From Sphingomonadaceae bacterium (GTDB lineage Bacteria; Pseudomonadota; Alphaproteobacteria; Sphingomonadales; Sphingomonadaceae), in assembly GCA_947476425.1 (NCBI GenBank), contig CANJQJ010000006.1:1-64000 (forward strand): DNA of 64,000 nucleotides, given 5' to 3'. Positions 1-64,000 of this stretch are shown piece by piece. How positions within the stretch are numbered: position 1 is the first letter of the stretch; each line of letters starts with the position of its first letter. Below the pieces are notes generated by a model, which was given only the letters and a program-made list of their open reading frames with translations, had not been told where the DNA came from and searched no databases. Both the position numbers and the translations under genes were made by a program.

Positions 1-282
1 GCAGATATTGTGGAAGGCGCGGATCTTCATGTCCTTGCCGCGCACGATGAGCGCCGAAACCGAGCGGATCGCGACTTCGCGCACGATCCAGTCGCCAGCG
101 TTCGGGATTTCCGAGGCTTCGGCGATGTTCAGCCAGACCCGGCCGAAAACTTCCTTCTCGCGCTCGAAACGCTCCTGCGACGTGTAGACCGCCAGCTCGA
201 CCTTGCCGGTTTCGAGGATGGACGCGTCCGGCTGAAGGGGCCCGGTCCCGATATCGAAGCTCAATGCAGCGTGCTGACTCAT
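1..282 (-). CDS. Rieske non-heme iron aromatic ring-hydroxylating oxygenase, alpha subunit (N-terminal fragment)
   Basis: This gene is cut by the left edge; only its first 94 codons are present. The start ATG at 282 follows a purine-rich GAGGGTGAG ribosome site. The protein begins MSQHAALSFDIGTG and has the N-terminal helix-strand layout of Rieske oxygenase alpha subunits (FEREKEVFGRVWLNIAEASE, then strands leading to IRAFHNIC). The last visible residue, Cys94, is where the first cysteine of the CxH Rieske cluster motif belongs. Family members dihydroxylate or demethylate aromatic or steroid-like substrates using a reductase and ferredoxin. The catalytic iron-binding half lies outside the window, so substrate cannot be judged. 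It sits downstream of an NTF2-like gene on the same strand. Confidence 0.85.
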   Translation of the reverse strand, partial: MSQHAALSFDIGTGPLQPDASILETGKVELAVYTSQERFEREKEVFGRVWLNIAEASEIPNAGDWIVREVAIRSVSALIVRGKDMKIRAFHNIC

Positions 283-455
283 CTCACCCTCATCCTTGGA
301 AACTCGCGGCAAGCCCTTTCGAGCGCCGCACCCATGTCATGTGCCCTGGTCTGTGCCGGGCTTATCGATCGCATTATGCATTAACAGTTCGACCATATAC
401 GCACAACCGAACTGCCCCGCCTTCACTCTCGTCCTCGTGACCAGCGCGCCGGCAA

Positions 456-857
456 TCAGATCATGCCTTCGCCAACCGGACCGGCATATTTGGGGAGCTG
501 CGCGGTATCGAAATACTCATCGCCCCGAATGACCTTGCCGTCCTTGATCTTGGCAATCATGCAATATGGCGAAGAGATCGGTTGCCCGTCGAGAATGCCG
601 CGCAGGGTAGCCTGCAGCACGAAGCCTTCCTCAGTGGGCGTGATCCGGGTGTTCTCGTTCACCTGGTTCTCGAAAATCGCATGAGCGCTTTTCAGCGTCT
701 CGATGAACTCGTCCTTGGTGCGATCCTTTGGATCGAAATTATACCACATGACGAAATCATCATGGAGAATGGTCGCAAACTTGGGGACATTATGTTCTTC
801 CGAGACGGTGGCCCAGAAATGGCCAATGCGTAATGCCTCTTCGCGATCGACCGCCAT
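456..857 (-). CDS. NTF2-like/SnoaL-like protein
   Basis: This 133-residue protein has the size and pattern of the NTF2-like cone fold (SnoaL, ketosteroid isomerase, small subunits of ring dioxygenases). It has an N-terminal helix (EEALRIGHFWATVSEEHN), the segment LHDDFVMWYNFDP, and a C-terminal sheet ending GDEYFDTAQLPKYAG. The start ATG at 857 has a good GGAAGGAAA ribosome site. The fold supports either an isomerase/cyclase or a binding role, and no catalytic residue can be assigned from sequence alone. Its neighbours, a Rieske oxygenase fragment downstream and a divergent KstD-like flavoprotein, suggest a role in breakdown of a cyclic hydrocarbon or steroid-like compound. That role is inferred from context. 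Confidence 0.75.
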   Translation of the reverse strand: MAVDREEALRIGHFWATVSEEHNVPKFATILHDDFVMWYNFDPKDRTKDEFIETLKSAHAIFENQVNENTRITPTEEGFVLQATLRGILDGQPISSPYCMIAKIKDGKVIRGDEYFDTAQLPKYAGPVGEGMI

Positions 858-901
858 TCAGATTTCCTTCCCACGCGCATCTGCTTGATTTCGAATTCGG
901 C

Positions 902-913
902 CCGGTTAACCGG
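902..913. promoter_or_regulatory. 12-bp perfect palindrome in a divergent intergenic region
   Basis: CCGGTTAACCGG lies in the 253-bp space between the divergently transcribed NTF2-like gene and the KstD-like gene, 45 bp from the first start codon. Perfect symmetry and location fit a small operator, but no regulator gene is visible next to it. No convincing -35/-10 pair was found in this stretch. Confidence 0.25.
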
Positions 914-1110
914 TCGGCAGATCGTGACGATTAGCTACTACAACGACATTGTGTGGTCACCCTTGTCGACGTCACATTTTTATAGACGCACCTTCCAGAG
1001 TAAATTGGCGTCTCGCCCTGTCGCCGGGCAGGCTAAGGCCGGCGGTTGCGAGGATTATGCACAATCTTACAAACGCCGGGGTGAATTCGGCTGCGAGCGG
1101 GGGAGCGCGC

Positions 1111-2802
1111 ATGGAAAAGGATGTTGTCGTCGTAGGATCGGGTGGCGCCGGCCTTACCGCAGCGATTGTGGCTGCGCTCCACGGCCTCGACGTCCTCGTG
1201 ATCGAAAAGACCGAATATTTCGGCGGCGCGACCGCAATGTCCGGTGGCGGCACATGGGTTCCCAACAGCAGTCTCGCCCGACAAGCCGGGTACACGGACT
1301 CTCGCGCAGAGGCCGAGAAATATGTCGAGAACGTCGTCGGCGGCGCGCTGCGCACCGACATTCTCCAGACCTATCTCGACGCAGCGCCGGCAATGCTCGA
1401 TTTCATGCTTGAGAACACCGAACTCGACTTCTGGGTCGCGCCCTTTTCACCCGATTACCATCCGGACGTCGACGGTGCGAGCAACGACGGGCGGCTGCTT
1501 AGCCCGGCCCCCTATGACGGCAAGCGCCTGAAGGGCTATTTCGACTGGCTGAGACCGCCCCTTCCCGAATTCAACGCGCCGGGCGGGATGATGATCGACC
1601 TCCCGGACATGCAGCATGTCCTTGCACCGACGAGTTCGTTGAAGTCAGCGATCCACGTGCTCAAGATGGTAGGCAGGGTCGCTGTCGATAGGCTGCGCGG
1701 CTACAAACGCGGCACTCGGCTGACGATGGGCAATGCGCTGGCGGGACGCCTGCTTCGCTCCGCGATCGATGCCGGGGTGACGTTGTGGCGAAATTCCCCG
1801 ATGACGGAACTCGTGAGGGAGGGGTCGCGTATTGTGGCAGTCAATGTCATCCGCGAGGGCAAGGCGAAGACGATCCGCGTGCGGCGTGGCGTAGTTCTCG
1901 CCGCTGGCGGTTTTTCCGCAAGTCCCGAGTGGCGCGCCAGGCACATCCCATATGCTGATCAGCACATCTCGCTGATGCCGCCTGGAAATACTGGAGACGG
2001 CCTGTCAGCCGCCATCGCCGTCGGCGGCGCGCTCGACCAGGGAAACACCCAGAATGCAGCGTGGACGGTGATCTCACTATATCCGCGCGGCGACGGCACC
2101 ATGGGCAAATGGCCGCACCTCTTCCTCGATCGGCCCAAGCCCGGATTCATCATTGTCAATGCGAACGGCGAGCGCTTCGGCGATGAGGCGTCACTCAATT
2201 TCGTGGAGAGCATGCATCGCGATGGGGCGGTGCCCGCACATCTCATCTGCGATGCCCGCGCGCTCCGCAAATACGGACTTGGCGCCGTGCTCCCGGGCGG
2301 ATGGCGCCTCAAGCGCATGCTCAAGACCGGCTATATCAAACGAGCGCCGACTCTCGACACTCTTGCGGCGCAGATCGGCATCGATGCCGAAGGACTGAAG
2401 CGCACGGTGGCGCGCATGAATGCGTTTGCCGCAAGCGGAATTGATGAGGATTTCGGCAAGGGCGGCAATGCTTTCGATCGCTCGATCGGCGACTTCTCCC
2501 ACACGCCCAATCCATGCCTTGGCCCCATCGAGACCGCCCCATTCTACGCCGTGCAGGTCAGCCCCGGTGACGCCACCACGACGCTCGGCCTCAGGGTCGA
2601 TGCGCAGGCGCGCGTGCTCGATGCGGAGGAAAAGCCCATTCCCGGCCTCTATGCCTGCGGGCTGGACATGAACTCGCTTTGGCGAGGGATTCCGCCGGCC
2701 AACGGCGCCAACAACACGCTCAGTCTGACCTTCGGCTTCGTCGCCGCGCGCCATCTGGCGGGTATCAACACACCACTCGTGGAGAAGTCCGAGCCCGCGT
2801 AA
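1111..2802 (+). CDS. FAD-dependent oxidoreductase, 3-ketosteroid-dehydrogenase (KstD)-like
   Basis: The 563-residue protein has an N-terminal dinucleotide fold, GSGGAG at residues 9-14 and the ribose-binding Glu32 in VLVIEK, followed by the FGGATAMSGGG segment typical of the fumarate reductase/KstD flavoprotein family. The C-terminal FAD clamp reads YACGLDMNSLWRGIPPANG followed by TFGFVAARH, the KstD-type ending. Such enzymes desaturate ring ketones (3-ketosteroid delta-1-dehydrogenation and relatives). ATG 1111 was chosen because it follows GCGGGGGAG and puts the nucleotide-binding strand at the N-terminus; an upstream ATG at 1057 is possible. The gene ends 4 bp from the convergent esterase. 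The true substrate is unknown. Confidence 0.85.
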   Translation: MEKDVVVVGSGGAGLTAAIVAALHGLDVLVIEKTEYFGGATAMSGGGTWVPNSSLARQAGYTDSRAEAEKYVENVVGGALRTDILQTYLDAAPAMLDFMLENTELDFWVAPFSPDYHPDVDGASNDGRLLSPAPYDGKRLKGYFDWLRPPLPEFNAPGGMMIDLPDMQHVLAPTSSLKSAIHVLKMVGRVAVDRLRGYKRGTRLTMGNALAGRLLRSAIDAGVTLWRNSPMTELVREGSRIVAVNVIREGKAKTIRVRRGVVLAAGGFSASPEWRARHIPYADQHISLMPPGNTGDGLSAAIAVGGALDQGNTQNAAWTVISLYPRGDGTMGKWPHLFLDRPKPGFIIVNANGERFGDEASLNFVESMHRDGAVPAHLICDARALRKYGLGAVLPGGWRLKRMLKTGYIKRAPTLDTLAAQIGIDAEGLKRTVARMNAFAASGIDEDFGKGGNAFDRSIGDFSHTPNPCLGPIETAPFYAVQVSPGDATTTLGLRVDAQARVLDAEEKPIPGLYACGLDMNSLWRGIPPANGANNTLSLTFGFVAARHLAGINTPLVEKSEPA

Positions 2803-2806
2803 GGGA

Positions 2807-3637
2807 TTATTCGCCCAATATCCCCAGCCACGCCCGCGCGAATATTTCCTCGCCGCGCTGGTTGAAATGACAACCGTCGGTGCGGCCATCCGGGCCGATC
2901 AGAGCGTCGCTGTCGATCCCCGCGAAGATGCCTCGTCCCGGATCGACCAGCGCTCGCTGCGTCTGTGCGATCGGGTTGCCGACGGACCACGGCATATCGC
3001 GCCGCGCCTTGCATCGCGTCGCCACTGAGACATAGACCGGCGCCACCACGCCACGCCCGCGCAGCCTTCCGGCCAGCGATTGGAAGGCGCGCCGATAATC
3101 CGCAGGCGGCGTAGCCAGGACGAAATCGCTCTCGCCCTGATGCCAAAGCACATGCGTAATTCGATAACGCGCCTGGATCTTGTCGAGATCGCTCATCAGC
3201 AGGGCGTTAAGGTCACCCCCCGCCGCCCATCGGGTGATCGCAGAACTCCGGATTCCGGCAGGGACCAGCACTACGCGGCTGAATCGATTCCGCTCGACGA
3301 GGAGATTTGCGAGCAGAGTCCATGGCTCGCCCCGCTTGCCGTCGGCACCGATCAGGGGTGAGGCGGCGACATGGCATCGGCTACCGAAGAAATTGATCAC
3401 CCGGTCGCCATGCGCGGATCGATAGCGTCGCGCGGCAAAGTTTGCGCTGTTCGATTGGCCGATAATGAGGAGCACCGCCGTCCGAGCATCCTGCACCGGG
3501 CAGGGTATCGCCGGCCGGTCGGCAACCGCGATCACGCGCTTGTATCGATCCGTCGAAATGTTCGCTCCCTGCGCGGGCAGGCATAGCCCGCAGGCGAGCA
3601 GCGCCGCTAGACGGTGAAGCTCTCGCCGCACCCGCAA
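2807..3637 (-). CDS. Secreted SGNH-type esterase, sialate O-acetylesterase (SASA)-like
   Basis: The 276-residue protein starts with a signal peptide (MRVRRELHRLAALLACGLC, cleavage likely after PAQG). It has the SASA/SGNH landmarks: GQSNSANF with nucleophile Ser62, WHQGESD at 165-171, and Asp254-x-x-His257 in DGCHFN, giving a complete Ser-Asp-His triad. Relatives remove acetyl groups from sugars in the periplasm or outside the cell. The only usable start, ATG 3637, lies inside the end of sufA (31-bp overlap), so this gene is the last cistron of the suf operon by position. It has no obvious iron-sulfur role. Substrate is not predictable from sequence. Confidence 0.8.
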   Translation of the reverse strand: MRVRRELHRLAALLACGLCLPAQGANISTDRYKRVIAVADRPAIPCPVQDARTAVLLIIGQSNSANFAARRYRSAHGDRVINFFGSRCHVAASPLIGADGKRGEPWTLLANLLVERNRFSRVVLVPAGIRSSAITRWAAGGDLNALLMSDLDKIQARYRITHVLWHQGESDFVLATPPADYRRAFQSLAGRLRGRGVVAPVYVSVATRCKARRDMPWSVGNPIAQTQRALVDPGRGIFAGIDSDALIGPDGRTDGCHFNQRGEEIFARAWLGILGE

Positions 3638-3963
3638 CTGCCCTTGGCGTTTGGATTGGCGAACACGAAGCCTGCGGTGAAATCATCCTCGACCCAGTCC
3701 ATCGTCGATCCGACGAGATAGAGTACAGAGCCGCCGTCGATGTAGAGAACGCCGCCCGGAGTCTCGATCTTCTCGTCGAAGGGATCGGCCTGCGTCACAT
3801 AATCGACCGAATAGGCAAGCCCCGAACAGCCGCGCTGCGGGGTCGAAAGCTTGACCCCGATCGCGCCTTCCGGCGCATCCGCCATCAGCGCACCAACGCG
3901 TGCTTCTGCGGTGGGCGTCAGGATCACGGCGGTCGGCCGAGCGCGTATCTTGGTTTCGGCCAT
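3607..3963 (-). CDS. sufA: A-type Fe-S cluster carrier SufA/HesB family
   Basis: This 118-residue HesB/IscA-like protein carries the three ligand cysteines of A-type carriers: Cys46 in RGCSGLAY, and Cys110 and Cys112 in GSCGCGESF near the C-terminus. It would accept a [2Fe-2S] or [4Fe-4S] cluster from the SufBCD scaffold and pass it to client enzymes. The start ATG at 3963 overlaps the stop of sufT (TAATG), so an in-frame upstream start inside sufT is less likely. It is the seventh gene of the suf operon and overlaps the start of the esterase gene. Confidence 0.93.
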   Translation of the reverse strand: MAETKIRARPTAVILTPTAEARVGALMADAPEGAIGVKLSTPQRGCSGLAYSVDYVTQADPFDEKIETPGGVLYIDGGSVLYLVGSTMDWVEDDFTAGFVFANPNAKGSCGCGESFTV

Positions 3964-4424
3964 TACAGCATCCCCAGTTCGAGCTTCGCCTCGTCGGACA
4001 TCTTCATCGGATCCCACGGCGGATCCCAGACGAGCTTGACCTCGACATCGCCGACCCCGGGCACGGCCCCGATCCGCATTTCGATCTCACCGGGCATAGA
4101 TTCCGCAACCGGACAATGCGGCGTCGTCAGCGTCATCGTGATCACCACATGGCAGCTTTCGAAAATATCGACCCCATAAATCAACCCAAGGTCATAGATA
4201 TTGACCGGAATCTCGGGATCGAAAATTTCCTTGAGCGCTGCGATCACGCCTTCGTAGAGATCGCCGCCGACCTCCGCTGGAGTAACCGATGCCGGTCGCT
4301 CCTGCAGGAAGCCCTCCAGATAATCAGGCTTGTGTGCATCATCGACGACCTGGTCGACGCGCGCACGAGGCGGCTTTTCAGCCTCGCTGATTTCCTCGAC
4401 ACTGAATTTGGGTTCTTCGTTCAT
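3963..4424 (-). CDS. sufT: SUF assembly factor SufT (MIP18/DUF59 family)
   Basis: The 153-residue protein has a ~45-residue charged, low-conservation N-terminus and then the MIP18/DUF59 domain: FDPEIPVNIYDLGLIY, the cysteine motif TTPHCPVAESMP, and the C-terminal WDPPWDPMKMSDEAK segment. SufT helps Fe-S maturation or transfer, mainly under high cluster demand. The start overlaps the sufS stop as ATGA and the end overlaps sufA as TAATG, so it lies inside a tightly coupled suf operon. The motif set and context make SufT far more likely than the phenylacetate PaaD relative. Confidence 0.93.
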   Translation of the reverse strand: MNEEPKFSVEEISEAEKPPRARVDQVVDDAHKPDYLEGFLQERPASVTPAEVGGDLYEGVIAALKEIFDPEIPVNIYDLGLIYGVDIFESCHVVITMTLTTPHCPVAESMPGEIEMRIGAVPGVGDVEVKLVWDPPWDPMKMSDEAKLELGML

Positions 4425-5632
4425 CCGAAAATTCTCGCTACCCGTTCGAGACCGCGCACCAGTGACGCGACATCGTTTTCCCCGTTATAAACTCCGAAGC
4501 TTGCGCGCGCCGTAGCAGACACGCCCAGATGCTCCATCAGCGGTTGAGCGCAATGGTGCCCCGCGCGGATCGCGACCCGCTCCTCGTCCAATATGGTGCC
4601 GATGTCGTGGGGATGCACCCCCTCCATCGCAAAGCTCACGATTCCAGCACTGTCCTCCGGGCCGAACAGCCGGACGCTGTTGAGCTGGCCAAGCGCATCC
4701 CGGGTCTGGCGAACCAGCGCTGTTTCGTGCGCGTGAATGGCTTCCAGTCCGATCGAATCGACATAATCGATAGCAGCGTGAAGCCCGAGCACCCCCACGA
4801 TATGGGGTGTCCCGGCCTCGAACCGGGCGGGCGGCGGAGCATAGGTTGTTCGCGCGAAACTGACCTTGTCGATCATCGCACCGCCACCCTGCCAAGGTGG
4901 CATCGAATCAAGGATTTCGGCTCGTGCCCATAGCACGCCGATCCCGGTCGGTCCGTAAAGCTTGTGGCCTGAAAAAGCGTAGAAGTCGCAGTCGATCTCC
5001 GCGACATCGACCGCGAGGCGCGGCACCGCCTGGCACCCGTCGAGCAGGACCTTCGCGCCTACAGCATGCGCAAGGTCGACAGCACGCCGTGCGTCAAGGA
5101 TCGAGCCCAGCACGTTCGAGACATGCGCGAAGGCGACGAGCTTGTGCGCCGGCGTCAGCATCACCTCGACCGCTTCCAGATCGATCCGGCCATCCTCGGT
5201 CAGCGGCGCAACGTCGATCTCGATACCCGTCCGGTCGCGGAGCAGCTGCCAGGGCACGATATTGCTGTGATGCTCCAGCGTCGAAAGCAGGATGCGGTCG
5301 CCGCGCCTCAGGTGCGTGCCACCCCAGCTCGAAGCTACGAGGTTGATCGCTTCGGTCGCCCCGCGCACGAATATGATTTCGTCGGCGGATGGGGCACCGA
5401 TGAACTGCGCCACGCGGCGTCGCCCGGCCTCATAGGCCAGCGTCATGTCAGCCGAGCGCTGGTAGACGCCGCGATGCACCGTGGCATAGGTTTCGCCGTA
5501 AGCCCGCATGATCGCATCGATCACGGGCAACGGCTTCTGCGCGGTCGCCGCTGTATCGAGATAGGCCCAATCCTTGGGGATCGCCGGGAAATCCGCGAGC
5601 GTGTCGAGCGGCCGGGCAGCGAGCGTGGCCAT
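4421..5632 (-). CDS. sufS: Cysteine desulfurase SufS
   Basis: This 403-residue type II PLP enzyme takes sulfur from L-cysteine for cluster assembly. Lys224 in SGHKLYGPTG is the Schiff-base lysine, His121 in EHHSNIVPW is the PLP-stacking histidine, and Cys361 in AGHHCAQPLM carries the persulfide. ATG 5632 was chosen because it overlaps the sufD stop as TGATG; a GTG at 5635 is one codon upstream. No sufE or sufU gene is visible here, so the sulfur-acceptor partner must be encoded elsewhere or be unnecessary. The downstream junction with sufT is an ATGA overlap. Confidence 0.95.
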   Translation of the reverse strand: MATLAARPLDTLADFPAIPKDWAYLDTAATAQKPLPVIDAIMRAYGETYATVHRGVYQRSADMTLAYEAGRRRVAQFIGAPSADEIIFVRGATEAINLVASSWGGTHLRRGDRILLSTLEHHSNIVPWQLLRDRTGIEIDVAPLTEDGRIDLEAVEVMLTPAHKLVAFAHVSNVLGSILDARRAVDLAHAVGAKVLLDGCQAVPRLAVDVAEIDCDFYAFSGHKLYGPTGIGVLWARAEILDSMPPWQGGGAMIDKVSFARTTYAPPPARFEAGTPHIVGVLGLHAAIDYVDSIGLEAIHAHETALVRQTRDALGQLNSVRLFGPEDSAGIVSFAMEGVHPHDIGTILDEERVAIRAGHHCAQPLMEHLGVSATARASFGVYNGENDVASLVRGLERVARIFG

Positions 5633-6375
5633 CACAGCAGCGCCTCCAGCGCGGCCAGCGCGGCCGCCTCGATGGTCTCGCGCGCCGTTTCATCCTCCAT
5701 GTCGGCAAAAACCTCCGCCACGAACGCATGCAGCATCAGCGCCTTCGCCTGCGGCGGCGGCAGTCCCCGGCTCGCGAGGTAGAAAAGCCCGCGCGCATCG
5801 AGCTCGCCCACCGCGCAGCCATGCGCGCATTTCACGTCGTCCGCGTAGATCTCCAACTCGGGCTTGGCATTGGCGGTCGCCGTCCGATCGAGCAGCATCG
5901 CACGCACGGATTGCGCACTGTCGGTCTTCTGCGCCGCACGCGCTACTGCCACCTTGCCCAGATAAGTCCCGGTCGCCTGCCCGCCGAGCACGGTGCGGAT
6001 TGTCTGGCGGCTAGTCGCCTCGGGCGCTGCATGACGTACAGTGGTGATGATTTCGAGCACCTGTTCGCCACCGCCGATCTGGACGCCACCAAGGTTGAAC
6101 TCCGCGCCACTACCAAGCGTCACGTCGATCGCAATCCGGCCGAAGCGCGCGCCGCTATTGAGCAGATGCATGTCGAGTCGTGCGCCCGCCGCCAGTTCGA
6201 TCACAAGATCGCGAACGACGATGCCGCCGCTAGTCTCGATCATGACGCGCGAATGCCGCTCGCCCGCGCCCAACGCGATACGCTCGGGCGCGGCCAGCGG
6301 CCATACGCTCGCCAGCGCATCGAGATCGCTATATCGCCACGCTTCATCGCGCCGGGTGGGAAGCGGAAGCGTCAC
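5632..6375 (-). CDS. sufD: Fe-S cluster scaffold subunit SufD
   Basis: The 247-residue protein is the beta-helix SufB/SufD partner in the SufBC2D scaffold. It begins with the EAWRYSDLDAL motif and ends with the conserved core DDVKCAHGCAVGELD, LFYLASRGLP and an acidic helix. It is much shorter than the ~420-residue E. coli protein; the N-terminal helical domain is reduced. The start is GTG 6375, which overlaps the sufC stop (GTGA); no ATG lies near the N-terminus. It overlaps sufS downstream by one base (TGATG). Confidence 0.93.
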   Translation of the reverse strand: MTLPLPTRRDEAWRYSDLDALASVWPLAAPERIALGAGERHSRVMIETSGGIVVRDLVIELAAGARLDMHLLNSGARFGRIAIDVTLGSGAEFNLGGVQIGGGEQVLEIITTVRHAAPEATSRQTIRTVLGGQATGTYLGKVAVARAAQKTDSAQSVRAMLLDRTATANAKPELEIYADDVKCAHGCAVGELDARGLFYLASRGLPPPQAKALMLHAFVAEVFADMEDETARETIEAAALAALEALL

Positions 6376-7115
6376 GCGGCCATTGCTCCATAGCCTTCGC
6401 GCTCAAGCTCATGGGCAAGCTCGGGTCCGCCCGAACGGACTATGCGGCCCACAGCGAGCACGTGGACGAAATCGGGCTGCACATAGTCGAGCAGCCGTTG
6501 GTAATGCGTGATCAGCAGTACTGCCTTGTCGGGCTTGCGCATGATCCGGTTGATACCGTCGCCCACCACGCGCAGCGCATCGATGTCGAGCCCGCTATCA
6601 GTCTCGTCGAGGATGGCGAGCTTGGGATCGAGAATCCCCATCTGCACCATCTCGTTGCGCTTCTTCTCGCCACCCGAAAAGCCGACATTCACCGCGCGCT
6701 TGAGCATGTCCATGCTCAGCCCCAGCGCATCGGCCTGCGCGCGCGCGATCTTGAGGAACTCGCCCCCAGTAAGCGGCGTCTCGCCGCGCTGCTTGCGCTG
6801 CGAATTCAACGCCTCGCGGAGGAACTGGACGTTCGAAACGCCCGGGATCTCTACCGGATACTGGAAGCCGAGGAACAGCCCCGCCGCCGCGCGTTCATGC
6901 GGCGCGAGCGCGAGCAGGTCCTGCCCGTCGAAGGTCGCGCGGCCGCCGGTTACTTCATAGCCCGGCCGTCCACCCAGCGTGTAGGTCAGCGTCGACTTGC
7001 CCGCACCGTTTGGCCCCATGATCGCATGGATCTCGCCGGCGTTCAGCGTCAGCGACAACCCTTTCAGGATCTGCGTACCGGCAACTTCTGCCTGAAGATT
7101 TTCAATCTCGAGCAT
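6372..7115 (-). CDS. sufC: Fe-S assembly ATPase SufC
   Basis: SufC is the ABC-type ATPase that drives conformational change in SufBC2D. Walker A is GPNGAGKST (residues 34-42), the signature is FSGGEKKRNE and Walker B is LAILDETDSGLD, with the H-loop in LLITHYQR. The chosen start (ATG 7115, MLEIENL) matches the usual SufC N-terminus. An ATG at 7142 that overlaps the sufB stop as ATGA, like the other junctions in this operon, would add nine residues and cannot be excluded. The end overlaps sufD as GTGA. Confidence 0.94.
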   Translation of the reverse strand: MLEIENLQAEVAGTQILKGLSLTLNAGEIHAIMGPNGAGKSTLTYTLGGRPGYEVTGGRATFDGQDLLALAPHERAAAGLFLGFQYPVEIPGVSNVQFLREALNSQRKQRGETPLTGGEFLKIARAQADALGLSMDMLKRAVNVGFSGGEKKRNEMVQMGILDPKLAILDETDSGLDIDALRVVGDGINRIMRKPDKAVLLITHYQRLLDYVQPDFVHVLAVGRIVRSGGPELAHELEREGYGAMAA

Positions 7116-7138
7116 TCTCATTCTTTCGTCATTCCGGG

Positions 7139-8605
7139 TCATCCGACCGAGCCTTCAAGCGAAATTCCCAGCAGCTTCTGGGCCTCGATGGCAAATTCCA
7201 TCGGAAGCTGTTGCAGCACTTCCTTGGCGAAGCCGTTGACGATCAGCGCAACCGCTTCCTCCTGCCCCAACCCGCGCTGCATCGCGTAGAAAAGCTGGTC
7301 ATCCGAGATCTTCGAAGTCGTTGCCTCATGCTCGATCTGCGCCGAGGGATTCTTCACCTCGATATAAGGCACTGTATGCGCCCCGCATTCGTGGCCAAGC
7401 AGAAGGCTATCGCATTGCGTGAAGTTACGGACATTTTCCGCCGTCGCCGCGACCCGGACAAGGCCGCGATAGGTGTTGTTCGATCGCCCGGCTGAAATCC
7501 CCTTCGACACGATCGTCGAACGAGTGTTCTTGCCGAGATGGATCATCTTGGTGCCGGTATCGGCTTGCTGGCGATTGTTGGTAACCGCGACCGAATAGAA
7601 CTCGCCCACGCTGTTCTCGCCCGAAAGCACGCAGCTCGGATATTTCCAGGTAATCGCGGAACCGGTTTCGACCTGCGTCCAGCTTACCTTGCTGTTCTTG
7701 CCCTGGCAGAGCGCCCGCTTGGTGACGAAATTATAGATCCCGCCCTTGCCGTCGGCGTCGCCAGGATACCAGTTCTGCACCGTCGAATATTTGATTTCGG
7801 CATCGTCGAGCACGATCAGTTCGACCACCGCCGCGTGAAGCTGGTTCTCGTCGCGCATCGGCGCTGTGCAGCCTTCGAGGTAGGAGACATAGCTCCCCTT
7901 GTCGGCAATGATCAGGGTGCGCTCGAACTGTCCCGTATTCTCGGCATTGATCCGGAAATAGGTCGAGAGTTCCATCGGGCAGCGCACGCCCTCCGGGATG
8001 TAGACAAATGTCCCGTCCGAAAAGACAGCGCAGTTTAGAGCGGCGAAGAAATTATCGTTCTGCGGCACGACTTTGCCAAGCCACTTCTTCACCAGCTCCG
8101 GATATTCGCGGATCGCTTCCGAGATCGAACGGAAGATGACGCCAGCGCTCTCGAGTTCGGCCCGGAAGGTCGTAGCCACCGAGACGCTGTCGAATACCGC
8201 ATCGACCGCGACCTTGCGCGCGCCCTCGACACCGGCGAGCATCTTCTGCTCCTCGATCGGAATACCAAGCTTTTCATATACGCGCAGAATCTCGGGATCG
8301 ACCTCATCGAGGCTTCCGAGCTTTGGCTTCACCTTGGGGGCGGCGTAATAATAGGCGTCCTGGTAATCGATCGGCGCGAGATCGAGCTTCGCCCAATCCG
8401 GCGCTTCCATGTCGAGCCAGCGACGATAAGCCTTCAGCCGCCATTCGAGCATCCATTCCGGCTCGTTCTTCTTCGCAGAAATGAAGCGGACAGTATCCTC
8501 GCTCAGCCCCTTGGGCGCGAAATCCTGCTCGATATCGCTGGAAAAACCCCATTCGTAGGTGGAGGCCTTTTCCGCGGCGGCAAGCGCATCGGCATTCTTG
8601 GTCAC
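7139..8605 (-). CDS. sufB: Fe-S cluster scaffold subunit SufB
   Basis: This 488-residue protein is the main cluster-building scaffold, full length for the family. Recognisable segments are [16 protein letters not shown] near residue 48, [40 protein letters not shown], and the C-terminal [20 protein letters not shown] with candidate cluster-handling cysteines. The start is GTG 8605, overlapping the stop of the Rrf2 regulator gene (GTGA). Translation of the structural suf genes therefore appears coupled to that of their regulator. Confidence 0.96.
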
Positions 8606-9012
8606 GCTACTTCTCCTGCCAGGCTCGCGAGCGTGACCCCGCCAAGCGCACCTTTAACCGCGAGATTGACCGCTCCCCAGTGCGGCCGGACGCGGCACGC
8701 ATCCTCGAGTCCGCAATCATGCCGCCCATCCTCGACGCAACTCGTCATCGCGATCGGCCCTTCGACCGCTTCGATGATATCTGCAACACTGATTGTGTCG
8801 GCAGACCGCGCCAGTCGAAAACCGCCACCCGTTCCACGCGACGATTCGAGCAACCCGGTAGCGGCCAGGCGCCCCATGAGCTTCTGGGCGGTGGGCAACG
8901 GCACACCGGTTTCCTCGGCCAAAGTCGCAGCAGACACGGGCTCGTCTCCGCCCAGCCGCGCGGCGGCAGAGAGCATGACGATCGCATAGTCCGTGATACT
9001 GGAGAGTCGCAT
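8602..9012 (-). CDS. Rrf2-family Fe-S-sensing regulator of the suf operon
   Basis: The 136-residue protein has an N-terminal winged helix ([15 protein letters not shown], then [17 protein letters not shown] as recognition region) and the IscR-like cluster ligands Cys92, Cys100 and Cys106 with His111 close by. These point to a cluster-sensing repressor of the IscR/SufR group. It is the first gene of the operon and overlaps sufB. An inverted repeat over the predicted transcription start, 10 bp upstream of its ATG, fits autoregulation by cluster supply. Whether it binds a [2Fe-2S] or [4Fe-4S] cluster is not shown by the sequence. Confidence 0.93.
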
Positions 9013-9021
9013 GGCGCTTTC

Positions 9022-9044
9022 AATCGGAGTGATTCGTTCCGATT
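9022..9044 (-). promoter_or_regulatory. Candidate operator for the suf Rrf2 regulator
   Basis: A perfect 7-bp inverted repeat, AATCGGA ... TCCGATT with a 9-bp spacer, lies directly upstream of the regulator's start codon at 9012. It covers the expected transcription start given by the promoter at 9047-9075. The 23-bp length suits a dimeric Rrf2 protein. The match is positional and symmetrical; it does not clearly follow the E. coli IscR type 1 or type 2 consensus. Confidence 0.5.
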
Positions 9045-9046
9045 AG

Positions 9047-9075
9047 AAAATGGTGGCGCCGTTGCCAAGGGTCAA
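9047..9075 (-). promoter_or_regulatory. Candidate sigma-70 promoter of the suf operon
   Basis: On the minus strand TTGACC (-35) is followed after 17 bp by CATTTT (-10, a poor match with only three consensus bases). The predicted start falls inside the inverted repeat at 9022-9044. The strong -35 and weak -10 would suit a regulated promoter. Confidence 0.4.
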
Positions 9076-9124
9076 GTGGCGGCTCGTACGAATAATCGCA
9101 TGTTAGTATCTACCAAACGCCGCG

Positions 9125-9853
9125 TCAGCCACCACTCGCGCGCCATTTCCGGTAATTCGCCTTGGCTTCCTGAACATAACCGCTGCGCGCGATCAGTTTG
9201 AGAAACAGCCGATTGACCAGGTTCGCCGGGAACGGCAGCGGTCGCGCGAAATCAATGAAGAGTACGACCCGCACCTCATCGCTGAGATTCCAGGCGCTAT
9301 GCGGGAAGCTGTCGTCGAAGATCAGGCTATGTCCTTCGCGCCAATGGCGCCGCTGGCCGGCGACCTCGATCCCGCACAGCCGCTCATCATCGGGCACCAG
9401 TACGCCCAGATGATAGCGTAATACCCCCTTGTAGGGCCCGCGATGCATCGGCAATCGCTTGCCCGGCTCGAGGATCGAGAAAAAGGCGGTGGTGAGCCCG
9501 GGGACTTGGCGCACCGCCGCCCAAGTTGCCGGACACAGCGCGATATTTTCCTCGAAGCGCGCGCCATAACCCAGAAGGAAAAAGGTCTTCCACCCGCGAT
9601 CGTTGCTCAGCTTGCGCTGGTCATCGGAGATTTCCTCGAAACCTGGTACGCGAACGCCACTATCAAACAGATTCAACAATTCGCCCCGGACGGCGGGATA
9701 CCAGGCTTCGATTCGTCGCACCCACGGGAACATGGTGGGCGAGAAGAACGCGCTATTGCCAACCCGCGACAATCGCCCGAGCAGGCTCTCGACGCGCGGC
9801 ATCAGCCCGCCAGCGAACCGCAACGTGCGCGGTTCCGCAACCGCGACTGTCAT
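9125..9853 (-). CDS. Aspartyl/asparaginyl beta-hydroxylase-like 2-oxoglutarate dioxygenase (LpxO/OlsC-related)
   Basis: The 242-residue protein belongs to the aspartyl/asparaginyl beta-hydroxylase fold family, which includes lipid hydroxylases LpxO (lipid A) and OlsC (ornithine lipid). Iron ligand candidates are His137 in MHRGPYKG and His185 in DDSFPHSAWN, with the RYHLG strand (His148) and Arg195 in DEVRVVLFIDF for 2-oxoglutarate. The start ATG 9853 overlaps the stop of the FeeM-like gene (ATGA), so the two enzymes are co-translated. The natural reading is hydroxylation of an acyl chain or amino acid in the product of the partner enzyme; peptide hydroxylation is the alternative. No signal peptide is seen. 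Confidence 0.85.
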   Translation of the reverse strand: MTVAVAEPRTLRFAGGLMPRVESLLGRLSRVGNSAFFSPTMFPWVRRIEAWYPAVRGELLNLFDSGVRVPGFEEISDDQRKLSNDRGWKTFFLLGYGARFEENIALCPATWAAVRQVPGLTTAFFSILEPGKRLPMHRGPYKGVLRYHLGVLVPDDERLCGIEVAGQRRHWREGHSLIFDDSFPHSAWNLSDEVRVVLFIDFARPLPFPANLVNRLFLKLIARSGYVQEAKANYRKWRASGG

Positions 9854-10584
9854 GCCCACACCAACTCGCGCGTAGGTTCGATTGTCCGGTCGAAACCGAT
9901 AAGCGCCGCTTCGTCATAATTCGCAGCGAAGAAGGGATAGCGATCGATGACGCGCGCTGCCTCTTCGTCATAGCTTACCAACATTAGCCCGAGCGGTCTG
10001 TTCCGCCCGGGATACGGCCTCGGCGTGGCGATCGCCTGGCAACGCAGCACGCGCCGATAGAATGCCGAATGCTCCGTGCGTACCGTGGCGGTCACCGATG
10101 AACGCGCCCGCAATCCCGCTGCGATGAATGGCAGCCGCAGCGTCATGTAGGCGAATTCGGGAATATTCCCTGCGAGAAGCGGATCGACGCAAAAACAATT
10201 GGGATCGATCAGCCGCTCCCCCGCCTCGACCAACGGCAGCAGCAAATCGGGAAAGACCGAGCATGCTGGCGACTCCCATGCGCCCCTATCGATGACATGC
10301 AACCGGATCGCCGCGCACAGATGCCCCTCGAACCATAGCCCGCAATTGAACATGTTAGCACTCGCATCGAACCGGTCCCGCAACCTGGCATCGGCACGCC
10401 GCTCGGTCGCCCCCTCGCGTCGAAACGAGCGGTAGCGCAAGTCCTGGATCGCATCGGTATCGTCTTCGCCAATTGCGACGTGCTGGTCGATCATCCTGGT
10501 GATCCGCGCAATCCGGCTGCGAAGGCCGTGTTCGGTAGCGAGGATGGCTTTCAGGTGATCCGCTATCGCCGTCGTGCATCGCAT
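9850..10584 (-). CDS. FeeM-like N-acyl amino acid synthase (GNAT fold)
   Basis: This 244-residue protein resembles the FeeM/autoinducer-synthase branch of GNAT acyltransferases, which join an ACP-bound fatty acyl chain to an amino acid. Matching segments are DAIQDLRYRSFRREG, the strand FEGHLCAAIRLHVID, the DPNCFCVDPLLAG segment, TATVRTEHSAFYRRVL and the C-terminal PLGLMLVSYDEEAARVI. ATG 10584 was chosen because a strong AGGGGGTGG ribosome site precedes it; the upstream in-frame extension is poorly protein-like. The stop overlaps the hydroxylase gene, and an AraC-type regulator gene lies 139 bp upstream on the same strand. The amino acid substrate is unknown. Confidence 0.75.
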   Translation of the reverse strand: MRCTTAIADHLKAILATEHGLRSRIARITRMIDQHVAIGEDDTDAIQDLRYRSFRREGATERRADARLRDRFDASANMFNCGLWFEGHLCAAIRLHVIDRGAWESPACSVFPDLLLPLVEAGERLIDPNCFCVDPLLAGNIPEFAYMTLRLPFIAAGLRARSSVTATVRTEHSAFYRRVLRCQAIATPRPYPGRNRPLGLMLVSYDEEAARVIDRYPFFAANYDEAALIGFDRTIEPTRELVWA

Positions 10585-10723
10585 GTTGCCACCCCCTGCT
10601 GGAATGGCGGGATAGTTATCAGCGCGATGGCAGCGATGCCCGCGGAGACGAATCCGTAATGAACTTAACCTGTTGCAGGATGAATTGGCTCGACCGGCAC
10701 TCGGTAACGGCACGAGATGCGCG

Positions 10724-11584
10724 CTAGGTTTTCAATGTCAGTTCCGGCAAATCCCCGATCAGCTTGCGTCGTTCGAACGTCAGCCGCGTGACGGGAGATG
10801 GGTTGTTCAGCAATTGCGTCGGGGTCAGTCCCGTGAACTGTTTGAACTCACGAATGAAATGCGATTGATCCGAAAAGGAATCGCCAGCCACGTCCGCCCA
10901 GCCGGCCTCACCCTCCGACAGTAGCGAGGCAGCCTTCAGCGCCCGGTATTTGCGCGCAAGCAGCTTGGGCGGACCGCCATAGATTCGCCGCGCCAGCCGC
11001 TCGACCTGCCGGCTCGAAATGCCCGCATCCGCCACCAGGCGATCGACTTCCGGCGATGAAGTGCTTGCCAGCCAGTGATCGGTCAGCCGCGTGAACCAAA
11101 GGGGCGGCTCCTGGACCCGCGCGAACAGGATCCTCATCAACGCGTCCATGCAATCGGCGATGTTCTCCTGCGATGGCGCGTTACGCATCGCGTCCAGCGA
11201 ATCATGAACCACCGCGCCCAATATGTCGGATGCATCGACGACCGTGTCGGCAAACCTGCTGGCATCGTCGCGTATCAATGCAGCCCAGCCCGCAGGCAGG
11301 ATCCCGATCCCGGCAACAAGCAAGGGCCCCGTCACCGTGAAACGCGTCGATCCAAATGTCGGCCCGAGTAAGGAGACCGGGGGTGCGAGAGACACAGAGC
11401 CATCGCCGAACCGATAACTTCCTCCTCCGGAAATCATGAAGCGGAGCTGCGGGAGATCCGCACGCATCATGTCGGAAAAATGAGGCAGGTCCGCATGGAA
11501 GATATAATAGGACGATATGACGCTGCGAAGCGAAGCCGCAGGTGTCAGATAACGCAATCCGATCGGTGGCCTGTCTATCCGCAC
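10724..11584 (-). CDS. AraC-family transcriptional regulator
   Basis: The 286-residue protein has an N-terminal cupin-like sensing half and a C-terminal AraC DNA-binding domain. Two helix-turn-helix motifs are visible: PPKLLARKYRALKAASLL, and DQSHFIREFKQFTGLTPTQ, the classic second-HTH signature. The start is GTG 11584 with an AGGGG ribosome site; the next ATG is about 40 residues in. The gene reads toward the FeeM-like and hydroxylase genes, so it probably controls them. Directly repeated GGAAACCAT elements upstream could be its own binding sites. Confidence 0.9.
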   Translation of the reverse strand: MRIDRPPIGLRYLTPAASLRSVISSYYIFHADLPHFSDMMRADLPQLRFMISGGGSYRFGDGSVSLAPPVSLLGPTFGSTRFTVTGPLLVAGIGILPAGWAALIRDDASRFADTVVDASDILGAVVHDSLDAMRNAPSQENIADCMDALMRILFARVQEPPLWFTRLTDHWLASTSSPEVDRLVADAGISSRQVERLARRIYGGPPKLLARKYRALKAASLLSEGEAGWADVAGDSFSDQSHFIREFKQFTGLTPTQLLNNPSPVTRLTFERRKLIGDLPELTLKT

Positions 11585-11613
11585 GAACGCCCCTGTTCCG
11601 CCGTCGACCTATA

Positions 11614-11639
11614 GGAAACCATCAAGTCTCGGAAACCAT
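11614..11639. promoter_or_regulatory. Direct repeat upstream of the AraC-type gene, candidate operator
   Basis: GGAAACCAT occurs twice (11614-11622 and 11631-11639), start-to-start distance 17 bp. On the regulator's strand a -10-like TATAGG follows immediately after the second copy. AraC-family proteins bind directly repeated half-sites next to or over the -35 region, so the layout fits autoregulation. This rests on position and repetition only. Confidence 0.35.
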
Positions 11640-11686
11640 AAGCGCATTTTGCGATTGCGCGCATCTTTCTTTTGGAAACGCCGCCT

Positions 11687-11825
11687 AAAAAAAAGCCCGA
11701 CCCGGACAAATCCGGGCCGAGCCTTGAGTAAAGGCTTCCTCGGGGGGAAGACCTTCGGGTCGCACTACCTTGCTATGCAGAGTCGCGGATGCTGTCTTGA
11801 ACAAATCCGACCTCTATCCCTAATA
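11687..11825 (-). ncRNA. Candidate small RNA with rho-independent terminator
   Basis: The minus strand here carries a run of hairpins that ends in a canonical terminator but belongs to no open reading frame. In transcript order there is a stem CTTCC/GGAAG with a CCCCGA loop (11735-11750), a perfect six-base stem AGCCTT/AAGGCT (11720-11736), and a terminal stem CCCGGA/TCCGGG with loop TTTG (11701-11716, extended by GC pairs), followed by eight T. The C-rich loop could pair with purine-rich ribosome sites, as in known alphaproteobacterial sRNAs. The 5' end is a guess; a -10-like TTTTAT lies near 11825. This element fills most of the 346-bp gap before pyrD. Confidence 0.6.
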
Positions 11826-11930
11826 AAACGCGATATTTGGTGGTTTTTCGAGCAGCTCCGAAATACTGGCAGGATTGAAATCCCCGGGCGGCGCTTTGAC
11901 GGACGACCGCCTCGCTGCCATAGCCCGACG

Positions 11931-12965
11931 ATGTCGATCTACCGCCTTGTTCGCCCCCTGATTTTTACGCTGGATGCCGAACGCGCGCACAAGTTGAGCC
12001 TTGTCGCGCTGCGCTTGAAGCCTTTCAGCCCGATTTCCGAACCCTTCGATCCGATTCTCGCCACCCGAGTCGCGGGGCTCGATTTCCCAAGCCCGATCGG
12101 TCTGGCGGCCGGTTATGACAAGGATGCCGTAGCGCCAGATCAACTGCTTGGCCTGGGATTCGGTTTCGTCGAGGTCGGCACGCTGACGCCCTTGCCACAG
12201 GCGGGCAACCCGACGCCGCGCCTGTTCCGGCTCGTCGAGGATCGCGCCGTGATAAATCGCATGGGGTTCAACAATGGTGGCCAGGCGGATGCACACGCGC
12301 GGCTCTCCCGTCGCAAGCGGCGCGGCATCGTCGGTGTCAATATCGGTGCAAACAAGGACGCCACCGATCGCATTGCCGACTATGTGGCAGGCGCAACTGC
12401 GATGGCCGATGTCGCCGACTACCTCACCATCAATATTTCGTCCCCCAATACCCCCGGCTTGCGTGCGCTTCAGGACAAAGGCGCGCTGGAAGAGCTTCTC
12501 GCTCGCACGCTGGCGGCGCGCGGCACCAACGAGGTACCCGTCTTCCTCAAGGTCGCTCCCGATCTCGAGCCTGCCGATATCGACGATATCGCCAAGGTTG
12601 CGATCGACCAGAAGATCGATGCGCTCATCGTTTCGAACACCACAATCAGCCGACCAACCCTCGCGTCGCGCCATGCCCGCGAGACCGGCGGGCTTTCCGG
12701 GGCACCGCTGCGCGACCTTGCACTCCAGAGACTGCGCGATTTCCGCAAGGCGACCGGCGCCAGCCTGCCCCTTATCGGAGCGGGTGGCATTGCCAGTGCC
12801 GAGGACGCCTATGCCCGTATTCGCGCAGGGGCCAATTTGGTGCAGCTCTATTCGGCGCTGGTATATGAAGGCCCAGGCCTCGCGCGTCGGATCGCAGACG
12901 ACCTTGCGGAGCTACTGGAACGCGATGGATTTTCAAATGTCGCACAGGCCGTCGGCTCGGGATAG
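11931..12965 (+). CDS. pyrD: Dihydroorotate dehydrogenase (quinone), class 2
   Basis: PyrD oxidises dihydroorotate to orotate in pyrimidine synthesis, passing electrons to quinone at the inner membrane. The 344-residue length, the N-terminal membrane-associating helix (YRLVRPLIFTLDAERAHKLS), IGLAAGYDKDA, the FMN-site GFNNGG, the catalytic serine region INISSPNTPGLR and the phosphate-binding LIGAGGI all match class 2. ATG 11931 is the conserved start; upstream in-frame codons cross the small-RNA region and are not coding. The ggt gene follows 54 bp downstream on the same strand. Confidence 0.96.
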   Translation: MSIYRLVRPLIFTLDAERAHKLSLVALRLKPFSPISEPFDPILATRVAGLDFPSPIGLAAGYDKDAVAPDQLLGLGFGFVEVGTLTPLPQAGNPTPRLFRLVEDRAVINRMGFNNGGQADAHARLSRRKRRGIVGVNIGANKDATDRIADYVAGATAMADVADYLTINISSPNTPGLRALQDKGALEELLARTLAARGTNEVPVFLKVAPDLEPADIDDIAKVAIDQKIDALIVSNTTISRPTLASRHARETGGLSGAPLRDLALQRLRDFRKATGASLPLIGAGGIASAEDAYARIRAGANLVQLYSALVYEGPGLARRIADDLAELLERDGFSNVAQAVGSG

Positions 12966-13019
12966 TGTCGTGACCACACGCCACCAACCCATCGCAGCAT
13001 CACCCAGTGAGGTAGCCTG

Positions 13020-14693
13020 ATGTTCTCCCGTATCTTCATCTTACTCTCCCTGCTGCTGGCACCGCTCGCGACCGTGCAGGCCAAGGGGGGAATGGTCACG
13101 GCCGCCAACAAGCGCGCTGCGCAGGCCGGGCAGGAGATGCTCCGAGCGGGGGGAAGCGCAACGGATGCGGCGATGGCGATGATGCTCACACTCGGCGTAG
13201 TCGAACCGCAATCCTCGGGTATTGGCGGCGGTGGATTCCTCGTACATCATGATGGCAAGACCAGCATGATCGCCACGATCGACGGACGGGAAACCGCCCC
13301 GGCTGCAGCGCGTCCGGATCGATTCCTCGGCGCCGACGGCAAGCCGCTTGCCTTCAGCGACGCGTATCCGGGCGGGCTGTCGGTGGGCGTCCCGGGAAAT
13401 ATAGCGCTCATGGCGAGGGCCCACGCGCGCTGGGGAAAACTGCCCTGGGCCCGTTTATTCCAGCCAGCGATCCGGATTGCCGAAAAAGGCTATATGGTCA
13501 CCCCGATCCTCGCCAGCCGGCTCGCGATGATGCAAACTGTCTGGGCCGATTTTCCCGAGGCACGGGCGCTCTATTGGCAGGATGGCGCACCGAAAAAAGT
13601 CGGCGACACCGTCCGCAATCCGGAGCTGGCGAAAACGCTTCGTCGTATAGCGGTGGGCGGACCCGATGAATTCTACAAGGGCCGGACCGCGCATGCGATC
13701 AGCGATGCAGTCGCCGCCGCACCGCGCCATCCAGCCGCACTGACGCTCGATGATCTCGCCGCCTATCATGTGCAGGAGCGCCCCGCAGTCTGCACCCGCT
13801 ACCGCGTCTGGAAAATCTGCTCGATGGGGCCGCCCTCTTCCGGTGCGACTACCGTGCTCGGCATCCTCGGCATTCTTGAGCATTTCGATCTCAAGCGGCT
13901 CGGAAAGTCTTCGCCCGTCGCATGGCATTTGATCGGCGAGGCCATGCAACTCGCTTATGCGGATCGCGGACTTTACCTCGGGGATGCCGATTTCGTGCCG
14001 GTGCCCGTCGCTGGCCTACTCGATCCCGCCTATCTCGCAAGTCGAGCGAAGCTCGTTTCCCCCGATCGCACCCTGGCCGATTATCTCCCCGGCAATCCCC
14101 CGGGCGCAGCCCCGCGCGCGGCCCTGCCTGCTCCGCCCGAGCACGGCACGACACATTTCGTCGCGGTCGATCGGTCCGGCAATGTCGATACGATGACCTC
14201 GACCGTCGAGGGCCCGTTCGGCAGCCAGTTGCTCGCCGACGGGATGATTCTCAACAATGAGCTGACCGATTTCAGCTTCGCGCCCCAAAGGGGTGGAGCG
14301 CCCGCCGCGAACCGCATCGAACCCGGCAAGCGGCCGCTTTCTTCTATGGCGCCGACAATCGTCTACGACGCGCAGGACAAGGTCGTGCTGGCGCTCGGAT
14401 CGGCCGGTGGCAAGCAGATCATCATGCATGTCACGCGGACGCTGATCGGGGTTCTCGACTGGGGCCTCGATATTGGTGATGCGGTCGCTCTCCCCAATAT
14501 CTTCTTCCGCGATCGGACCCTGCTGGTCGAGGAAGGCTCGGCACTCCATGACATGATCCCGGCACTCACCGCGCTTGGCCACAGCGTCGCGCCGGCGACG
14601 CTCGGCTCGAAGGTCAACGCCATCCAGCGCACTCCCACGGGCTGGCGCGGCGCCGCCGATCCGCGTAGCGAAGGCGTGACGCTGGGCGAGTGA
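13020..14693 (+). CDS. ggt: Gamma-glutamyltransferase (secreted)
   Basis: The 557-residue precursor has a signal peptide (MFSRIFILLSLLLAPLATVQ, cut after AKA-like site near 21). It has the two-subunit Ntn-hydrolase layout: the autoprocessing and catalytic Thr377 starts TTHFVAVD, and SSMAPTIV and GSAGGKQII line the active site in the small subunit. It cleaves the gamma-glutamyl bond of glutathione and related peptides in the periplasm. A GTGAGGT ribosome site precedes the ATG. The family signature is complete, so activity is expected. It may share a transcript with pyrD, and the acyl-CoA synthetase gene follows 79 bp later. Confidence 0.94.
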   Translation: MFSRIFILLSLLLAPLATVQAKGGMVTAANKRAAQAGQEMLRAGGSATDAAMAMMLTLGVVEPQSSGIGGGGFLVHHDGKTSMIATIDGRETAPAAARPDRFLGADGKPLAFSDAYPGGLSVGVPGNIALMARAHARWGKLPWARLFQPAIRIAEKGYMVTPILASRLAMMQTVWADFPEARALYWQDGAPKKVGDTVRNPELAKTLRRIAVGGPDEFYKGRTAHAISDAVAAAPRHPAALTLDDLAAYHVQERPAVCTRYRVWKICSMGPPSSGATTVLGILGILEHFDLKRLGKSSPVAWHLIGEAMQLAYADRGLYLGDADFVPVPVAGLLDPAYLASRAKLVSPDRTLADYLPGNPPGAAPRAALPAPPEHGTTHFVAVDRSGNVDTMTSTVEGPFGSQLLADGMILNNELTDFSFAPQRGGAPAANRIEPGKRPLSSMAPTIVYDAQDKVVLALGSAGGKQIIMHVTRTLIGVLDWGLDIGDAVALPNIFFRDRTLLVEEGSALHDMIPALTALGHSVAPATLGSKVNAIQRTPTGWRGAADPRSEGVTLGE

Positions 14694-14772
14694 CTCGACG
14701 GGATATCAACGACATCCCTGCCGCCATGTTCGCCCGGGCGGAAATGACGCAGATGGAGAAAATGGAGAGCGC

Positions 14773-16524
14773 ATGAGGCCACTGGAGACATTCCCCAATC
14801 TTGTGACGATGTTCTTCGCCCGAGCCGAGCAGCACGGGGATTCGCCCTTTCTCTGGGCCAAGCGTGACGGGAAATGGCTACCCACAAGTTGGGCCGAAAC
14901 CGCGCGGCAGGTACGATCGCTCGCGAACGCGTTGAAGGCACTCGATCTGCTACCGGGCGATCGAGTCATGCTGGTCTCCGAAAACCGCCCGGAATGGTGC
15001 ATTGCGGACCTCGCAATCATGGCCGCCGGCTGCATTTCGGTACCGACCTACACAACCAATACCGAACGAGATCATCTCCATATCATCGAGAATAGCGGTG
15101 CCCGCGCGGTCTTCGTCTCCTCTCCGAAGCTCGCGAAGACGCTGGTACCGGCCGCATTGCGCTCATCAGCATGCCGCGCCGTCATCGGTTTCGAACCGCT
15201 CCGCATCGGTCAATCGGGCGCGATCGGTTTCCACCAGATGGCCGATCTCATCGCCGAACATCCACCTGCGCAACTCGTAACCGACTTCCAGCGCGATGAT
15301 CTGGCCTGCCTGATCTACACCAGCGGCACCGGCGGCGCACCGCGCGGCGTACGCCAGCATCATGGCGCCATCCTGTGCAACGTCGAGGGCTGCGTCGATC
15401 TCGTCGACCAGGAATTCGGCTGGGGCGACGAAACCTTCCTGAGCTTCCTTCCCGCAAGCCATGCCTATGAACATACCGGCGGCCAATATCTGCCGATCGC
15501 GCTGGGCGCGCAGATCTATTATTCGGAAGGCCTGGAAAAGCTCGCCTCGAACATCGAGGAGGTGCGACCGACGATCATGATCGTGGTGCCGCGACTGTTC
15601 GAGGTGCTGCGCGCGCGCATCCTCAAGTCGATCCAGAAGCAAGGCCCGGTCGCGCGATATCTGCTCGACAATGCGCTCGCCATCGGCGCAAGGCGCTACG
15701 AAGGCCGGCGTCGGCTGGCGGACCTTCCGATGGACCTTCTCCTCGGCGCCGCACTGCGCCCCAAGATCACCGCGCGCTTCGGCGGACGGATGAAGGCAAT
15801 GGTCTCGGGCGGTGCGCCACTCAATCCTGAAATCGGCATATTCTTCGAAGCGCTCGGATTGACCCTGCTTCAGGGCTATGGCCAGACCGAGGCCGGCCCG
15901 GTGGTTTCATGCAATCGGCCGAGTGCGGGCATTCGAATGGATACCGTCGGCCCTCCGATGAAGGGGGTCGAAGTGCGCATCGCCGAGGATGGCGAGATCC
16001 TCGTCCGCGGCGAACTCGTCATGCACGGCTATTGGCAGAATCCGGAGGAAACGGCGCGGGTTCTGAAGAATGGCTGGCTCCATTCAGGTGATATCGGTCA
16101 TCTCGACGATCAGGGCCGGCTGGTGATCACCGATCGCAAGAAGGATCTCATCGTCAACGATAAGGGCGACAACGTCGCACCGCAACGGGTCGAGGGCATG
16201 CTAACGCTCGAGCCCGAAATCCTCCAGGCGATGGTGGTGGGCGACAAGCGGCCACATCTCGTCAGCCTGATCGTGCCGGATCCGGAGTGGGTCCGCGAGA
16301 ATGGGCAACTGGAAGGCGAAGCGCTCCGCCACGCGATCGGCAGCGCTGTCGATCGCGTCAATCAAGGCCTGTCGGTAATCGAAAAAATCCGCCGCTTCAT
16401 CATCGCGGACGAGCCCTTCACAATCGAGAACAGCCAGCTCACGCCGTCGCTCAAGATCCGCCGGCATATCATTCGCGAAGTCTATGGGGAGCGGCTGGAT
16501 GCCCTCTACAAGCGGAGCGATTAG
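14773..16524 (+). CDS. AMP-dependent long-chain acyl-CoA synthetase family protein
   Basis: The 583-residue enzyme has the adenylation core: YTSGTGGAPRGV phosphate loop near residue 178, GYGQTEAGPVV, WLHSGDIGHLD, and the hinge DRKKDLIVNDKGDNVAPQRV. It is closest in style to long-chain fatty acyl-CoA synthetases. It activates a carboxylic acid as acyl-AMP and then as a CoA thioester. The start ATG follows GGAGAG. A 16-codon reading frame (14725-14776) ends by overlapping this ATG as ATGA, which might act as a coupling leader. Chain-length preference cannot be read from sequence. Confidence 0.9.
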   Translation: MRPLETFPNLVTMFFARAEQHGDSPFLWAKRDGKWLPTSWAETARQVRSLANALKALDLLPGDRVMLVSENRPEWCIADLAIMAAGCISVPTYTTNTERDHLHIIENSGARAVFVSSPKLAKTLVPAALRSSACRAVIGFEPLRIGQSGAIGFHQMADLIAEHPPAQLVTDFQRDDLACLIYTSGTGGAPRGVRQHHGAILCNVEGCVDLVDQEFGWGDETFLSFLPASHAYEHTGGQYLPIALGAQIYYSEGLEKLASNIEEVRPTIMIVVPRLFEVLRARILKSIQKQGPVARYLLDNALAIGARRYEGRRRLADLPMDLLLGAALRPKITARFGGRMKAMVSGGAPLNPEIGIFFEALGLTLLQGYGQTEAGPVVSCNRPSAGIRMDTVGPPMKGVEVRIAEDGEILVRGELVMHGYWQNPEETARVLKNGWLHSGDIGHLDDQGRLVITDRKKDLIVNDKGDNVAPQRVEGMLTLEPEILQAMVVGDKRPHLVSLIVPDPEWVRENGQLEGEALRHAIGSAVDRVNQGLSVIEKIRRFIIADEPFTIENSQLTPSLKIRRHIIREVYGERLDALYKRSD

Positions 16525-16572
16525 GCTGAGGGACACCGTTCCAGCAACCAGCCGCATGCCTCCGAAGCAAGC

Positions 16573-17262
16573 TCACTCACCCCAGTCGAGAATCGCCCAT
16601 CCGCGTTCCGCGGCAAGGCGGCGCAGCTTGTCATGTGCGTTCACCGCATATGCCTCGTCGGCCCATTCGAGGACCGGGGCATCCGACGCGTGATCCGAAT
16701 AAAAGCGAATCCGGACGCTGTGGCGGTCGATTTCCTGTCCGGACATCCAGCGGTGGATCATCCGGAGCTTGGCGGGACCATAGCAATTCTCTCCGTCGAT
16801 CCGCGCAATGATGCGATCATCTAGCCCGGTGAGATTGTTGGTCGCGATCACGTCGTCGAAGCCAAGCTGATCGGCAATTGCCTGGACATAGACTCGATAG
16901 GAAGCCGTAGCCATCACAAGCCTGCGTCCCGCCGCGCGGTCCAGCGCTATGGCCTTGAACGCGCCGAGATGGATATTCTCCGCCAGCGTATGCTCGGCGA
17001 AGCTCGCCGCAACGCGCGCGAGCTCCGCGCGGCCCGTATGAGCGCCGAGGATGATGTGCTGCATCATCTCCTTGAGCCGCGCACGATCGATCCAGCGCAG
17101 TTGGTAGGCAATGAGCAGCGGCGGGATCAGGGGCGCCAGCAGCAGGCGCCACGGCGCGAGCCGAAGCGCGGCATGCCACAGGAATGGCGCAAAGGTTGCC
17201 TGGCGCGTTATGGTGCGATCCATATCGTAGATGGCGATTTCACGGATCATTTCGGCAATCAT
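16573..17262 (-). CDS. HAD-superfamily IB hydrolase (SerB/CicA-like phosphatase)
   Basis: The 229-residue protein has HAD motif I DMDRT (Asp13 nucleophile, Asp15 acid/base), motif II in MATASYR, a conserved lysine in GPAKLRMIHRW, and motif III/IV SDHASDAPVLEWAD. A hydrophobic helical insertion (LLLAPLIPPLLIAYQL) sits in the cap. Subfamily IB members dephosphorylate phosphoserine, lipid phosphates or other small phosphomonoesters; the hydrophobic cap hints at a lipid or membrane-near substrate. Its start overlaps the stop of the midA-like gene (ATGA), making it the last gene of the six-gene lgt-region operon. Confidence 0.85.
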   Translation of the reverse strand: MIAEMIREIAIYDMDRTITRQATFAPFLWHAALRLAPWRLLLAPLIPPLLIAYQLRWIDRARLKEMMQHIILGAHTGRAELARVAASFAEHTLAENIHLGAFKAIALDRAAGRRLVMATASYRVYVQAIADQLGFDDVIATNNLTGLDDRIIARIDGENCYGPAKLRMIHRWMSGQEIDRHSVRIRFYSDHASDAPVLEWADEAYAVNAHDKLRRLAAERGWAILDWGE

Positions 17263-18308
17263 TCAAACCCGGGCACAAGCGGCCAGTGATGGCCCGAAAA
17301 GCCCACCACCTTGAACAGGCTACCCATTTGTTCCGGGTGGATAAGCCGCATCCGGGCAGCGGCGAGTTCAGCTCCGCGCGCGGGATTTGCACGCGTAAGC
17401 TGGTCCGAACGAATGTCGATGCCGAGCGAGACCAACCAGTCGCCCTGCTCTACCGGGCCTCGCGCGCGCACGCCCTTGACTGCAGCCGCCTTGATCAGCG
17501 CCGAAAAGTCGACATGGGCGGTGAGATCGCTCGTTCCCGGCCGTACGAACGGATCGGCAAAGGCGTGCGCGTGGACCGCCTGAAGTGTGTCGCCGGCAAG
17601 GTGATCATAATAGCCATAATCGATCACAATCATCACGCCGCCCTGCGCAGCCAGCCGCTTGCCGAGGCTGCGCGCCATCTTATGAGTTGTCGTCGAATGC
17701 TCGTAGACGCTCGCAGTATGAGCATCGATGATCTCATCGGGAATCAATGCTTCGCAGGAAACGGCCCCAGGTACGGTCGAAAACTCGTCCATATCGTAGC
17801 GGACCATCAGTTCGCGCCAGCCCATCATCGTCTTTACATATTGCTCGACAGGCATCGCATCGAAAAATTCATTCGCGACGATCAGCAGCGGCACATCATC
17901 AGGCAGGTCCGATATGTCGGCATGCCAGCGTGCATTGGGCACACGCTCACCCTGTTCGTGGCGCAAGAGCGGGCTGGTCTCGACGAAATGAACCGACGGC
18001 TCGAGCCCCATCCCTTCCATCGCGCGCAACGCGTCATTGGCCAGCGTTCCCCGTCCGGGACCAAGCTCGACATAGGCGGCAGCTGGCTTGCCTGCTCCCG
18101 ACCAGGCGTCCGAAAGCGCCAGCCCGATCAGTTCACCGAACATCTGGGTGACTTCGGGAGCAGTGATGAAATCACCCTTGATACCGAAGGGATCGTGGCT
18201 GGAATAATAAGCGGCATTGGCGAGCGCCATGTAGCGCGCGACAGGGATCGGGCCTTCGGCCTCGATCAGGGTCTTCAGTTCATCCTCTACCGGATCTGGT
18301 TGGATCAT
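17259..18308 (-). CDS. MidA/NDUFAF7-family SAM-dependent methyltransferase
   Basis: The 349-residue protein matches the DUF185/MidA family: GDFITAPEVTQMFGELIG near residue 45, the SAM-binding VELGPGRGTLANDALR, LLIVANEFFDAMPVEQYV and VMIVIDYGY. The mitochondrial relative NDUFAF7 methylates an arginine of the complex I subunit NDUFS2, so a role in respiratory complex I maturation is plausible for bacteria too. It lies 24 bp downstream of lgt and overlaps the HAD phosphatase gene. The substrate in bacteria is inferred, not shown. Confidence 0.9.
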   Translation of the reverse strand: MIQPDPVEDELKTLIEAEGPIPVARYMALANAAYYSSHDPFGIKGDFITAPEVTQMFGELIGLALSDAWSGAGKPAAAYVELGPGRGTLANDALRAMEGMGLEPSVHFVETSPLLRHEQGERVPNARWHADISDLPDDVPLLIVANEFFDAMPVEQYVKTMMGWRELMVRYDMDEFSTVPGAVSCEALIPDEIIDAHTASVYEHSTTTHKMARSLGKRLAAQGGVMIVIDYGYYDHLAGDTLQAVHAHAFADPFVRPGTSDLTAHVDFSALIKAAAVKGVRARGPVEQGDWLVSLGIDIRSDQLTRANPARGAELAAARMRLIHPEQMGSLFKVVGFSGHHWPLVPGFE

Positions 18309-18332
18309 CGTCTTGTCCGATACCCGAATTCG

Positions 18333-19175
18333 TCAGGCTTGGGAACTCACTCGACGGGAGGGCCCAGTAACAATCAACCACATGCCGCCCACGATCATCG
18401 GCACCGTCAGCGTCTGACCCATTGTGAGGCCCCAACTCAGGATCCCGAGACCTTCGTCCGGCTCGCGGAAATACTCGACACCGAAGCGGCTAAACCCGTA
18501 ACCGACGAGAAATAGCCCGACCAGCCGGCCTGGCTGGTAGCGCGCGTTCGTTTTCCAGAAAGCCCATGCGAGGATGACAAAAAGCACCACGCCTTCGAGC
18601 GCCGCTTCGTAGAGCTGGCTCGGATGGCGCGGGATCCCGCCGGCATAGGCGCCGGGAAAGATGATCGCCCACGGCACGTCGGTCGCGCGGCCCCACAGCT
18701 CGCCGTTGACGAAGTTCGCAAGCCGTCCGAAGAACAGGCCGAAAGGCACGCAGCAGGCTATGTAATCATGAATGCGAAGCCAGCTGAGCTTGTTCTTCCA
18801 GGCGAGGTAGAAGATTCCCACGCTCATCCCGATGGCACCGCCGTGAAAGGACATTCCGCCCTGCCACAGCTTGAGCACATCGACCGGATGTTGCCACATC
18901 TCCGGTTTGTAGAAGATCGTGTAGCCAAGCCTGCCGCCGAGCAGGATGCCAAGCGTGGCATAGAACACCATGTCGTCCGCATGGCGCCGCGCCATCGGGG
19001 CCCCGGGCGTCGATATCAGCTTGAGCAGATACCACCAGCCGACGAGGATGCCCGAGATATAGGCAAGCGAGTACCAGCGGATCTTCAGAATGCCCAGATC
19101 GAGCGCGATCGGGGAAAGCCCGAGGCTATCCCAATGGATCGCCGTCGTGGCGTCGATTGCAAGTGACGGTATCAA
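18333..19175 (-). CDS. lgt: Prolipoprotein diacylglyceryl transferase
   Basis: Lgt moves diacylglycerol from phosphatidylglycerol to the lipobox cysteine of prolipoproteins, the first step of lipoprotein maturation. The 280-residue protein has about seven membrane segments and the family landmarks [11 protein letters not shown], the signature [14 protein letters not shown] with the key arginine, [12 protein letters not shown], and YFREPDE. It follows gloB by 11 bp and precedes the midA-like gene by 24 bp on one strand. Its clients in this window would include BamB and the DUF192 lipoprotein. Confidence 0.97.
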
Positions 19176-19186
19176 GGCAAACCCCC

Positions 19187-19918
19187 TCAGCCTTTGTAAT
19201 TATCTTTCGCGGTACGGCGTTCGGCGAGTTGCTCAACGGTCGCCGCCCGCATGAATGGATTGGTAGCGCGTTCAAGCGCGATCGTGGTCGGTATCGTGGG
19301 CTCACCCCTGGCCCGTGCTGAGTCAACGTCGGCCATGCGCCTGACAAGCGCGTCGTTCCCCGGTTCGGCGACCAGCGCATATCGGCCATTCGATTGCGTG
19401 TATTCGTGCGCGCAATAGACCTTCGTCTGTTCGGGAAGCGCTGCGAGCCGCTGCATGTTGCCGAACATCTGTGCGGCAGTTCCCTCGAACAACCGCCCGC
19501 AACCCATCGCGAACAGCGTGTCGCCCACGAACACGACCTGCTCGGATGGCAAATGATAAGCGATGTGCCCCGCCGTATGCGCCGGGACTTCCATCACTAC
19601 CGCCTCGACTTTGCCGAGGGTTACTCGATCGCCTTCCCGCACCGACCGGCCAATGCCGGGAATCTTGTCCTGCTCGGCCATCGGCCCGATGACCTTGCAG
19701 CCGGTCTCAGCCACGATTCCCGCATTGCCGCCGACATGGTCCGCATGCCAGTGGGTGTTCCAGATCTGCGTGATCTCCCAGCCCCGCGCCCTCGCTTCGG
19801 CCAGCACCGGTTCGGCTTCCGCCGGATCGATCACCGCCGTCTCCTTCGACAGCGGTTCATGGACCAGCCAGATATAATTGTCGTTGAGCGCGGGAATCCG
19901 CGCAATCTCGAGCGCCAT
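19187..19918 (-). CDS. gloB: Hydroxyacylglutathione hydrolase (glyoxalase II)
   Basis: This 243-residue metallo-beta-lactamase-fold protein has the binuclear metal motif [10 protein letters not shown] (His56, His58, Asp60, His61), [26 protein letters not shown] and the C-terminal NPFMRA helix typical of glyoxalase II. It hydrolyses S-lactoylglutathione to lactate and glutathione. ATG 19918 overlaps the gloA stop (TGATG), so both glyoxalases are produced together. The track-style longer start would use TTG and is less likely. Confidence 0.93.
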
Positions 19919-20334
19919 CACCAATGACCCGTATTCGCCATCGAAGCCCAGGGCTCGGCCGACGCAAGCGCTTCACCAGCCTGGAGCAATTCGATCGAGA
20001 CATTGTCGGGGGTTCGTACGAACGCCATGTGTCCATCACGGGGCGGGCGGTTTATGATGTAGCCCCCATCGACCAACCTCTGACACGTCGCGTAGATATT
20101 CTCGACGGCATAGGCGAGATGACCGAAGTTGCGGCCTTCGCCATAGCCTGTCTCGTCCCAGTTCCACGTCAGTTCGACCTGTGCTTCGTCATCGCCGGGT
20201 GCAGCCAGGAAGATCAGCGTGAAACGACCCGTCTCGTTTTCATGGCGACGGATTTCCCGAAGCCCAAGCACTTCGAAAAATCGGATAGTCGCTTCCGGAT
20301 CCGAAACGCGGATCATGGTGTGAAGATATTTCAT
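19918..20334 (-). CDS. gloA: Lactoylglutathione lyase (glyoxalase I) family protein
   Basis: The 138-residue VOC-fold protein starts MKYLHTMIRV and keeps the four glyoxalase I metal ligands at the expected spacing: His5, Glu54, His72 (GHLAYAV) and Glu115 (NVSIELL). It isomerises the methylglyoxal-glutathione hemithioacetal. ATG 20334 overlaps the stop of the upstream TPR gene (ATGA) and matches the family start; the longer in-frame extension is low-quality sequence. It overlaps gloB by one base downstream, so the glyoxalase pathway is encoded as a unit. Confidence 0.92.
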   Translation of the reverse strand: MKYLHTMIRVSDPEATIRFFEVLGLREIRRHENETGRFTLIFLAAPGDDEAQVELTWNWDETGYGEGRNFGHLAYAVENIYATCQRLVDGGYIINRPPRDGHMAFVRTPDNVSIELLQAGEALASAEPWASMANTGHW

Positions 20335-21002
20335 GGTGCCTTGATAGCAGCGTCCCCGCCGCTGCGCACCTCGGCAATCCGGTCCTGTTCGGCCGCGACA
20401 TCCTTGTCGCCGGGCGCGAGCTTGGCCGCTTGTGCAATATCCGCAGCCGCGCGCTCCAGCTTGCCTTCGATCCGCGCAAGCGTGGCCGAGAGCAGCCATG
20501 CCATCGGATCCTGCGGGACGAGCTTCAACGCAGCATCCAGATCAGCACGCGCAAGCGGCAGGTCCTTCGCTGCTACATTGGCCCGGGCGCGATCGATCAG
20601 CGTCTCGCCGCTCATCAAATTGGACATCGTATCAAGCGCCAATGCGCGATCGAACGCCGTGCGCGCCTTTATCGCATCGTCGCCGGCAAGGCTGGCATTG
20701 CCCGACTGCACCCAAAGTGTGGCAGCGCGACCATCATGATGCAGTTCGGCATCCCGCGCGCCCTGCTCGAAAGCGAGCGCGGCCGGGCCCCACCGCTCGG
20801 CCGCCACATAAGCCATCCCCAGACATTGTCGGGCAGGGATGCCACCGCCTTCCGCCCTCCAACTGTCGGCGCCGGCGATCGCCTTTTCCTTGTCGATCGA
20901 GATTTCGGAAACGCAGGCCTGATAGCGTGCCTCAGCGGAAACCGATGATGGCGGGGGCGTCGCGGCCGCGATCGCCGCTGCCAATAAGCTTGTCAGGATC
21001 AT
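20331..21002 (-). CDS. Exported tetratricopeptide-repeat protein
   Basis: The 223-residue protein begins with a short signal sequence (MILTSLLAAAIAAATPPP). Alanine-rich helical pairs follow with TPR spacing: AALAFEQGARDAELH, ARTAFDRALALDT, ARADLDAALKLVPQDPMAWLL and AADIAQAAKLAPGDKDV. TPR domains mediate protein contacts; no enzymatic motif is present. It is the first gene of the operon that continues with gloA, gloB, lgt, midA-like and the HAD gene, and overlaps gloA as ATGA. Its partner is unknown. Confidence 0.8.
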   Translation of the reverse strand: MILTSLLAAAIAAATPPPSSVSAEARYQACVSEISIDKEKAIAGADSWRAEGGGIPARQCLGMAYVAAERWGPAALAFEQGARDAELHHDGRAATLWVQSGNASLAGDDAIKARTAFDRALALDTMSNLMSGETLIDRARANVAAKDLPLARADLDAALKLVPQDPMAWLLSATLARIEGKLERAAADIAQAAKLAPGDKDVAAEQDRIAEVRSGGDAAIKAP

Positions 21003-21088
21003 AGGCCGCCTTTGCAGTCGCTGGGATAAACGGGCAATGAACGAACGCGATTGATCGGCGCGGCGCTATGCCCTTATGGTGCGCGGAT

Positions 21089-21649
21089 ATGACACGCTTC
21101 ACCGTCAACGGCCAGCCGGTCCATTACAAGATGGACCCGGAAACGCCCCTGCTCTGGGCGCTGCGCGACGCGTCCAATCTCACAGGTACCAAATATGGCT
21201 GCGGCGCCGGACTGTGCGGTGCCTGTACGGTCCATATTGATGGCAAGGCCGTTCGCTCCTGCCAGATCACGATCCAAACCATCGAAGGCAGTTTCGTCAC
21301 GACGATCGAGGGCCTTGCGCGCGATCGCAGCCATCCTGTCCAACAGGCATGGGTCGCCGAAAACCTTCCGCAATGTGGCTATTGCCAGTCGGGAATGATC
21401 ATGGCCGCTGCAGCCTTGCTCGCCGTCAATAAAAATCCATCCGACGCCGATATCGACGAAGCGATGACCAACATTTGCCGCTGTGGCACCTATCCTCGAC
21501 TGCGCGGCGCGATCCACCGGGCCGCTCGCGTACAGTCGGGAAGCGAGCGCCTCGCAGCCGCACCACCGGGCGGGATCGCTCCCGAAGACGCCGCCGGAAT
21601 GGTGCCTGCCCTTACGCCATTGGTTCGCGGAAAGCTGTCTGATCGCTGA
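21089..21649 (+). CDS. [2Fe-2S] small subunit of a xanthine-oxidase-type molybdo-hydroxylase (IorA-like)
   Basis: The 186-residue protein has both cluster domains of this family: the plant-type site Cys38, Cys43, Cys46, Cys58 ([16 protein letters not shown]), and the helical-domain site Cys96, Cys99, Cys130, Cys132 ([23 protein letters not shown]). It would pass electrons from a molybdopterin subunit. A ~35-residue tail after the domain (from RVQSGSE) is longer than usual. No molybdopterin large subunit or FAD subunit follows; the next gene is unrelated. The start ATG 21089 (MTRFTVNG) fits the family better than ATG 21068. Confidence 0.9.
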
Positions 21650-21669
21650 CTGATGGGTTCAGCATCGGC

Positions 21670-21681
21670 TAACGCGCGTTA
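21670..21681. promoter_or_regulatory. 12-bp palindrome upstream of the RcnB-like gene
   Basis: TAACGCGCGTTA is a perfect palindrome 55 bp upstream of the RcnB-like start codon. It could be a small operator or part of a promoter. There is no adjacent regulator gene. Confidence 0.25.
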
Positions 21682-21735
21682 ATGCATTTCGAGAACAACG
21701 AGGGCGAATGCCGTTCGTCGAATCGGAGAGTGAAG

Positions 21736-22626
21736 ATGCGCAAGACTATCATGATGATGATGCTGGCCTCGGTTGCCGCCTTACCGATGGTCGCCCAGGC
21801 TGACCCCGGCGATAATAATGGGCGGGGTCGAGATTGGCATCAAAACCGACCGGAAGGTGGTGGTGATCGCCAGGATGCCCGGCAGCAGCGCCAGGAAGCC
21901 CGACCGGAAGTCCGCCAGGAGGTCCGTCAACAGCGCCAGGAGGTCCGGCCGGAAGTCCGTCAGGATCGGCAGGACGTCCGCCAGGATCGTGGCCAGATCA
22001 GGCAGGATCGCCGGGAGGTGGCACGTGATGTACAGGTTGGTCGTCCCGCCGAAGCGCGCCGCGATGTCCGTGAGGTACAACGCGACCGTGTCGAGCTTCG
22101 CAACGACCAGCGCAGCAACTGGGACGCTCGTCGCCAAGTTCCCGCCAACAATGCTCAACGAGTGATTGAGCAACGGCGCGACTGGCGTCAATCGCGCGAA
22201 GATGTGCGCGACAACCGCGATGGCCGTCGCGACTTCGACCGCCGCGACAATGATCACCGTCAGTGGCGCGGCAACGACAATGACCATCGCTGGGGCGACA
22301 ATCGCGACTGGGGTCGCCGCACCTTCGATAATAACTGGCGCAACGACCGTCGCTACGACTGGCGGGAATGGCGCGACCAGAATCGCGATCGCTATCGCCT
22401 GGGCCGCTATTCGGCACCCCGCGGCTACGGCTATCATCGCTTCAGCCAGGGAATCCGGATAGATCCGTGGTATTACAGCCGCAGCTACTGGCTTCTCGAT
22501 CCCTGGTATTACCGCCTGCCGCCAGCCTATGGCGACTATCGCTGGGTCCGTTATTTCGATGACGTTGCCCTGATCGATATCCGCTCGGGGATGATCGTGG
22601 ACATCATCTACGACTTCTTCGACTAA
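21736..22626 (+). CDS. RcnB-family exported protein with long Arg/Asp/Gln-rich repeat region
   Basis: The 296-residue protein has a signal peptide (MRKTIMMMMLASVAALPMVAQA). A low-complexity charged stretch (about residues 35-235) follows, built from short units such as RQEVRPEVRQ, RQDVRQDR and DNRDW. The C-terminal RcnB domain includes GDYRWVRYFDDVALIDIRSG and the VDIIYDFFD ending. E. coli RcnB is a periplasmic nickel/cobalt homeostasis protein, but sphingomonad versions are larger and their role is not established. ATG 21736 follows GGAGAGTGAAG. A strong terminator closes the gene. Confidence 0.85.
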   Translation: MRKTIMMMMLASVAALPMVAQADPGDNNGRGRDWHQNRPEGGGDRQDARQQRQEARPEVRQEVRQQRQEVRPEVRQDRQDVRQDRGQIRQDRREVARDVQVGRPAEARRDVREVQRDRVELRNDQRSNWDARRQVPANNAQRVIEQRRDWRQSREDVRDNRDGRRDFDRRDNDHRQWRGNDNDHRWGDNRDWGRRTFDNNWRNDRRYDWREWRDQNRDRYRLGRYSAPRGYGYHRFSQGIRIDPWYYSRSYWLLDPWYYRLPPAYGDYRWVRYFDDVALIDIRSGMIVDIIYDFFD

Positions 22627-22636
22627 AGGCTTGAAC

Positions 22637-22675
22637 GCTCCCGGCGCTGGATCCATCCACGCCGGGAGCTTTTTT
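22637..22675 (+). terminator. Rho-independent terminator of the RcnB-like gene
   Basis: A perfect 10-bp stem, GCTCCCGGCG/CGCCGGGAGC with a 13-nt loop, is followed by six T. It lies 10 bp after the RcnB-like stop and separates it from the convergent olsB-like gene. Confidence 0.9.
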
Positions 22676-22700
22676 CAATATCAGGTGACTCGGATCCCGA

Positions 22701-23495
22701 TCATGCCGCTGCGCTGAACCGCGTCGCATAGCGTTGCGAAATATGCTCGACTGGCATGACGATGCAGACATCCACCGTGTTGAACTGCAAATCGACGAAT
22801 GCGCCCTCGCCCACCATCGCCCCGACCCGCAGATAAGCCTTAAGGAGCGGCGGCAGCGCCTGGAGCGCTGCCCGGCGATCGTAGCTGCCAATCGGATGCC
22901 TATCCATCGCCACATGATCGCCTGGCCTTGCAAACGGCCGGATTTCGCGCGGCGCGAGGTGATGGTGATGAAGATAGGAAAGCGCGATGGCATGCGCGTC
23001 TGAATCGATGCCGGGAAAAGACCCGCAGCCGATCATCAGCCCGATGTCATGTTCAAGCAGATAATCTGCAATACCGCGCCAGAGCAGCGCTATGGTCGCG
23101 CCGTTGCGATAGGGCGGCAACACGCACGAACGGCCGAGTTCAAGCAGCCCACCCCCACCGCGACGCTCAAAGCCGGCGACTGCGGAGAGATCGAATTCGG
23201 CCTCGCTGTAGAAGCCGCCATGCGCGGCAGCGATGTCGCCCCGGAGCAACCGGTAGGTCCCCACCACGCTATCCCTTTCGGGGCGGCTATCGTCGATCAC
23301 AAGGAGATGGTCGCTGATGCTGTCGAAAATGTCGCAATCGAGGCCCGCTACCGAATCGGCGGCGGGCTTGGCGCCCATCTCGTCGTAAAAGACCTGCCAG
23401 CGCAGCCGCTGCACTGCCGCTATGTCTGCAGCATTCGCCGCAATGCGTACACGAAGTGATTGATTTTCGGAGTTTTGTAACTTGCAATCGGCCAT
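22701..23495 (-). CDS. OlsB-like N-acyltransferase (L-ornithine N-alpha-acyltransferase family)
   Basis: The 264-residue protein fits the OlsB/hemolysin-like GNAT family: QRLRWQVFYDEMGAKP near the N-terminus, SVVGTYRLL, the acyl-ACP binding segment LELGRSCVLPPYRNGATI, and CGSFPGID. OlsB joins a 3-hydroxyacyl chain from ACP to ornithine, giving lyso-ornithine lipid; OlsA then adds the second chain. No olsA-like gene is in the window. ATG 23495 follows GGGAGACGG. A second, different acyl-amino acid enzyme lies at 9.85-10.58 kb. Confidence 0.85.
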   Translation of the reverse strand: MADCKLQNSENQSLRVRIAANAADIAAVQRLRWQVFYDEMGAKPAADSVAGLDCDIFDSISDHLLVIDDSRPERDSVVGTYRLLRGDIAAAHGGFYSEAEFDLSAVAGFERRGGGGLLELGRSCVLPPYRNGATIALLWRGIADYLLEHDIGLMIGCGSFPGIDSDAHAIALSYLHHHHLAPREIRPFARPGDHVAMDRHPIGSYDRRAALQALPPLLKAYLRVGAMVGEGAFVDLQFNTVDVCIVMPVEHISQRYATRFSAAA

Positions 23496-23607
23496 CGTAC
23501 CGTCTCCCGTCACTCGGGAAATAGACGGGGCGTATGACACTTCGCGAAAGGCACGGAGACAGTTACGTTACGGTGTCGTCCTACCGCTGGAATCGTTGGG
23601 CATCCGC

Positions 23608-24024
23608 TCAGCCGAGTTTGCGTCCGAATCCCATCGTTCGCCGCGGAGCCGCCGCGACCGGCGCCATCTCGCGATCGAACATGCTGATCGTTTCGTTGAA
23701 AAGCGGCCGCATCCGCGCGACATCCTGGAGAAGTTCATCAGGCGATTCGTGGAACTCCACGCAACGCCGGGCATGATGCTCGATATGTTCGGCGAGCATG
23801 CCCAATGGTTCGGCGCCAAACTGCAGCGCCTCAGCTTTGAGCGTGTGCGCCGGCCGAACCATGGCCGCTGCATTCTTGTTGCGCATTGCTTCTTCGATCG
23901 CCACCAGCGATTTCACACCGTCTTCGCGAAAATAGCCCAGAATCCGGACAAACTCCCCGCCAAGCTGGGTTCGGGCCTTCGCAAAAGCCGTCCAGTTCAC
24001 CAATATACCGTCACCAAATGGCAT
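23608..24024 (-). CDS. Hpt (histidine phosphotransfer) domain protein
   Basis: The 138-residue protein is a stand-alone Hpt domain: a helical bundle with the phospho-accepting His60 in RPAHTLKAEALQFG, preceded by FVRILGYFREDGVKSLVAIEEA. Such proteins relay phosphoryl groups between hybrid kinases and response regulators. ATG 24024 was chosen for its GAGGGA ribosome site. No kinase or receiver gene is nearby, so partners are unknown. It lies 112 bp upstream of the olsB-like gene on the same strand and could be co-transcribed with it. Confidence 0.85.
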   Translation of the reverse strand: MPFGDGILVNWTAFAKARTQLGGEFVRILGYFREDGVKSLVAIEEAMRNKNAAAMVRPAHTLKAEALQFGAEPLGMLAEHIEHHARRCVEFHESPDELLQDVARMRPLFNETISMFDREMAPVAAAPRRTMGFGRKLG

Positions 24025-24136
24025 GAACGATCCCTCAGCCTGCATCGCGAGTGACCGAGGATACTCCGAAGGTCGTAAACAGGAGATTGATAAGCGATCG
24101 AACGGGCGAAGTTTTCAGATAATGGCGTCAGTCGGA

Positions 24137-24358
24137 TCAGGCACTTGTAAGCGTGAAGTGGTGAGCGCCGGCAACCTCCGCGCATTGAAGGGTCCAGCCT
24201 CGCGCCTGGGCAAGCTGGGCAACCTCGTCGGGCGCTTTGGGATCATCTGCGACCATGCGGACGCTGGAACCGGGTGCCGCACCGCGCATCGCCCGCGCCA
24301 AACGCAGCGCGGGCCAGGGGCATCGCAAGCCCCGCGCGTCGATCGTCGGCTCAGCCAT
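24137..24358 (-). CDS. TusA/SirA-like sulfur carrier protein
   Basis: This 73-residue protein carries the TusA family signature DARGLRCPWPALRLARAM with Cys13 of the CPxP motif, followed by the VRMVADDPKAPDEVAQLAQ helix. Family members move persulfide sulfur in tRNA thiolation or sulfur metabolism. ATG 24358 lies 8 bp inside the end of der, and no clear ribosome site precedes it, suggesting coupling to der. A GTG at 24382 is an alternative start. The tRNA-thiolating role of TusA is not assured because no tus partners are present. Confidence 0.85.
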   Translation of the reverse strand: MAEPTIDARGLRCPWPALRLARAMRGAAPGSSVRMVADDPKAPDEVAQLAQARGWTLQCAEVAGAHHFTLTSA

Positions 24359-25733
24359 TTCCAAACGGATTTTTCGGCGCACGGACGGTCAGCCGGACGG
24401 GGACCGCCCCGAAACCGAGATCGCGGCGAATACCGTTTACGATGTAGCGGCGATAGCTTTCCGGCAGCTGGTCGACGCGAGTCCCGAACAGGATAAACGT
24501 CGGTGGACGCGTCCGCGCCTGTGTAAGGTAGCGCAGCTTGATGCGCTTGCCTCCGGGGGCGGGCGGCGGATTTCTCTCGAGCGCGCCCTCGAACCAGCGA
24601 TTGAGCACGCCGGTCGAAACACGCTTGGACCAAACGTCGCGCGTATCGAAAGCGGTTTCGATGAGCTGGTCGATCCCGCGACCGGTTTCAGCGGAAACCG
24701 TGAGCAACGGCAGGCCCTTGACCTGGGCGAGGCCCTCGTCGAGCGCAGTGCGGATGCCCTGGAACAGGCCAGGCGGATTTTCCGCCACGTCCCACTTGTT
24801 GATCGCGATGATCAGCGCACGCCCTTCCTGGAGCACCTGGTCCGCAATCCGCAGGTCCTGCGATTCGAGGCCAAGCGTCGCATCGAGAAGCAGCACGACC
24901 ACCTCGGCGAAATCGACAGCACGCAGGGCATCGGCGACGGAAAGCTTTTCCAGCTTGTCCTGCACTCGCGCGCGCTTCCGCATTCCGGCGGTATCTATCA
25001 GGCGAACCGGACGGACCGTACCGTCCTTACCCTTCCATTCCCACTCGACCGCGATCGAATCGCGCGTGATGCCCGCTTCGGGTCCGGTAATCAGCCGATT
25101 CTCGCCGAGAATACGGTTTATCAGAGTCGATTTTCCAGCGTTGGGTCGGCCAACGATCGCAAGCTTGAGCGGACCAAGCGGCGCATCCTCGTCATATTCT
25201 TCAGACTCTTCCGACGCGAAAACCTGCTCGGGGCGATCGATGATAGGCCGCAGTGCCTGGAACAGCTCGGCCATGCCTTCGCCATGCTCGGCGCTGATCG
25301 CGACTGGTTCGCCAAAACCAAGATTATAGGCCTCGAGCAAACCCGACTCGGCCGCACGCCCTTCGGCCTTGTTGGCGATCAGAATCACCGGAATCTCACT
25401 GCCGCGCAGCCATCGCGAGATTTCCTCGTCGAGTGGCATCACGCCAGCACGGGCATCGATCATGAACAACGCCACGTCGGCCGAGCGAACGGCTGCCTCG
25501 GTCTGCGCACGCATGCGACCGGGCAGGCTCTCGGGATCATCTTCCTCGAAGCCGGCCGTATCGATGATCCGGAATCCGGCACCGAGCAAATCGCCATCGC
25601 CTTCACGGCGATCCCGGGTCACCCCGGGCCGATCGTCTACGAGCGCGAGTTTCTTGCCCACAAGCCGGTTGAAGAGAGTGGATTTGCCGACGTTGGGACG
25701 GCCGATGATGGCGACGATGGGAAGATCTTGCAT
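24351..25733 (-). CDS. der: Ribosome-assembly GTPase Der (EngA)
   Basis: Der has two tandem GTPase domains and a C-terminal KH-like domain and acts in 50S assembly. Here the first P-loop is GRPNVGKST (residues 11-19) and the second is GRPNAGKST near residue 200. DTAGFEEDD and DTAGMRKRA are the G3 regions, NKAE and NKWD the G4 motifs. The KH part includes GGKRIKLRYLTQARTRPP. At 460 residues it is full length. It starts one base after the bamB stop. Confidence 0.97.
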   Translation of the reverse strand: MQDLPIVAIIGRPNVGKSTLFNRLVGKKLALVDDRPGVTRDRREGDGDLLGAGFRIIDTAGFEEDDPESLPGRMRAQTEAAVRSADVALFMIDARAGVMPLDEEISRWLRGSEIPVILIANKAEGRAAESGLLEAYNLGFGEPVAISAEHGEGMAELFQALRPIIDRPEQVFASEESEEYDEDAPLGPLKLAIVGRPNAGKSTLINRILGENRLITGPEAGITRDSIAVEWEWKGKDGTVRPVRLIDTAGMRKRARVQDKLEKLSVADALRAVDFAEVVVLLLDATLGLESQDLRIADQVLQEGRALIIAINKWDVAENPPGLFQGIRTALDEGLAQVKGLPLLTVSAETGRGIDQLIETAFDTRDVWSKRVSTGVLNRWFEGALERNPPPAPGGKRIKLRYLTQARTRPPTFILFGTRVDQLPESYRRYIVNGIRRDLGFGAVPVRLTVRAPKNPFGNG

Positions 25734-25734
25734 A

Positions 25735-27060
25735 TCACCCGCGCCAAGCGCTCAAACGGCCCTTATCGTCAAGAAGATAGAGCGTGTTGTTGGCAACAAT
25801 CGGCTGGAGGCTGAGCGCCGAACCAATGTTGGTGGTCGAACCGATCCGACCGTCCACGACCGAAACGTTGATGAGCATCCCGCGCGAACTGCCGAGAATC
25901 AAGCGATCGCCTGCCAGGACAGGGCCCACCCATGAGATCGGCCGATCCTTCTTCTTGGCCTTGCCCCACTGGGGAAGCTGGCTGATCCAGCGAACCTTGC
26001 CGCTGACCTTGGAAATGCAAAGCAACTTCGCCTGGTCGGTGACCACAAATAGCCAGTCGCCGGCAACCCAGGGCGTAGCAATGCCGCCAATGTTGAGTTC
26101 CCAGAGACGCTGGCCAGTGACCAGTTCCATCGCAACCATGCGGCCGCCTTCGCCGATGGCATAGACGCGACCTTCGTCAATCAACGGTGCAGCATCGATG
26201 TCGGAGAGCGACGCCACGGCAGTGGTTACGCTCGTCCGTGAAAGCGCGTCCTGCCAGACTGCTCGGCCATTTTCGTAGCGGTAGGCATTCAGTTCACCCG
26301 ACGAGAAGCCTGCAACTACGGTTCCCTGCGCAACGGCTGGAGCGGCTACGCCGAAGATCCCCGAGTTCTCGAGCGCTCCGGCCGCGTTCCAGATCGTCTT
26401 GCCGTCAGCAGCGCTGAGTGCGAAAATCTGATTGTCCTGGCTGATCACATAGAGCTGGCCGTTGCTCACGGTCGGCGCACCGCGAAGCAGGCCGCCCGGA
26501 CGTACCTTCCATTGGACGGCACCCGTCGCCGCATCGATCGAGGCAACGTCGCCCATGCCCGTGGTCGCATAGAGGTGGCCGTCCGCAAAGCTGACGCCGC
26601 CCCCATAGACCAGATCGGAGCCGTCGCCCTTCACGCCCAGCGAAAGCTTCCATTTCACCGCGCCGCTGCCGGCGTCGAAAGCCTGCACTTCGGCCTGTGT
26701 GTCGATGACATAGATTACGCCGTTGGCGACCACGGGGCCGGAAGCAAGACGTGCCTTGGGACTATTGCCGTGGACTCCTACGCTCCATGCGCGGGCGAGC
26801 GCCTTGCCCAAGGCAAGGTGACCCATTGATTTCTGGGCATTGCCGCCGGGCTGTGCCCAATCGGCATTCGCCTCCGCAGGCGGAATGGCGACCGCCATGT
26901 CGGCCAGGCCGGGATCTATCTCAGCGCCGTTTTCGGCGGTAAGGACGGAGATTCGGTCTCCGAGCAATGGCGTCTTGGGATGATGGTCACCCCCCTTGCC
27001 AAACAGGCTGCAGCCGCCGAGGCCAATGAGCAGCAAGCCCGCGATCGTAATCCGCTTCAT
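25735..27060 (-). CDS. bamB: Outer-membrane assembly lipoprotein BamB (PQQ-type beta-propeller)
   Basis: The 441-residue protein begins with a lipoprotein signal (MKRITIAGLLLIGLGGCSLF, lipidation at Cys17). It continues as an eight-bladed propeller with repeated GxVxW-type blades: GSGAVKWKL, TGAVQWKVR, DGKTIWNAA, TGQRLWELN and SGKVRWISQ. BamB supports BamA in inserting outer-membrane proteins. ATG 27060 has AGGA nine bases upstream; an ATG at 27069 that overlaps the yfgM-like stop (ATGA) would add three residues. The yfgM-bamB-der order is conserved in many proteobacteria. Confidence 0.92.
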   Translation of the reverse strand: MKRITIAGLLLIGLGGCSLFGKGGDHHPKTPLLGDRISVLTAENGAEIDPGLADMAVAIPPAEANADWAQPGGNAQKSMGHLALGKALARAWSVGVHGNSPKARLASGPVVANGVIYVIDTQAEVQAFDAGSGAVKWKLSLGVKGDGSDLVYGGGVSFADGHLYATTGMGDVASIDAATGAVQWKVRPGGLLRGAPTVSNGQLYVISQDNQIFALSAADGKTIWNAAGALENSGIFGVAAPAVAQGTVVAGFSSGELNAYRYENGRAVWQDALSRTSVTTAVASLSDIDAAPLIDEGRVYAIGEGGRMVAMELVTGQRLWELNIGGIATPWVAGDWLFVVTDQAKLLCISKVSGKVRWISQLPQWGKAKKKDRPISWVGPVLAGDRLILGSSRGMLINVSVVDGRIGSTTNIGSALSLQPIVANNTLYLLDDKGRLSAWRG

Positions 27061-27065
27061 CAATC

Positions 27066-27767
27066 TCATTCCTTTACCGGGGCGGCAATCGCAGCCTCTG
27101 CATCTATGCCCAGCGCACCCGCGAGGCGGGTGGCACGCGCCCGGATCGACTCTGGCACCTTGGGATCCTTGGCGATCGCTCCAAACAAAGCTCCAGCCTT
27201 GTCCACTCGTCCACGCTGCAACCAGGCAACAGCCGTCATCTCGGCGGCGCTGCCGAACCACGGATTGCCCGGCACGGCAAGCGGCTTGAGGCGTTCGATC
27301 GCAATCTCGGGCTTCATCGTATCGAATTCCGCAGCAGTGCCCCGCAACAAGGCCAGATCGCGAAAGGGTTGGGCAAGGTTCTGGTCACCCGCAATTGACG
27401 CATAGTCCGCACTCGCACCCTTGCTGTCGCCCTGTTCAAGCTTGCGCGCCGCCAGGGCAAGCTTCGCAATCGCCCGATAGCCCTCGTTCTTACCACCGGC
27501 CAGTTCGCCCAGGGTCTTCTGGCCCTCGACGGCACGGCCCTGGCCGATCGCCTCAAGTGCCGCAATCATCTTCTCGCCGTCGGCCCCGGCAGCCTTTTCG
27601 CGCTCCGCCTGCCACCAGAGATATCCCCCGAAGACCGCCAGTGCGATCACAACGCCCGCCAATATCAGGCGGCCATAACGGCGCCAGATGTTGCCAAATT
27701 GCTCGCGGCGCAGTTCCTCGTCCACCTCGCGGAGGAAGGCATCGTCAGTCTGGGGGGGGAGCGCCAA
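27066..27767 (-). CDS. YfgM-like membrane-anchored TPR protein
   Basis: The 233-residue protein has a short cytoplasmic N-terminus (FLREVDEELRREQFGNIWRRYG), one membrane segment at about residues 33-52 (LILAGVVIALAVFGGYLWW) and a periplasmic TPR-like domain. This is the layout of YfgM, an ancillary SecYEG and periplasmic chaperone-network protein. The start is TTG 27767 with GGAGAT eight bases upstream; no ATG or GTG fits. The end overlaps bamB. Role by similarity and neighbourhood. Confidence 0.85.
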   Translation of the reverse strand: MALPPQTDDAFLREVDEELRREQFGNIWRRYGRLILAGVVIALAVFGGYLWWQAEREKAAGADGEKMIAALEAIGQGRAVEGQKTLGELAGGKNEGYRAIAKLALAARKLEQGDSKGASADYASIAGDQNLAQPFRDLALLRGTAAEFDTMKPEIAIERLKPLAVPGNPWFGSAAEMTAVAWLQRGRVDKAGALFGAIAKDPKVPESIRARATRLAGALGIDAEAAIAAPVKE

Positions 27768-27845
27768 GCGTCAATCTCCGTGGGTGTCGTTGAGGAGTCT
27801 CGGCTGTTCCTTAGCGGCGCCCGCGCCCGAACGAAAGCCGTTCGA

Positions 27846-28361
27846 TCAGGGGTGGCCGGCAGACGGCACCGACCAATCGACAAGATCGCCCGCGGTGATG
27901 CCCTCTAATGCAGCATGACCGCCCTCGATTTCGAGCACCGCGGCCACGGGCTCGCCAGCGTCGATTGGCTCTTCCGACAATGGCGTAGCCTTGGCAGCGA
28001 TCCGCGCGATCGAATGATCCGGGCGAATGAAGATGAAATCGAGCGGGATCACCGTGTTCTTCATCCAGAAGACAGCGCGGCGCGGCGGATCGAAGGGAAA
28101 AAGCATTCCGCCATCGACCGGCAGCGATCTGCGGAACATCAATCCGCGTGACTGCTGCGCCTCGGTCAGCGCCAATTCCACCTTGAAGACATGCGCGGCG
28201 CGGCCGCTGCGAATCGTCAAGGCCACCAGCGCCGCTTCAGCCGCGGATTTATCGACCCGACTTGATTGCTCGACCGGGGATGTAGCCGCCGGTTGGCAAC
28301 CGGTGACAAATCCCACCGCTAACGCAAGCGTGAATATTCTGCGCAATGCGGCGGGCTTCAC
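27846..28361 (-). CDS. DUF192 family lipoprotein
   Basis: The 171-residue protein has a lipoprotein signal ([13 protein letters not shown], Cys22). The DUF192 core follows: [47 protein letters not shown] and a C-terminal [12 protein letters not shown]. Function of DUF192 proteins is not established, although their fold is known from structures. The start GTG 28361 overlaps the stop of the double cold-shock gene (GTGA), so it is co-translated with it. Confidence 0.88.
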
Positions 28362-28981
28362 GGAAGGCGAGGCGCGAGAGCAACGGTGAGCGGCCCTTTT
28401 CGCCCATCGGCAATGCGCCCGAGCAATTTCTGCTCAGGCTCGAGATCGGCCAGGCCGGCGCGGCGCACCGTTTCCATATGCACGAAAACATCCCGATCGG
28501 ATCCGTCGCGAACAACGAAGCCATAGCCCTTGAGGCGATTGAACCATTTGACCGTGATCGGCTCGAATTCCCCGGCATTTTCGAAAAGCTCACCCGGATC
28601 GATACGATCCTGTGCCCTGCGGGCCGCCAGATCGGGATCGGGACCAATTGCGGTGCTGAGATCTATCGACTTTATCGAGCGCGCCTGCAGACCTCGCGCG
28701 CGTTTCACCACGTCGCAATCGAGGCGCGCGCCCTCGGGCAATCCGCGACGATCATGTTCCCGAAGAACGGAAAAATGGATCAGCACGTCGCCCAGGTCCC
28801 CGTCGCCGACCATGAAACCAAAGCCGCGAACTGCATCGAACCATTTCACAGTGCCGGAAACGCGCATCACCATTTCCGGGGCCTCGGACGTGGCGCCGGT
28901 CGATACGCAAACGAATTGCTCGGCGGACGAGGAACTCTCATCCTGAGCCAAATTCGACAATTCTACATGGTCACTTGCCAT
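28358..28981 (-). CDS. Cold-shock protein with two CSD domains
   Basis: The 207-residue protein carries two cold-shock domains. The first is [17 protein letters not shown] with DVLIHFSVL; the second is [16 protein letters not shown] with DVFVHMETV. Both keep the aromatic RNP1/RNP2 patches that bind single-stranded RNA or DNA. An acidic ~35-residue N-terminus precedes them. Double-CSD proteins are typical of alphaproteobacteria, where some are stationary-phase regulated. The start ATG follows a very strong GGGGGGAGGGGA site. The end overlaps the DUF192 gene. Confidence 0.93.
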
Positions 28982-29054
28982 CAAGTCCCCTCCCCCCAGA
29001 GGCGTATGGTTGCTAACATGATAATCGGGCAAGGCGAAGCAACAAAAGCACAAA

Positions 29055-29600
29055 CTAGATGGAATCGGGAAAATTCATAAAATCCGTCGCGTTGCCGGGG
29101 TCAAGGATTTTTCGGATCATATCAATGGTATGTCCAGCCCGAACCATCGCGGCAAACGCCCGCCGGGCAGCAACGGGATCGTTGGTTTCCGGACCAAAAG
29201 GACCGATCCGACGTCGTTTTGCGAAATTCAGCGCCGCGGCAATGGCCTGCTGGGAAGCAGCTTCCTCGTCGGGCTGGGCAAGATCTTCGCGGGCGATTCC
29301 TGCGGCTTGCAGGGCGGCGTCGATACGGCGCTTTCCATAGCCCCGGCGCGTCATCGAGACGGTCCGCATTTCAGCGAAAGCCTGGTCATCGACATAACCG
29401 AGTGCCGCGAAACGGTCGACGAGCGCGTCAATCGGCACATCCCCCTCGCCTTCCCAGCCGCGCTCCCGGATTTTGCGCCTCAGATAGCTCGCAAGCTTGC
29501 CCCGCGTCGTCGCATATCGCTCGACATAACGGAGCGCACAGCGTTCCAGCCCGGCTGATTCGGTGAATGGAGTGTTGCGATTTGGTGTCTGTCGTGCCAC
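29055..29600 (-). CDS. recX: RecX-family regulator of RecA
   Basis: The protein has the RecX triple-helix repeats: [26 protein letters not shown], then [20 protein letters not shown], then [18 protein letters not shown] and a C-terminal repeat. RecX binds along RecA filaments and limits their activity. The start is uncertain. GTG 29600 gives 181 residues and the usual short N-terminus; GTG 29618 or ATG 29660 are longer options without clear ribosome sites. recA is not in the window. The gene diverges from the fatty acyl-AMP ligase gene. Confidence 0.85.
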
Positions 29601-29735
29601 GCGCCATTTTTGTGCCACAGTCGGGCCGGATTTTGAACGCCCATGATCGACTAAACACATTTTTGTTCGAACTGGATGGAAGGGCCGCACTAGGTGAACC
29701 AAACGCAACGGCCTTTAAAGAGGGAGCAGCTGGCA

Positions 29736-31505
29736 ATGCCCGATGACATTGCACGCCCGAAAATTATTCCGGCTATCGACGCGGAACTCGTGCCGACGGC
29801 AACCATGGACACGCTTGCGCGACGTTTTTCCGATTTCGAAACCCTTGGCGAGGCACTCGACTATGCGGCCCAGGGCCAACGCGGCCTTAATTTCCACGAT
29901 GCCCGCGGCAAGCTTGAGCGCGCCTATCACTTCTCGGAGCTGCGTTCCGACGCGCTCGGCATGGCGCGCCGTCTCATCGCGCAGGGCGTCAAGACAGGCG
30001 ATCGCATCGCTCTGATCGCTGAAACGGGCCCCGACTTCGCCGCGCTCTTCTTCGGGACGGTCTATGCCGGCGCCTGGCCCGTGCCTCTCCCTCTGCCGAC
30101 ATCCTTCGGCGGACGCGAGACTTACATCGACCAGCTCATCGTCCAGCTCGGCAGCTGCGATCCAAAGCTGCTGCTTTATCCCGATGAACTTTCGACCATG
30201 ACCGAGGCGGCTGCGGCTGCAACCAGCGTCGAAGCGATCTCATGGCAGGCATTTGGCGAATTTCCGGTCACAAACGTCGCACTGCCGAAGGCAAGCGGCC
30301 AGGATATCGCATATCTTCAATATTCGAGCGGATCGACTCGCTTCCCGCATGGCGTAGCGATCACGCACCATGCCTTGCTCAACAATCTCAAGGCGCATGC
30401 CTATGGGATGGCGCTGATCGATACCGACCGCTGCGTGAGCTGGCTGCCCTGGTATCATGACATGGGCCTGGTCGGCTGCTTCCTGTCCCCGATCGCGAAC
30501 CAAGTCTCGACCGACTACCTCAAGACCGAGGATTTCGCACGCCGTCCGCTTGCGTGGCTCGACATGATCAGCCGCAACGAAGGTACGTCGATCAGCTACT
30601 CGCCGACCTTCGGCTACGATATCTGTGCGCGACGAATTTCCAGCCAGACCCACGCCAGCGACCGATTCGACCTTTCGCGCTGGCGGCTGGCCGGAAACGG
30701 TGCCGACATGATCCGGCCGGACGTCATGCAGGCTTTCGTCGATACGTTTGCGGATACCGGCTTCAAGGCATCCGCTTTCCTGCCGAGCTATGGCCTCGCC
30801 GAAGCCACGCTTGCCGTCTCGATCATGCCGCCGGGCGAAGGAATTGTCGTCGAGCTGGTCGAGGAAACCGAGCTTTCGGGGAGTGACCGCGCAACCGGAC
30901 GCCCCAAGCGCTATCGTGCGGTCGTCAATTGCGGCAAGCCCGTGCGCGACATGACCATCGAGGTCCGCGACGAGGATGGCGCAATCCTGCCGGAGAAGTC
31001 GATCGGCAAGATCTGGTGCAAGGGCCCGTCGGTGATGGTCGGATATTTCCGCGACGAGGAGGCGACCGCCGCCTGCATGGTGGATGGCTGGCTCGACACC
31101 GGCGACATGGGCTATCTTTCGGACGGCTACATCTACATCGTCGGCCGCGCCAAGGACATGATCATCGTCAACGGCAAGAATCACTGGCCGCAGGACATTG
31201 AATGGGCCGTCGAACAGCTGCCGGGCTTCAAGGCCGGCGACATCGCGGCCTTTGCCATCACGACACCCGGCGGCGAGGAAACACCTGCCGTGCTCGTCCA
31301 GTGCCGTACCTCGGATCCCGCCGAGCGCACCCGCCTGCGCAATGAGATACGGGAACGCGTCCGCTCGATCACCGGCATGCATTGCGTCGTCGAACTGGTT
31401 CCGCCCCGCACGTTGCCGCGCACCAGCTCCGGCAAGCTGAGCAGGACGAAGGCGCGCAATCTCTATCTGTCGGGCGAGATCCAGCCGTACGACATCGCGG
31501 CTTGA
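29736..31505 (+). CDS. Fatty acyl-AMP ligase (FAAL/FadD32-like)
   Basis: The 589-residue adenylating enzyme has the FAAL version of the motifs: LQYSSGSTRFPHGVAITH, VSWLPWYHDMGLVGCFL, SYSPTFGYDIC, LPSYGLAEATLAV, WLDTGDMGYL and GRAKDMIIVNGKNHWPQD. These FAAL hallmarks, especially the SYGLAEATL and WYHDMGL blocks, separate it from acyl-CoA synthetases; FAALs usually hand acyl-AMP to an acyl carrier protein. No ACP, PKS or NRPS gene lies nearby. ATG 29736 has AGGGAG upstream; a GTG at 29694 is another option. Confidence 0.88.
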   Translation: MPDDIARPKIIPAIDAELVPTATMDTLARRFSDFETLGEALDYAAQGQRGLNFHDARGKLERAYHFSELRSDALGMARRLIAQGVKTGDRIALIAETGPDFAALFFGTVYAGAWPVPLPLPTSFGGRETYIDQLIVQLGSCDPKLLLYPDELSTMTEAAAAATSVEAISWQAFGEFPVTNVALPKASGQDIAYLQYSSGSTRFPHGVAITHHALLNNLKAHAYGMALIDTDRCVSWLPWYHDMGLVGCFLSPIANQVSTDYLKTEDFARRPLAWLDMISRNEGTSISYSPTFGYDICARRISSQTHASDRFDLSRWRLAGNGADMIRPDVMQAFVDTFADTGFKASAFLPSYGLAEATLAVSIMPPGEGIVVELVEETELSGSDRATGRPKRYRAVVNCGKPVRDMTIEVRDEDGAILPEKSIGKIWCKGPSVMVGYFRDEEATAACMVDGWLDTGDMGYLSDGYIYIVGRAKDMIIVNGKNHWPQDIEWAVEQLPGFKAGDIAAFAITTPGGEETPAVLVQCRTSDPAERTRLRNEIRERVRSITGMHCVVELVPPRTLPRTSSGKLSRTKARNLYLSGEIQPYDIAA

Positions 31506-31527
31506 GCCGCGGGCGTGCGGGCACCCC

Positions 31528-31556
31528 TTGCACTTCGCTACGCCCGCCGCTAATAG
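31528..31556 (+). promoter_or_regulatory. Sigma-70 promoter for tRNA-Trp (and possibly secE-nusG)
   Basis: TTGCAC and TAATAG are separated by exactly 17 bp. The predicted start near 31563 leaves about a dozen bases before the tRNA, as expected for a tRNA promoter. No terminator is visible between the tRNA and secE, so the transcript may continue. Confidence 0.7.
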
Positions 31557-31575
31557 CCCGCGTTCTCCGACCCGG

Positions 31576-31651
31576 AGGAGTGTAGCTCAGTTGGTAGAGC
31601 ATCGGTCTCCAAAACCGAGGGCCGTGGGTTCGAGTCCCTCCACTCCTGCCA
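31576..31651 (+). tRNA. tRNA-Trp (anticodon CCA)
   Basis: The 76-nt cloverleaf has an acceptor stem AGGAGTG/CACTCCT, a D-arm with AGCTCAGTTGGTAGAGC, an anticodon stem CGGT/ACCG with loop CTCCAAA (anticodon CCA), and a T-arm GTGGGTTCGAGTCCCTC. The 3' CCA is encoded. It sits upstream of secE, as in many alphaproteobacteria. Confidence 0.97.
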
Positions 31652-31779
31652 CCGCAAGGTGACAGGCTCGAGTTCGGGTTGGAGAAAGAAAGAGGTCCAG
31701 GTCACACCGGGCGAACCGGGGCGTGGCTGACGGCCTCTTATTGGCTTTTGTGGCCGATGAATTTTGTGGAAGGCAGTTC

Positions 31780-31977
31780 GTGGCGAAGACATCACCCGGC
31801 GAGTTCATCCGACAGGTACGCGCGGAGACCAAGAAGGTCACCTGGCCAACCCGTCGCGAAACGATGCTGACGGCCATGATGGTAATCATCATGACGGTGA
31901 TGCTGGGCGTGTTCTTTTTCGGCGTTGACCAGGTCTTCAGCCGGATCGTCCGCGCCCTGCTTTCGCTGCTGGGCTAA
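31780..31977 (+). CDS. secE: Preprotein translocase subunit SecE
   Basis: This 65-residue single-span SecE holds SecY in the translocase. The amphipathic helix FIRQVRAETKKVTWPTRRET precedes one membrane segment (MMVIIMTVMLGVFFFGVDQVF). GTG 31780 was chosen because GGAAGG lies six bases upstream and it gives the standard short alphaproteobacterial SecE. The in-frame upstream sequence is not SecE-like. nusG follows 30 bp later, the classic secE-nusG pair. Confidence 0.95.
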   Translation: MAKTSPGEFIRQVRAETKKVTWPTRRETMLTAMMVIIMTVMLGVFFFGVDQVFSRIVRALLSLLG

Positions 31978-32007
31978 AGAGTTTTTGAGAGGGTAGGTCG
32001 CCGATCC

Positions 32008-32547
32008 ATGTCGCGCTGGTACATCATCCACGCTTATTCGGGCTTCGAAAACAAGGTTCGCGATGCGATCCTTTCGGAAGCGACCCGCATGGGTCTCGAT
32101 CGCCTGGTCGAATCTGTCGACGTTCCGACCGAAAAGGTCACCGAGGTCCGTCGCGGCAAGAAGATCACTTCGGATCGCAAGTTTTTCCCGGGCTATGTGC
32201 TCGCGAAGCTCGAGATGAACGACGACGTCTATCACCTCGTGAAGAACACGCCGAAGGTGACTGGCTTCCTCGGATCGTCGGGCAAGCCCCAGCCGATCAC
32301 GGACGCCGAAGCGGCGCGCATCCTGAATACCAAGGATGAAGCCGCAGCCGCTGCGCCCAAGCAGAAGCTCAAGGTCGATTACGAGATCGGCGACCAGGTC
32401 AAGGTGCTCGACGGTCCGTTCGCGAGCTTCAACGGCCTCGTCGAGGAACTCGATTTCGACAAGAACAAGGTCAAGGTTTCGGTGTCGATCTTCGGTCGCG
32501 CCACCCCGGTCGAACTCGATTTCGAACAGGTCGAACGGGTCAAATAA
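32008..32547 (+). CDS. nusG: Transcription termination/antitermination factor NusG
   Basis: The 179-residue protein has the NGN domain (MSRWYIIHAYSGFENKVRDA, FPGYVLAKLEMND, TGFLGSSGKPQPI) and a C-terminal KOW domain (GDQVKVLDGPFASFNGLVEE). NusG binds the RNA polymerase clamp and links it with Rho or ribosomal S10. A ~15-residue alanine-rich linker (DEAAAAAPKQKLKV) separates the domains. It lies between secE and rplK, as expected. Confidence 0.97.
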   Translation: MSRWYIIHAYSGFENKVRDAILSEATRMGLDRLVESVDVPTEKVTEVRRGKKITSDRKFFPGYVLAKLEMNDDVYHLVKNTPKVTGFLGSSGKPQPITDAEAARILNTKDEAAAAAPKQKLKVDYEIGDQVKVLDGPFASFNGLVEELDFDKNKVKVSVSIFGRATPVELDFEQVERVK

Positions 32548-32655
32548 TTTTCGACGCAAGTCGAGAATGCTGCGGGAGGCTTCGAGCCGCTTGAACCGCT
32601 AAACTTGAACAGGGCAAAGCGCCGTTGCGCCCAGCCCCACTAGAGAGTGAGAAAT

Positions 32656-33087
32656 ATGGCAAAGAAGATTACCGGCTATATCAAGCTGCAGGTGCCAGCC
32701 GGCGCCGCCAATCCATCCCCGCCGATCGGGCCCGCGCTCGGTCAGCGTGGCGTCAACATCATGGAGTTCTGCAAGGCGTTCAACGCGCAGACCCAGGATC
32801 TTGAAAAGGCGATGCCGATCCCGACCGTAATCACGGTCTATGCGGATCGCAGCTTCTCCTTCGTCACCAAGACCCCGCCAGCGAGCTTCCTGCTCAAGAA
32901 GGCGGCTGGCCTGAAGGCCGGTTCCAAGGAGCCGAGCAAGATTTCGGCTGGCACGATCAAGCGGTCGCAGGTCGCTGAAATCGCCCAGACGAAGATGAAG
33001 GATCTCAACGCCAACGACATCGAGGCGGCGACCCGCATCATCGAAGGCTCCGCCCGCGCAATGGGCCTCGAAGTGGTGGAGGGCTGA
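32656..33087 (+). CDS. rplK: 50S ribosomal protein L11
   Basis: The 143-residue L11 begins [16 protein letters not shown], contains [20 protein letters not shown], and ends with the rRNA-binding C-terminal domain ([19 protein letters not shown]). It forms the GTPase-associated centre with 23S rRNA. ATG 32656 has GAGAGTGAG upstream; an ATG nine bases earlier is less likely. rplA follows after 4 bp. Confidence 0.98.
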
Positions 33088-33091
33088 TATC

Positions 33092-33787
33092 ATGGCAAAG
33101 CTAACCAAGAAGGCGAAAGTCCTGGCCGCGATCGATCGCGAAAAGCTTCACGGCGTCAACGAGGCGATCGCGCTGGCCAAGGCCAATGCAACCTCGAAGT
33201 TCGACGAAACCATCGAGATCGCGCTGAACCTGGGCGTCGATCCTCGCCACGCCGACCAGATGGTCCGTGGCGTCGTCACCCTGCCCAAGGGCACCGGCAA
33301 GACCGTCCGAGTCGGCGTGTTCGCACGCGGCGCCAAGGCTGAAGAAGCCACGGCCGCGGGTGCTGACGTCGTCGGCGCAGAGGACCTGCTCGAGATCGTC
33401 CAGGGCGGCAAGATCGAATTCGATCGCTGCATCGCGACCCCGGACATGATGGGCCTCGTCGGCCGCCTCGGCAAGGTTCTCGGCCCCAAGGGCCTGATGC
33501 CTAACCCGAAGCTCGGCACCGTGACCATGAACGTCGGTGAAGCCGTCAAGGCAGCCAAGGGCGGCCAGGTCGAGTTCCGCGTCGAGAAGGCCGGGATCAT
33601 CCATAGCGGCATCGGCAAGGCAAGCTTCCCAGCCGACGATCTTCGCGCCAATTTCGACGCGTTCGTCGATGCGATCCTCAAGGCGAAGCCGACCGGCGCC
33701 AAGGGCAAGTATCTCCGCAAGGTGGCTGTCAGCTCGACGATGGGCGCAGGCATCAAGGTAGACGTGGCCGAAGTTTCGGCTTCGTAA
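33092..33787 (+). CDS. rplA: 50S ribosomal protein L1
   Basis: The 231-residue L1 matches the family throughout: [52 protein letters not shown] and the C-terminal [11 protein letters not shown]1 forms the mobile stalk near the E site and, in E. coli, represses its own operon by binding mRNA. It starts 4 bp after rplK. A strong hairpin (33797-33822) follows the stop. Confidence 0.98.
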
Positions 33788-33796
33788 TCGAGATTA

Positions 33797-34035
33797 GCCG
33801 GGGCGGGTCCGCCCTCCCCGGCCAGTACCGTCCGAGACAGCAGGTGAAGGGAATTTGCCCTTCTTAATCTCCTGCCAAGACGGGGAAAGTTTTTACCGGC
33901 TGCCGCAAGGACGCCGGGTCTGCCAACGGATGCGTATCCGTGATGCCAGGCGACTTACCCCTCGGACAGGTTCGATGCGGCGTATCAGCATCGAGCCGCC
34001 CCCCGCCGGATGTTCCGTCGGGGAAACGAAGGAGT
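33797..34035 (+). promoter_or_regulatory. rplJ leader region (candidate L10-binding leader)
   Basis: The 253-bp untranslated region between rplA and rplJ holds several stable hairpins. 33797-33822 is GCCGGGG/CCCCGGC with an inner GGG/CCC. 33969-33997 has a 10-bp stem, GGTTCGATGC/GCATCGAGCC with one G-T pair. 34001-34023 has CCCCG/CGGGG plus CGGA/TCCG. The last ends just before the AAGGAG ribosome site of rplJ, so folding could gate translation. In many bacteria the L10-L12 complex binds this leader to repress rplJL; that role is inferred here. Confidence 0.6.
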
Positions 34036-34040
34036 AAGGC

Positions 34041-34556
34041 ATGGATAGAGCTCAAAAAAGAGAGTTCGTCGCCGCGCTGAACCGCACCTTCACCGAGACC
34101 AGCGTGGTGGTTGTCACCCGCAATCTCGGCATGACCGTCGCGCAGTCTACTGCGTTGCGGGTGAAGATGCGTGACGCTGGCGCGAGCTACAAAGTGTCCA
34201 AGAACCGCCTTGTCCGTATTGCGATCGAGGGCACGCCCTACGTCGGTATCAGCGCCATGCTGACCGGCCCGACGGCACTTTCGACCTCTATCGACCCAGT
34301 CGCGGCCGCCAAGGTCGTCGTCGAGTTCGCGAAGACCAACGACAAGTTGGAAATCGTGGGCGGGTCGATGGGCGATGTCGTCCTCGACGTCAATGCAGTG
34401 AAGGCGCTCGCAGAGCTGCCTTCGCTCGATGAACTGCGCGCCAAGATCGTGGGCCTCATTCAGGCGCCCGCGACCAAGATCGTCCAGATCATCCAGGCAC
34501 CGGCAGGACAGCTTGCCCGCGTTTTCGGGGCCTATGCGGCCAAGGAAGACGCCTGA
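34041..34556 (+). CDS. rplJ: 50S ribosomal protein L10
   Basis: The 171-residue L10 has the rRNA-binding N-terminal domain ([34 protein letters not shown]) and the C-terminal helix ([17 protein letters not shown]) that carries L7/L12 dimers. The ribosome site AAGGAG lies just upstream of ATG 34041. It follows a structured leader and is followed 57 bp later by rplL, the usual stalk-protein pair. Confidence 0.97.
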
Positions 34557-34613
34557 ACATCATCGCTACGCAATTGAAACTTGATGGGGCGATGGCCCCG
34601 ATGGAGACTTAAA

Positions 34614-34982
34614 ATGGCTGACCTTAACAAGATTGTTGACGACCTTTCGGCTCTGACCGTTCTCGAAGCTGCGGAGCTCTCGAAGCTCCTCGAAGAGAAG
34701 TGGGGCGTTTCGGCCGCCGCTGCCGTCGCCGTTGCGGCGCCTGCCGCTGCCGGCCCGGTTGCTGAAGAGAAGACCGAATTCGACGTCATCCTCACCGGCG
34801 ACGGTGGCAAGAAGATCAACGTGATCAAGGAAGTCCGCGCCCTCACCGGTCTCGGCCTGACCGAAGCCAAGACGCTCGTTGAATCGGCTCCAAAGGCCGT
34901 CAAGGAAGGCGTCAACAAGGAAGAGGCCGAAAAGGTCAAGAAGCAGCTCGAAGACGCCGGCGCGACCGTCGAACTCAAGTAA
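34614..34982 (+). CDS. rplL: 50S ribosomal protein L7/L12
   Basis: The 122-residue protein has the dimerising N-terminus ([20 protein letters not shown]), an alanine-rich hinge, and the factor-binding C-terminal domain ([33 protein letters not shown]). It recruits and activates translational GTPases. ATG 34614 is the conserved start. A strong terminator follows 38 bp after the stop, which separates the ribosomal block from the next genes. Confidence 0.98.
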
Positions 34983-35020
34983 GCTTCTCGCCCGCAAGGG
35001 CGGAACTTCACGATCGAAAG

Positions 35021-35051
35021 GGGCGGCTCCGCAAGGGGTCGCCCTTTTTTG
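35021..35051 (+). terminator. Rho-independent terminator after rplL
   Basis: A 10-bp stem GGGCGGCTCC/GGGGTCGCCC (two wobble-type pairs) closed by a GCAA tetraloop is followed by six T. It should end much of the rplKAJL transcription before the cupin gene. Confidence 0.88.
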
Positions 35052-35109
35052 TCGGAGGACATGCGGAAAGCCATAGTTCGCGCATCTAGGGGTAAGCCCG
35101 GAGGCCCGC

Positions 35110-35484
35110 ATGACCGACATCACCGATCGCTACGACATCGCCACGACAGAAATCCTGTTCAGCAGCGCTGAGGAGATCGACATCTCGGCAATCGCACGCG
35201 CCCACATGCCGTGGTGGAATCGCACGCTGTGCGCGGTGAATGATACATGGGTGCGGCTGGCGGTGATGGATGGCGACTTCCACTGGCATAAGCATGACGA
35301 CACGGACGAGTTTTTCCTCATCCTTGAGGGCCATCTCGATCTCGAGCTGGAAGACCGCACGATCAGCCTCGATCCGGGCCAGGCCTTCACCGTTCCTAAA
35401 GGCGTAATGCACCTACCCCATGCGCGCGGCCGTACGGTCGCGCTGATGATCGAAAAGGAAGGCGTGATTCCGACCGGCGATTGA
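35110..35484 (+). CDS. Single-domain cupin protein
   Basis: The 124-residue protein is a one-domain cupin. The first motif is HWHKHDDTDEFFLILEGHL, with metal-binding His/His/Glu candidates; the second is VPKGVMHLPHA with the third histidine. Small cupins like this bind a metal and act as isomerases, dioxygenases or sensors; nothing here fixes the function. It lies between the rplL terminator and the rpoB promoter, an unusual place, and precedes a TIGR02466-type oxygenase gene by 31 bp on the same strand. Confidence 0.85.
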   Translation: MTDITDRYDIATTEILFSSAEEIDISAIARAHMPWWNRTLCAVNDTWVRLAVMDGDFHWHKHDDTDEFFLILEGHLDLELEDRTISLDPGQAFTVPKGVMHLPHARGRTVALMIEKEGVIPTGD

Positions 35485-35515
35485 CGATTCCGGGGGGATG
35501 TGCTGGGGCAAAGCC

Positions 35516-36118
35516 ATGCCTATCCGCACCCTTTTCGCCACGCCATTCTACGAGGACTCGATCGCCGATCCGGCCTTGCTCGCTGAACTCGAGCATAGCT
35601 GCCGGACGCTCGCACAGGACGACCGGGCTGGGCGGAACTGGTGCAAGGAGAACGCCTACCCGGGCTATACGAGCTACGCCTCGCTCAACGACCTGCCGAT
35701 GCGCGATCCGGTGTTTGCCGCGCTTCAGCGGAAGATCGATGCGCATGTGAAGCGTTTCGCCGAGGCGGCGTTCCTCGATCTTGGCGGCCGCAAGCTCAAG
35801 CAGGACAGCCTGTGGGTGAATGTCCTCAAGCCCGGCGGCACGCATAGCGGCCATATCCATCCGCACAGCATCGTTTCCGGGACCTTCTACGTCACCGTGC
35901 CCGAGGGCGCCGGGCGGCTCAAGCTTGAGGATCCGCGGCTTCCGCTGATGATGGCGGCGCCGCCGCGCAGCGACGATGCGCCCGAGGAAGTGCGGCCCTT
36001 CATCTATGCGCAGCCTGCGCCGGGGATGATCTTCCTGTGGGAGAGCTGGCTTCGCCACGAAGTGCAGGCGGGCAAGGCGAAGAGCGAACGGATCAGCATC
36101 AGCTTCAACTATCGGTGA
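35516..36118 (+). CDS. TIGR02466-type putative 2-oxoglutarate-Fe(II) oxygenase
   Basis: The 200-residue protein starts MPIRTLFATPFYED and has the HSGHIHPHSIVSGTFYV core (His110, His113, His115, His117), then ESWLRHEVQAGKAKSER with His181 and Arg192 suited to bind iron and 2-oxoglutarate. These features match the TIGR02466 group of uncharacterised oxygenases, related to the prolyl 4-hydroxylase fold. ATG 35516 was preferred; ATG 35498 has its G-run directly adjacent. A protein-hydroxylating role on ribosomal or RNA polymerase proteins is a tempting guess from location but has no direct support. Confidence 0.8.
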   Translation: MPIRTLFATPFYEDSIADPALLAELEHSCRTLAQDDRAGRNWCKENAYPGYTSYASLNDLPMRDPVFAALQRKIDAHVKRFAEAAFLDLGGRKLKQDSLWVNVLKPGGTHSGHIHPHSIVSGTFYVTVPEGAGRLKLEDPRLPLMMAAPPRSDDAPEEVRPFIYAQPAPGMIFLWESWLRHEVQAGKAKSERISISFNYR

Positions 36119-36167
36119 GCCAAAAGCCTTTCGCGAAGAGGGAAATGATTCGACATCGCCACTCCCC

Positions 36168-36196
36168 TTGACCCCGCCCCTACCCCTCCTTATATG
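36168..36196 (+). promoter_or_regulatory. Strong sigma-70 promoter for rpoBC
   Basis: TTGACC and TATATG are separated by exactly 17 bp, a near-consensus promoter. The predicted start near 36203 gives a leader of about 165 nt before rpoB. It restores independent transcription of rpoBC downstream of the rplL terminator and the two inserted genes. Confidence 0.75.
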
Positions 36197-36369
36197 CAAC
36201 CCTCCACCACAGCTTTTCGGGAAATGATGCGCCGTCGCGCAGTGCATCGGACGAATGGGAAGGCTGGGGATCAGACGCTGAAAGCTGCAGTTTCCGGAAT
36301 ACGGAGATTCGCGGCTTTTTGCGTTTGTGCGTGCCCATGAATGGCGAATCGAAGGCGAGAAAAATCCAA

Positions 36370-39300
36370 ATGGCAACCAATCCAGTCTCGGCCCATCAGA
36401 ACCGGACCCCAAAAAAGCGCATTCGCAAGGTTTTCGGCGACATCCACGAAGTGGTGCAGATGCCGAACCTGATCGAGGTTCAGCGCGAAAGCTATGAACA
36501 GTTCCTGCGTTCGCGTCCCGCCGAGGGCTATGTCTCGGGCCTGGAGAAGACGCTTCGCTCGGTATTCCCGATTCGCGACTTCGCCGGCACCGCCGAGCTC
36601 GATTTCGTCCATTACGAGCTGGAAGATCCCAAATACGACACCGAGGAATGCCGCCAGCGCGGCATGACCTATGCGGCGCCGATGCGCGTGACGCTTCGTC
36701 TCATCGTGTTCGAAGTCGATCCCGATACAGAGACCCGCTCGGTCCTCGATATCAAGGAGCAGGACGTCTACATGGGCGACATGCCCCTGATGACGGGCAA
36801 CGGCACCTTCATCGTAAACGGCACGGAGCGTGTCATCGTCTCGCAGATGCACCGTTCGCCTGGTGTGCTGTTCGATCATGATCGCGGCAAGACGCACTCG
36901 TCGGGCAAGTATCTTTTCGCCGCCCGCGTAATTCCTTACCGTGGTTCGTGGCTCGATTTCGAGTTCGATGCCAAGGACATCGTCAACGTCCGCATCGATC
37001 GCAAGCGCAAGCTGCCGGTCACGACGCTGCTCTATGCCCTCGGCCTGAACGGCGAGGACATCCTCAACCATTTCTACAAGACCGCCGTCTACGAGCGCGC
37101 CACCAATGGCTGGCGCGTGCCTTATGTCGCTGAAAACTGGCGCCAGTCGAAGCCGAGCTTCGATGTCGTCAACGGCGACACCGGCGAGGTCGTGTTCCCG
37201 GCCGGCCAGAAGATCAGCCCCCGCGCCGCCAACAAGGCCGGCAAGGACGGCCTGACGATGCTGCTGATCCCGACCGAGGAAATCTTCGGCCGCTATTCGG
37301 CATTCGACCTGATCGACGAATCGACGGGCCGCATCTTCATCGAGGCTGGCGACGAGGTCACCCCGGAGAATCTCGAACAGCTCGACAAGGCAGGCATCGA
37401 CCGGCTCGAACTGCTCGACATCGACTATGTCTCGACCGGTCCCTGGATCCGCAACACGCTCAACGCCGACAAGGTCGAGGATCGCGATCACGCGCTCTCC
37501 GAGATCTATCGCGTCATGCGTCCTGGCGAACCACCGACGAAGGAAACCGCCGAAGCGCTGTTCGCGGGCCTGTTCTTCGATCCCGAGCGCTATGACCTCT
37601 CGGCCGTCGGCCGCGTGAAGCTCAACATGCGCCTCGAACTCGACGTCGAGGACACCGTCACGACGCTTCGCACCGAGGACATCCTCGAGGTGGTCCGCAC
37701 GCTGGTCAACCTCAAGGACGGCAAGGGCGAAATCGACGACATCGACAATCTCGGCAACCGCCGCGTGCGTTCCGTCGGCGAATTGCTTGAGAACCAGTAT
37801 CGCGTCGGCCTGCTCCGCATGGAGCGCGCCGTGAAGGAGCGGATGAGCTCGGTCGACGTGTCGACTGTGATGCCGAACGACCTGATCAACGCAAAGCCCG
37901 CAGTCGCTGCGGTCCGCGAGTTCTTCGGTTCGTCGCAGCTGTCGCAGTTCATGGATCAGACCAATCCGCTCTCCGAAGTGACGCACAAGCGTCGCGTTTC
38001 GGCGCTCGGGCCAGGCGGCCTCACGCGTGAGCGTGCTGGCTTCGAAGTCCGCGACGTTCATCCCACCCATTATGGCCGCATCTGCCCGATTGAAACGCCG
38101 GAAGGCCCGAACATCGGCCTGATCAACTCGCTGGCGTCGTTCAGCCGGGTCAACAAGTACGGCTTCATCGAAACCCCGTACCGCAAGGTCATCGACCACA
38201 AGGTCACGCAGGACGTCGTCTATCTCTCCGCGATGGAAGAGGCGAAGCACACGATCGCGCAGGCCAACGCCGACATCGCGACCGACGGCACCTTCACCGA
38301 GGAACTGATTTCCGCACGTGAAGCCGGCGAATTCCTGATGGCACCGCGCGATCACATCACGCTGATGGACGTCAGCCCCAAGCAGCTCGTCTCGGTTGCG
38401 GCATCGCTCATTCCATTCCTGGAAAACGATGACGCCAACCGCGCGCTGATGGGCTCGAACATGCAGCGCCAGGCGGTTCCGCTCGTCCGTGCAGAGGCTC
38501 CGTTCGTGGGCACCGGCATGGAAGAGACGGTTGCGCGTGACTCCGGCGCGGCCATCGCGGCCAAGCGTTCGGGCATCGTCGACCAGGTCGATGCGACCCG
38601 TATCGTCATCCGCGCGACCGGCGATGTCGGAGCCGGCCAGTCCGGAGTCGATATCTACACGCTGATGAAGTTCCAGCGTTCCAACCAGAACACCTGCATC
38701 AACCAGCGTCCGCTGGTGAAGGTCGGCGAAATCATCAACGGCGGCGACGTGATCGCCGACGGTCCGTCGACCGAGCTTGGCGAACTGGCCCTTGGCCGCA
38801 ACGTGCTCGTCGCGTTCATGCCGTGGAATGGCTACAACTACGAGGATTCGATCCTCATCTCCGAACGCATCGTGAAGGACGACGTCTTCACCTCGATCCA
38901 CATCGAGGAATTCGAAGTCATGGCGCGCGATACAAAGCTCGGGCCTGAAGACATCACCCGCGACATCCCCAATGTCGGCGAGGAAGCACTTCGCAACCTC
39001 GACGAAGCTGGCATCGTCTACATCGGCGCCGAAGTGGAGCCGGGCGACATCCTGTGCGGCAAGATCACGCCGAAGGGCGAAAGCCCGATGACGCCGGAGG
39101 AAAAGCTCCTCCGCGCCATCTTCGGTGAGAAGGCTTCGGACGTACGCGATACTTCGCTCCGCCTGCCGCCGGGCGTTGCCGGTACCGTCGTCGAAGTGCG
39201 CGTGTTCAACCGCCACGGCATCGACAAGGACGAGCGCGCGATGGCAATCGAGCGCGAGGAAATCGACCGCCTGACGAAGGATCGCGAGGACGAGCGTTCG

Positions 39301-40524
39301 ATCCTCAACCGTGCGACCTTCAACCGTCTTCGCGAGTTGCTCCTGGGTCATGTCGCGACCGCGACGCCGAAGGGCGTCAAGAAGGGCAGCGAGATCGACC
39401 CGGAATTGCTTGACTCGGTCGAGCGTCACGAATGGTGGAAGTTCGCCGTCCAGGACGATGGCCGGCAGGCCGATCTCGAAGCGATGAAGGGGCAGTATGA
39501 TGAGGCCGTCGGCATCATCAAGGCTCGCTTCGACGATCGCGTCGAGAAGCTTCAGCGTGGTGACGAACTGCCGCCGGGCGTGCTCAAGATGGTCAAGGTG
39601 TTCGTGGCGGTGAAGCGCAAGCTGCAGCCGGGCGACAAGATGGCCGGCCGTCACGGCAACAAGGGCGTCATCTCGCGCATCCTGCCGATCGAGGACATGC
39701 CGTTCCTCGCCGACGGGACCCCCGCCGACATCGTGCTCAACCCGCTGGGCGTGCCTTCGCGCATGAACGTCGGACAGATCTTCGAAACGCATCTGGGCTG
39801 GGCCGCACGCGGTCTCGGCAAGCAGATCACCGAGGCCCTGGAAACATGGCGCCATGCCAATCCCGATCCAGCGACCGCGGCGCCGCCGACGGCCGTCATC
39901 GAGCGCCTGAAGATCACCTATGGCGAGCAATATCATGAAGAGATCGACGCCCGGACAACGGACCAGATCGTCGAAATGGCAGAGCTGCTGAAGAATGGCG
40001 TGCCGATGGCAACGCCGGTGTTCGACGGTGCCCGTGAAGCCGACGTGGCAGAGATGCTTCGCCGTGCGGATCTCGACGAATCTGGCCAGGTGGAGCTGTT
40101 CGACGGACGTACCGGCGACATGTTCGATCGCAAGGTGACCGTGGGCTATATCTACATGCTCAAGCTTCACCATCTCGTGGACGACAAGATCCACGCGCGT
40201 TCGATCGGGCCCTACTCGCTCGTCACCCAGCAGCCGCTGGGCGGCAAGGCACAGTTCGGCGGCCAGCGCTTCGGTGAAATGGAAGTGTGGGCGCTGCAGG
40301 CCTATGGCGCGGCGTATACGCTCCAGGAAATGCTGACGGTGAAGTCCGACGATGTCGTCGGCCGCACCAAGGTCTACGAGGCGATCGTCAAGGGCGACGA
40401 CACCTTCGAGGCGGGCATTCCCGAGAGCTTCAACGTGCTCGTCAAGGAAATGCGCTCGCTTGGACTCAACGTCGAACTATCGACGTACGACGACAGCGAA
40501 GGTCTCTCCGAGGCTGCAGAGTAA
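36370..40524 (+). CDS. rpoB: DNA-directed RNA polymerase subunit beta
   Basis: The 1384-residue beta subunit is full length. Recognisable regions are the rifampicin pocket [19 protein letters not shown] followed by [13 protein letters not shown], the [21 protein letters not shown] block, the [14 protein letters not shown] segment, and the C-terminal [21 protein letters not shown]. The residues usually mutated in rifampicin resistance (Q513, D516, H526, S531 in E. coli numbering) are the sensitive type. ATG 36370 gives the family N-terminus ([15 protein letters not shown]); two upstream in-frame ATGs are less likely. Confidence 0.98.
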
Positions 40525-40532
40525 GAAACCCT

Positions 40533-40639
40533 CCCCTTCCTGCATGCAGGAAGGGGCCGGGGGTGGGTGGCGAGCGACAGCACGCCTCAGCGTCGGCCGA
40601 AAGGTTGACCCACCCCAACCCCTCCCTGCCAGGGAGGGG
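40533..40639. repeat. Structured palindromic repeat between rpoB and rpoC
   Basis: The 137-bp rpoB-rpoC gap holds three nested foldbacks. A perfect 24-bp palindrome has 12-bp arms CCCCTTCCTGCA (40533-40556). A 9-bp long-range stem pairs GGGGTGGGT (40560-40568) with ACCCACCCC (40608-40616). A second hairpin is CCCCTCCCT/AGGGAGGGG (40619-40639). The layout resembles REP/BIME-type intergenic repeats, and G+C-rich repeats of this general kind are common in sphingomonads. It has no T-run, so it is not a simple terminator. Confidence 0.7.
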
Positions 40640-40661
40640 CTAAGGATAAGGAAGCGATTTT

Positions 40662-44912
<4,251 letters not shown>

Positions 44913-44937
44913 GCAACGCGGCAACGCGACATGAATG

Positions 44938-44968
44938 GCCCCGCCGGAGCGATCCGGCGGGGCTTTTT
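44938..44968 (+). terminator. Rho-independent terminator after rpoC
   Basis: A perfect 10-bp stem GCCCCGCCGG/CCGGCGGGGC with a 6-nt loop is followed by five T, 25 bp after the rpoC stop. It closes the rpoBC transcript. Confidence 0.93.
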
Positions 44969-45080
44969 GTTAGTTTGGACGCCTTGGGGGAATTTCAGTT
45001 CGCGCAAGCGCTGACGCCGGCTGGAACGACGATTGAACCAGTCGCGAAGCGGTCCGACACTGTTGGGACTATTTGAATCC

Positions 45081-45170
45081 TCATCCCGGCGGACGTCGGG
45101 ATCCACGTTACGGTGTGCGTACGATCGCGAGGCCTGTGGGTCCCATGGATCCCGACTTTCGTCGGGATGA
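45081..45170. repeat. Inverted pair of ~25-bp repeats downstream of rpoC
   Basis: Two 25-bp sequences face each other at 45081-45105 and 45146-45170, differing at only three of 25 positions after reverse complementing. Each is itself a hairpin of the type ATCCCGAC...GTCGGGAT. Such ATCCCG...CGGGAT elements recur between genes in many sphingomonads. They lie in the non-coding space between the rpoC terminator and the convergent PEP-CTERM gene; no coding capacity is seen here. Confidence 0.7.
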
Positions 45171-45285
45171 CGGCATAGGCGTCAGGATCCATCGATGGTT
45201 TCGCAAAGCTTCTAGAGCCTTACCGCCTTTGCAGAATCTCGCGCCAATCACACCGGTCGCTAATGGTATCTCGTGTTCCAGTAAC

Positions 45286-45316
45286 GAAAAAGGCCGCGGC
45301 ATGGTGCCGCGGCCTT
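45286..45316 (-). terminator. Rho-independent terminator of the PEP-CTERM gene (minus strand)
   Basis: On the minus strand a perfect 9-bp stem GGCCGCGGC/GCCGCGGCC with a 5-nt loop is followed by a run of five T. It lies 23 bp beyond the stop codon of the PEP-CTERM gene. Confidence 0.88.
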
Positions 45317-45338
45317 CGTGCCCCCAGGCGCTTCCAGC

Positions 45339-46172
45339 TTAAGCTAGAACTACTGAACGCCTGCGTGAACGCATGCCGGCACCGACGATGCCGAATCCGA
45401 CGAGCATCATGCCCCAGGTTGCCGGTTCTGGAACCGCCGCGCCGAGGGTCAGATGGCTGACCTTGAAGCCGTCAAAATTGCCATCGCTGTTCGTCGGCGA
45501 TGCGCCGACCAGGAACAGGCTGCCATTGCTGCCCGGGCTCAAGAGATCGATCACGGGATTGAAGGTGCGGCCGTCGGGCTGATCGGCATTGTTGATCAGC
45601 TCATAATCGCCACCAAAGAGGGAAGCCAAAGTCGCCGTCGATCCATAATCCGTGTAACTATTCCAGGCTGACGCGCTGTCGCCATATCCGAAAATCGCAT
45701 CGGCATCACGCCCACGCTGGCCCGGAGCCGGCACGGATATGAATGGCCAGAGCTTCACCGATTCCGGCGCCAGATCGGTATTGAACTGGAAAACAATGAA
45801 ATCGACCGTATTGATGTTGTCGATCGAATGCTGGTTGCCGACAACGGCCGTACCAAGCGTATCGCCCGGAAAGCCTGCCGACGTTGGCGCGATTACGCCG
45901 ATACCGTCGATATAGTCGCGCACAGTGCTGCGATGGATGTCCAAAATTCCGCCGCCAAGATCATGTGCGGACCAGCCAGTGACTCGCGCCTTGGTGACGC
46001 TGTCGGATGCGGTAAATTCGAGATAATTGCCAAAACCGTCGGTTCCGGCGGTGAAGCCACCCGGGGTGGTGAGATCGAAAAACACCGATGCCGCCGACAC
46101 AGGGGCAGCCAAGGCCGCACCGAGAAGGAATGCCGACGTCAAGCTACGCCTGATGATACTGTTAATGCCCAT
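45339..46172 (-). CDS. Exported PEP-CTERM sorting-domain protein
   Basis: The 277-residue protein has a signal peptide (RRSLTSAFLLGAALAAPVSA) and a glycine- and serine-rich beta-type body. The C-terminal sorting tag is VPEPATWGMMLVGFGIVGAG with a final arginine cluster (RSRRR). The PEP motif, membrane segment and basic end are the substrate signal of exosortases; such proteins are usually secreted with extracellular polysaccharide. The body matches no family I can name. No exosortase gene is in the window. galU diverges from it, which may reflect a shared link to envelope polysaccharide. Confidence 0.88.
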   Translation of the reverse strand: MGINSIIRRSLTSAFLLGAALAAPVSAASVFFDLTTPGGFTAGTDGFGNYLEFTASDSVTKARVTGWSAHDLGGGILDIHRSTVRDYIDGIGVIAPTSAGFPGDTLGTAVVGNQHSIDNINTVDFIVFQFNTDLAPESVKLWPFISVPAPGQRGRDADAIFGYGDSASAWNSYTDYGSTATLASLFGGDYELINNADQPDGRTFNPVIDLLSPGSNGSLFLVGASPTNSDGNFDGFKVSHLTLGAAVPEPATWGMMLVGFGIVGAGMRSRRRSVVLA

Positions 46173-46546
46173 TTCGGTATCCCTGTTTGAATTAGGCCGG
46201 ATAAATTTCGCGATCTTAAACTATACCTAAAGTATCATTATCATTAGCAGATACAAGCGAGAAAATTCATTTTTTGTTGACTATCTTCCTGAAATTCCGT
46301 CGCAAAATGGAACAGGTGAGAAAAAGTGGAACTGGTTCCGACAAGCCTTTCATTTCATCGCGAAAAATTGTCGCTCTGGCGCATTTTTAGGCGCTCGTTT
46401 CAAAATTTCATGCGGTGAAACGGCACCAATATGCGTCCATCGGGGTTGGATTGGCTCCGAACACCGACTAATCCCGTTATTGCTGCGACCGACGACATCA
46501 CTCCCCGAACGTTACGCGGGAAATCAGCGAGGAATTGAAACCGAAC
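46173..46546. other. A+T-rich divergent intergenic region, PEP-CTERM gene to galU
   Basis: This 374-bp stretch is much richer in A+T than its surroundings and must hold both promoters. TTGACT occurs on the plus strand near 46276 without a good -10. On the minus strand, tandem AATGAT units precede a TATAGT-like -10. GGAAC occurs twice, the second time in a GGAACTGGTTCC near-palindrome. No reading frame here is convincing. Confidence 0.5.
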
Positions 46547-47413
46547 ATGAAAAAAGTTCGCAAGGCCATCTTTCCGGTTGCCGGGCTTGGCACGCGTTTC
46601 TTGCCCGCAACCAAGGCGGTGCCAAAGGAAATGCTGCCCGTCGTCGACAAGCCGCTGATCCAATACGCAGTCGATGAGGCCCGCGCCGCCGGGATCGAGC
46701 AGATGATTTTCGTCACCGGTCGCGGCAAGAGCGCGATCGAGGACCATTTCGATATCGCCTACGAACTCGAGGATACACTTTCAGCACGCGACAAGAGCCA
46801 TTTACTCGAAACACTCGAAGGCAGCCGGTTCGCGCCGGGCAGCATCGCCTATGTTCGCCAGCAGGAACCCCTCGGGCTTGGCCATGCCGTCTGGTGTGCA
46901 CGCGATCTGGTCGGGGACGAGCCCTTCGCAGTGCTGCTCGCCGACGAACTACTCTGGAACCCCGGCTATCCCTGCCTGAAGCAGATGGTCGAGACGCATG
47001 AGGAAAAGGGCGGCAATGTCATTGCGGTGCTTGAAGTGCCCGAGGAGCACACCGATCGCTACGGGATCGTCGATCCGGGCGCGCGCGATGGCAACGTCAC
47101 CGAGGTCCGCGGGTTTGTCGAAAAGCCCAAGCTCGGCACCGCCCCGTCACGGCTGGCGGCCGTCGGGCGCTACATCATCCAGCCTGCGGTCTTCGGATTG
47201 CTGGCAGAAGGCGCCCGCGGCGCCGGGGGCGAGATCCAGCTTACCGATGCGCTTGCGCGCCTGATCGGCAAACAGCCCTTCCATGCTCAGACATTCCAGG
47301 GCGTGCGGCATGACTGCGGCGACAAGGCCGGGTTCATCCAGGCCAATATTGCGCTGGCGCTCGAGCGTCCTGACCTCGAACCCGCGATCCGGGCATTTTT
47401 GAAAACGATCTGA
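46547..47413 (+). CDS. galU: UTP-glucose-1-phosphate uridylyltransferase
   Basis: GalU makes UDP-glucose for polysaccharide and glycolipid synthesis. The 288-residue protein carries the nucleotide site GLGTRFLPATKAVPKEMLP, VVDKPLIQYAVDEA, LGLGHAVWCAR, the DELL metal-site region and FVEKPKLGTAPS. ATG 46547 (MKKVRKAIFP) has GAGGAA eleven bases upstream; an in-frame TTG at 46535 is less likely. It converges with dnaE, 12 bp apart. Confidence 0.96.
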   Translation: MKKVRKAIFPVAGLGTRFLPATKAVPKEMLPVVDKPLIQYAVDEARAAGIEQMIFVTGRGKSAIEDHFDIAYELEDTLSARDKSHLLETLEGSRFAPGSIAYVRQQEPLGLGHAVWCARDLVGDEPFAVLLADELLWNPGYPCLKQMVETHEEKGGNVIAVLEVPEEHTDRYGIVDPGARDGNVTEVRGFVEKPKLGTAPSRLAAVGRYIIQPAVFGLLAEGARGAGGEIQLTDALARLIGKQPFHAQTFQGVRHDCGDKAGFIQANIALALERPDLEPAIRAFLKTI

Positions 47414-47425
47414 CACGGTCGCGTT

Positions 47426-50400
47426 TCAGGAAACCAGCGCCAACCTGGGCGGATCCGCCGTCGCCAGCCTGACGGCGGAAATCCCGGGAACGCGTTCGAT
47501 GCGGGCGGCCAGCTCGGCATCGAGCATGAGATCGCGTCCAAGCCGCACGCGCGCGCGCCGGCCATCCGCGAGCAGGGCGTCGAGGACAAGTTCACCCCGT
47601 CCCCCGCGCTCGTTTTCGACGAGACTGGAGAGCAGCTGCAACGCCGCCGGATCGGAGGTCTCGACCTCGAGGCGAAGCCGCGTATTGTTGGAAAGCGAAT
47701 CGAAGGGCTGGATGCGCCGGATGGTAACGCGCGGCGTTTCCTCTCCGGGGCGGCGATCGAGTTCCACCGTCATCAGCATGCAAGCGCCGGATTTGCCCGC
47801 CTCCTCGATTTCGGTGCCGATCAGCTCATCGAAGCAGCTAGCCATGAACTGGCCGGACGCATCGGAACAATTTGCGAGCAGATACCGCTTACCCCGCGCT
47901 GACGTTCGCCAGCGCACATCCTCGATCATCCCCGCCATCACCGCCTGTGACCGGCCCCCATCCGCGCTGGCAGGCAATGCGCCCAGCTCAGCAAAGGTCC
48001 GCGCACCATTGGCCTCGGCGAGATGGCGATAGCGATCGGTCGGATGCGCTGAAAAATAGAAGCCGAACGCCTCCTTCTCGGCCGCCATGCGCTCGGCAAG
48101 GCTCCAGCCCTGGGTGTTCGGGAGACGGATCTGGCCGCCACCGCCGCCGGCTTCGCCGAACAGCCCCCCCTGCCCGCTCGTTCGCGCACCATGCGCGCTC
48201 GCAGCGTGGGCAAGGACCGTCTCGGCACCGCTGAACAGTGCTGCGCGATCGAGGCCAAGGCCATCGAAGGCCCCGCCCGCCGCGAGGCTTTCAAGCTGGC
48301 GCCGATTGAGCAGGCGCGGATCGATCCGATCGGCGAAATCATCGATGTCCTTGAAGATGCCAATTGCCGCGCGTTCTGCGCACAGCTCCTCCATCGCCTT
48401 CTCGCCGACCCCCTTCAGCGCGCCGAGCGCATAGCGCACGGCATCGCCCTGCACGGAGAACTCGGCCTCGCTGCTATTGATGTCCGGCGCGAGGCACGCC
48501 TGACCAAGGCGTCGCATGTCATCGACGAAGATTGCCAGCTTGTCCGTGGTCGCCATATCGTAGCACATCGAGGCCGCGTAGAATTCGGCCTGGTGATGTG
48601 CCTTCATCCAGGCGGTTTGATAAGCAATGAGCGCATAGGCGGCCGCGTGGCTCTTGTTGAAGCCATAGCCCGCGAACTTGTCGATCAAGTCGAACAATTC
48701 ATTGGCCTTGGGTCCGGCGATGTCCCGCTCCGCACATCCCGCCACGAAGCCAGCGCGTTGTGCATCCATCTCGGCCTTGATCTTCTTGCCCATCGCGCGG
48801 CGGAGAAGATCGGCCTGCCCGAGACTATAGCCCGCCAGCACCTGCGCGGCCTGCATCACCTGTTCCTGGTAGACGAAGATCCCGTAGGTCTCCTTGAGGA
48901 TCGGTTCGAGCAGCGGATGCGGATAATCGATCGGCTCGCGACCGTTCTTGCGGGCGCCGAAGCTCGGAATATTATCCATCGGGCCGGGCCGATAGAGCGA
49001 CACCAGCGCGATGATATCCTCGAAGCAAGTCGGCCGCACGGCAGCGAGGGTGCGACGCATGCCCTCGGATTCCAGCTGGAAGACGCCAACCGTCTCGCCG
49101 CGCTGGAGCAGGGCGAAGACGCCCTCGTCATCCCATTCGAGCGTATCGAGATCGACCTCGATTCCCTTGTTCTTGACGAAGGCCAATGCCTTCTGGAGTA
49201 CGGAAAGCGTTTTGAGGCCAAGAAAATCGAATTTCACGAGCCCCGCCGCCTCGACATATTTCATGTCGAACTGGGTGACCGGCATATCCGATCGCGGATC
49301 GCGATAGAGCGGAACGAGTTCGTCGAGCCGCCGGTCGCCGATCACGACGCCAGCAGCGTGCGTGGAGCTGTGGCGAGGTAGCCCCTCGAGCTTCATGGCA
49401 AGATCCAGCAATCGCCGGACCTCCTTGTCGTTCTTATATTCGGCGGCGAGCTCCGACACGCCGTTGATGGCGCGATCGAGCGTCCATGGATCGGTCGGGT
49501 GATTGGGTACCAGCTTCGCCAGGCGATCGACCTGGCCGTAGCTCATCTGGAGCACGCGACCGGTATCCTTGAGAACGGCGCGGGCCTTCAGTTTTCCGAA
49601 GGTGATGATCTGCGCCACCTGGTCGCGCCCATATTTCTGCTGGACGTAGCGGATCACCTCGCCGCGCCGCGTTTCGCAGAAATCGATGTCGAAATCGGGC
49701 ATCGACACACGCTCGGGATTGAGGAAGCGCTCGAACAGGAGCCCCAGGCGCAGCGGATCGAGATTGGTGATAGTCAGCGACCAGGCGACGACGGAACCAG
49801 CGCCCGAACCGCGCCCCGGCCCGACCGGGATATCATTGTCCTTCGCCCATTTGATGAAATCCGCGACGATCAGGAAATAGCCGGGGAACCCCATCTTAAT
49901 GATGACGTCGAGCTCGAATTCGAGGCGATCGACATAGGCCTGGCGCTGGGCCGCATCCAGCGGCTCCATTTTTTCCAGCCGTGCGTCGAGTCCGGCGCGG
50001 GCGTCATGGCGCAGCGCTTCCGCCTCTGCCTGCGGATCACCGGCAAGACTTGGCAGGATCGGCTTGCGATAGGGCGCCATCACCGCGCAGCGCTTTGCGA
50101 CCACGACCGTGTTGGCAATCGCCTCGGGAATATCGGCGAACAGCTCGACCATGGTCGCAGCGGGTTTCAGCCATGCATGTGGCGAGGAGCGCTGGCGGTC
50201 CGGGCTTTCGACATAGGAGGAACTGGCGATACACAACATCGCATCGTGCGCGGCATGGAAATCAGCATCGGCGTAGCAGGCCGGATTTGTGGCCACGAGC
50301 GGCAGGCCTCGATCATGCGCAAGCGACACGAGCCTGTGTTCGGCGCGCATCTCGATATCATCGTCTCGCCGGCTGAGCTCGATATAGAGCCTTTCCGGAA

Positions 50401-50887
50401 AGAGCTTCTCGAGCATGTCGCAATAGGCGGCCGCCGCATCGGCCTGCTCGTCAGCGAGCAGCTTTGCCAGGGCACCCTCGCGTCCGGCCGTCAGCGCTAT
50501 CAGCCCGTCCGACCGCCCCTCAAGCGAGTCGATCTCGATATGGGCGTCTTCGTGGACCGGCCGATCGAGGTGCGCCATGGATACGAGCGCGCATAGATTG
50601 TCATAGCCTTGCTCATCCTGGGCATAGAGCGCGATCCAATCGAGAATCCGCTGGTCCGTGCCGGGCCGCGCGACGCAAAGCATTGTCCCGATGATCGGCT
50701 GGACGCCGTCCTTCCTGGCAGCATCCGAAAACGCCATCGCCGCATAAAGGCCATTGCGATCAGTAAGGGCCGCCGCCGGGAAGCCGAGCTTGCGCGCGCG
50801 CTTGGCAATGTCCTTGGGCTCGATTGCCCCGTCGAGCATCGTGTAGCAGGAGAAAATTCGAAGTGGGACGAAGGGGACAAAGGCCAT
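47426..50887 (-). CDS. dnaE: DNA polymerase III alpha subunit
   Basis: The 1153-residue replicative polymerase has the N-terminal PHP domain, the palm with GPGRGSGAGSVVAWSL and the catalytic aspartates in SMPDFDIDF, the PHP-linked finger block DAQRAGFVAGC, the helix-hairpin-helix region FAGYGFNKSHAAAYAL and a C-terminal OB/beta-binding part. The PHP opening reads RIFSCYTMLDGA and TDRNGLY, so the usual first metal histidine and the TDH histidine are missing. An inactive PHP exonuclease is likely, with proofreading by a separate DnaQ. Confidence 0.97.
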   Translation of the reverse strand: MAFVPFVPLRIFSCYTMLDGAIEPKDIAKRARKLGFPAAALTDRNGLYAAMAFSDAARKDGVQPIIGTMLCVARPGTDQRILDWIALYAQDEQGYDNLCALVSMAHLDRPVHEDAHIEIDSLEGRSDGLIALTAGREGALAKLLADEQADAAAAYCDMLEKLFPERLYIELSRRDDDIEMRAEHRLVSLAHDRGLPLVATNPACYADADFHAAHDAMLCIASSSYVESPDRQRSSPHAWLKPAATMVELFADIPEAIANTVVVAKRCAVMAPYRKPILPSLAGDPQAEAEALRHDARAGLDARLEKMEPLDAAQRQAYVDRLEFELDVIIKMGFPGYFLIVADFIKWAKDNDIPVGPGRGSGAGSVVAWSLTITNLDPLRLGLLFERFLNPERVSMPDFDIDFCETRRGEVIRYVQQKYGRDQVAQIITFGKLKARAVLKDTGRVLQMSYGQVDRLAKLVPNHPTDPWTLDRAINGVSELAAEYKNDKEVRRLLDLAMKLEGLPRHSSTHAAGVVIGDRRLDELVPLYRDPRSDMPVTQFDMKYVEAAGLVKFDFLGLKTLSVLQKALAFVKNKGIEVDLDTLEWDDEGVFALLQRGETVGVFQLESEGMRRTLAAVRPTCFEDIIALVSLYRPGPMDNIPSFGARKNGREPIDYPHPLLEPILKETYGIFVYQEQVMQAAQVLAGYSLGQADLLRRAMGKKIKAEMDAQRAGFVAGCAERDIAGPKANELFDLIDKFAGYGFNKSHAAAYALIAYQTAWMKAHHQAEFYAASMCYDMATTDKLAIFVDDMRRLGQACLAPDINSSEAEFSVQGDAVRYALGALKGVGEKAMEELCAERAAIGIFKDIDDFADRIDPRLLNRRQLESLAAGGAFDGLGLDRAALFSGAETVLAHAASAHGARTSGQGGLFGEAGGGGGQIRLPNTQGWSLAERMAAEKEAFGFYFSAHPTDRYRHLAEANGARTFAELGALPASADGGRSQAVMAGMIEDVRWRTSARGKRYLLANCSDASGQFMASCFDELIGTEIEEAGKSGACMLMTVELDRRPGEETPRVTIRRIQPFDSLSNNTRLRLEVETSDPAALQLLSSLVENERGGRGELVLDALLADGRRARVRLGRDLMLDAELAARIERVPGISAVRLATADPPRLALVS

Positions 50888-51019
50888 TGTCGCAGCTTAA
50901 GCCAGCTGGACCAAAGCTTGAACCCCCACCGTCAACTTATCCACGGATATCCTTTGATTGAATTTCCCTACGGTTCGTGATTCACTCGACGAAAATAAGG
51001 GCAGCAAAGGAGAAACGCG

Positions 51020-52207
51020 ATGACCGTCGGCGATCCCATCTCAACACCGTCTTCACTGGTTGACCGCGTCAAGAATCTCCTGCTCCAGCCGAGGGCGGAA
51101 TGGCCAAGGATCGCCCTGGAGCCGGCGACGATCGGCGGGATTTACGCCAGCTGGATAATTCCGCTCGCGGCAATTCCAGCGATTGCCGGCCTGGTTGGCG
51201 GAATGTTGTTCGGCCACTCATTCCTCGGGATCACCTACCGCCCCTCGGCAGGTGCAGCGATCACGACCGCAGTGATCACCTATGTGCTCGCACTGGTCCA
51301 GGTCTTCGTACTCGCCCTGATTATCGACGCACTGGCCCCGACATTCGACGGCACGAGGGACCGCCTTCAGGCCTTCAAGCTCGCCGCCTATGCTAGCGCG
51401 GCAGCGTGGGTTGCCGGAATTTTCCAGATTCTACCGCCGATAGCGTTCCTGAGCATCGCAGGCCTTTACAGTCTCTATCTCCTTTACGTCGGCCTACCGC
51501 TGCTGATGCGCTCGCCGCCCGAAAAGGCGATGAGCTACACTGCGGTGACGATCGTCGCCGCGATTATACTCTGGCTGATAGTCGGCGCCCTGACGCTGCC
51601 ACTAGCCGGACTGTTCGGCGGGATCGGCGCGGGCGGCCCTGGCCAGATATCGGGTACGATGCATGTTCCGGGCGTCGGCAATGTCGACATGGGCAAGCTC
51701 GATGCCGCCTCCAAGCAGATGGAACAGGCGGCCAAGCAGATGGAAAATTCGGCCAAAACCGGCCAGCCCACCGCCACGAGCCCCGATTCGCTTTCGGCGC
51801 TGCTGCCAGCCAGCATCGGCAGTTATCAACGCGGCGACGTCGAGAGTGCCAGCATGGGCGCAGGTGGCCTGGGCGGTTCGCATGCCAAGGCCCGTTATGC
51901 GGCAGGCGATCGCGGCTTCGATCTCAACATCACCGACATGGGCGCTGCAGGTGCATTCACCGGCATGGCCGCAGCAATGAACGTCAACGCCACCCGGCAG
52001 GACGGCAGCAGCTATGAGAAAACCAGCACCGCCAACGGCCGGCTGGTGACCGAAAAATGGGACAAATCCGACAACTCAGGTAGTTTCAGCACCACGGTGG
52101 GCAATCGCTTCATGGTCCAGGCCGATGGCAATGCGGCGAGCATCGACGAGCTCAAGGGAGCGGTTGCCGCAGTGGACCTCGCCAAGCTGGAAGCGATGAC
52201 GAAATAA
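51020..52207 (+). CDS. Yip1-family multi-spanning membrane protein with extended C-terminal domain
   Basis: The 395-residue protein begins SLVDRVKNLLLQPRAEWPRI, the typical Yip1-domain opening. About five membrane segments follow between residues 40 and 205 (IIPLAAIPAIAGLVGGML, VITYVLALVQVFVLALII, LYSLYLLYVGLPLLM, AAIILWLIVGAL). A soluble C-terminal half from about residue 225 is polar and glycine/alanine-rich and matches nothing I recognise. ATG 51020 follows AAAGGAG. Its stop is 3 bp from the convergent lolD. Function is unknown. Confidence 0.75.
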   Translation: MTVGDPISTPSSLVDRVKNLLLQPRAEWPRIALEPATIGGIYASWIIPLAAIPAIAGLVGGMLFGHSFLGITYRPSAGAAITTAVITYVLALVQVFVLALIIDALAPTFDGTRDRLQAFKLAAYASAAAWVAGIFQILPPIAFLSIAGLYSLYLLYVGLPLLMRSPPEKAMSYTAVTIVAAIILWLIVGALTLPLAGLFGGIGAGGPGQISGTMHVPGVGNVDMGKLDAASKQMEQAAKQMENSAKTGQPTATSPDSLSALLPASIGSYQRGDVESASMGAGGLGGSHAKARYAAGDRGFDLNITDMGAAGAFTGMAAAMNVNATRQDGSSYEKTSTANGRLVTEKWDKSDNSGSFSTTVGNRFMVQADGNAASIDELKGAVAAVDLAKLEAMTK

Positions 52208-52210
52208 GCG

Positions 52211-52882
52211 CTAGGCCAAAATACCATCGTGGAGGCGGACGATCCGGTCCATCTTCGCAGCGAGCCGTTCGTTATGGGTCGCGACCAACGCCGCCGATCC
52301 TTCCTCGCGTACAAGTCGGAGAAATTCGGCGAGAACGATATCGGCGGTGCTTTCGTCGAGATTGCCGGTAGGCTCATCGGCAAGCACAAGCGCCGGTCGA
52401 TTGGCGAGCGCACGCGCGACAGCGACGCGCTGCTGTTCGCCGCCCGAAAGCTGGCTCGGCCGATGAGAGAGCCTCTGGCCAAGCCCGAGCGCCGATAGCA
52501 GTCCCCTCGCGCGGGAATCGGCTTCACCCGGATCGGTGTCACGGATCAACAGCGGCAGCATCACGTTTTCGGCGGCGCTGAAATCGGGAAGCAGGTGGTG
52601 GAATTGATAGACGAACCCAAGCATGTCCCGCCGGACGCGCGTGCGGCCATCATTGTCGAGCTTTGCTGCTTCGGTGCCCATGATCTGGATCGAACCCTTG
52701 AAACCACCTTCCAACAGGCCGACCGCCTGTAGCATCGTCGACTTTCCCGAGCCGGACGGCCCGAGCAATGCCACGATTTCGCCTGGCCCGACCGACAGAT
52801 CGACGCCGCGCAGTACATGGATCGTCTCGCCGCCCTGGACGAAATCGCGACGAAGATCAGTAACCGACAAGACATCACTCAT
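52211..52882 (-). CDS. lolD: Lipoprotein-releasing ABC transporter ATPase LolD
   Basis: The 223-residue ATPase has Walker [10 protein letters not shown], the signature [15 protein letters not shown], Walker [14 protein letters not shown] and the H-loop [12 protein letters not shown]. With a LolC/E permease it frees lipoproteins from the inner membrane for LolA. Its start lies 8 bp inside the end of the lolC-type gene, so the two subunits are translationally linked. Placement beside a matching permease makes LolD more likely than other MacB-type ATPases. Confidence 0.93.
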
Positions 52883-54125
52883 AGCGAAGCACCTGTACCG
52901 GATCAGTGCTCGCTGCCTTCCACGCCGGATAGAGGGTGAACAGGAAGGCTGAACCGATGGCCAGCACGACGATCGCTGTCACCTCGAACGGATCGGTCTT
53001 GGCCGGCAATTCGGTGAGGAAGCGGATCGACGGATCCCACAAATTCTGTCCGGTCAGTAATTGAACGAAGTTCACGAAATTCTGCCTGAAATAGAGGAGA
53101 AGCATGCCGAGCACGAACCCGGCAAGCGTCCCCACGGTGCCGATCGTGACGCCGACGGTCATGAAGATCTTCATCATGCCAGTTCGCGATGCGCCCATCG
53201 TGCGCAGGATTGCGATGTCGCGTGTCTTGGCTCGCACCAGCATGATCAGCGATGACAGGATATTGAACACCGCGACCACGATAATCAGCGAGAGCACGAC
53301 GAACATCGCGACCCGCTCCACCGCAAGCGCCTCAAACAGGCTAGCGTTCATCTGCCGCCAATCGGTAACGACGGCACGCCCGCGCACTTTCGCGGTGATC
53401 GGTGCCATGATCTGGCCGACCTTGTCCGCATCGACCGTCTGCACTTCGACCATGCCAACTGCGTCATCGAGCATCAGCAGAGTCTGCGCATCCGCGATTG
53501 GCATCAAGACGAACGCCTTGTCATAATCATAGACCCCGACCTCGAAGATTGCGACGACGGTATAGCTCACGATCCGCGGCACGGTGCCGAATGGCGTAGT
53601 CTGGCCTTGGGGGCTGATGAGACTGATCTGACTGCCGACCTGCGCGCCGAGCGATTCCGCCAGCCGCGCGCCGATCGCGACGTTGCTCGAACCGGGCAGC
53701 ACCGCCGACATGGTGCCTGCGACGACATTGCCCTTGATGGTTGGGTTGTTGCTGATGTCCTTGACCCGCATGCCGCGCAACAGCACGCCTTCGACCCGAC
53801 CATTGAAACTTGCCATCAACGGCTGCTCGATCAACGGCGTGGCGGATATCACGCCCGGCGTTTTCATCGCCTCGGCGGCTATGCCCTGCCAGTTCGGCAA
53901 TTTGCCGTCATAGCCCTGGATGACGGCGTGGCCGTTGAGGCCGACGATCTTGTCGAACAGCTCGGCACGAAATCCATTCATGACCGACATCACCACGATC
54001 AGCGCAGCGACGCCAATCATCACACCCGCAAGGCTGAAGCCCGCCACGAGCGCAATGATGCCCTCGCCCTTGCCGGGCCAGAGATATCGCTTGGCGATCA
54101 TGCGCTCGTAACGGGAAAGGATCAC
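52875..54125 (-). CDS. lolC: Lipoprotein-releasing ABC transporter permease LolC/LolE
   Basis: The 416-residue permease has the LolC/E layout: a first membrane segment ([20 protein letters not shown]) preceded by [17 protein letters not shown], a large periplasmic domain with [18 protein letters not shown], and three C-terminal segments around [20 protein letters not shown] mechanistic [20 protein letters not shown] coupling helix is present. GTG 54125 overlaps the proS stop (GTGA). One permease gene is present, so the transporter would be a homodimer here, as in single LolF-type systems. Confidence 0.92.
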
Positions 54126-55450
54126 GCAGTGGCCCTCTGCGCCATCTTCGCCAGTGCGTCCGACGCGGACAGTTCGATCTTCTCGCCCGTCGCGCGGTTC
54201 TTGAGCTCGACGACGTCGCGCTCGAGGCCCTTCGGGCCGACGACGATCTGCCAGGGCAGGCCGATCACGTCCATCGTGGCGAACTTGGCGCCGCCACGTT
54301 CGTCGCGATCGTCATACAAAACCTCGACGCCTGCTGCCTCGAGCTTGCGATAAAGATCGTCGCACGCCGCGGCACAGCCCTCATGGTCCGCGCGCATGTT
54401 GATCAGGCCGACCTTGTAAGGCGCAACCGACTCCGGCCAGATGATCCCGGCATCGTCATGACTGGCTTCGATAATCGCGCCGACCAGCCGCGAGACCCCA
54501 ATCCCGTAGCTGCCCATGTGCGGGATGACTTCCGAGCCGTCGGATGCCTGTACCTTCATTCCCATCGCAGACGAATATTTGGTGCCGAAGTAGAAAATGT
54601 GCCCGACTTCGACGCCACGCGACTGGCGTAGCGCATCGCCGGCTTCCGCCTCGCGTGCTTCATCGCGCTTCTCGTCGGTGGCTGCATAGTCGGCCGTATA
54701 TCCACCGACGATCGAACGCAGCCCGTCGACATCATCGAAATCAACGTCGGTGAGAGCGGCAGGCTTCTCCCAGTTGCTGTGATAGAAGACGTCGCTCTCT
54801 CCAGTTGGCGCGAGCACGATGAACTCGTGCGAAAGATCGCCGCCGATCGGGCCGGTGTCGGCCTGCATCGGAATCGCGCGAAGCCCCATTCGCGCGAAGG
54901 TGTTGAGATAGGCGACGAACATGCGGTTGTAGCTGTGGCGTGCGCCAGTTTCGTCCATGTCGAAACTATAGGCATCCTTCATCAGAAATTCGCGCCCGCG
55001 CATCACGCCGAAACGGGGCCGGACTTCGTCGCGAAACTTCCACTGGATATTGTAGAGCGTCCGGGGGAGGTCCCGGTAGCTGCGCGCCGAGTCGCGGAAC
55101 ACCGAGGTAATGACCTCCTCAGCGGTCGGCCCGAACAGCATCTCTCGATCGTGCCGATCCTTGATTCGGAGCATTTCGGGGCCATAGGCATCGTATCGAC
55201 CCGACTGGCGCCATAATTCAGCCGACTGCATGGTCGGCATCAGCAACTCGATCGCGCCTGCCCGATCCTGTTCCTCACGGACGATCTGCTCGATCTTGCG
55301 AAGCACACGATAGCCGAGTGGTAGCCATGTATAGATGCCGGCGGCAGTCTGGCGGATCAAACCCGCGCGGAGCATCAGCTTATGGCTGATGATCTGGGCA
55401 TCGGCGGGCGACTCCTTGGAGACGGGAAGAAAATAGCGGGAAAGACGCAT
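54122..55450 (-). CDS. proS: Prolyl-tRNA synthetase, short (alphaproteobacterial) form
   Basis: The 442-residue class II synthetase has motif 1 around [20 protein letters not shown], motif 2 [25 protein letters not shown] and motif 3 [16 protein letters not shown], and a C-terminal anticodon-binding domain. It lacks the ~180-residue editing insertion of the long E. coli-type ProRS, which is usual for the alphaproteobacterial form. It leads a proS-lolC-lolD operon with overlapping junctions. Confidence 0.96.
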
Positions 55451-55624
55451 CGAGGATCGGACCTGTCGAAAAATGATGTGGCGCCTGCTCTAGGATGCCG
55501 CAGCGCGCCGGGCAACATCCGTCGCCCGTGCCCCCTGTTGCCGAGAAAACACAGTCGTCCGCTTTCGACGTCGGACAGCCGTAAAGCCCGTGACAAATCC
55601 AGCTGCGTTTCCTACTCATCCTCC

Positions 55625-55783
55625 CACGAACACGGCGAATAACAGGCCATGGTTCGGGGAGGCAGCTGTCTGCTCAACCGTCAACAAGGGGGACGGTCGC
55701 AGCGGATACGCCAGTAATTTGGGGGCTGACGGTTTTTTGATCGTCACGCAGGACGCCCGGACCGAAAACGGTCCGGGCGTTTT
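55625..55783 (+). ncRNA. Candidate small RNA ending in a strong terminator
   Basis: The 428-bp gap between proS and the next small gene contains a candidate transcription unit on the plus strand. A possible promoter is GTGACA (55590-55595), 17 bp, TACTCA (55613-55618). Inside, AACCGTCA (55676-55683) can pair with TGACGGTT (55727-55734) around a purine-rich segment. It ends with a perfect 12-bp stem ACGCCCGGACCG/CGGTCCGGGCGT, AAAA loop and T-run. No convincing reading frame overlaps it. The promoter is weak, so expression is uncertain. Confidence 0.4.
55753..55783 (+). terminator. Rho-independent terminator with perfect 12-bp stem
   Basis: ACGCCCGGACCG pairs perfectly with CGGTCCGGGCGT across an AAAA loop and is followed by TTT and a G. 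The T-run lies on the plus side. No protein gene ends upstream on this strand, which is why a small RNA is suspected. Confidence 0.75.
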
Positions 55784-55878
55784 GCATTTCAGCCCTGAAG
55801 ATCACTTAGCCTGAAGATCGTCGGTCCGCTGTTTAAGCTTTCTCAACACCGTTAGCGCATCATGATCTGATGATCCCG

Positions 55879-56064
55879 ATGCGCAACAGCACCATATTCA
55901 AAAGCCGGTGGATGGCGCTCGTCTGGTCCGCCGGGATTATCTGGTTCGCCGTCGATGTCGCTGGCTCTCCGGAGGATGGCAACCAGGTGATGGACAATGC
56001 CACCCAAGCCGCGCTCCACGCCTTTACCGACGATCCAGCATCGCCTTCACCTCGGGCGCAATAG
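55879..56064 (+). CDS. Small single-span membrane protein candidate
   Basis: This 61-residue reading frame begins MRNSTIFKSRWMALVWSAGI and continues through a likely membrane helix (MALVWSAGIIWFAVDVAG) into an acidic tail. The G+C-rich third-codon pattern in its first half matches real genes here, but no ribosome site is obvious. Its end overlaps the convergent tesA-like gene by 41 bp. It has no family assignment. ATG 55870, three codons upstream, is an alternative start. Confidence 0.5.
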   Translation: MRNSTIFKSRWMALVWSAGIIWFAVDVAGSPEDGNQVMDNATQAALHAFTDDPASPSPRAQ

Positions 56065-56680
56065 CGCGAACAATGATCGCAACGCCCGGACCAGTCGGGT
56101 GCATGTTGTCCTTGAGCTGAAGCTTGCGATGACCCGCCACGCCGGCAAGGAAAAACGGATAGAGCCGCACGCCATGGCGACGCGCCAGTGCTGGGTAGAT
56201 GGTATCGAAATGGCGGCGATAATCGGCACCCATGTTGGGCGCGGCGCGCATTCCCGCCAATAGTACCGGGATTTTCCGACGATCGAGGTCATCCAAAATC
56301 GCCGAAAGATTGGCGCGGGTCTCCGAAGGATCAATTCCGCGCAGCATGTCGTTGGCGCCGAGCTCCAGGATCAGGAGATCGGGCTTGCGCTTGAGCGCAC
56401 CGAGCACCCATCCCAGCCGGGCACGGCCCTGCGCACTGGTGTCGCCGGAAATTCCTGCGTTACGGACAGCAACGTCGATACCTTCCCTGCGGAGTTCGGA
56501 TTCGAGCTGGACCGGAAAAGCCTCGGCAGGCTTAAGCCCGTAGCCGGCCGTGAGGCTGTCGCCGTACGCCACTACAAGCCTCGACTCCGATAGCGCCGGC
56601 GTCGATCCCAGCAGGGCAACCGCTGCCAGCACATGGACAATGCGTTTTAGCGCCCCATATACAGCCTCGTCATTCCTCAT
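56024..56680 (-). CDS. tesA: Periplasmic GDSL arylesterase/lysophospholipase (TesA-like)
   Basis: The 218-residue SGNH hydrolase has a signal sequence (RIVHVLAAVALLGSTPALS), block I YGDSLTAGYGL with nucleophile Ser42, block III LELGANDMLRG, and block V DNMHPTGPG with Asp191 and His194. It matches the TesA/arylesterase group that hydrolyses acyl esters, lysophospholipids or acyl-thioesters in the periplasm. ATG 56680 has GGACGGGCGG upstream; the longer in-frame start would run into the divergent ABC gene. The divergent ybbA/ybbP-type genes are its usual neighbours. Confidence 0.9.
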   Translation of the reverse strand: MRNDEAVYGALKRIVHVLAAVALLGSTPALSESRLVVAYGDSLTAGYGLKPAEAFPVQLESELRREGIDVAVRNAGISGDTSAQGRARLGWVLGALKRKPDLLILELGANDMLRGIDPSETRANLSAILDDLDRRKIPVLLAGMRAAPNMGADYRRHFDTIYPALARRHGVRLYPFFLAGVAGHRKLQLKDNMHPTGPGVAIIVRAIAPEVKAMLDRR

Positions 56681-56714
56681 CCGCCCGTCCTTCATTTGAA
56701 AGCCTCCGCACCCG

Positions 56715-57404
56715 ATGTCCTCCGGCCATATCGTGATCGAAGCCCGCGATGTCACGCTTTCGCTGGGACGCGGCGATGCGCGCGTTGAAATTCTGAAAGG
56801 CATCGACCTTTCGATCGATGCCGGAGCAAGTGTCGCGCTGCTGGGGCCGTCAGGTTCCGGCAAATCCTCGCTCATGGCCGTTCTTTCGGGATTGGAGCGC
56901 GCGACCGGTGGGTCGATCCGGGTCGCGGGCGCTGATTTCGGCGCGCTGGATGAGGATGGACTGGCGCGTGCGCGACGTGGCCGAATCGGTATCGTTCTCC
57001 AGGCATTTCACCTGCTTCCAACGATGACTGCGCTTGAGAATGTGGCAGTGCCGCTTGAATTATCGGGCGTCGAGGACGCCTTTGAACGCGCCGCCGAGGA
57101 ACTGACGGCCGTCGGCCTTGGGGCGCGACTGTCGCATTATCCGGCACAGCTTTCAGGCGGGGAACAGCAGCGAGTCGCGATTGCTCGCGCCACCGCGCCC
57201 CGCCCCGCGCTGATCTTCGCCGACGAGCCAACCGGCAATCTCGACGCCGCCACGGGCGAGACGATCATGGACTTGCTTTTCGCACGCCGGCGCGAAACCG
57301 GAGCAACGCTAGTGATGATCACGCATGATGCGGCACTCAGCCGCCGTTGCGACCGCATCGTCACGCTGCGCGACGGCAGCATCCTGGCCGACAGCGAAGC
57401 ATGA
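56715..57404 (+). CDS. ABC transporter ATPase, YbbA-type
   Basis: The 229-residue ATPase has Walker [10 protein letters not shown], the signature [15 protein letters not shown], Walker [14 protein letters not shown] and the H-loop LVMITHDAALS. It belongs to the LolD/MacB-like group but is paired with the 828-residue permease downstream and diverges from tesA. This tesA/ybbA/ybbP module is conserved in proteobacteria; its substrate is unknown. Its stop overlaps the permease start (ATGA). Confidence 0.9.
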   Translation: MSSGHIVIEARDVTLSLGRGDARVEILKGIDLSIDAGASVALLGPSGSGKSSLMAVLSGLERATGGSIRVAGADFGALDEDGLARARRGRIGIVLQAFHLLPTMTALENVAVPLELSGVEDAFERAAEELTAVGLGARLSHYPAQLSGGEQQRVAIARATAPRPALIFADEPTGNLDAATGETIMDLLFARRRETGATLVMITHDAALSRRCDRIVTLRDGSILADSEA

Positions 57405-59887
57405 GACTTGCCATCCGGCTCGCGCTGCGCGACCTGCGAGGCGGGCTGACCGGGCTCCGCCTGCTCGCCATCTGCCTGTTCCTCGGCGTAGCGGCACTTG
57501 CCGGCATTGCCAGTCTCAACGCAGCGATCGACCGGACGCTTTCCGAGCAGGGCCAGACCATTCTCGGCGGGGATATCGATTTCAAGCTGACCCAGCGCGA
57601 GGCGGATCCAGGCGAGCGCGCGGCGATCGAGACCGAGGGCCGGGTTTCGGAAATCGTCAGCGTCCGCGCGATGGTAAGCGGTGGCGCCGGCGGGCAAGCG
57701 ATATTGAGCGAACTCAAGGCCGTGGATGCTGCATATCCGCTGTTTGGGAGACTTGCTCCTCGTCCGAAAGCCGATGAAATTGCGCTCGCACCGATTCTTG
57801 CCGAACGGTTGCGGGTAAAGAAGGGTGACGTCGTCCATATCGGCGAAGGTCGGTTTGTCGTCGCCGGCACAATACGGCAGGAGCCCGACAGCGCTGGGAC
57901 CGGCTTCGCGTTCGGGCCGACTGCAATCCTCTCTCGATCCGCGCTTGCCGGCACTGGGCTGATCCAGCCTGGCAGCCTCTACGAAACGCATTATCGCGTC
58001 CGGCTTCCCTCCGGAATCGAACCCGCGCCGGCGATCAAGCGGATCACCGCGCGCGTTCCCCACGCCGAATGGGAAATCCGCGACCGACGGGATGGATCGC
58101 CCGGCACGCGGCGGTTCATCGACCGAATGGGCCAGTTCCTGTCACTGGTGGGGCTGACCGCACTGGTTGTGGCGGGTATCGGCGTTGGCAATGGCGTGGC
58201 GAGTTATCTCGACGGCAAGCGCACCAGCATCGCGACGCTGAAAGCCATGGGTGCGACCGGGCGACTGATCTTCCAGACATATATGCTCCAGATCCTGATC
58301 GTCGCGGCTGGCGGCATCGTAGCGGGGCTTTTCACCGGAGCGCTCCTGCCATGGGCGATCAGCGCCGTGGCAGGCGACGCGTTGCCGGTGCCCCCGCACC
58401 TCGCGATCTATACCTTGCCCCTCCTGACCAGCGCAGCCTACGGCGTGCTGACCGCGATGCTGTTTGCGATCGCGCCGCTTGCACAGGCAAAGCGAATCCC
58501 GGCGGCGAGCTTGTTCCGGGGCAATCTCGGGCAGAAGGTTCGCACCGGATGGCAAACGGGACTCGCAACGCTCGGCATTGGCCTGCTGATCGCAGCGCTC
58601 GCGATCGGAACGGCGCGCGAGCCGCGCTTCGCAGCCTGGTTCATTCTCGCCGCGCTAGGGCTGCTGGCTCTCCTCGCGTTGCTGGGCGCCAGCATCCAAC
58701 AGTTGGCGGCATTCTTACCAAGGCCGGCCCACCCGCTGGCACGGCTTGCGCTTGCCAACCTCCACCGCCCCGGTGCCCAGACCGGCCGGCTGGTCGTGGC
58801 GCTTGGACTTGGGCTGTCGCTGTTTGCGACACTTGCCGTGGTCGAAACCAATCTCGACGGCCAGATGGCAACGAGCATTCCCGCCAAGGCACCGGATTTC
58901 TTCCTGCTGGATATTCCCTCCACCGGGATCGAGAACTTCCGCACGCTGGTTGCCAGGCAGGCACCGGGAGCAAGGCTGGTGACGGTGCCATCGCTGCGCG
59001 GCCCAGTGGTGGCGGTGAAGGGTGAGCGCGTATCGGATATGAAGGAAATCCCGCCGGACGCATGGATACTGCGCGGAGATCGCGGACTGACCTATGCGAC
59101 GACGCTGCCGAAGGGCAACCGAATCGTCGAAGGAAAATGGTGGCCGGCCAATTATGACGGGCCGCCACTTGTTTCGATCGACGTGCGCGCGGCGAAAGCA
59201 CTCAAGTTGCGGATCGGCGACGGTCTCACAATGTCAGTCCTGGGGGTCGAGATCCCCGCCCGCGTTGCGAGCTTTCGCGAGATCGACTGGGGAACGATGG
59301 GGCTGAATTTCGGGATAATCTTCTCGCCCGGCGCCCTCGCGGGGGCGCCGCACAGTTACCTGGCGACGATCGCGCTGCCCGGTGGCGGTGATCCGGCGCG
59401 CGAAGCGGCTTTCAATCGCGCCGTGACGCACGCCTTCCCCTCGGTTTCCCTGATCGCGGTGCGTGATGTGATCGAAACGCTGGGCAACCTCGTCGGCCAG
59501 ATCTCGACCGCGGTAAGGGCGGCCGCCTCGGTGGCGATCGCGGCGGGGATCGCCGTGCTGATCGGCGCGATCGCTGCCGCGCGGCAGGCCCGGATCTACG
59601 ACGCAGTGCTGCTGAAGCTGCTCGGGGCAACGCGTGCTCAAATTCTAGCGGCGCAGGCGATGGAATATGCCGCACTCTCGCTGATCGTCTCGATCATCGC
59701 GCTCGGCGTCGCTGGAGCGGGTGGCTGGTATGTCGTCACTCAGGTGCTCGACCTGCAATGGGCGCCCGATTGGCCAGTGGTGCTGGCGACGCTAGCGACG
59801 GGTACAATTGTAACACTGGTGCTCGGGCTTGCAGGCGCACTGCCTGCGCTTGCCGCCCGCCCGGCGCAGGCGTTGCGGGAGCTCTAG
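57401..59887 (+). CDS. Large FtsX-like ABC permease, YbbP-type
   Basis: The 828-residue permease has two FtsX-like units, about ten membrane segments and two periplasmic domains. Membrane segments include LLAICLFLGVAALAGIASL near the N-terminus, LVGLTALVVAGIGVGNGVA, LAIGTAREPRFAAWFILAAL and the C-terminal LSLIVSIIALGVAGAGGWY. The opening block MRLAIRLALRDLRGGLTG and SYLDGKRTSIATLKAMGATG are typical. ATG 57401 overlaps the ATPase stop (ATGA). It probably acts with the ATPase on an envelope lipid or lipoprotein; direct evidence is lacking. Confidence 0.9.
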   Translation: MRLAIRLALRDLRGGLTGLRLLAICLFLGVAALAGIASLNAAIDRTLSEQGQTILGGDIDFKLTQREADPGERAAIETEGRVSEIVSVRAMVSGGAGGQAILSELKAVDAAYPLFGRLAPRPKADEIALAPILAERLRVKKGDVVHIGEGRFVVAGTIRQEPDSAGTGFAFGPTAILSRSALAGTGLIQPGSLYETHYRVRLPSGIEPAPAIKRITARVPHAEWEIRDRRDGSPGTRRFIDRMGQFLSLVGLTALVVAGIGVGNGVASYLDGKRTSIATLKAMGATGRLIFQTYMLQILIVAAGGIVAGLFTGALLPWAISAVAGDALPVPPHLAIYTLPLLTSAAYGVLTAMLFAIAPLAQAKRIPAASLFRGNLGQKVRTGWQTGLATLGIGLLIAALAIGTAREPRFAAWFILAALGLLALLALLGASIQQLAAFLPRPAHPLARLALANLHRPGAQTGRLVVALGLGLSLFATLAVVETNLDGQMATSIPAKAPDFFLLDIPSTGIENFRTLVARQAPGARLVTVPSLRGPVVAVKGERVSDMKEIPPDAWILRGDRGLTYATTLPKGNRIVEGKWWPANYDGPPLVSIDVRAAKALKLRIGDGLTMSVLGVEIPARVASFREIDWGTMGLNFGIIFSPGALAGAPHSYLATIALPGGGDPAREAAFNRAVTHAFPSVSLIAVRDVIETLGNLVGQISTAVRAAASVAIAAGIAVLIGAIAAARQARIYDAVLLKLLGATRAQILAAQAMEYAALSLIVSIIALGVAGAGGWYVVTQVLDLQWAPDWPVVLATLATGTIVTLVLGLAGALPALAARPAQALREL

Positions 59888-60556
59888 CTAGAGCAACTCG
59901 ACAAGGCGTTCCGCCGCTTGCGCCGATTTGCGAGCTGCTGCATCCAGATTCGCGACAAAACTGTCTGCACTGTCGCCGTCTGCACTGTCAGTAGTCGCCT
60001 TGATCGCCGCCCACGGTACGCCAAGCAGATGCGCAACCTGCGCAACGGCTGCGGTCTCCATGTCTACCAGCATTGCTCCAAGCTTCTCGCGAACGCGCGC
60101 TGCGTGGATCCCGCACTCGATGAACAGATCACTGGTAGCGATGAGAGTTTCCGGCAGGCCGAGGGGCGGCAAGGGCATCGCACGAAATGCACTGACGGAG
60201 GCGGGGCCGATCGGCCAGGATCCGGCGGTATAATGGACCAGTCCATCGGGTCGCTGCGCCCCGAAATCAGCCTGAACCGCTTCGACGATGTTGAACAGAT
60301 CGCCTTCGAGATCACCGATCTTGCCCGCGGTGCCGATCACCAGCAGCAACTCAACGCCACAATGGACCCTCAGAACAGCAGCCGCAGTGGCGGCGGCGAC
60401 CTTGCCGATGCCATTGCAGAGAAGAAAGATCGACTTGCCTGCATGGACAAGCTGCTCGACCGGCAACGGGGCGCCCTCGACCTCCTCGCGCCGCACGCCG
60501 GGAAGGAAGGCGGCGAGTTCCTTTTCGACGCCCGAGATGATCCCGATACGTTGCAT
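59888..60556 (-). CDS. mtnN: 5'-methylthioadenosine/S-adenosylhomocysteine nucleosidase (PNP/UDP family)
   Basis: The 222-residue protein has the nucleosidase fold: MQRIGIISGVEKELAAF (Glu11 matching the catalytic-site glutamate), VIGTAGKIGD, LVDMETAAVAQVAH for ribose binding, and the purine-binding aspartate in KATTDSADGDSADSF. It would cleave MTA or SAH to free adenine. ATG 60556 overlaps the apt stop (TGATG), so it is co-translated with adenine phosphoribosyltransferase, the enzyme that reuses the adenine. Its end abuts the convergent permease gene with no gap. Confidence 0.85.
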   Translation of the reverse strand: MQRIGIISGVEKELAAFLPGVRREEVEGAPLPVEQLVHAGKSIFLLCNGIGKVAAATAAAVLRVHCGVELLLVIGTAGKIGDLEGDLFNIVEAVQADFGAQRPDGLVHYTAGSWPIGPASVSAFRAMPLPPLGLPETLIATSDLFIECGIHAARVREKLGAMLVDMETAAVAQVAHLLGVPWAAIKATTDSADGDSADSFVANLDAAARKSAQAAERLVELL

Positions 60557-61104
60557 CAATGCCCTGCAAAGGCGATCAGGGCGCGCGCCGCTATGCCGGC
60601 TCCGCCGAGACGCTCGGCACCGCCGAGATCGGGCAGGTCGATCACGAACGCAGCGACGACGACCTCGGCACCCGCATCGCGAAGCAATCGCGCCGCTGCG
60701 AGCGCAGTTCCCCCTGTGGCGATCAGGTCATCGACCAACAGCACGCGCTTGCCAGCACCGCAGGCATCCGCATGCATCTCGATCCGGTCGGTGCCATATT
60801 CGAGATCATAGTCCACGCCGATGCATTCCCCGGGCAGCTTGCCCTGCTTGCGGAGCATCAGCACGCCGAGGCCAAGCTTGTACGCAAGCGCAGAAGCGAA
60901 GATGAAGCCGCGCGCTTCGATGCCGGCGATGAGATCGAAACTGTGATCCGACAATTGCTCCGCAAGCTGGTCGATCGTCGCGCGAAAGGCATTTCCATCG
61001 AGCAGCAAGGTGCTGATGTCGCGAAATTGAATGCCCGGCTTGGGGTAATCGGCGATGGTGCGCACAAGCGCACCGAGATGCTCGTTGTCGTTTTGCCGTT
61101 GCAT
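60556..61104 (-). CDS. apt: Adenine phosphoribosyltransferase
   Basis: Apt converts adenine and PRPP to AMP. The 182-residue protein shows IADYPKPGIQFRDISTLL, AGIEARGFIFASALAYKLG and the PRPP motif VLLVDDLIATGGT. It is full length. It overlaps mtnN downstream (TGATG), giving a two-gene adenine salvage unit. ATG 61104 is the family start. Confidence 0.97.
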   Translation of the reverse strand: MQRQNDNEHLGALVRTIADYPKPGIQFRDISTLLLDGNAFRATIDQLAEQLSDHSFDLIAGIEARGFIFASALAYKLGLGVLMLRKQGKLPGECIGVDYDLEYGTDRIEMHADACGAGKRVLLVDDLIATGGTALAAARLLRDAGAEVVVAAFVIDLPDLGGAERLGGAGIAARALIAFAGH

Positions 61105-61308
61105 CGCTACTTATGCCCCACTGCCCCTACGGATTCGCGTCTTGTACGAGCGAGCGGGACGGCTGGTCCATGGCAAAACCGGGACCATATCCCGACCCCG
61201 CCTCGGAACGCCGTCTGCCCGTTCGAGTTAATGCTATGTTTTACAACGATAAATACGCCCACTTCGGGCACTGCGTAGAAGCCTGCCGAAACGACATTTT
61301 TGCAGGGC

Positions 61309-61336
61309 TTCACTAAGGCTACATGGTCTGTATAAC
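61309..61336 (+). promoter_or_regulatory. Candidate sigma-70 promoter for gltB
   Basis: TTCACT and TATAAC are separated by 16 bp. The predicted start near 61343 leaves about 58 nt before the gltB ATG. The remainder of the 296-bp apt-gltB gap shows no convincing gene or hairpin. Confidence 0.45.
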
Positions 61337-61400
61337 GCGCGCCCGAGGATCATGGCCCGACTATGCCGGGCTCGCCACAATTAGAAGGATTGGCGCGGAA

Positions 61401-64000
61401 ATGAGCTATCCGCAGGTACAGGGTCTGTACGACCCGCGCAACGAGCATGACGCATGTGGCGTCGGTTTCGTTGTGAACATCAAGGGTGTGAAGTCCCACA
61501 GCATCATTGGCCGGGGGCTCGAGATCCTGCTCAACATCGATCATCGCGGCGCGGTGGGCGCGGATCCGCTGGTCGGCGACGGTGCGGGCATCCTGATCCA
61601 GATTCCCGATGCACTTCTGCGCGACTGGGCGACGAGCCAGGGCATCGCCCTGCCCCAGCCCGGCGATTATGGCGTTGCGATGTGCTTCCTGCCGCGCGAC
61701 GAAGCCGCGCGCAGCTTTGCCGTCGAAAAGTTCGAGAAGTTCATCGCCAAGGAAGGCCAGCACCTGCTCGGCTGGCGCGACGTGCCAGTCGACACCACCG
61801 GCATGGGCAAGACCGTTCTCGAAGAAATGCCGGTGATCCGCCAGGCGATCATCGCGCGGGGCGACAATGTCGCCGACCAGGACGCGTTCGAACGCAAGCT
61901 GCTCTCGATCCGGAAGCAGACCCAGAATCCGCTTGAAGAACTGGCGATCCGCAAGGGACTGCCGGGACTGAACGATTTCTACATGCCGTCCTTCTCGACG
62001 CGCACCGTGGTCTACAAGGGCCTGCTGCTAGCCGGACAGGTCGGCAGCTTCTACGACGACCTGCGCAATCCGCTTGCAACGTCGGCGCTCGCGCTCGTCC
62101 ACCAGCGCTTCTCGACCAATACCTTCCCGTCGTGGAAGCTCGCGCACCCTTATCGCTACATCGCGCATAACGGCGAGATCAACACCGTGCGCGGCAACGT
62201 TAACTGGATGAACGCGCGCCGCCGCACGATGGAATCGGAGCTGCTTGGCTCCGACCTCGACAAGATGTGGCCGCTGATCCCGCACGGCCAGTCCGATACG
62301 GCATGCCTCGACAATGCGCTCGAGCTGCTGGTTGCGGGCGGCTATTCGTTGCCGCAAGCGGTGATGATGCTGATCCCCGAAGCATGGGCGGGCAACAAAC
62401 TCATGTCGCCCGAGCGCCGGGCATTCTACGAATATCATGCCGCGCTGATGGAGCCGTGGGACGGCCCGGCCGCAATCGCCTTCACCGATGGCCGCCAGAT
62501 CGGCGCAACGCTCGATCGCAACGGGCTTCGTCCCGCGCGGTTCATCGTGACCGACGACGATCATGTCATCATGGCTTCCGAAAGCGGTGTATTGCCGGTC
62601 AAGGAAGAGAATATCGTCCGCAAGTGGCGGCTCCAGCCGGGCAAGATGCTGCTGATCGATCTCGAACAGGGTCGCATCATCGAGGACGAGGAAATCAAGG
62701 CGAGCCTCGCGGGGGCCGAGCCCTATGCCGACTGGCTGAAGGCGACCCAGTACAAGCTTGAGGAGCTTCCCGAAGCCGAAGACGCCAATGGCGCAATGCC
62801 GAACGACCCGAGCCTGCTACTCGATCGCCAGCAGGCGTTTGGCTTCACGCAGGAAGACATCTCGCGATTCCTCGAGCCAATGGCTGCCAATGGCGAGGAT
62901 CCGCTCGGATCGATGGGCACGGATACGCCGATCGCGGTCCTCTCGCAGCGCTCGCGATTGCTGTACGACTATTTCAAGCAGAACTTCGCGCAGGTCACCA
63001 ACCCTCCGATCGATCCGATCCGCGAGGAACTGGTGATGTCGCTGGTCTCGATGATCGGCCCGCGCCCGAACCTGCTTGGTCGTCAGGCCGGAACCCACAA
63101 GCGTCTCGAAGTCGCACAACCAGTGCTGACCAATGCCGATCTCGCCAAGATTCGCTCAGTATCCGAGACGCTCGATGGCGCCTTCCGTACCGAGACGATC
63201 GACATCACCTGGGATGCCGCCGAAGGCGCGGCCGGGCTGGAGCGCGCCGTCGAGCGGATCTGCAATGCAGCGACCGAATCGGTGCTCGCCGACCATAATA
63301 TCCTGATCCTCTCGGATCGGGCCGTGAGCGACGAGCGGATCCCGATCCCGGCGGCGCTGGCAACGGCTGCGGTGCATTCGCACCTCATTCGCCAAGGCCT
63401 GCGCATGCAGACCGGCCTCGTCATCGAGACGGGCGAAGCACGCGAGGTGCATCATTTCTGTGTGCTGGCGGGCTATGGCGCTGAAGCCGTGAACCCGTGG
63501 CTCGCGTTCGAGACGCTGGAGCAGATCCGGGTGCGCCAGAACATGGCGCTCACCGCCTATGAGGTTCAGAAAAACTATATAAAGGCGGTCGGCAAGGGCA
63601 TCCTCAAGGTCATGTCCAAGATGGGCATCTCAACCTACCAGAGCTATTGCGGCGCGCAGATCTTCGACGCGATCGGGCTTTCGACCGCGTTCGTGGACAA
63701 ATATTTCACGGGCACTGCCTCGACCATCGAAGGCAGCGGGCTCGCCGAGATCGCCGAGGAGACGGTACGCCGCCACCGCGACGCTTATGGCGAAAACCCG
63801 ATCTATCGTTCGATGCTCGATGTGGGCGGCAACTATGCCTATCGCGTGCGCGGCGAAGAGCATGCCTGGACGCCTGCGAATATCGCGCAGCTCCAGCACG
63901 CGGTGCGCGGCAATGTCTCCAAGGATTATGTGGCGTTCGCCGAAAGCATCAACGAGCAGAGCCAGCGGCTGCTGACGATCCGGGGCCTGATGGCGCTGAA
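61401..64000 (+). CDS. gltB: Glutamate synthase (GOGAT) large subunit (5' part)
   Basis: The reading frame runs 866 codons from ATG 61401 and continues past the right edge. It begins MSYPQVQGLYDPRNEHDACG; Cys19 in ACGVGFV is the amidotransferase nucleophile exposed by propeptide removal. The glutaminase domain includes HQRFSTNTFPSWKLAHPYR and GLRPARFIVT; the central domain follows with VMSLVSMIGPRPNL. GltB with a GltD small subunit makes glutamate from glutamine and 2-oxoglutarate. The synthase FMN and 3Fe-4S domains are not yet reached in this window. Confidence 0.96.
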   Translation, partial: MSYPQVQGLYDPRNEHDACGVGFVVNIKGVKSHSIIGRGLEILLNIDHRGAVGADPLVGDGAGILIQIPDALLRDWATSQGIALPQPGDYGVAMCFLPRDEAARSFAVEKFEKFIAKEGQHLLGWRDVPVDTTGMGKTVLEEMPVIRQAIIARGDNVADQDAFERKLLSIRKQTQNPLEELAIRKGLPGLNDFYMPSFSTRTVVYKGLLLAGQVGSFYDDLRNPLATSALALVHQRFSTNTFPSWKLAHPYRYIAHNGEINTVRGNVNWMNARRRTMESELLGSDLDKMWPLIPHGQSDTACLDNALELLVAGGYSLPQAVMMLIPEAWAGNKLMSPERRAFYEYHAALMEPWDGPAAIAFTDGRQIGATLDRNGLRPARFIVTDDDHVIMASESGVLPVKEENIVRKWRLQPGKMLLIDLEQGRIIEDEEIKASLAGAEPYADWLKATQYKLEELPEAEDANGAMPNDPSLLLDRQQAFGFTQEDISRFLEPMAANGEDPLGSMGTDTPIAVLSQRSRLLYDYFKQNFAQVTNPPIDPIREELVMSLVSMIGPRPNLLGRQAGTHKRLEVAQPVLTNADLAKIRSVSETLDGAFRTETIDITWDAAEGAAGLERAVERICNAATESVLADHNILILSDRAVSDERIPIPAALATAAVHSHLIRQGLRMQTGLVIETGEAREVHHFCVLAGYGAEAVNPWLAFETLEQIRVRQNMALTAYEVQKNYIKAVGKGILKVMSKMGISTYQSYCGAQIFDAIGLSTAFVDKYFTGTASTIEGSGLAEIAEETVRRHRDAYGENPIYRSMLDVGGNYAYRVRGEEHAWTPANIAQLQHAVRGNVSKDYVAFAESINEQSQRLLTIRGLMAL

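Follow-up and report, generated by a model that had tools for sequence, protein, structure and literature searches.

The closest described systems are the N-acyl amino acid synthases of the FeeM type, for which a catalytic glutamate has been named and an association with exosortase/PEP-CTERM genes is known (PMC4897644, in part). A FeeM-type enzyme with a PilZ domain has also been published, and the replacement of Glu103 by alanine in the synthase Nas354 abolished its haemolytic and surface-active phenotypes (both PMC4897644, in part). This glutamate (Glu95 in FeeM, Glu103 in Nas354) is used below as the mark of a FeeM-type synthase. The second relevant system is OlsC, which adds a C2 hydroxyl to the acyl chain of an amino lipid (PMC11001654, PMC5767591, each in part); in ornithine lipids it acts on C2 of the secondary, ester-linked chain (PMC11001654, in part), and the “LpxO” of Brucella and Ochrobactrum turned out to be OlsC (PMC5767591, in part). 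Finally, Roseovarius is known as the source of an N-acyl alanine methyl ester with a terminal hydroxyl group (PMC6296433, in part).

Here we describe a locus in which a FeeM-like gene overlaps a gene for an OlsC-type hydroxylase. The window (the whole stretch of DNA analysed, 64,000 nucleotides) comes from a draft genome (2.8 Mb in 88 contigs) that is 99.4% complete and the sole one of its genus in the comparison set. The following features are considered:

9125 to 9853, minus strand: OlsC-type Fe(II)/2-oxoglutarate acyl hydroxylase, 242 aa (PF05118, E 3.2e-47)
9850 to 9853, minus strand: ATGA, in which the hydroxylase ATG (9853) overlaps the stop of the FeeM-like gene, as read in the sequence
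9850 to 10584, minus strand: FeeM-fold N-acyl amino acid synthase-like GNAT, 244 aa from ATG 10584 (PF21926, E 1.5e-31)
10585 to 10723, minus strand: intergenic gap (139 nt) from the end of araC to the FeeM ATG, which has AGGGGG just before it
10724 to 11584, minus strand: AraC-type regulator (PF12833, E 8.3e-14, and PF00165)
22701 to 23540, minus strand: OlsB-like L-ornithine N-acyltransferase (PF13444, E 4.4e-30; NF052555, 281.9 bits)

The sequence-only reading placed the regulator, the FeeM-like gene and the hydroxylase here on one strand; all three lie on the minus strand, their frames are open and intact, their Pfam families are those claimed, and the overlap is confirmed in the sequence. 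For the hydroxylase, GTG 9859 (6 nt upstream of ATG 9853) is a possible alternative start. The longest frame of the FeeM-like gene begins at GTG 10713, and the PF21926 match takes up its residues 89-245; judging from the alignment, ATG 10584 is the likelier start, because the relatives align only from about there. A consensus scan of the gap between araC and the FeeM-like gene on the minus strand gave no sigma-70-like promoter. Each gene of the pair is the only match to its own Pfam family (PF21926, PF05118) in the draft genome. The pair has a GC of 0.61 and a GC3 of 0.71-0.73, similar to the 15 other ORFs computed; recent transfer as judged by composition was rejected, since the pair differs in neither value. 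We also note a 15-pair stem-loop with a T run at 11692-11725 (minus strand, in the divergent araC/pyrD interval), the scan as a whole giving 3 sites against 3.3 by chance, i.e., no excess, and a fatty acyl-AMP ligase gene at 29694-31505 (NF006624, 895 bits).

The predicted fold of the FeeM-like protein is that of FeeM (2g0b), with an identity of only 14-17%. The AlphaFold2 model, built on an alignment with 42 relatives, has a pLDDT of 91.4. The top six chains found with it by Foldseek are all FeeM (best E 2.7e-11), and VIA-align puts FeeM 2g0b at the head (Z 18.3, 2.8 A over 182 residues) before the AHL synthase RpaI (Z 16.6), a ranking that speaks for the families listed and leaves unlisted ones possible. 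The check by structure prediction against FeeM, proposed in the sequence-only reading and run on the acyltransferase, thus returned the solved FeeM as the best PDB match; the PF21926 score is also over its cut-off, and the FeeM-like fold and family are borne out.

The active site differs from that of the described enzymes. FeeM-type enzymes have the catalytic glutamate and a basic residue three positions on, whereas the window protein has Asp127 and Cys130 there. The aspartate stands opposite the glutamate of the exosortase-linked FeeM of genome G050 (81% probability) and, in weak matches to two AHL synthases (E 0.012 and 0.022), opposite theirs. It is shared by 40 of the 42 relatives; from the alignment, this FeeM-like subfamily may use aspartate in place of the catalytic glutamate. 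Residue 130, by comparison, is arginine in 40 of the relatives and glutamine in two, so that the cysteine is shared by none of them. Four other departures affect columns kept in at least 37 of the 42 relatives, and all nine invariant columns are retained. As aligned, a protein with Asp127 is not a Glu-type FeeM, and we make no claim of its inactivity; the activity may be altered or lost, because aspartate replaces the catalytic glutamate and cysteine replaces Arg130. In the family tree the end branch of the window protein is long (1.29, median 0.25), and it joins a Rhizobium row, maybe through a long-branch effect; this placement is not settled.

The relatives of the FeeM-like protein are remote. 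Among the genomes sampled from the family it was matched in 1 of 397, i.e., in its own, and among those of the class in 3 of 385, the other two showing 34% and 31% identity. In the GTDB species set, 125 FeeM-like places were confirmed; the best 80 of the 125 have 28-41% identity and belong, as far as they are named, to Hyphomicrobiales and Rhodobacterales. No relative found exceeds 41%. On plasmids, FeeM relatives occur in 11 records (33% identity at best), and hydroxylase relatives reach 47% among the matches listed (20 of 103 records).

The sequence-only reading made its proposal depend on co-conservation of the two genes across Sphingomonadales, and this co-conservation is absent in everything examined. 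In the order sample of 98 genomes, 26 have some match to PF21926, with E < 1e-20 only in G000, G050 and G079; 49 have PF05118; and a strong FeeM match adjoins a PF05118 gene in the window only. No hydroxylase was found by BLAST in the fetched flanks of the FeeM-like gene at the best 80 of the 125 loci. A hydroxylase profile run over 153 stretches matched only three, which are the window itself, and none of the 150 others; these comprise the 80 loci of the GTDB set, 30 of 38 further places of a phylum sample, 27 from weak PF21926 matches of the order sample and others, six of them duplicating a place and many having 1.5-kb flanks only. The profiles found no hydroxylase in five plasmid regions around a FeeM match and no FeeM in eight plasmid regions around a hydroxylase (flanks 1.5 to 6 kb). 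As far as seen, the pair is an arrangement of one genome in everything examined.

Two side observations concern hydroxylases on plasmids. In Mycobacterium riyadhense (L036:1-6693) an OlsC-type hydroxylase starts 49 nt behind a long NRPS-type amino acid adenylation gene, and on the Novosphingobium plasmid pLA5 (L242:2920-6666) a hydroxylase of the same type adjoins the Kdo-sugar genes kdsA, KpsF/GutQ and kdsB.

The neighbours of the FeeM-like relatives are of interest in their own right. The published FeeM-type genes have the exosortase/PEP-CTERM link, while the window gene has a hydroxylase neighbour; in G050 (L042:9147-16871) another FeeM gene of the sphingomonad family lies near PEP-CTERM-like proteins and a membrane protein that resembles an exosortase, as judged by eye from the translations. 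The nearest sequences to the window protein (up to 41% identity) are Hyphomicrobiales FeeM-like GNATs, with which it has the Asp position in common; they stand mostly behind a GGDEF-EAL gene, and a hydroxylase is present in none of the 80 loci scanned. Of the 68 loci outside Rhodobacterales (L048-L126), 59 have the FeeM-like gene just behind a GGDEF-EAL gene of the same strand, the domains having been confirmed in two of them. This suggests that N-acyl amino acid synthesis is linked to c-di-GMP, and the PilZ-domain enzyme mentioned above gives a second link beside these neighbours. A literature search found no biochemistry of the GGDEF-EAL-linked Hyphomicrobiales enzymes.

In Rhodobacterales the FeeM-like gene directly follows a methyltransferase gene in all 12 loci (L121:4061-5645, L077, L095, L062, L113, L127, L087, L073, L091, L098, L115 and L122), 11 of which come from the neighbour tally and L127 from reading its own ORFs. 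A histidine kinase gene follows downstream in 11 of the 12; the L121 stretch ends soon after the FeeM-like gene. The loci include those of Roseovarius tolerans DSM 11457, R. atlanticus and R. confluentis. For the N-acyl-alanine methyl esters of R. tolerans and the related Loktanella esters, the available parts of PMC11580390 and PMC6296433 give no candidate synthase gene as of 2024, and a search of the open-access literature gave no paper whose title names a candidate for an N-acyl amino acid methyl ester synthase. We consider the FeeM-like and methyltransferase genes of Rhodobacterales a candidate N-acyl-alanine methyl ester synthase, because such a product needs an acyltransferase and a methyltransferase; the R. 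tolerans strain sequenced (DSM 11457) differs from that in which the esters were measured (EL-164). Loktanella isolates make N-acylglycine methyl esters (PMC6296433, in part). On a plasmid of Loktanella salsilacus (L047:4498-5594) a methyltransferase-like gene and the FeeM-like gene overlap, with 4 nt in common; the former scores over the cut-offs for DUF1295 (28.2 bits) and PEMT (28.2 bits) and misses that for ICMT (20.7 bits, cut-off 24).

Concerning the hydroxylase, the sequence-only reading assigned it to the LpxO/OlsC family. The OlsC side of this assignment holds: against the NCBIfam models, the protein scores 262 bits for OlsC (NF052565) and 143 bits for LpxO, and its nearest rows in the tree are OlsC-type; both cut-offs (450 and 500) are missed. 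The two histidines and one arginine expected of an OlsC active site are in place. They are H137, H185 and R195, none of which varies in the 53 other aligned rows, and by the roles in AspH we take the histidines to be metal ligands and R195 the 2-oxoglutarate residue. In a tree of 54 rows (40 of them sphingomonad) a branch with support 97/99 sets the window protein and ten rows apart from all the sphingomonad rows and three more. The ten are two G529 proteins (one a true OlsC), G557, two from Phyllobacterium, Pseudoroseomonas, Pseudomonas, Mycobacterium riyadhense, LpxO and G500, the last two on long branches. Nearest are Pseudoroseomonas, Phyllobacterium and the G529 OlsC (a protein that exceeds the OlsC cut-off, 45% identical), while the order within the set is not settled. 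A structure model of the hydroxylase from the single sequence was set aside (pLDDT 43).

The hydroxylase shares its Pfam family with LpxO; its low score with that model and the lack of an LpxC match set it apart, and on these two grounds the proposal of a lipid A hydroxylase was rejected. LpxC had no match in the 99.4%-complete draft, in a search whose control gave matches in 4 of 14 genomes. Lipid A is therefore an unlikely substrate, and the expectation in the sequence-only reading that a classic LpxO substrate would be missing is consistent with this result.

The site itself is informative on the regulator, which the sequence-only reading had included in the pathway. Of 59 genomes searched for pyrD, 56 gave a match, and the comparison covers 30 loci, one being the window. 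In the 29 others (flanks up to 1.5 kb) neither FeeM nor the hydroxylase occurs, and iscR lies beside pyrD in seven. Genome G017 has the order sufC-sufB-iscR-araC-pyrD-GGT, which is that of the window minus the pair, and its AraC between iscR and pyrD is 52.5% identical to the window AraC. An AraC adjoining pyrD in G011 is 58.9% identical, one about 2 kb from pyrD in G021 is 45% identical, and two in G026 are 28-33% identical. The N-terminal half of the window AraC is DUF6597-like (PF20240, 22.2 bits, below the cut-off of 27). We presume that the regulator is probably a resident of the iscR-pyrD interval and does not form part of the pair; a three-gene pathway with AraC was rejected, since araC occupies the site in G017 without the pair. 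Considering that G017 has the same order minus both genes, the pair probably arrived or left together: as the gene orders compare, it would have been inserted beside the resident araC or lost in G017. Gain and loss are not distinguished, because one genome alone has the exact order; gain is favoured because the FeeM protein is so rare.

We tentatively propose, as the leading reading but still short of probable, a lineage-specific two-gene operon that makes an N-acyl amino acid with a hydroxylated chain, placed between iscR and the resident araC. In it, the divergent FeeM-type GNAT would acylate the amino group of an amino acid or of a small amine with a long chain, the probable donor being acyl-ACP. 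The OlsC-type iron/2-oxoglutarate hydroxylase, translated from the overlapping start of what would be a shared transcript, would take this product as its substrate and hydroxylate the acyl chain, with C2 as the probable position. This would likely yield a hydroxylated N-acyl amino acid, acting as a membrane-active lipid or a signal. The narrower version, an operon dedicated to 2-hydroxy N-acyl amino acids and made up of an Asp-type FeeM synthase with an OlsC-type hydroxylase, is possible, and we lean against it. Of the pathway as given in the sequence-only reading, the FeeM fold, the OlsC-like hydroxylase and the overlap stand; the regulator and the co-conservation do not, and the Asp/Cys site and the OlsB-like gene count against it. 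It also counts against coupling that single-domain hydroxylases of sphingomonads are common without a FeeM neighbour: 40 of the better ones have varied neighbours, no constant partner and no FeeM profile match.

The serious rival substrate is ornithine lipid, in view of the OlsB-like gene and the published substrate of OlsC. The hydroxylase would then be the OlsC of this genome, acting on ornithine lipids (or similar ones) whose synthesis the OlsB-like enzyme starts, and the FeeM-like protein would independently make an unmodified N-acyl amino acid, with only transcription shared. The OlsB-like gene, 13 kb from the pair, is the only match to PF13444 in the genome (about 282 bits with NF052555, cut-off 320 not reached); the preference of the hydroxylase for the OlsC model over the LpxO model and the protein over the OlsC cut-off among its nearest rows agree with such a role, as does the substrate described for OlsC (PMC11001654, PMC5767591, each in part). 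However, the score is far below the OlsC cut-off, and the hydroxylase gene overlaps FeeM and not OlsB; its partner is FeeM-like and not an ornithine-lipid gene. We regard this explanation as possible and rank it below the coupled pathway. It is less likely that the FeeM-like protein is degenerate or changed in activity and the arrangement a relic: the loss of Arg130 with the four other departures, the long end branch and the ceiling of 41% identity would fit, but the frame is intact, the nine invariant columns are retained and the fold is confidently predicted.

Sphingomonads carry amide-linked 2-hydroxy fatty acids, and one could presume that the hydroxylase makes those of the glycosphingolipids, FeeM being an unrelated neighbour. 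The genome without an LpxC match and the single PF05118 match in it are in line with this. Such fatty acids are, to our knowledge, near universal in the family; nevertheless, 188 of the 397 family genomes have no hydroxylase match at E 1e-10 (the 209 with a match include a longer, different type), a P450 alpha-hydroxylase is known in Sphingomonas, and the window hydroxylase does not group with the sphingomonad ones in the tree. We hold this to be the least likely explanation of those considered.

As for the coupled pathway, no report of a FeeM/OlsC-type gene pair or of an N-acyl amino acid synthase with a hydroxylase was found in the open-access literature, which is weak evidence of absence; the available part of PMC10666787 mentions an N-acyl amino acid synthase and a hydroxylase in unrelated places. 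The Roseovarius compound (16-OH-C16:1-NAME) is likewise a natural chain-hydroxylated N-acyl amino acid derivative; it has the hydroxyl at the chain end and a methyl ester, and no hydroxylase gene is assigned to it in the available part of PMC6296433. Since chain-hydroxylated N-acyl amino acid esters are already known compounds, only the pathway and the hydroxylated position would be new. The wider result is an Asp-type FeeM-like subfamily that stands beside c-di-GMP genes in Hyphomicrobiales or a methyltransferase gene in Rhodobacterales. In the present genome the pair may be a small lineage-specific lipid pathway. If its enzymes act one after the other, a tailoring step would be added to the FeeM-type synthases, the OlsC-type hydroxylase would have a substrate besides ornithine lipid, and the use of such a hydroxylase in a sphingomonad without LpxC would be revealed.
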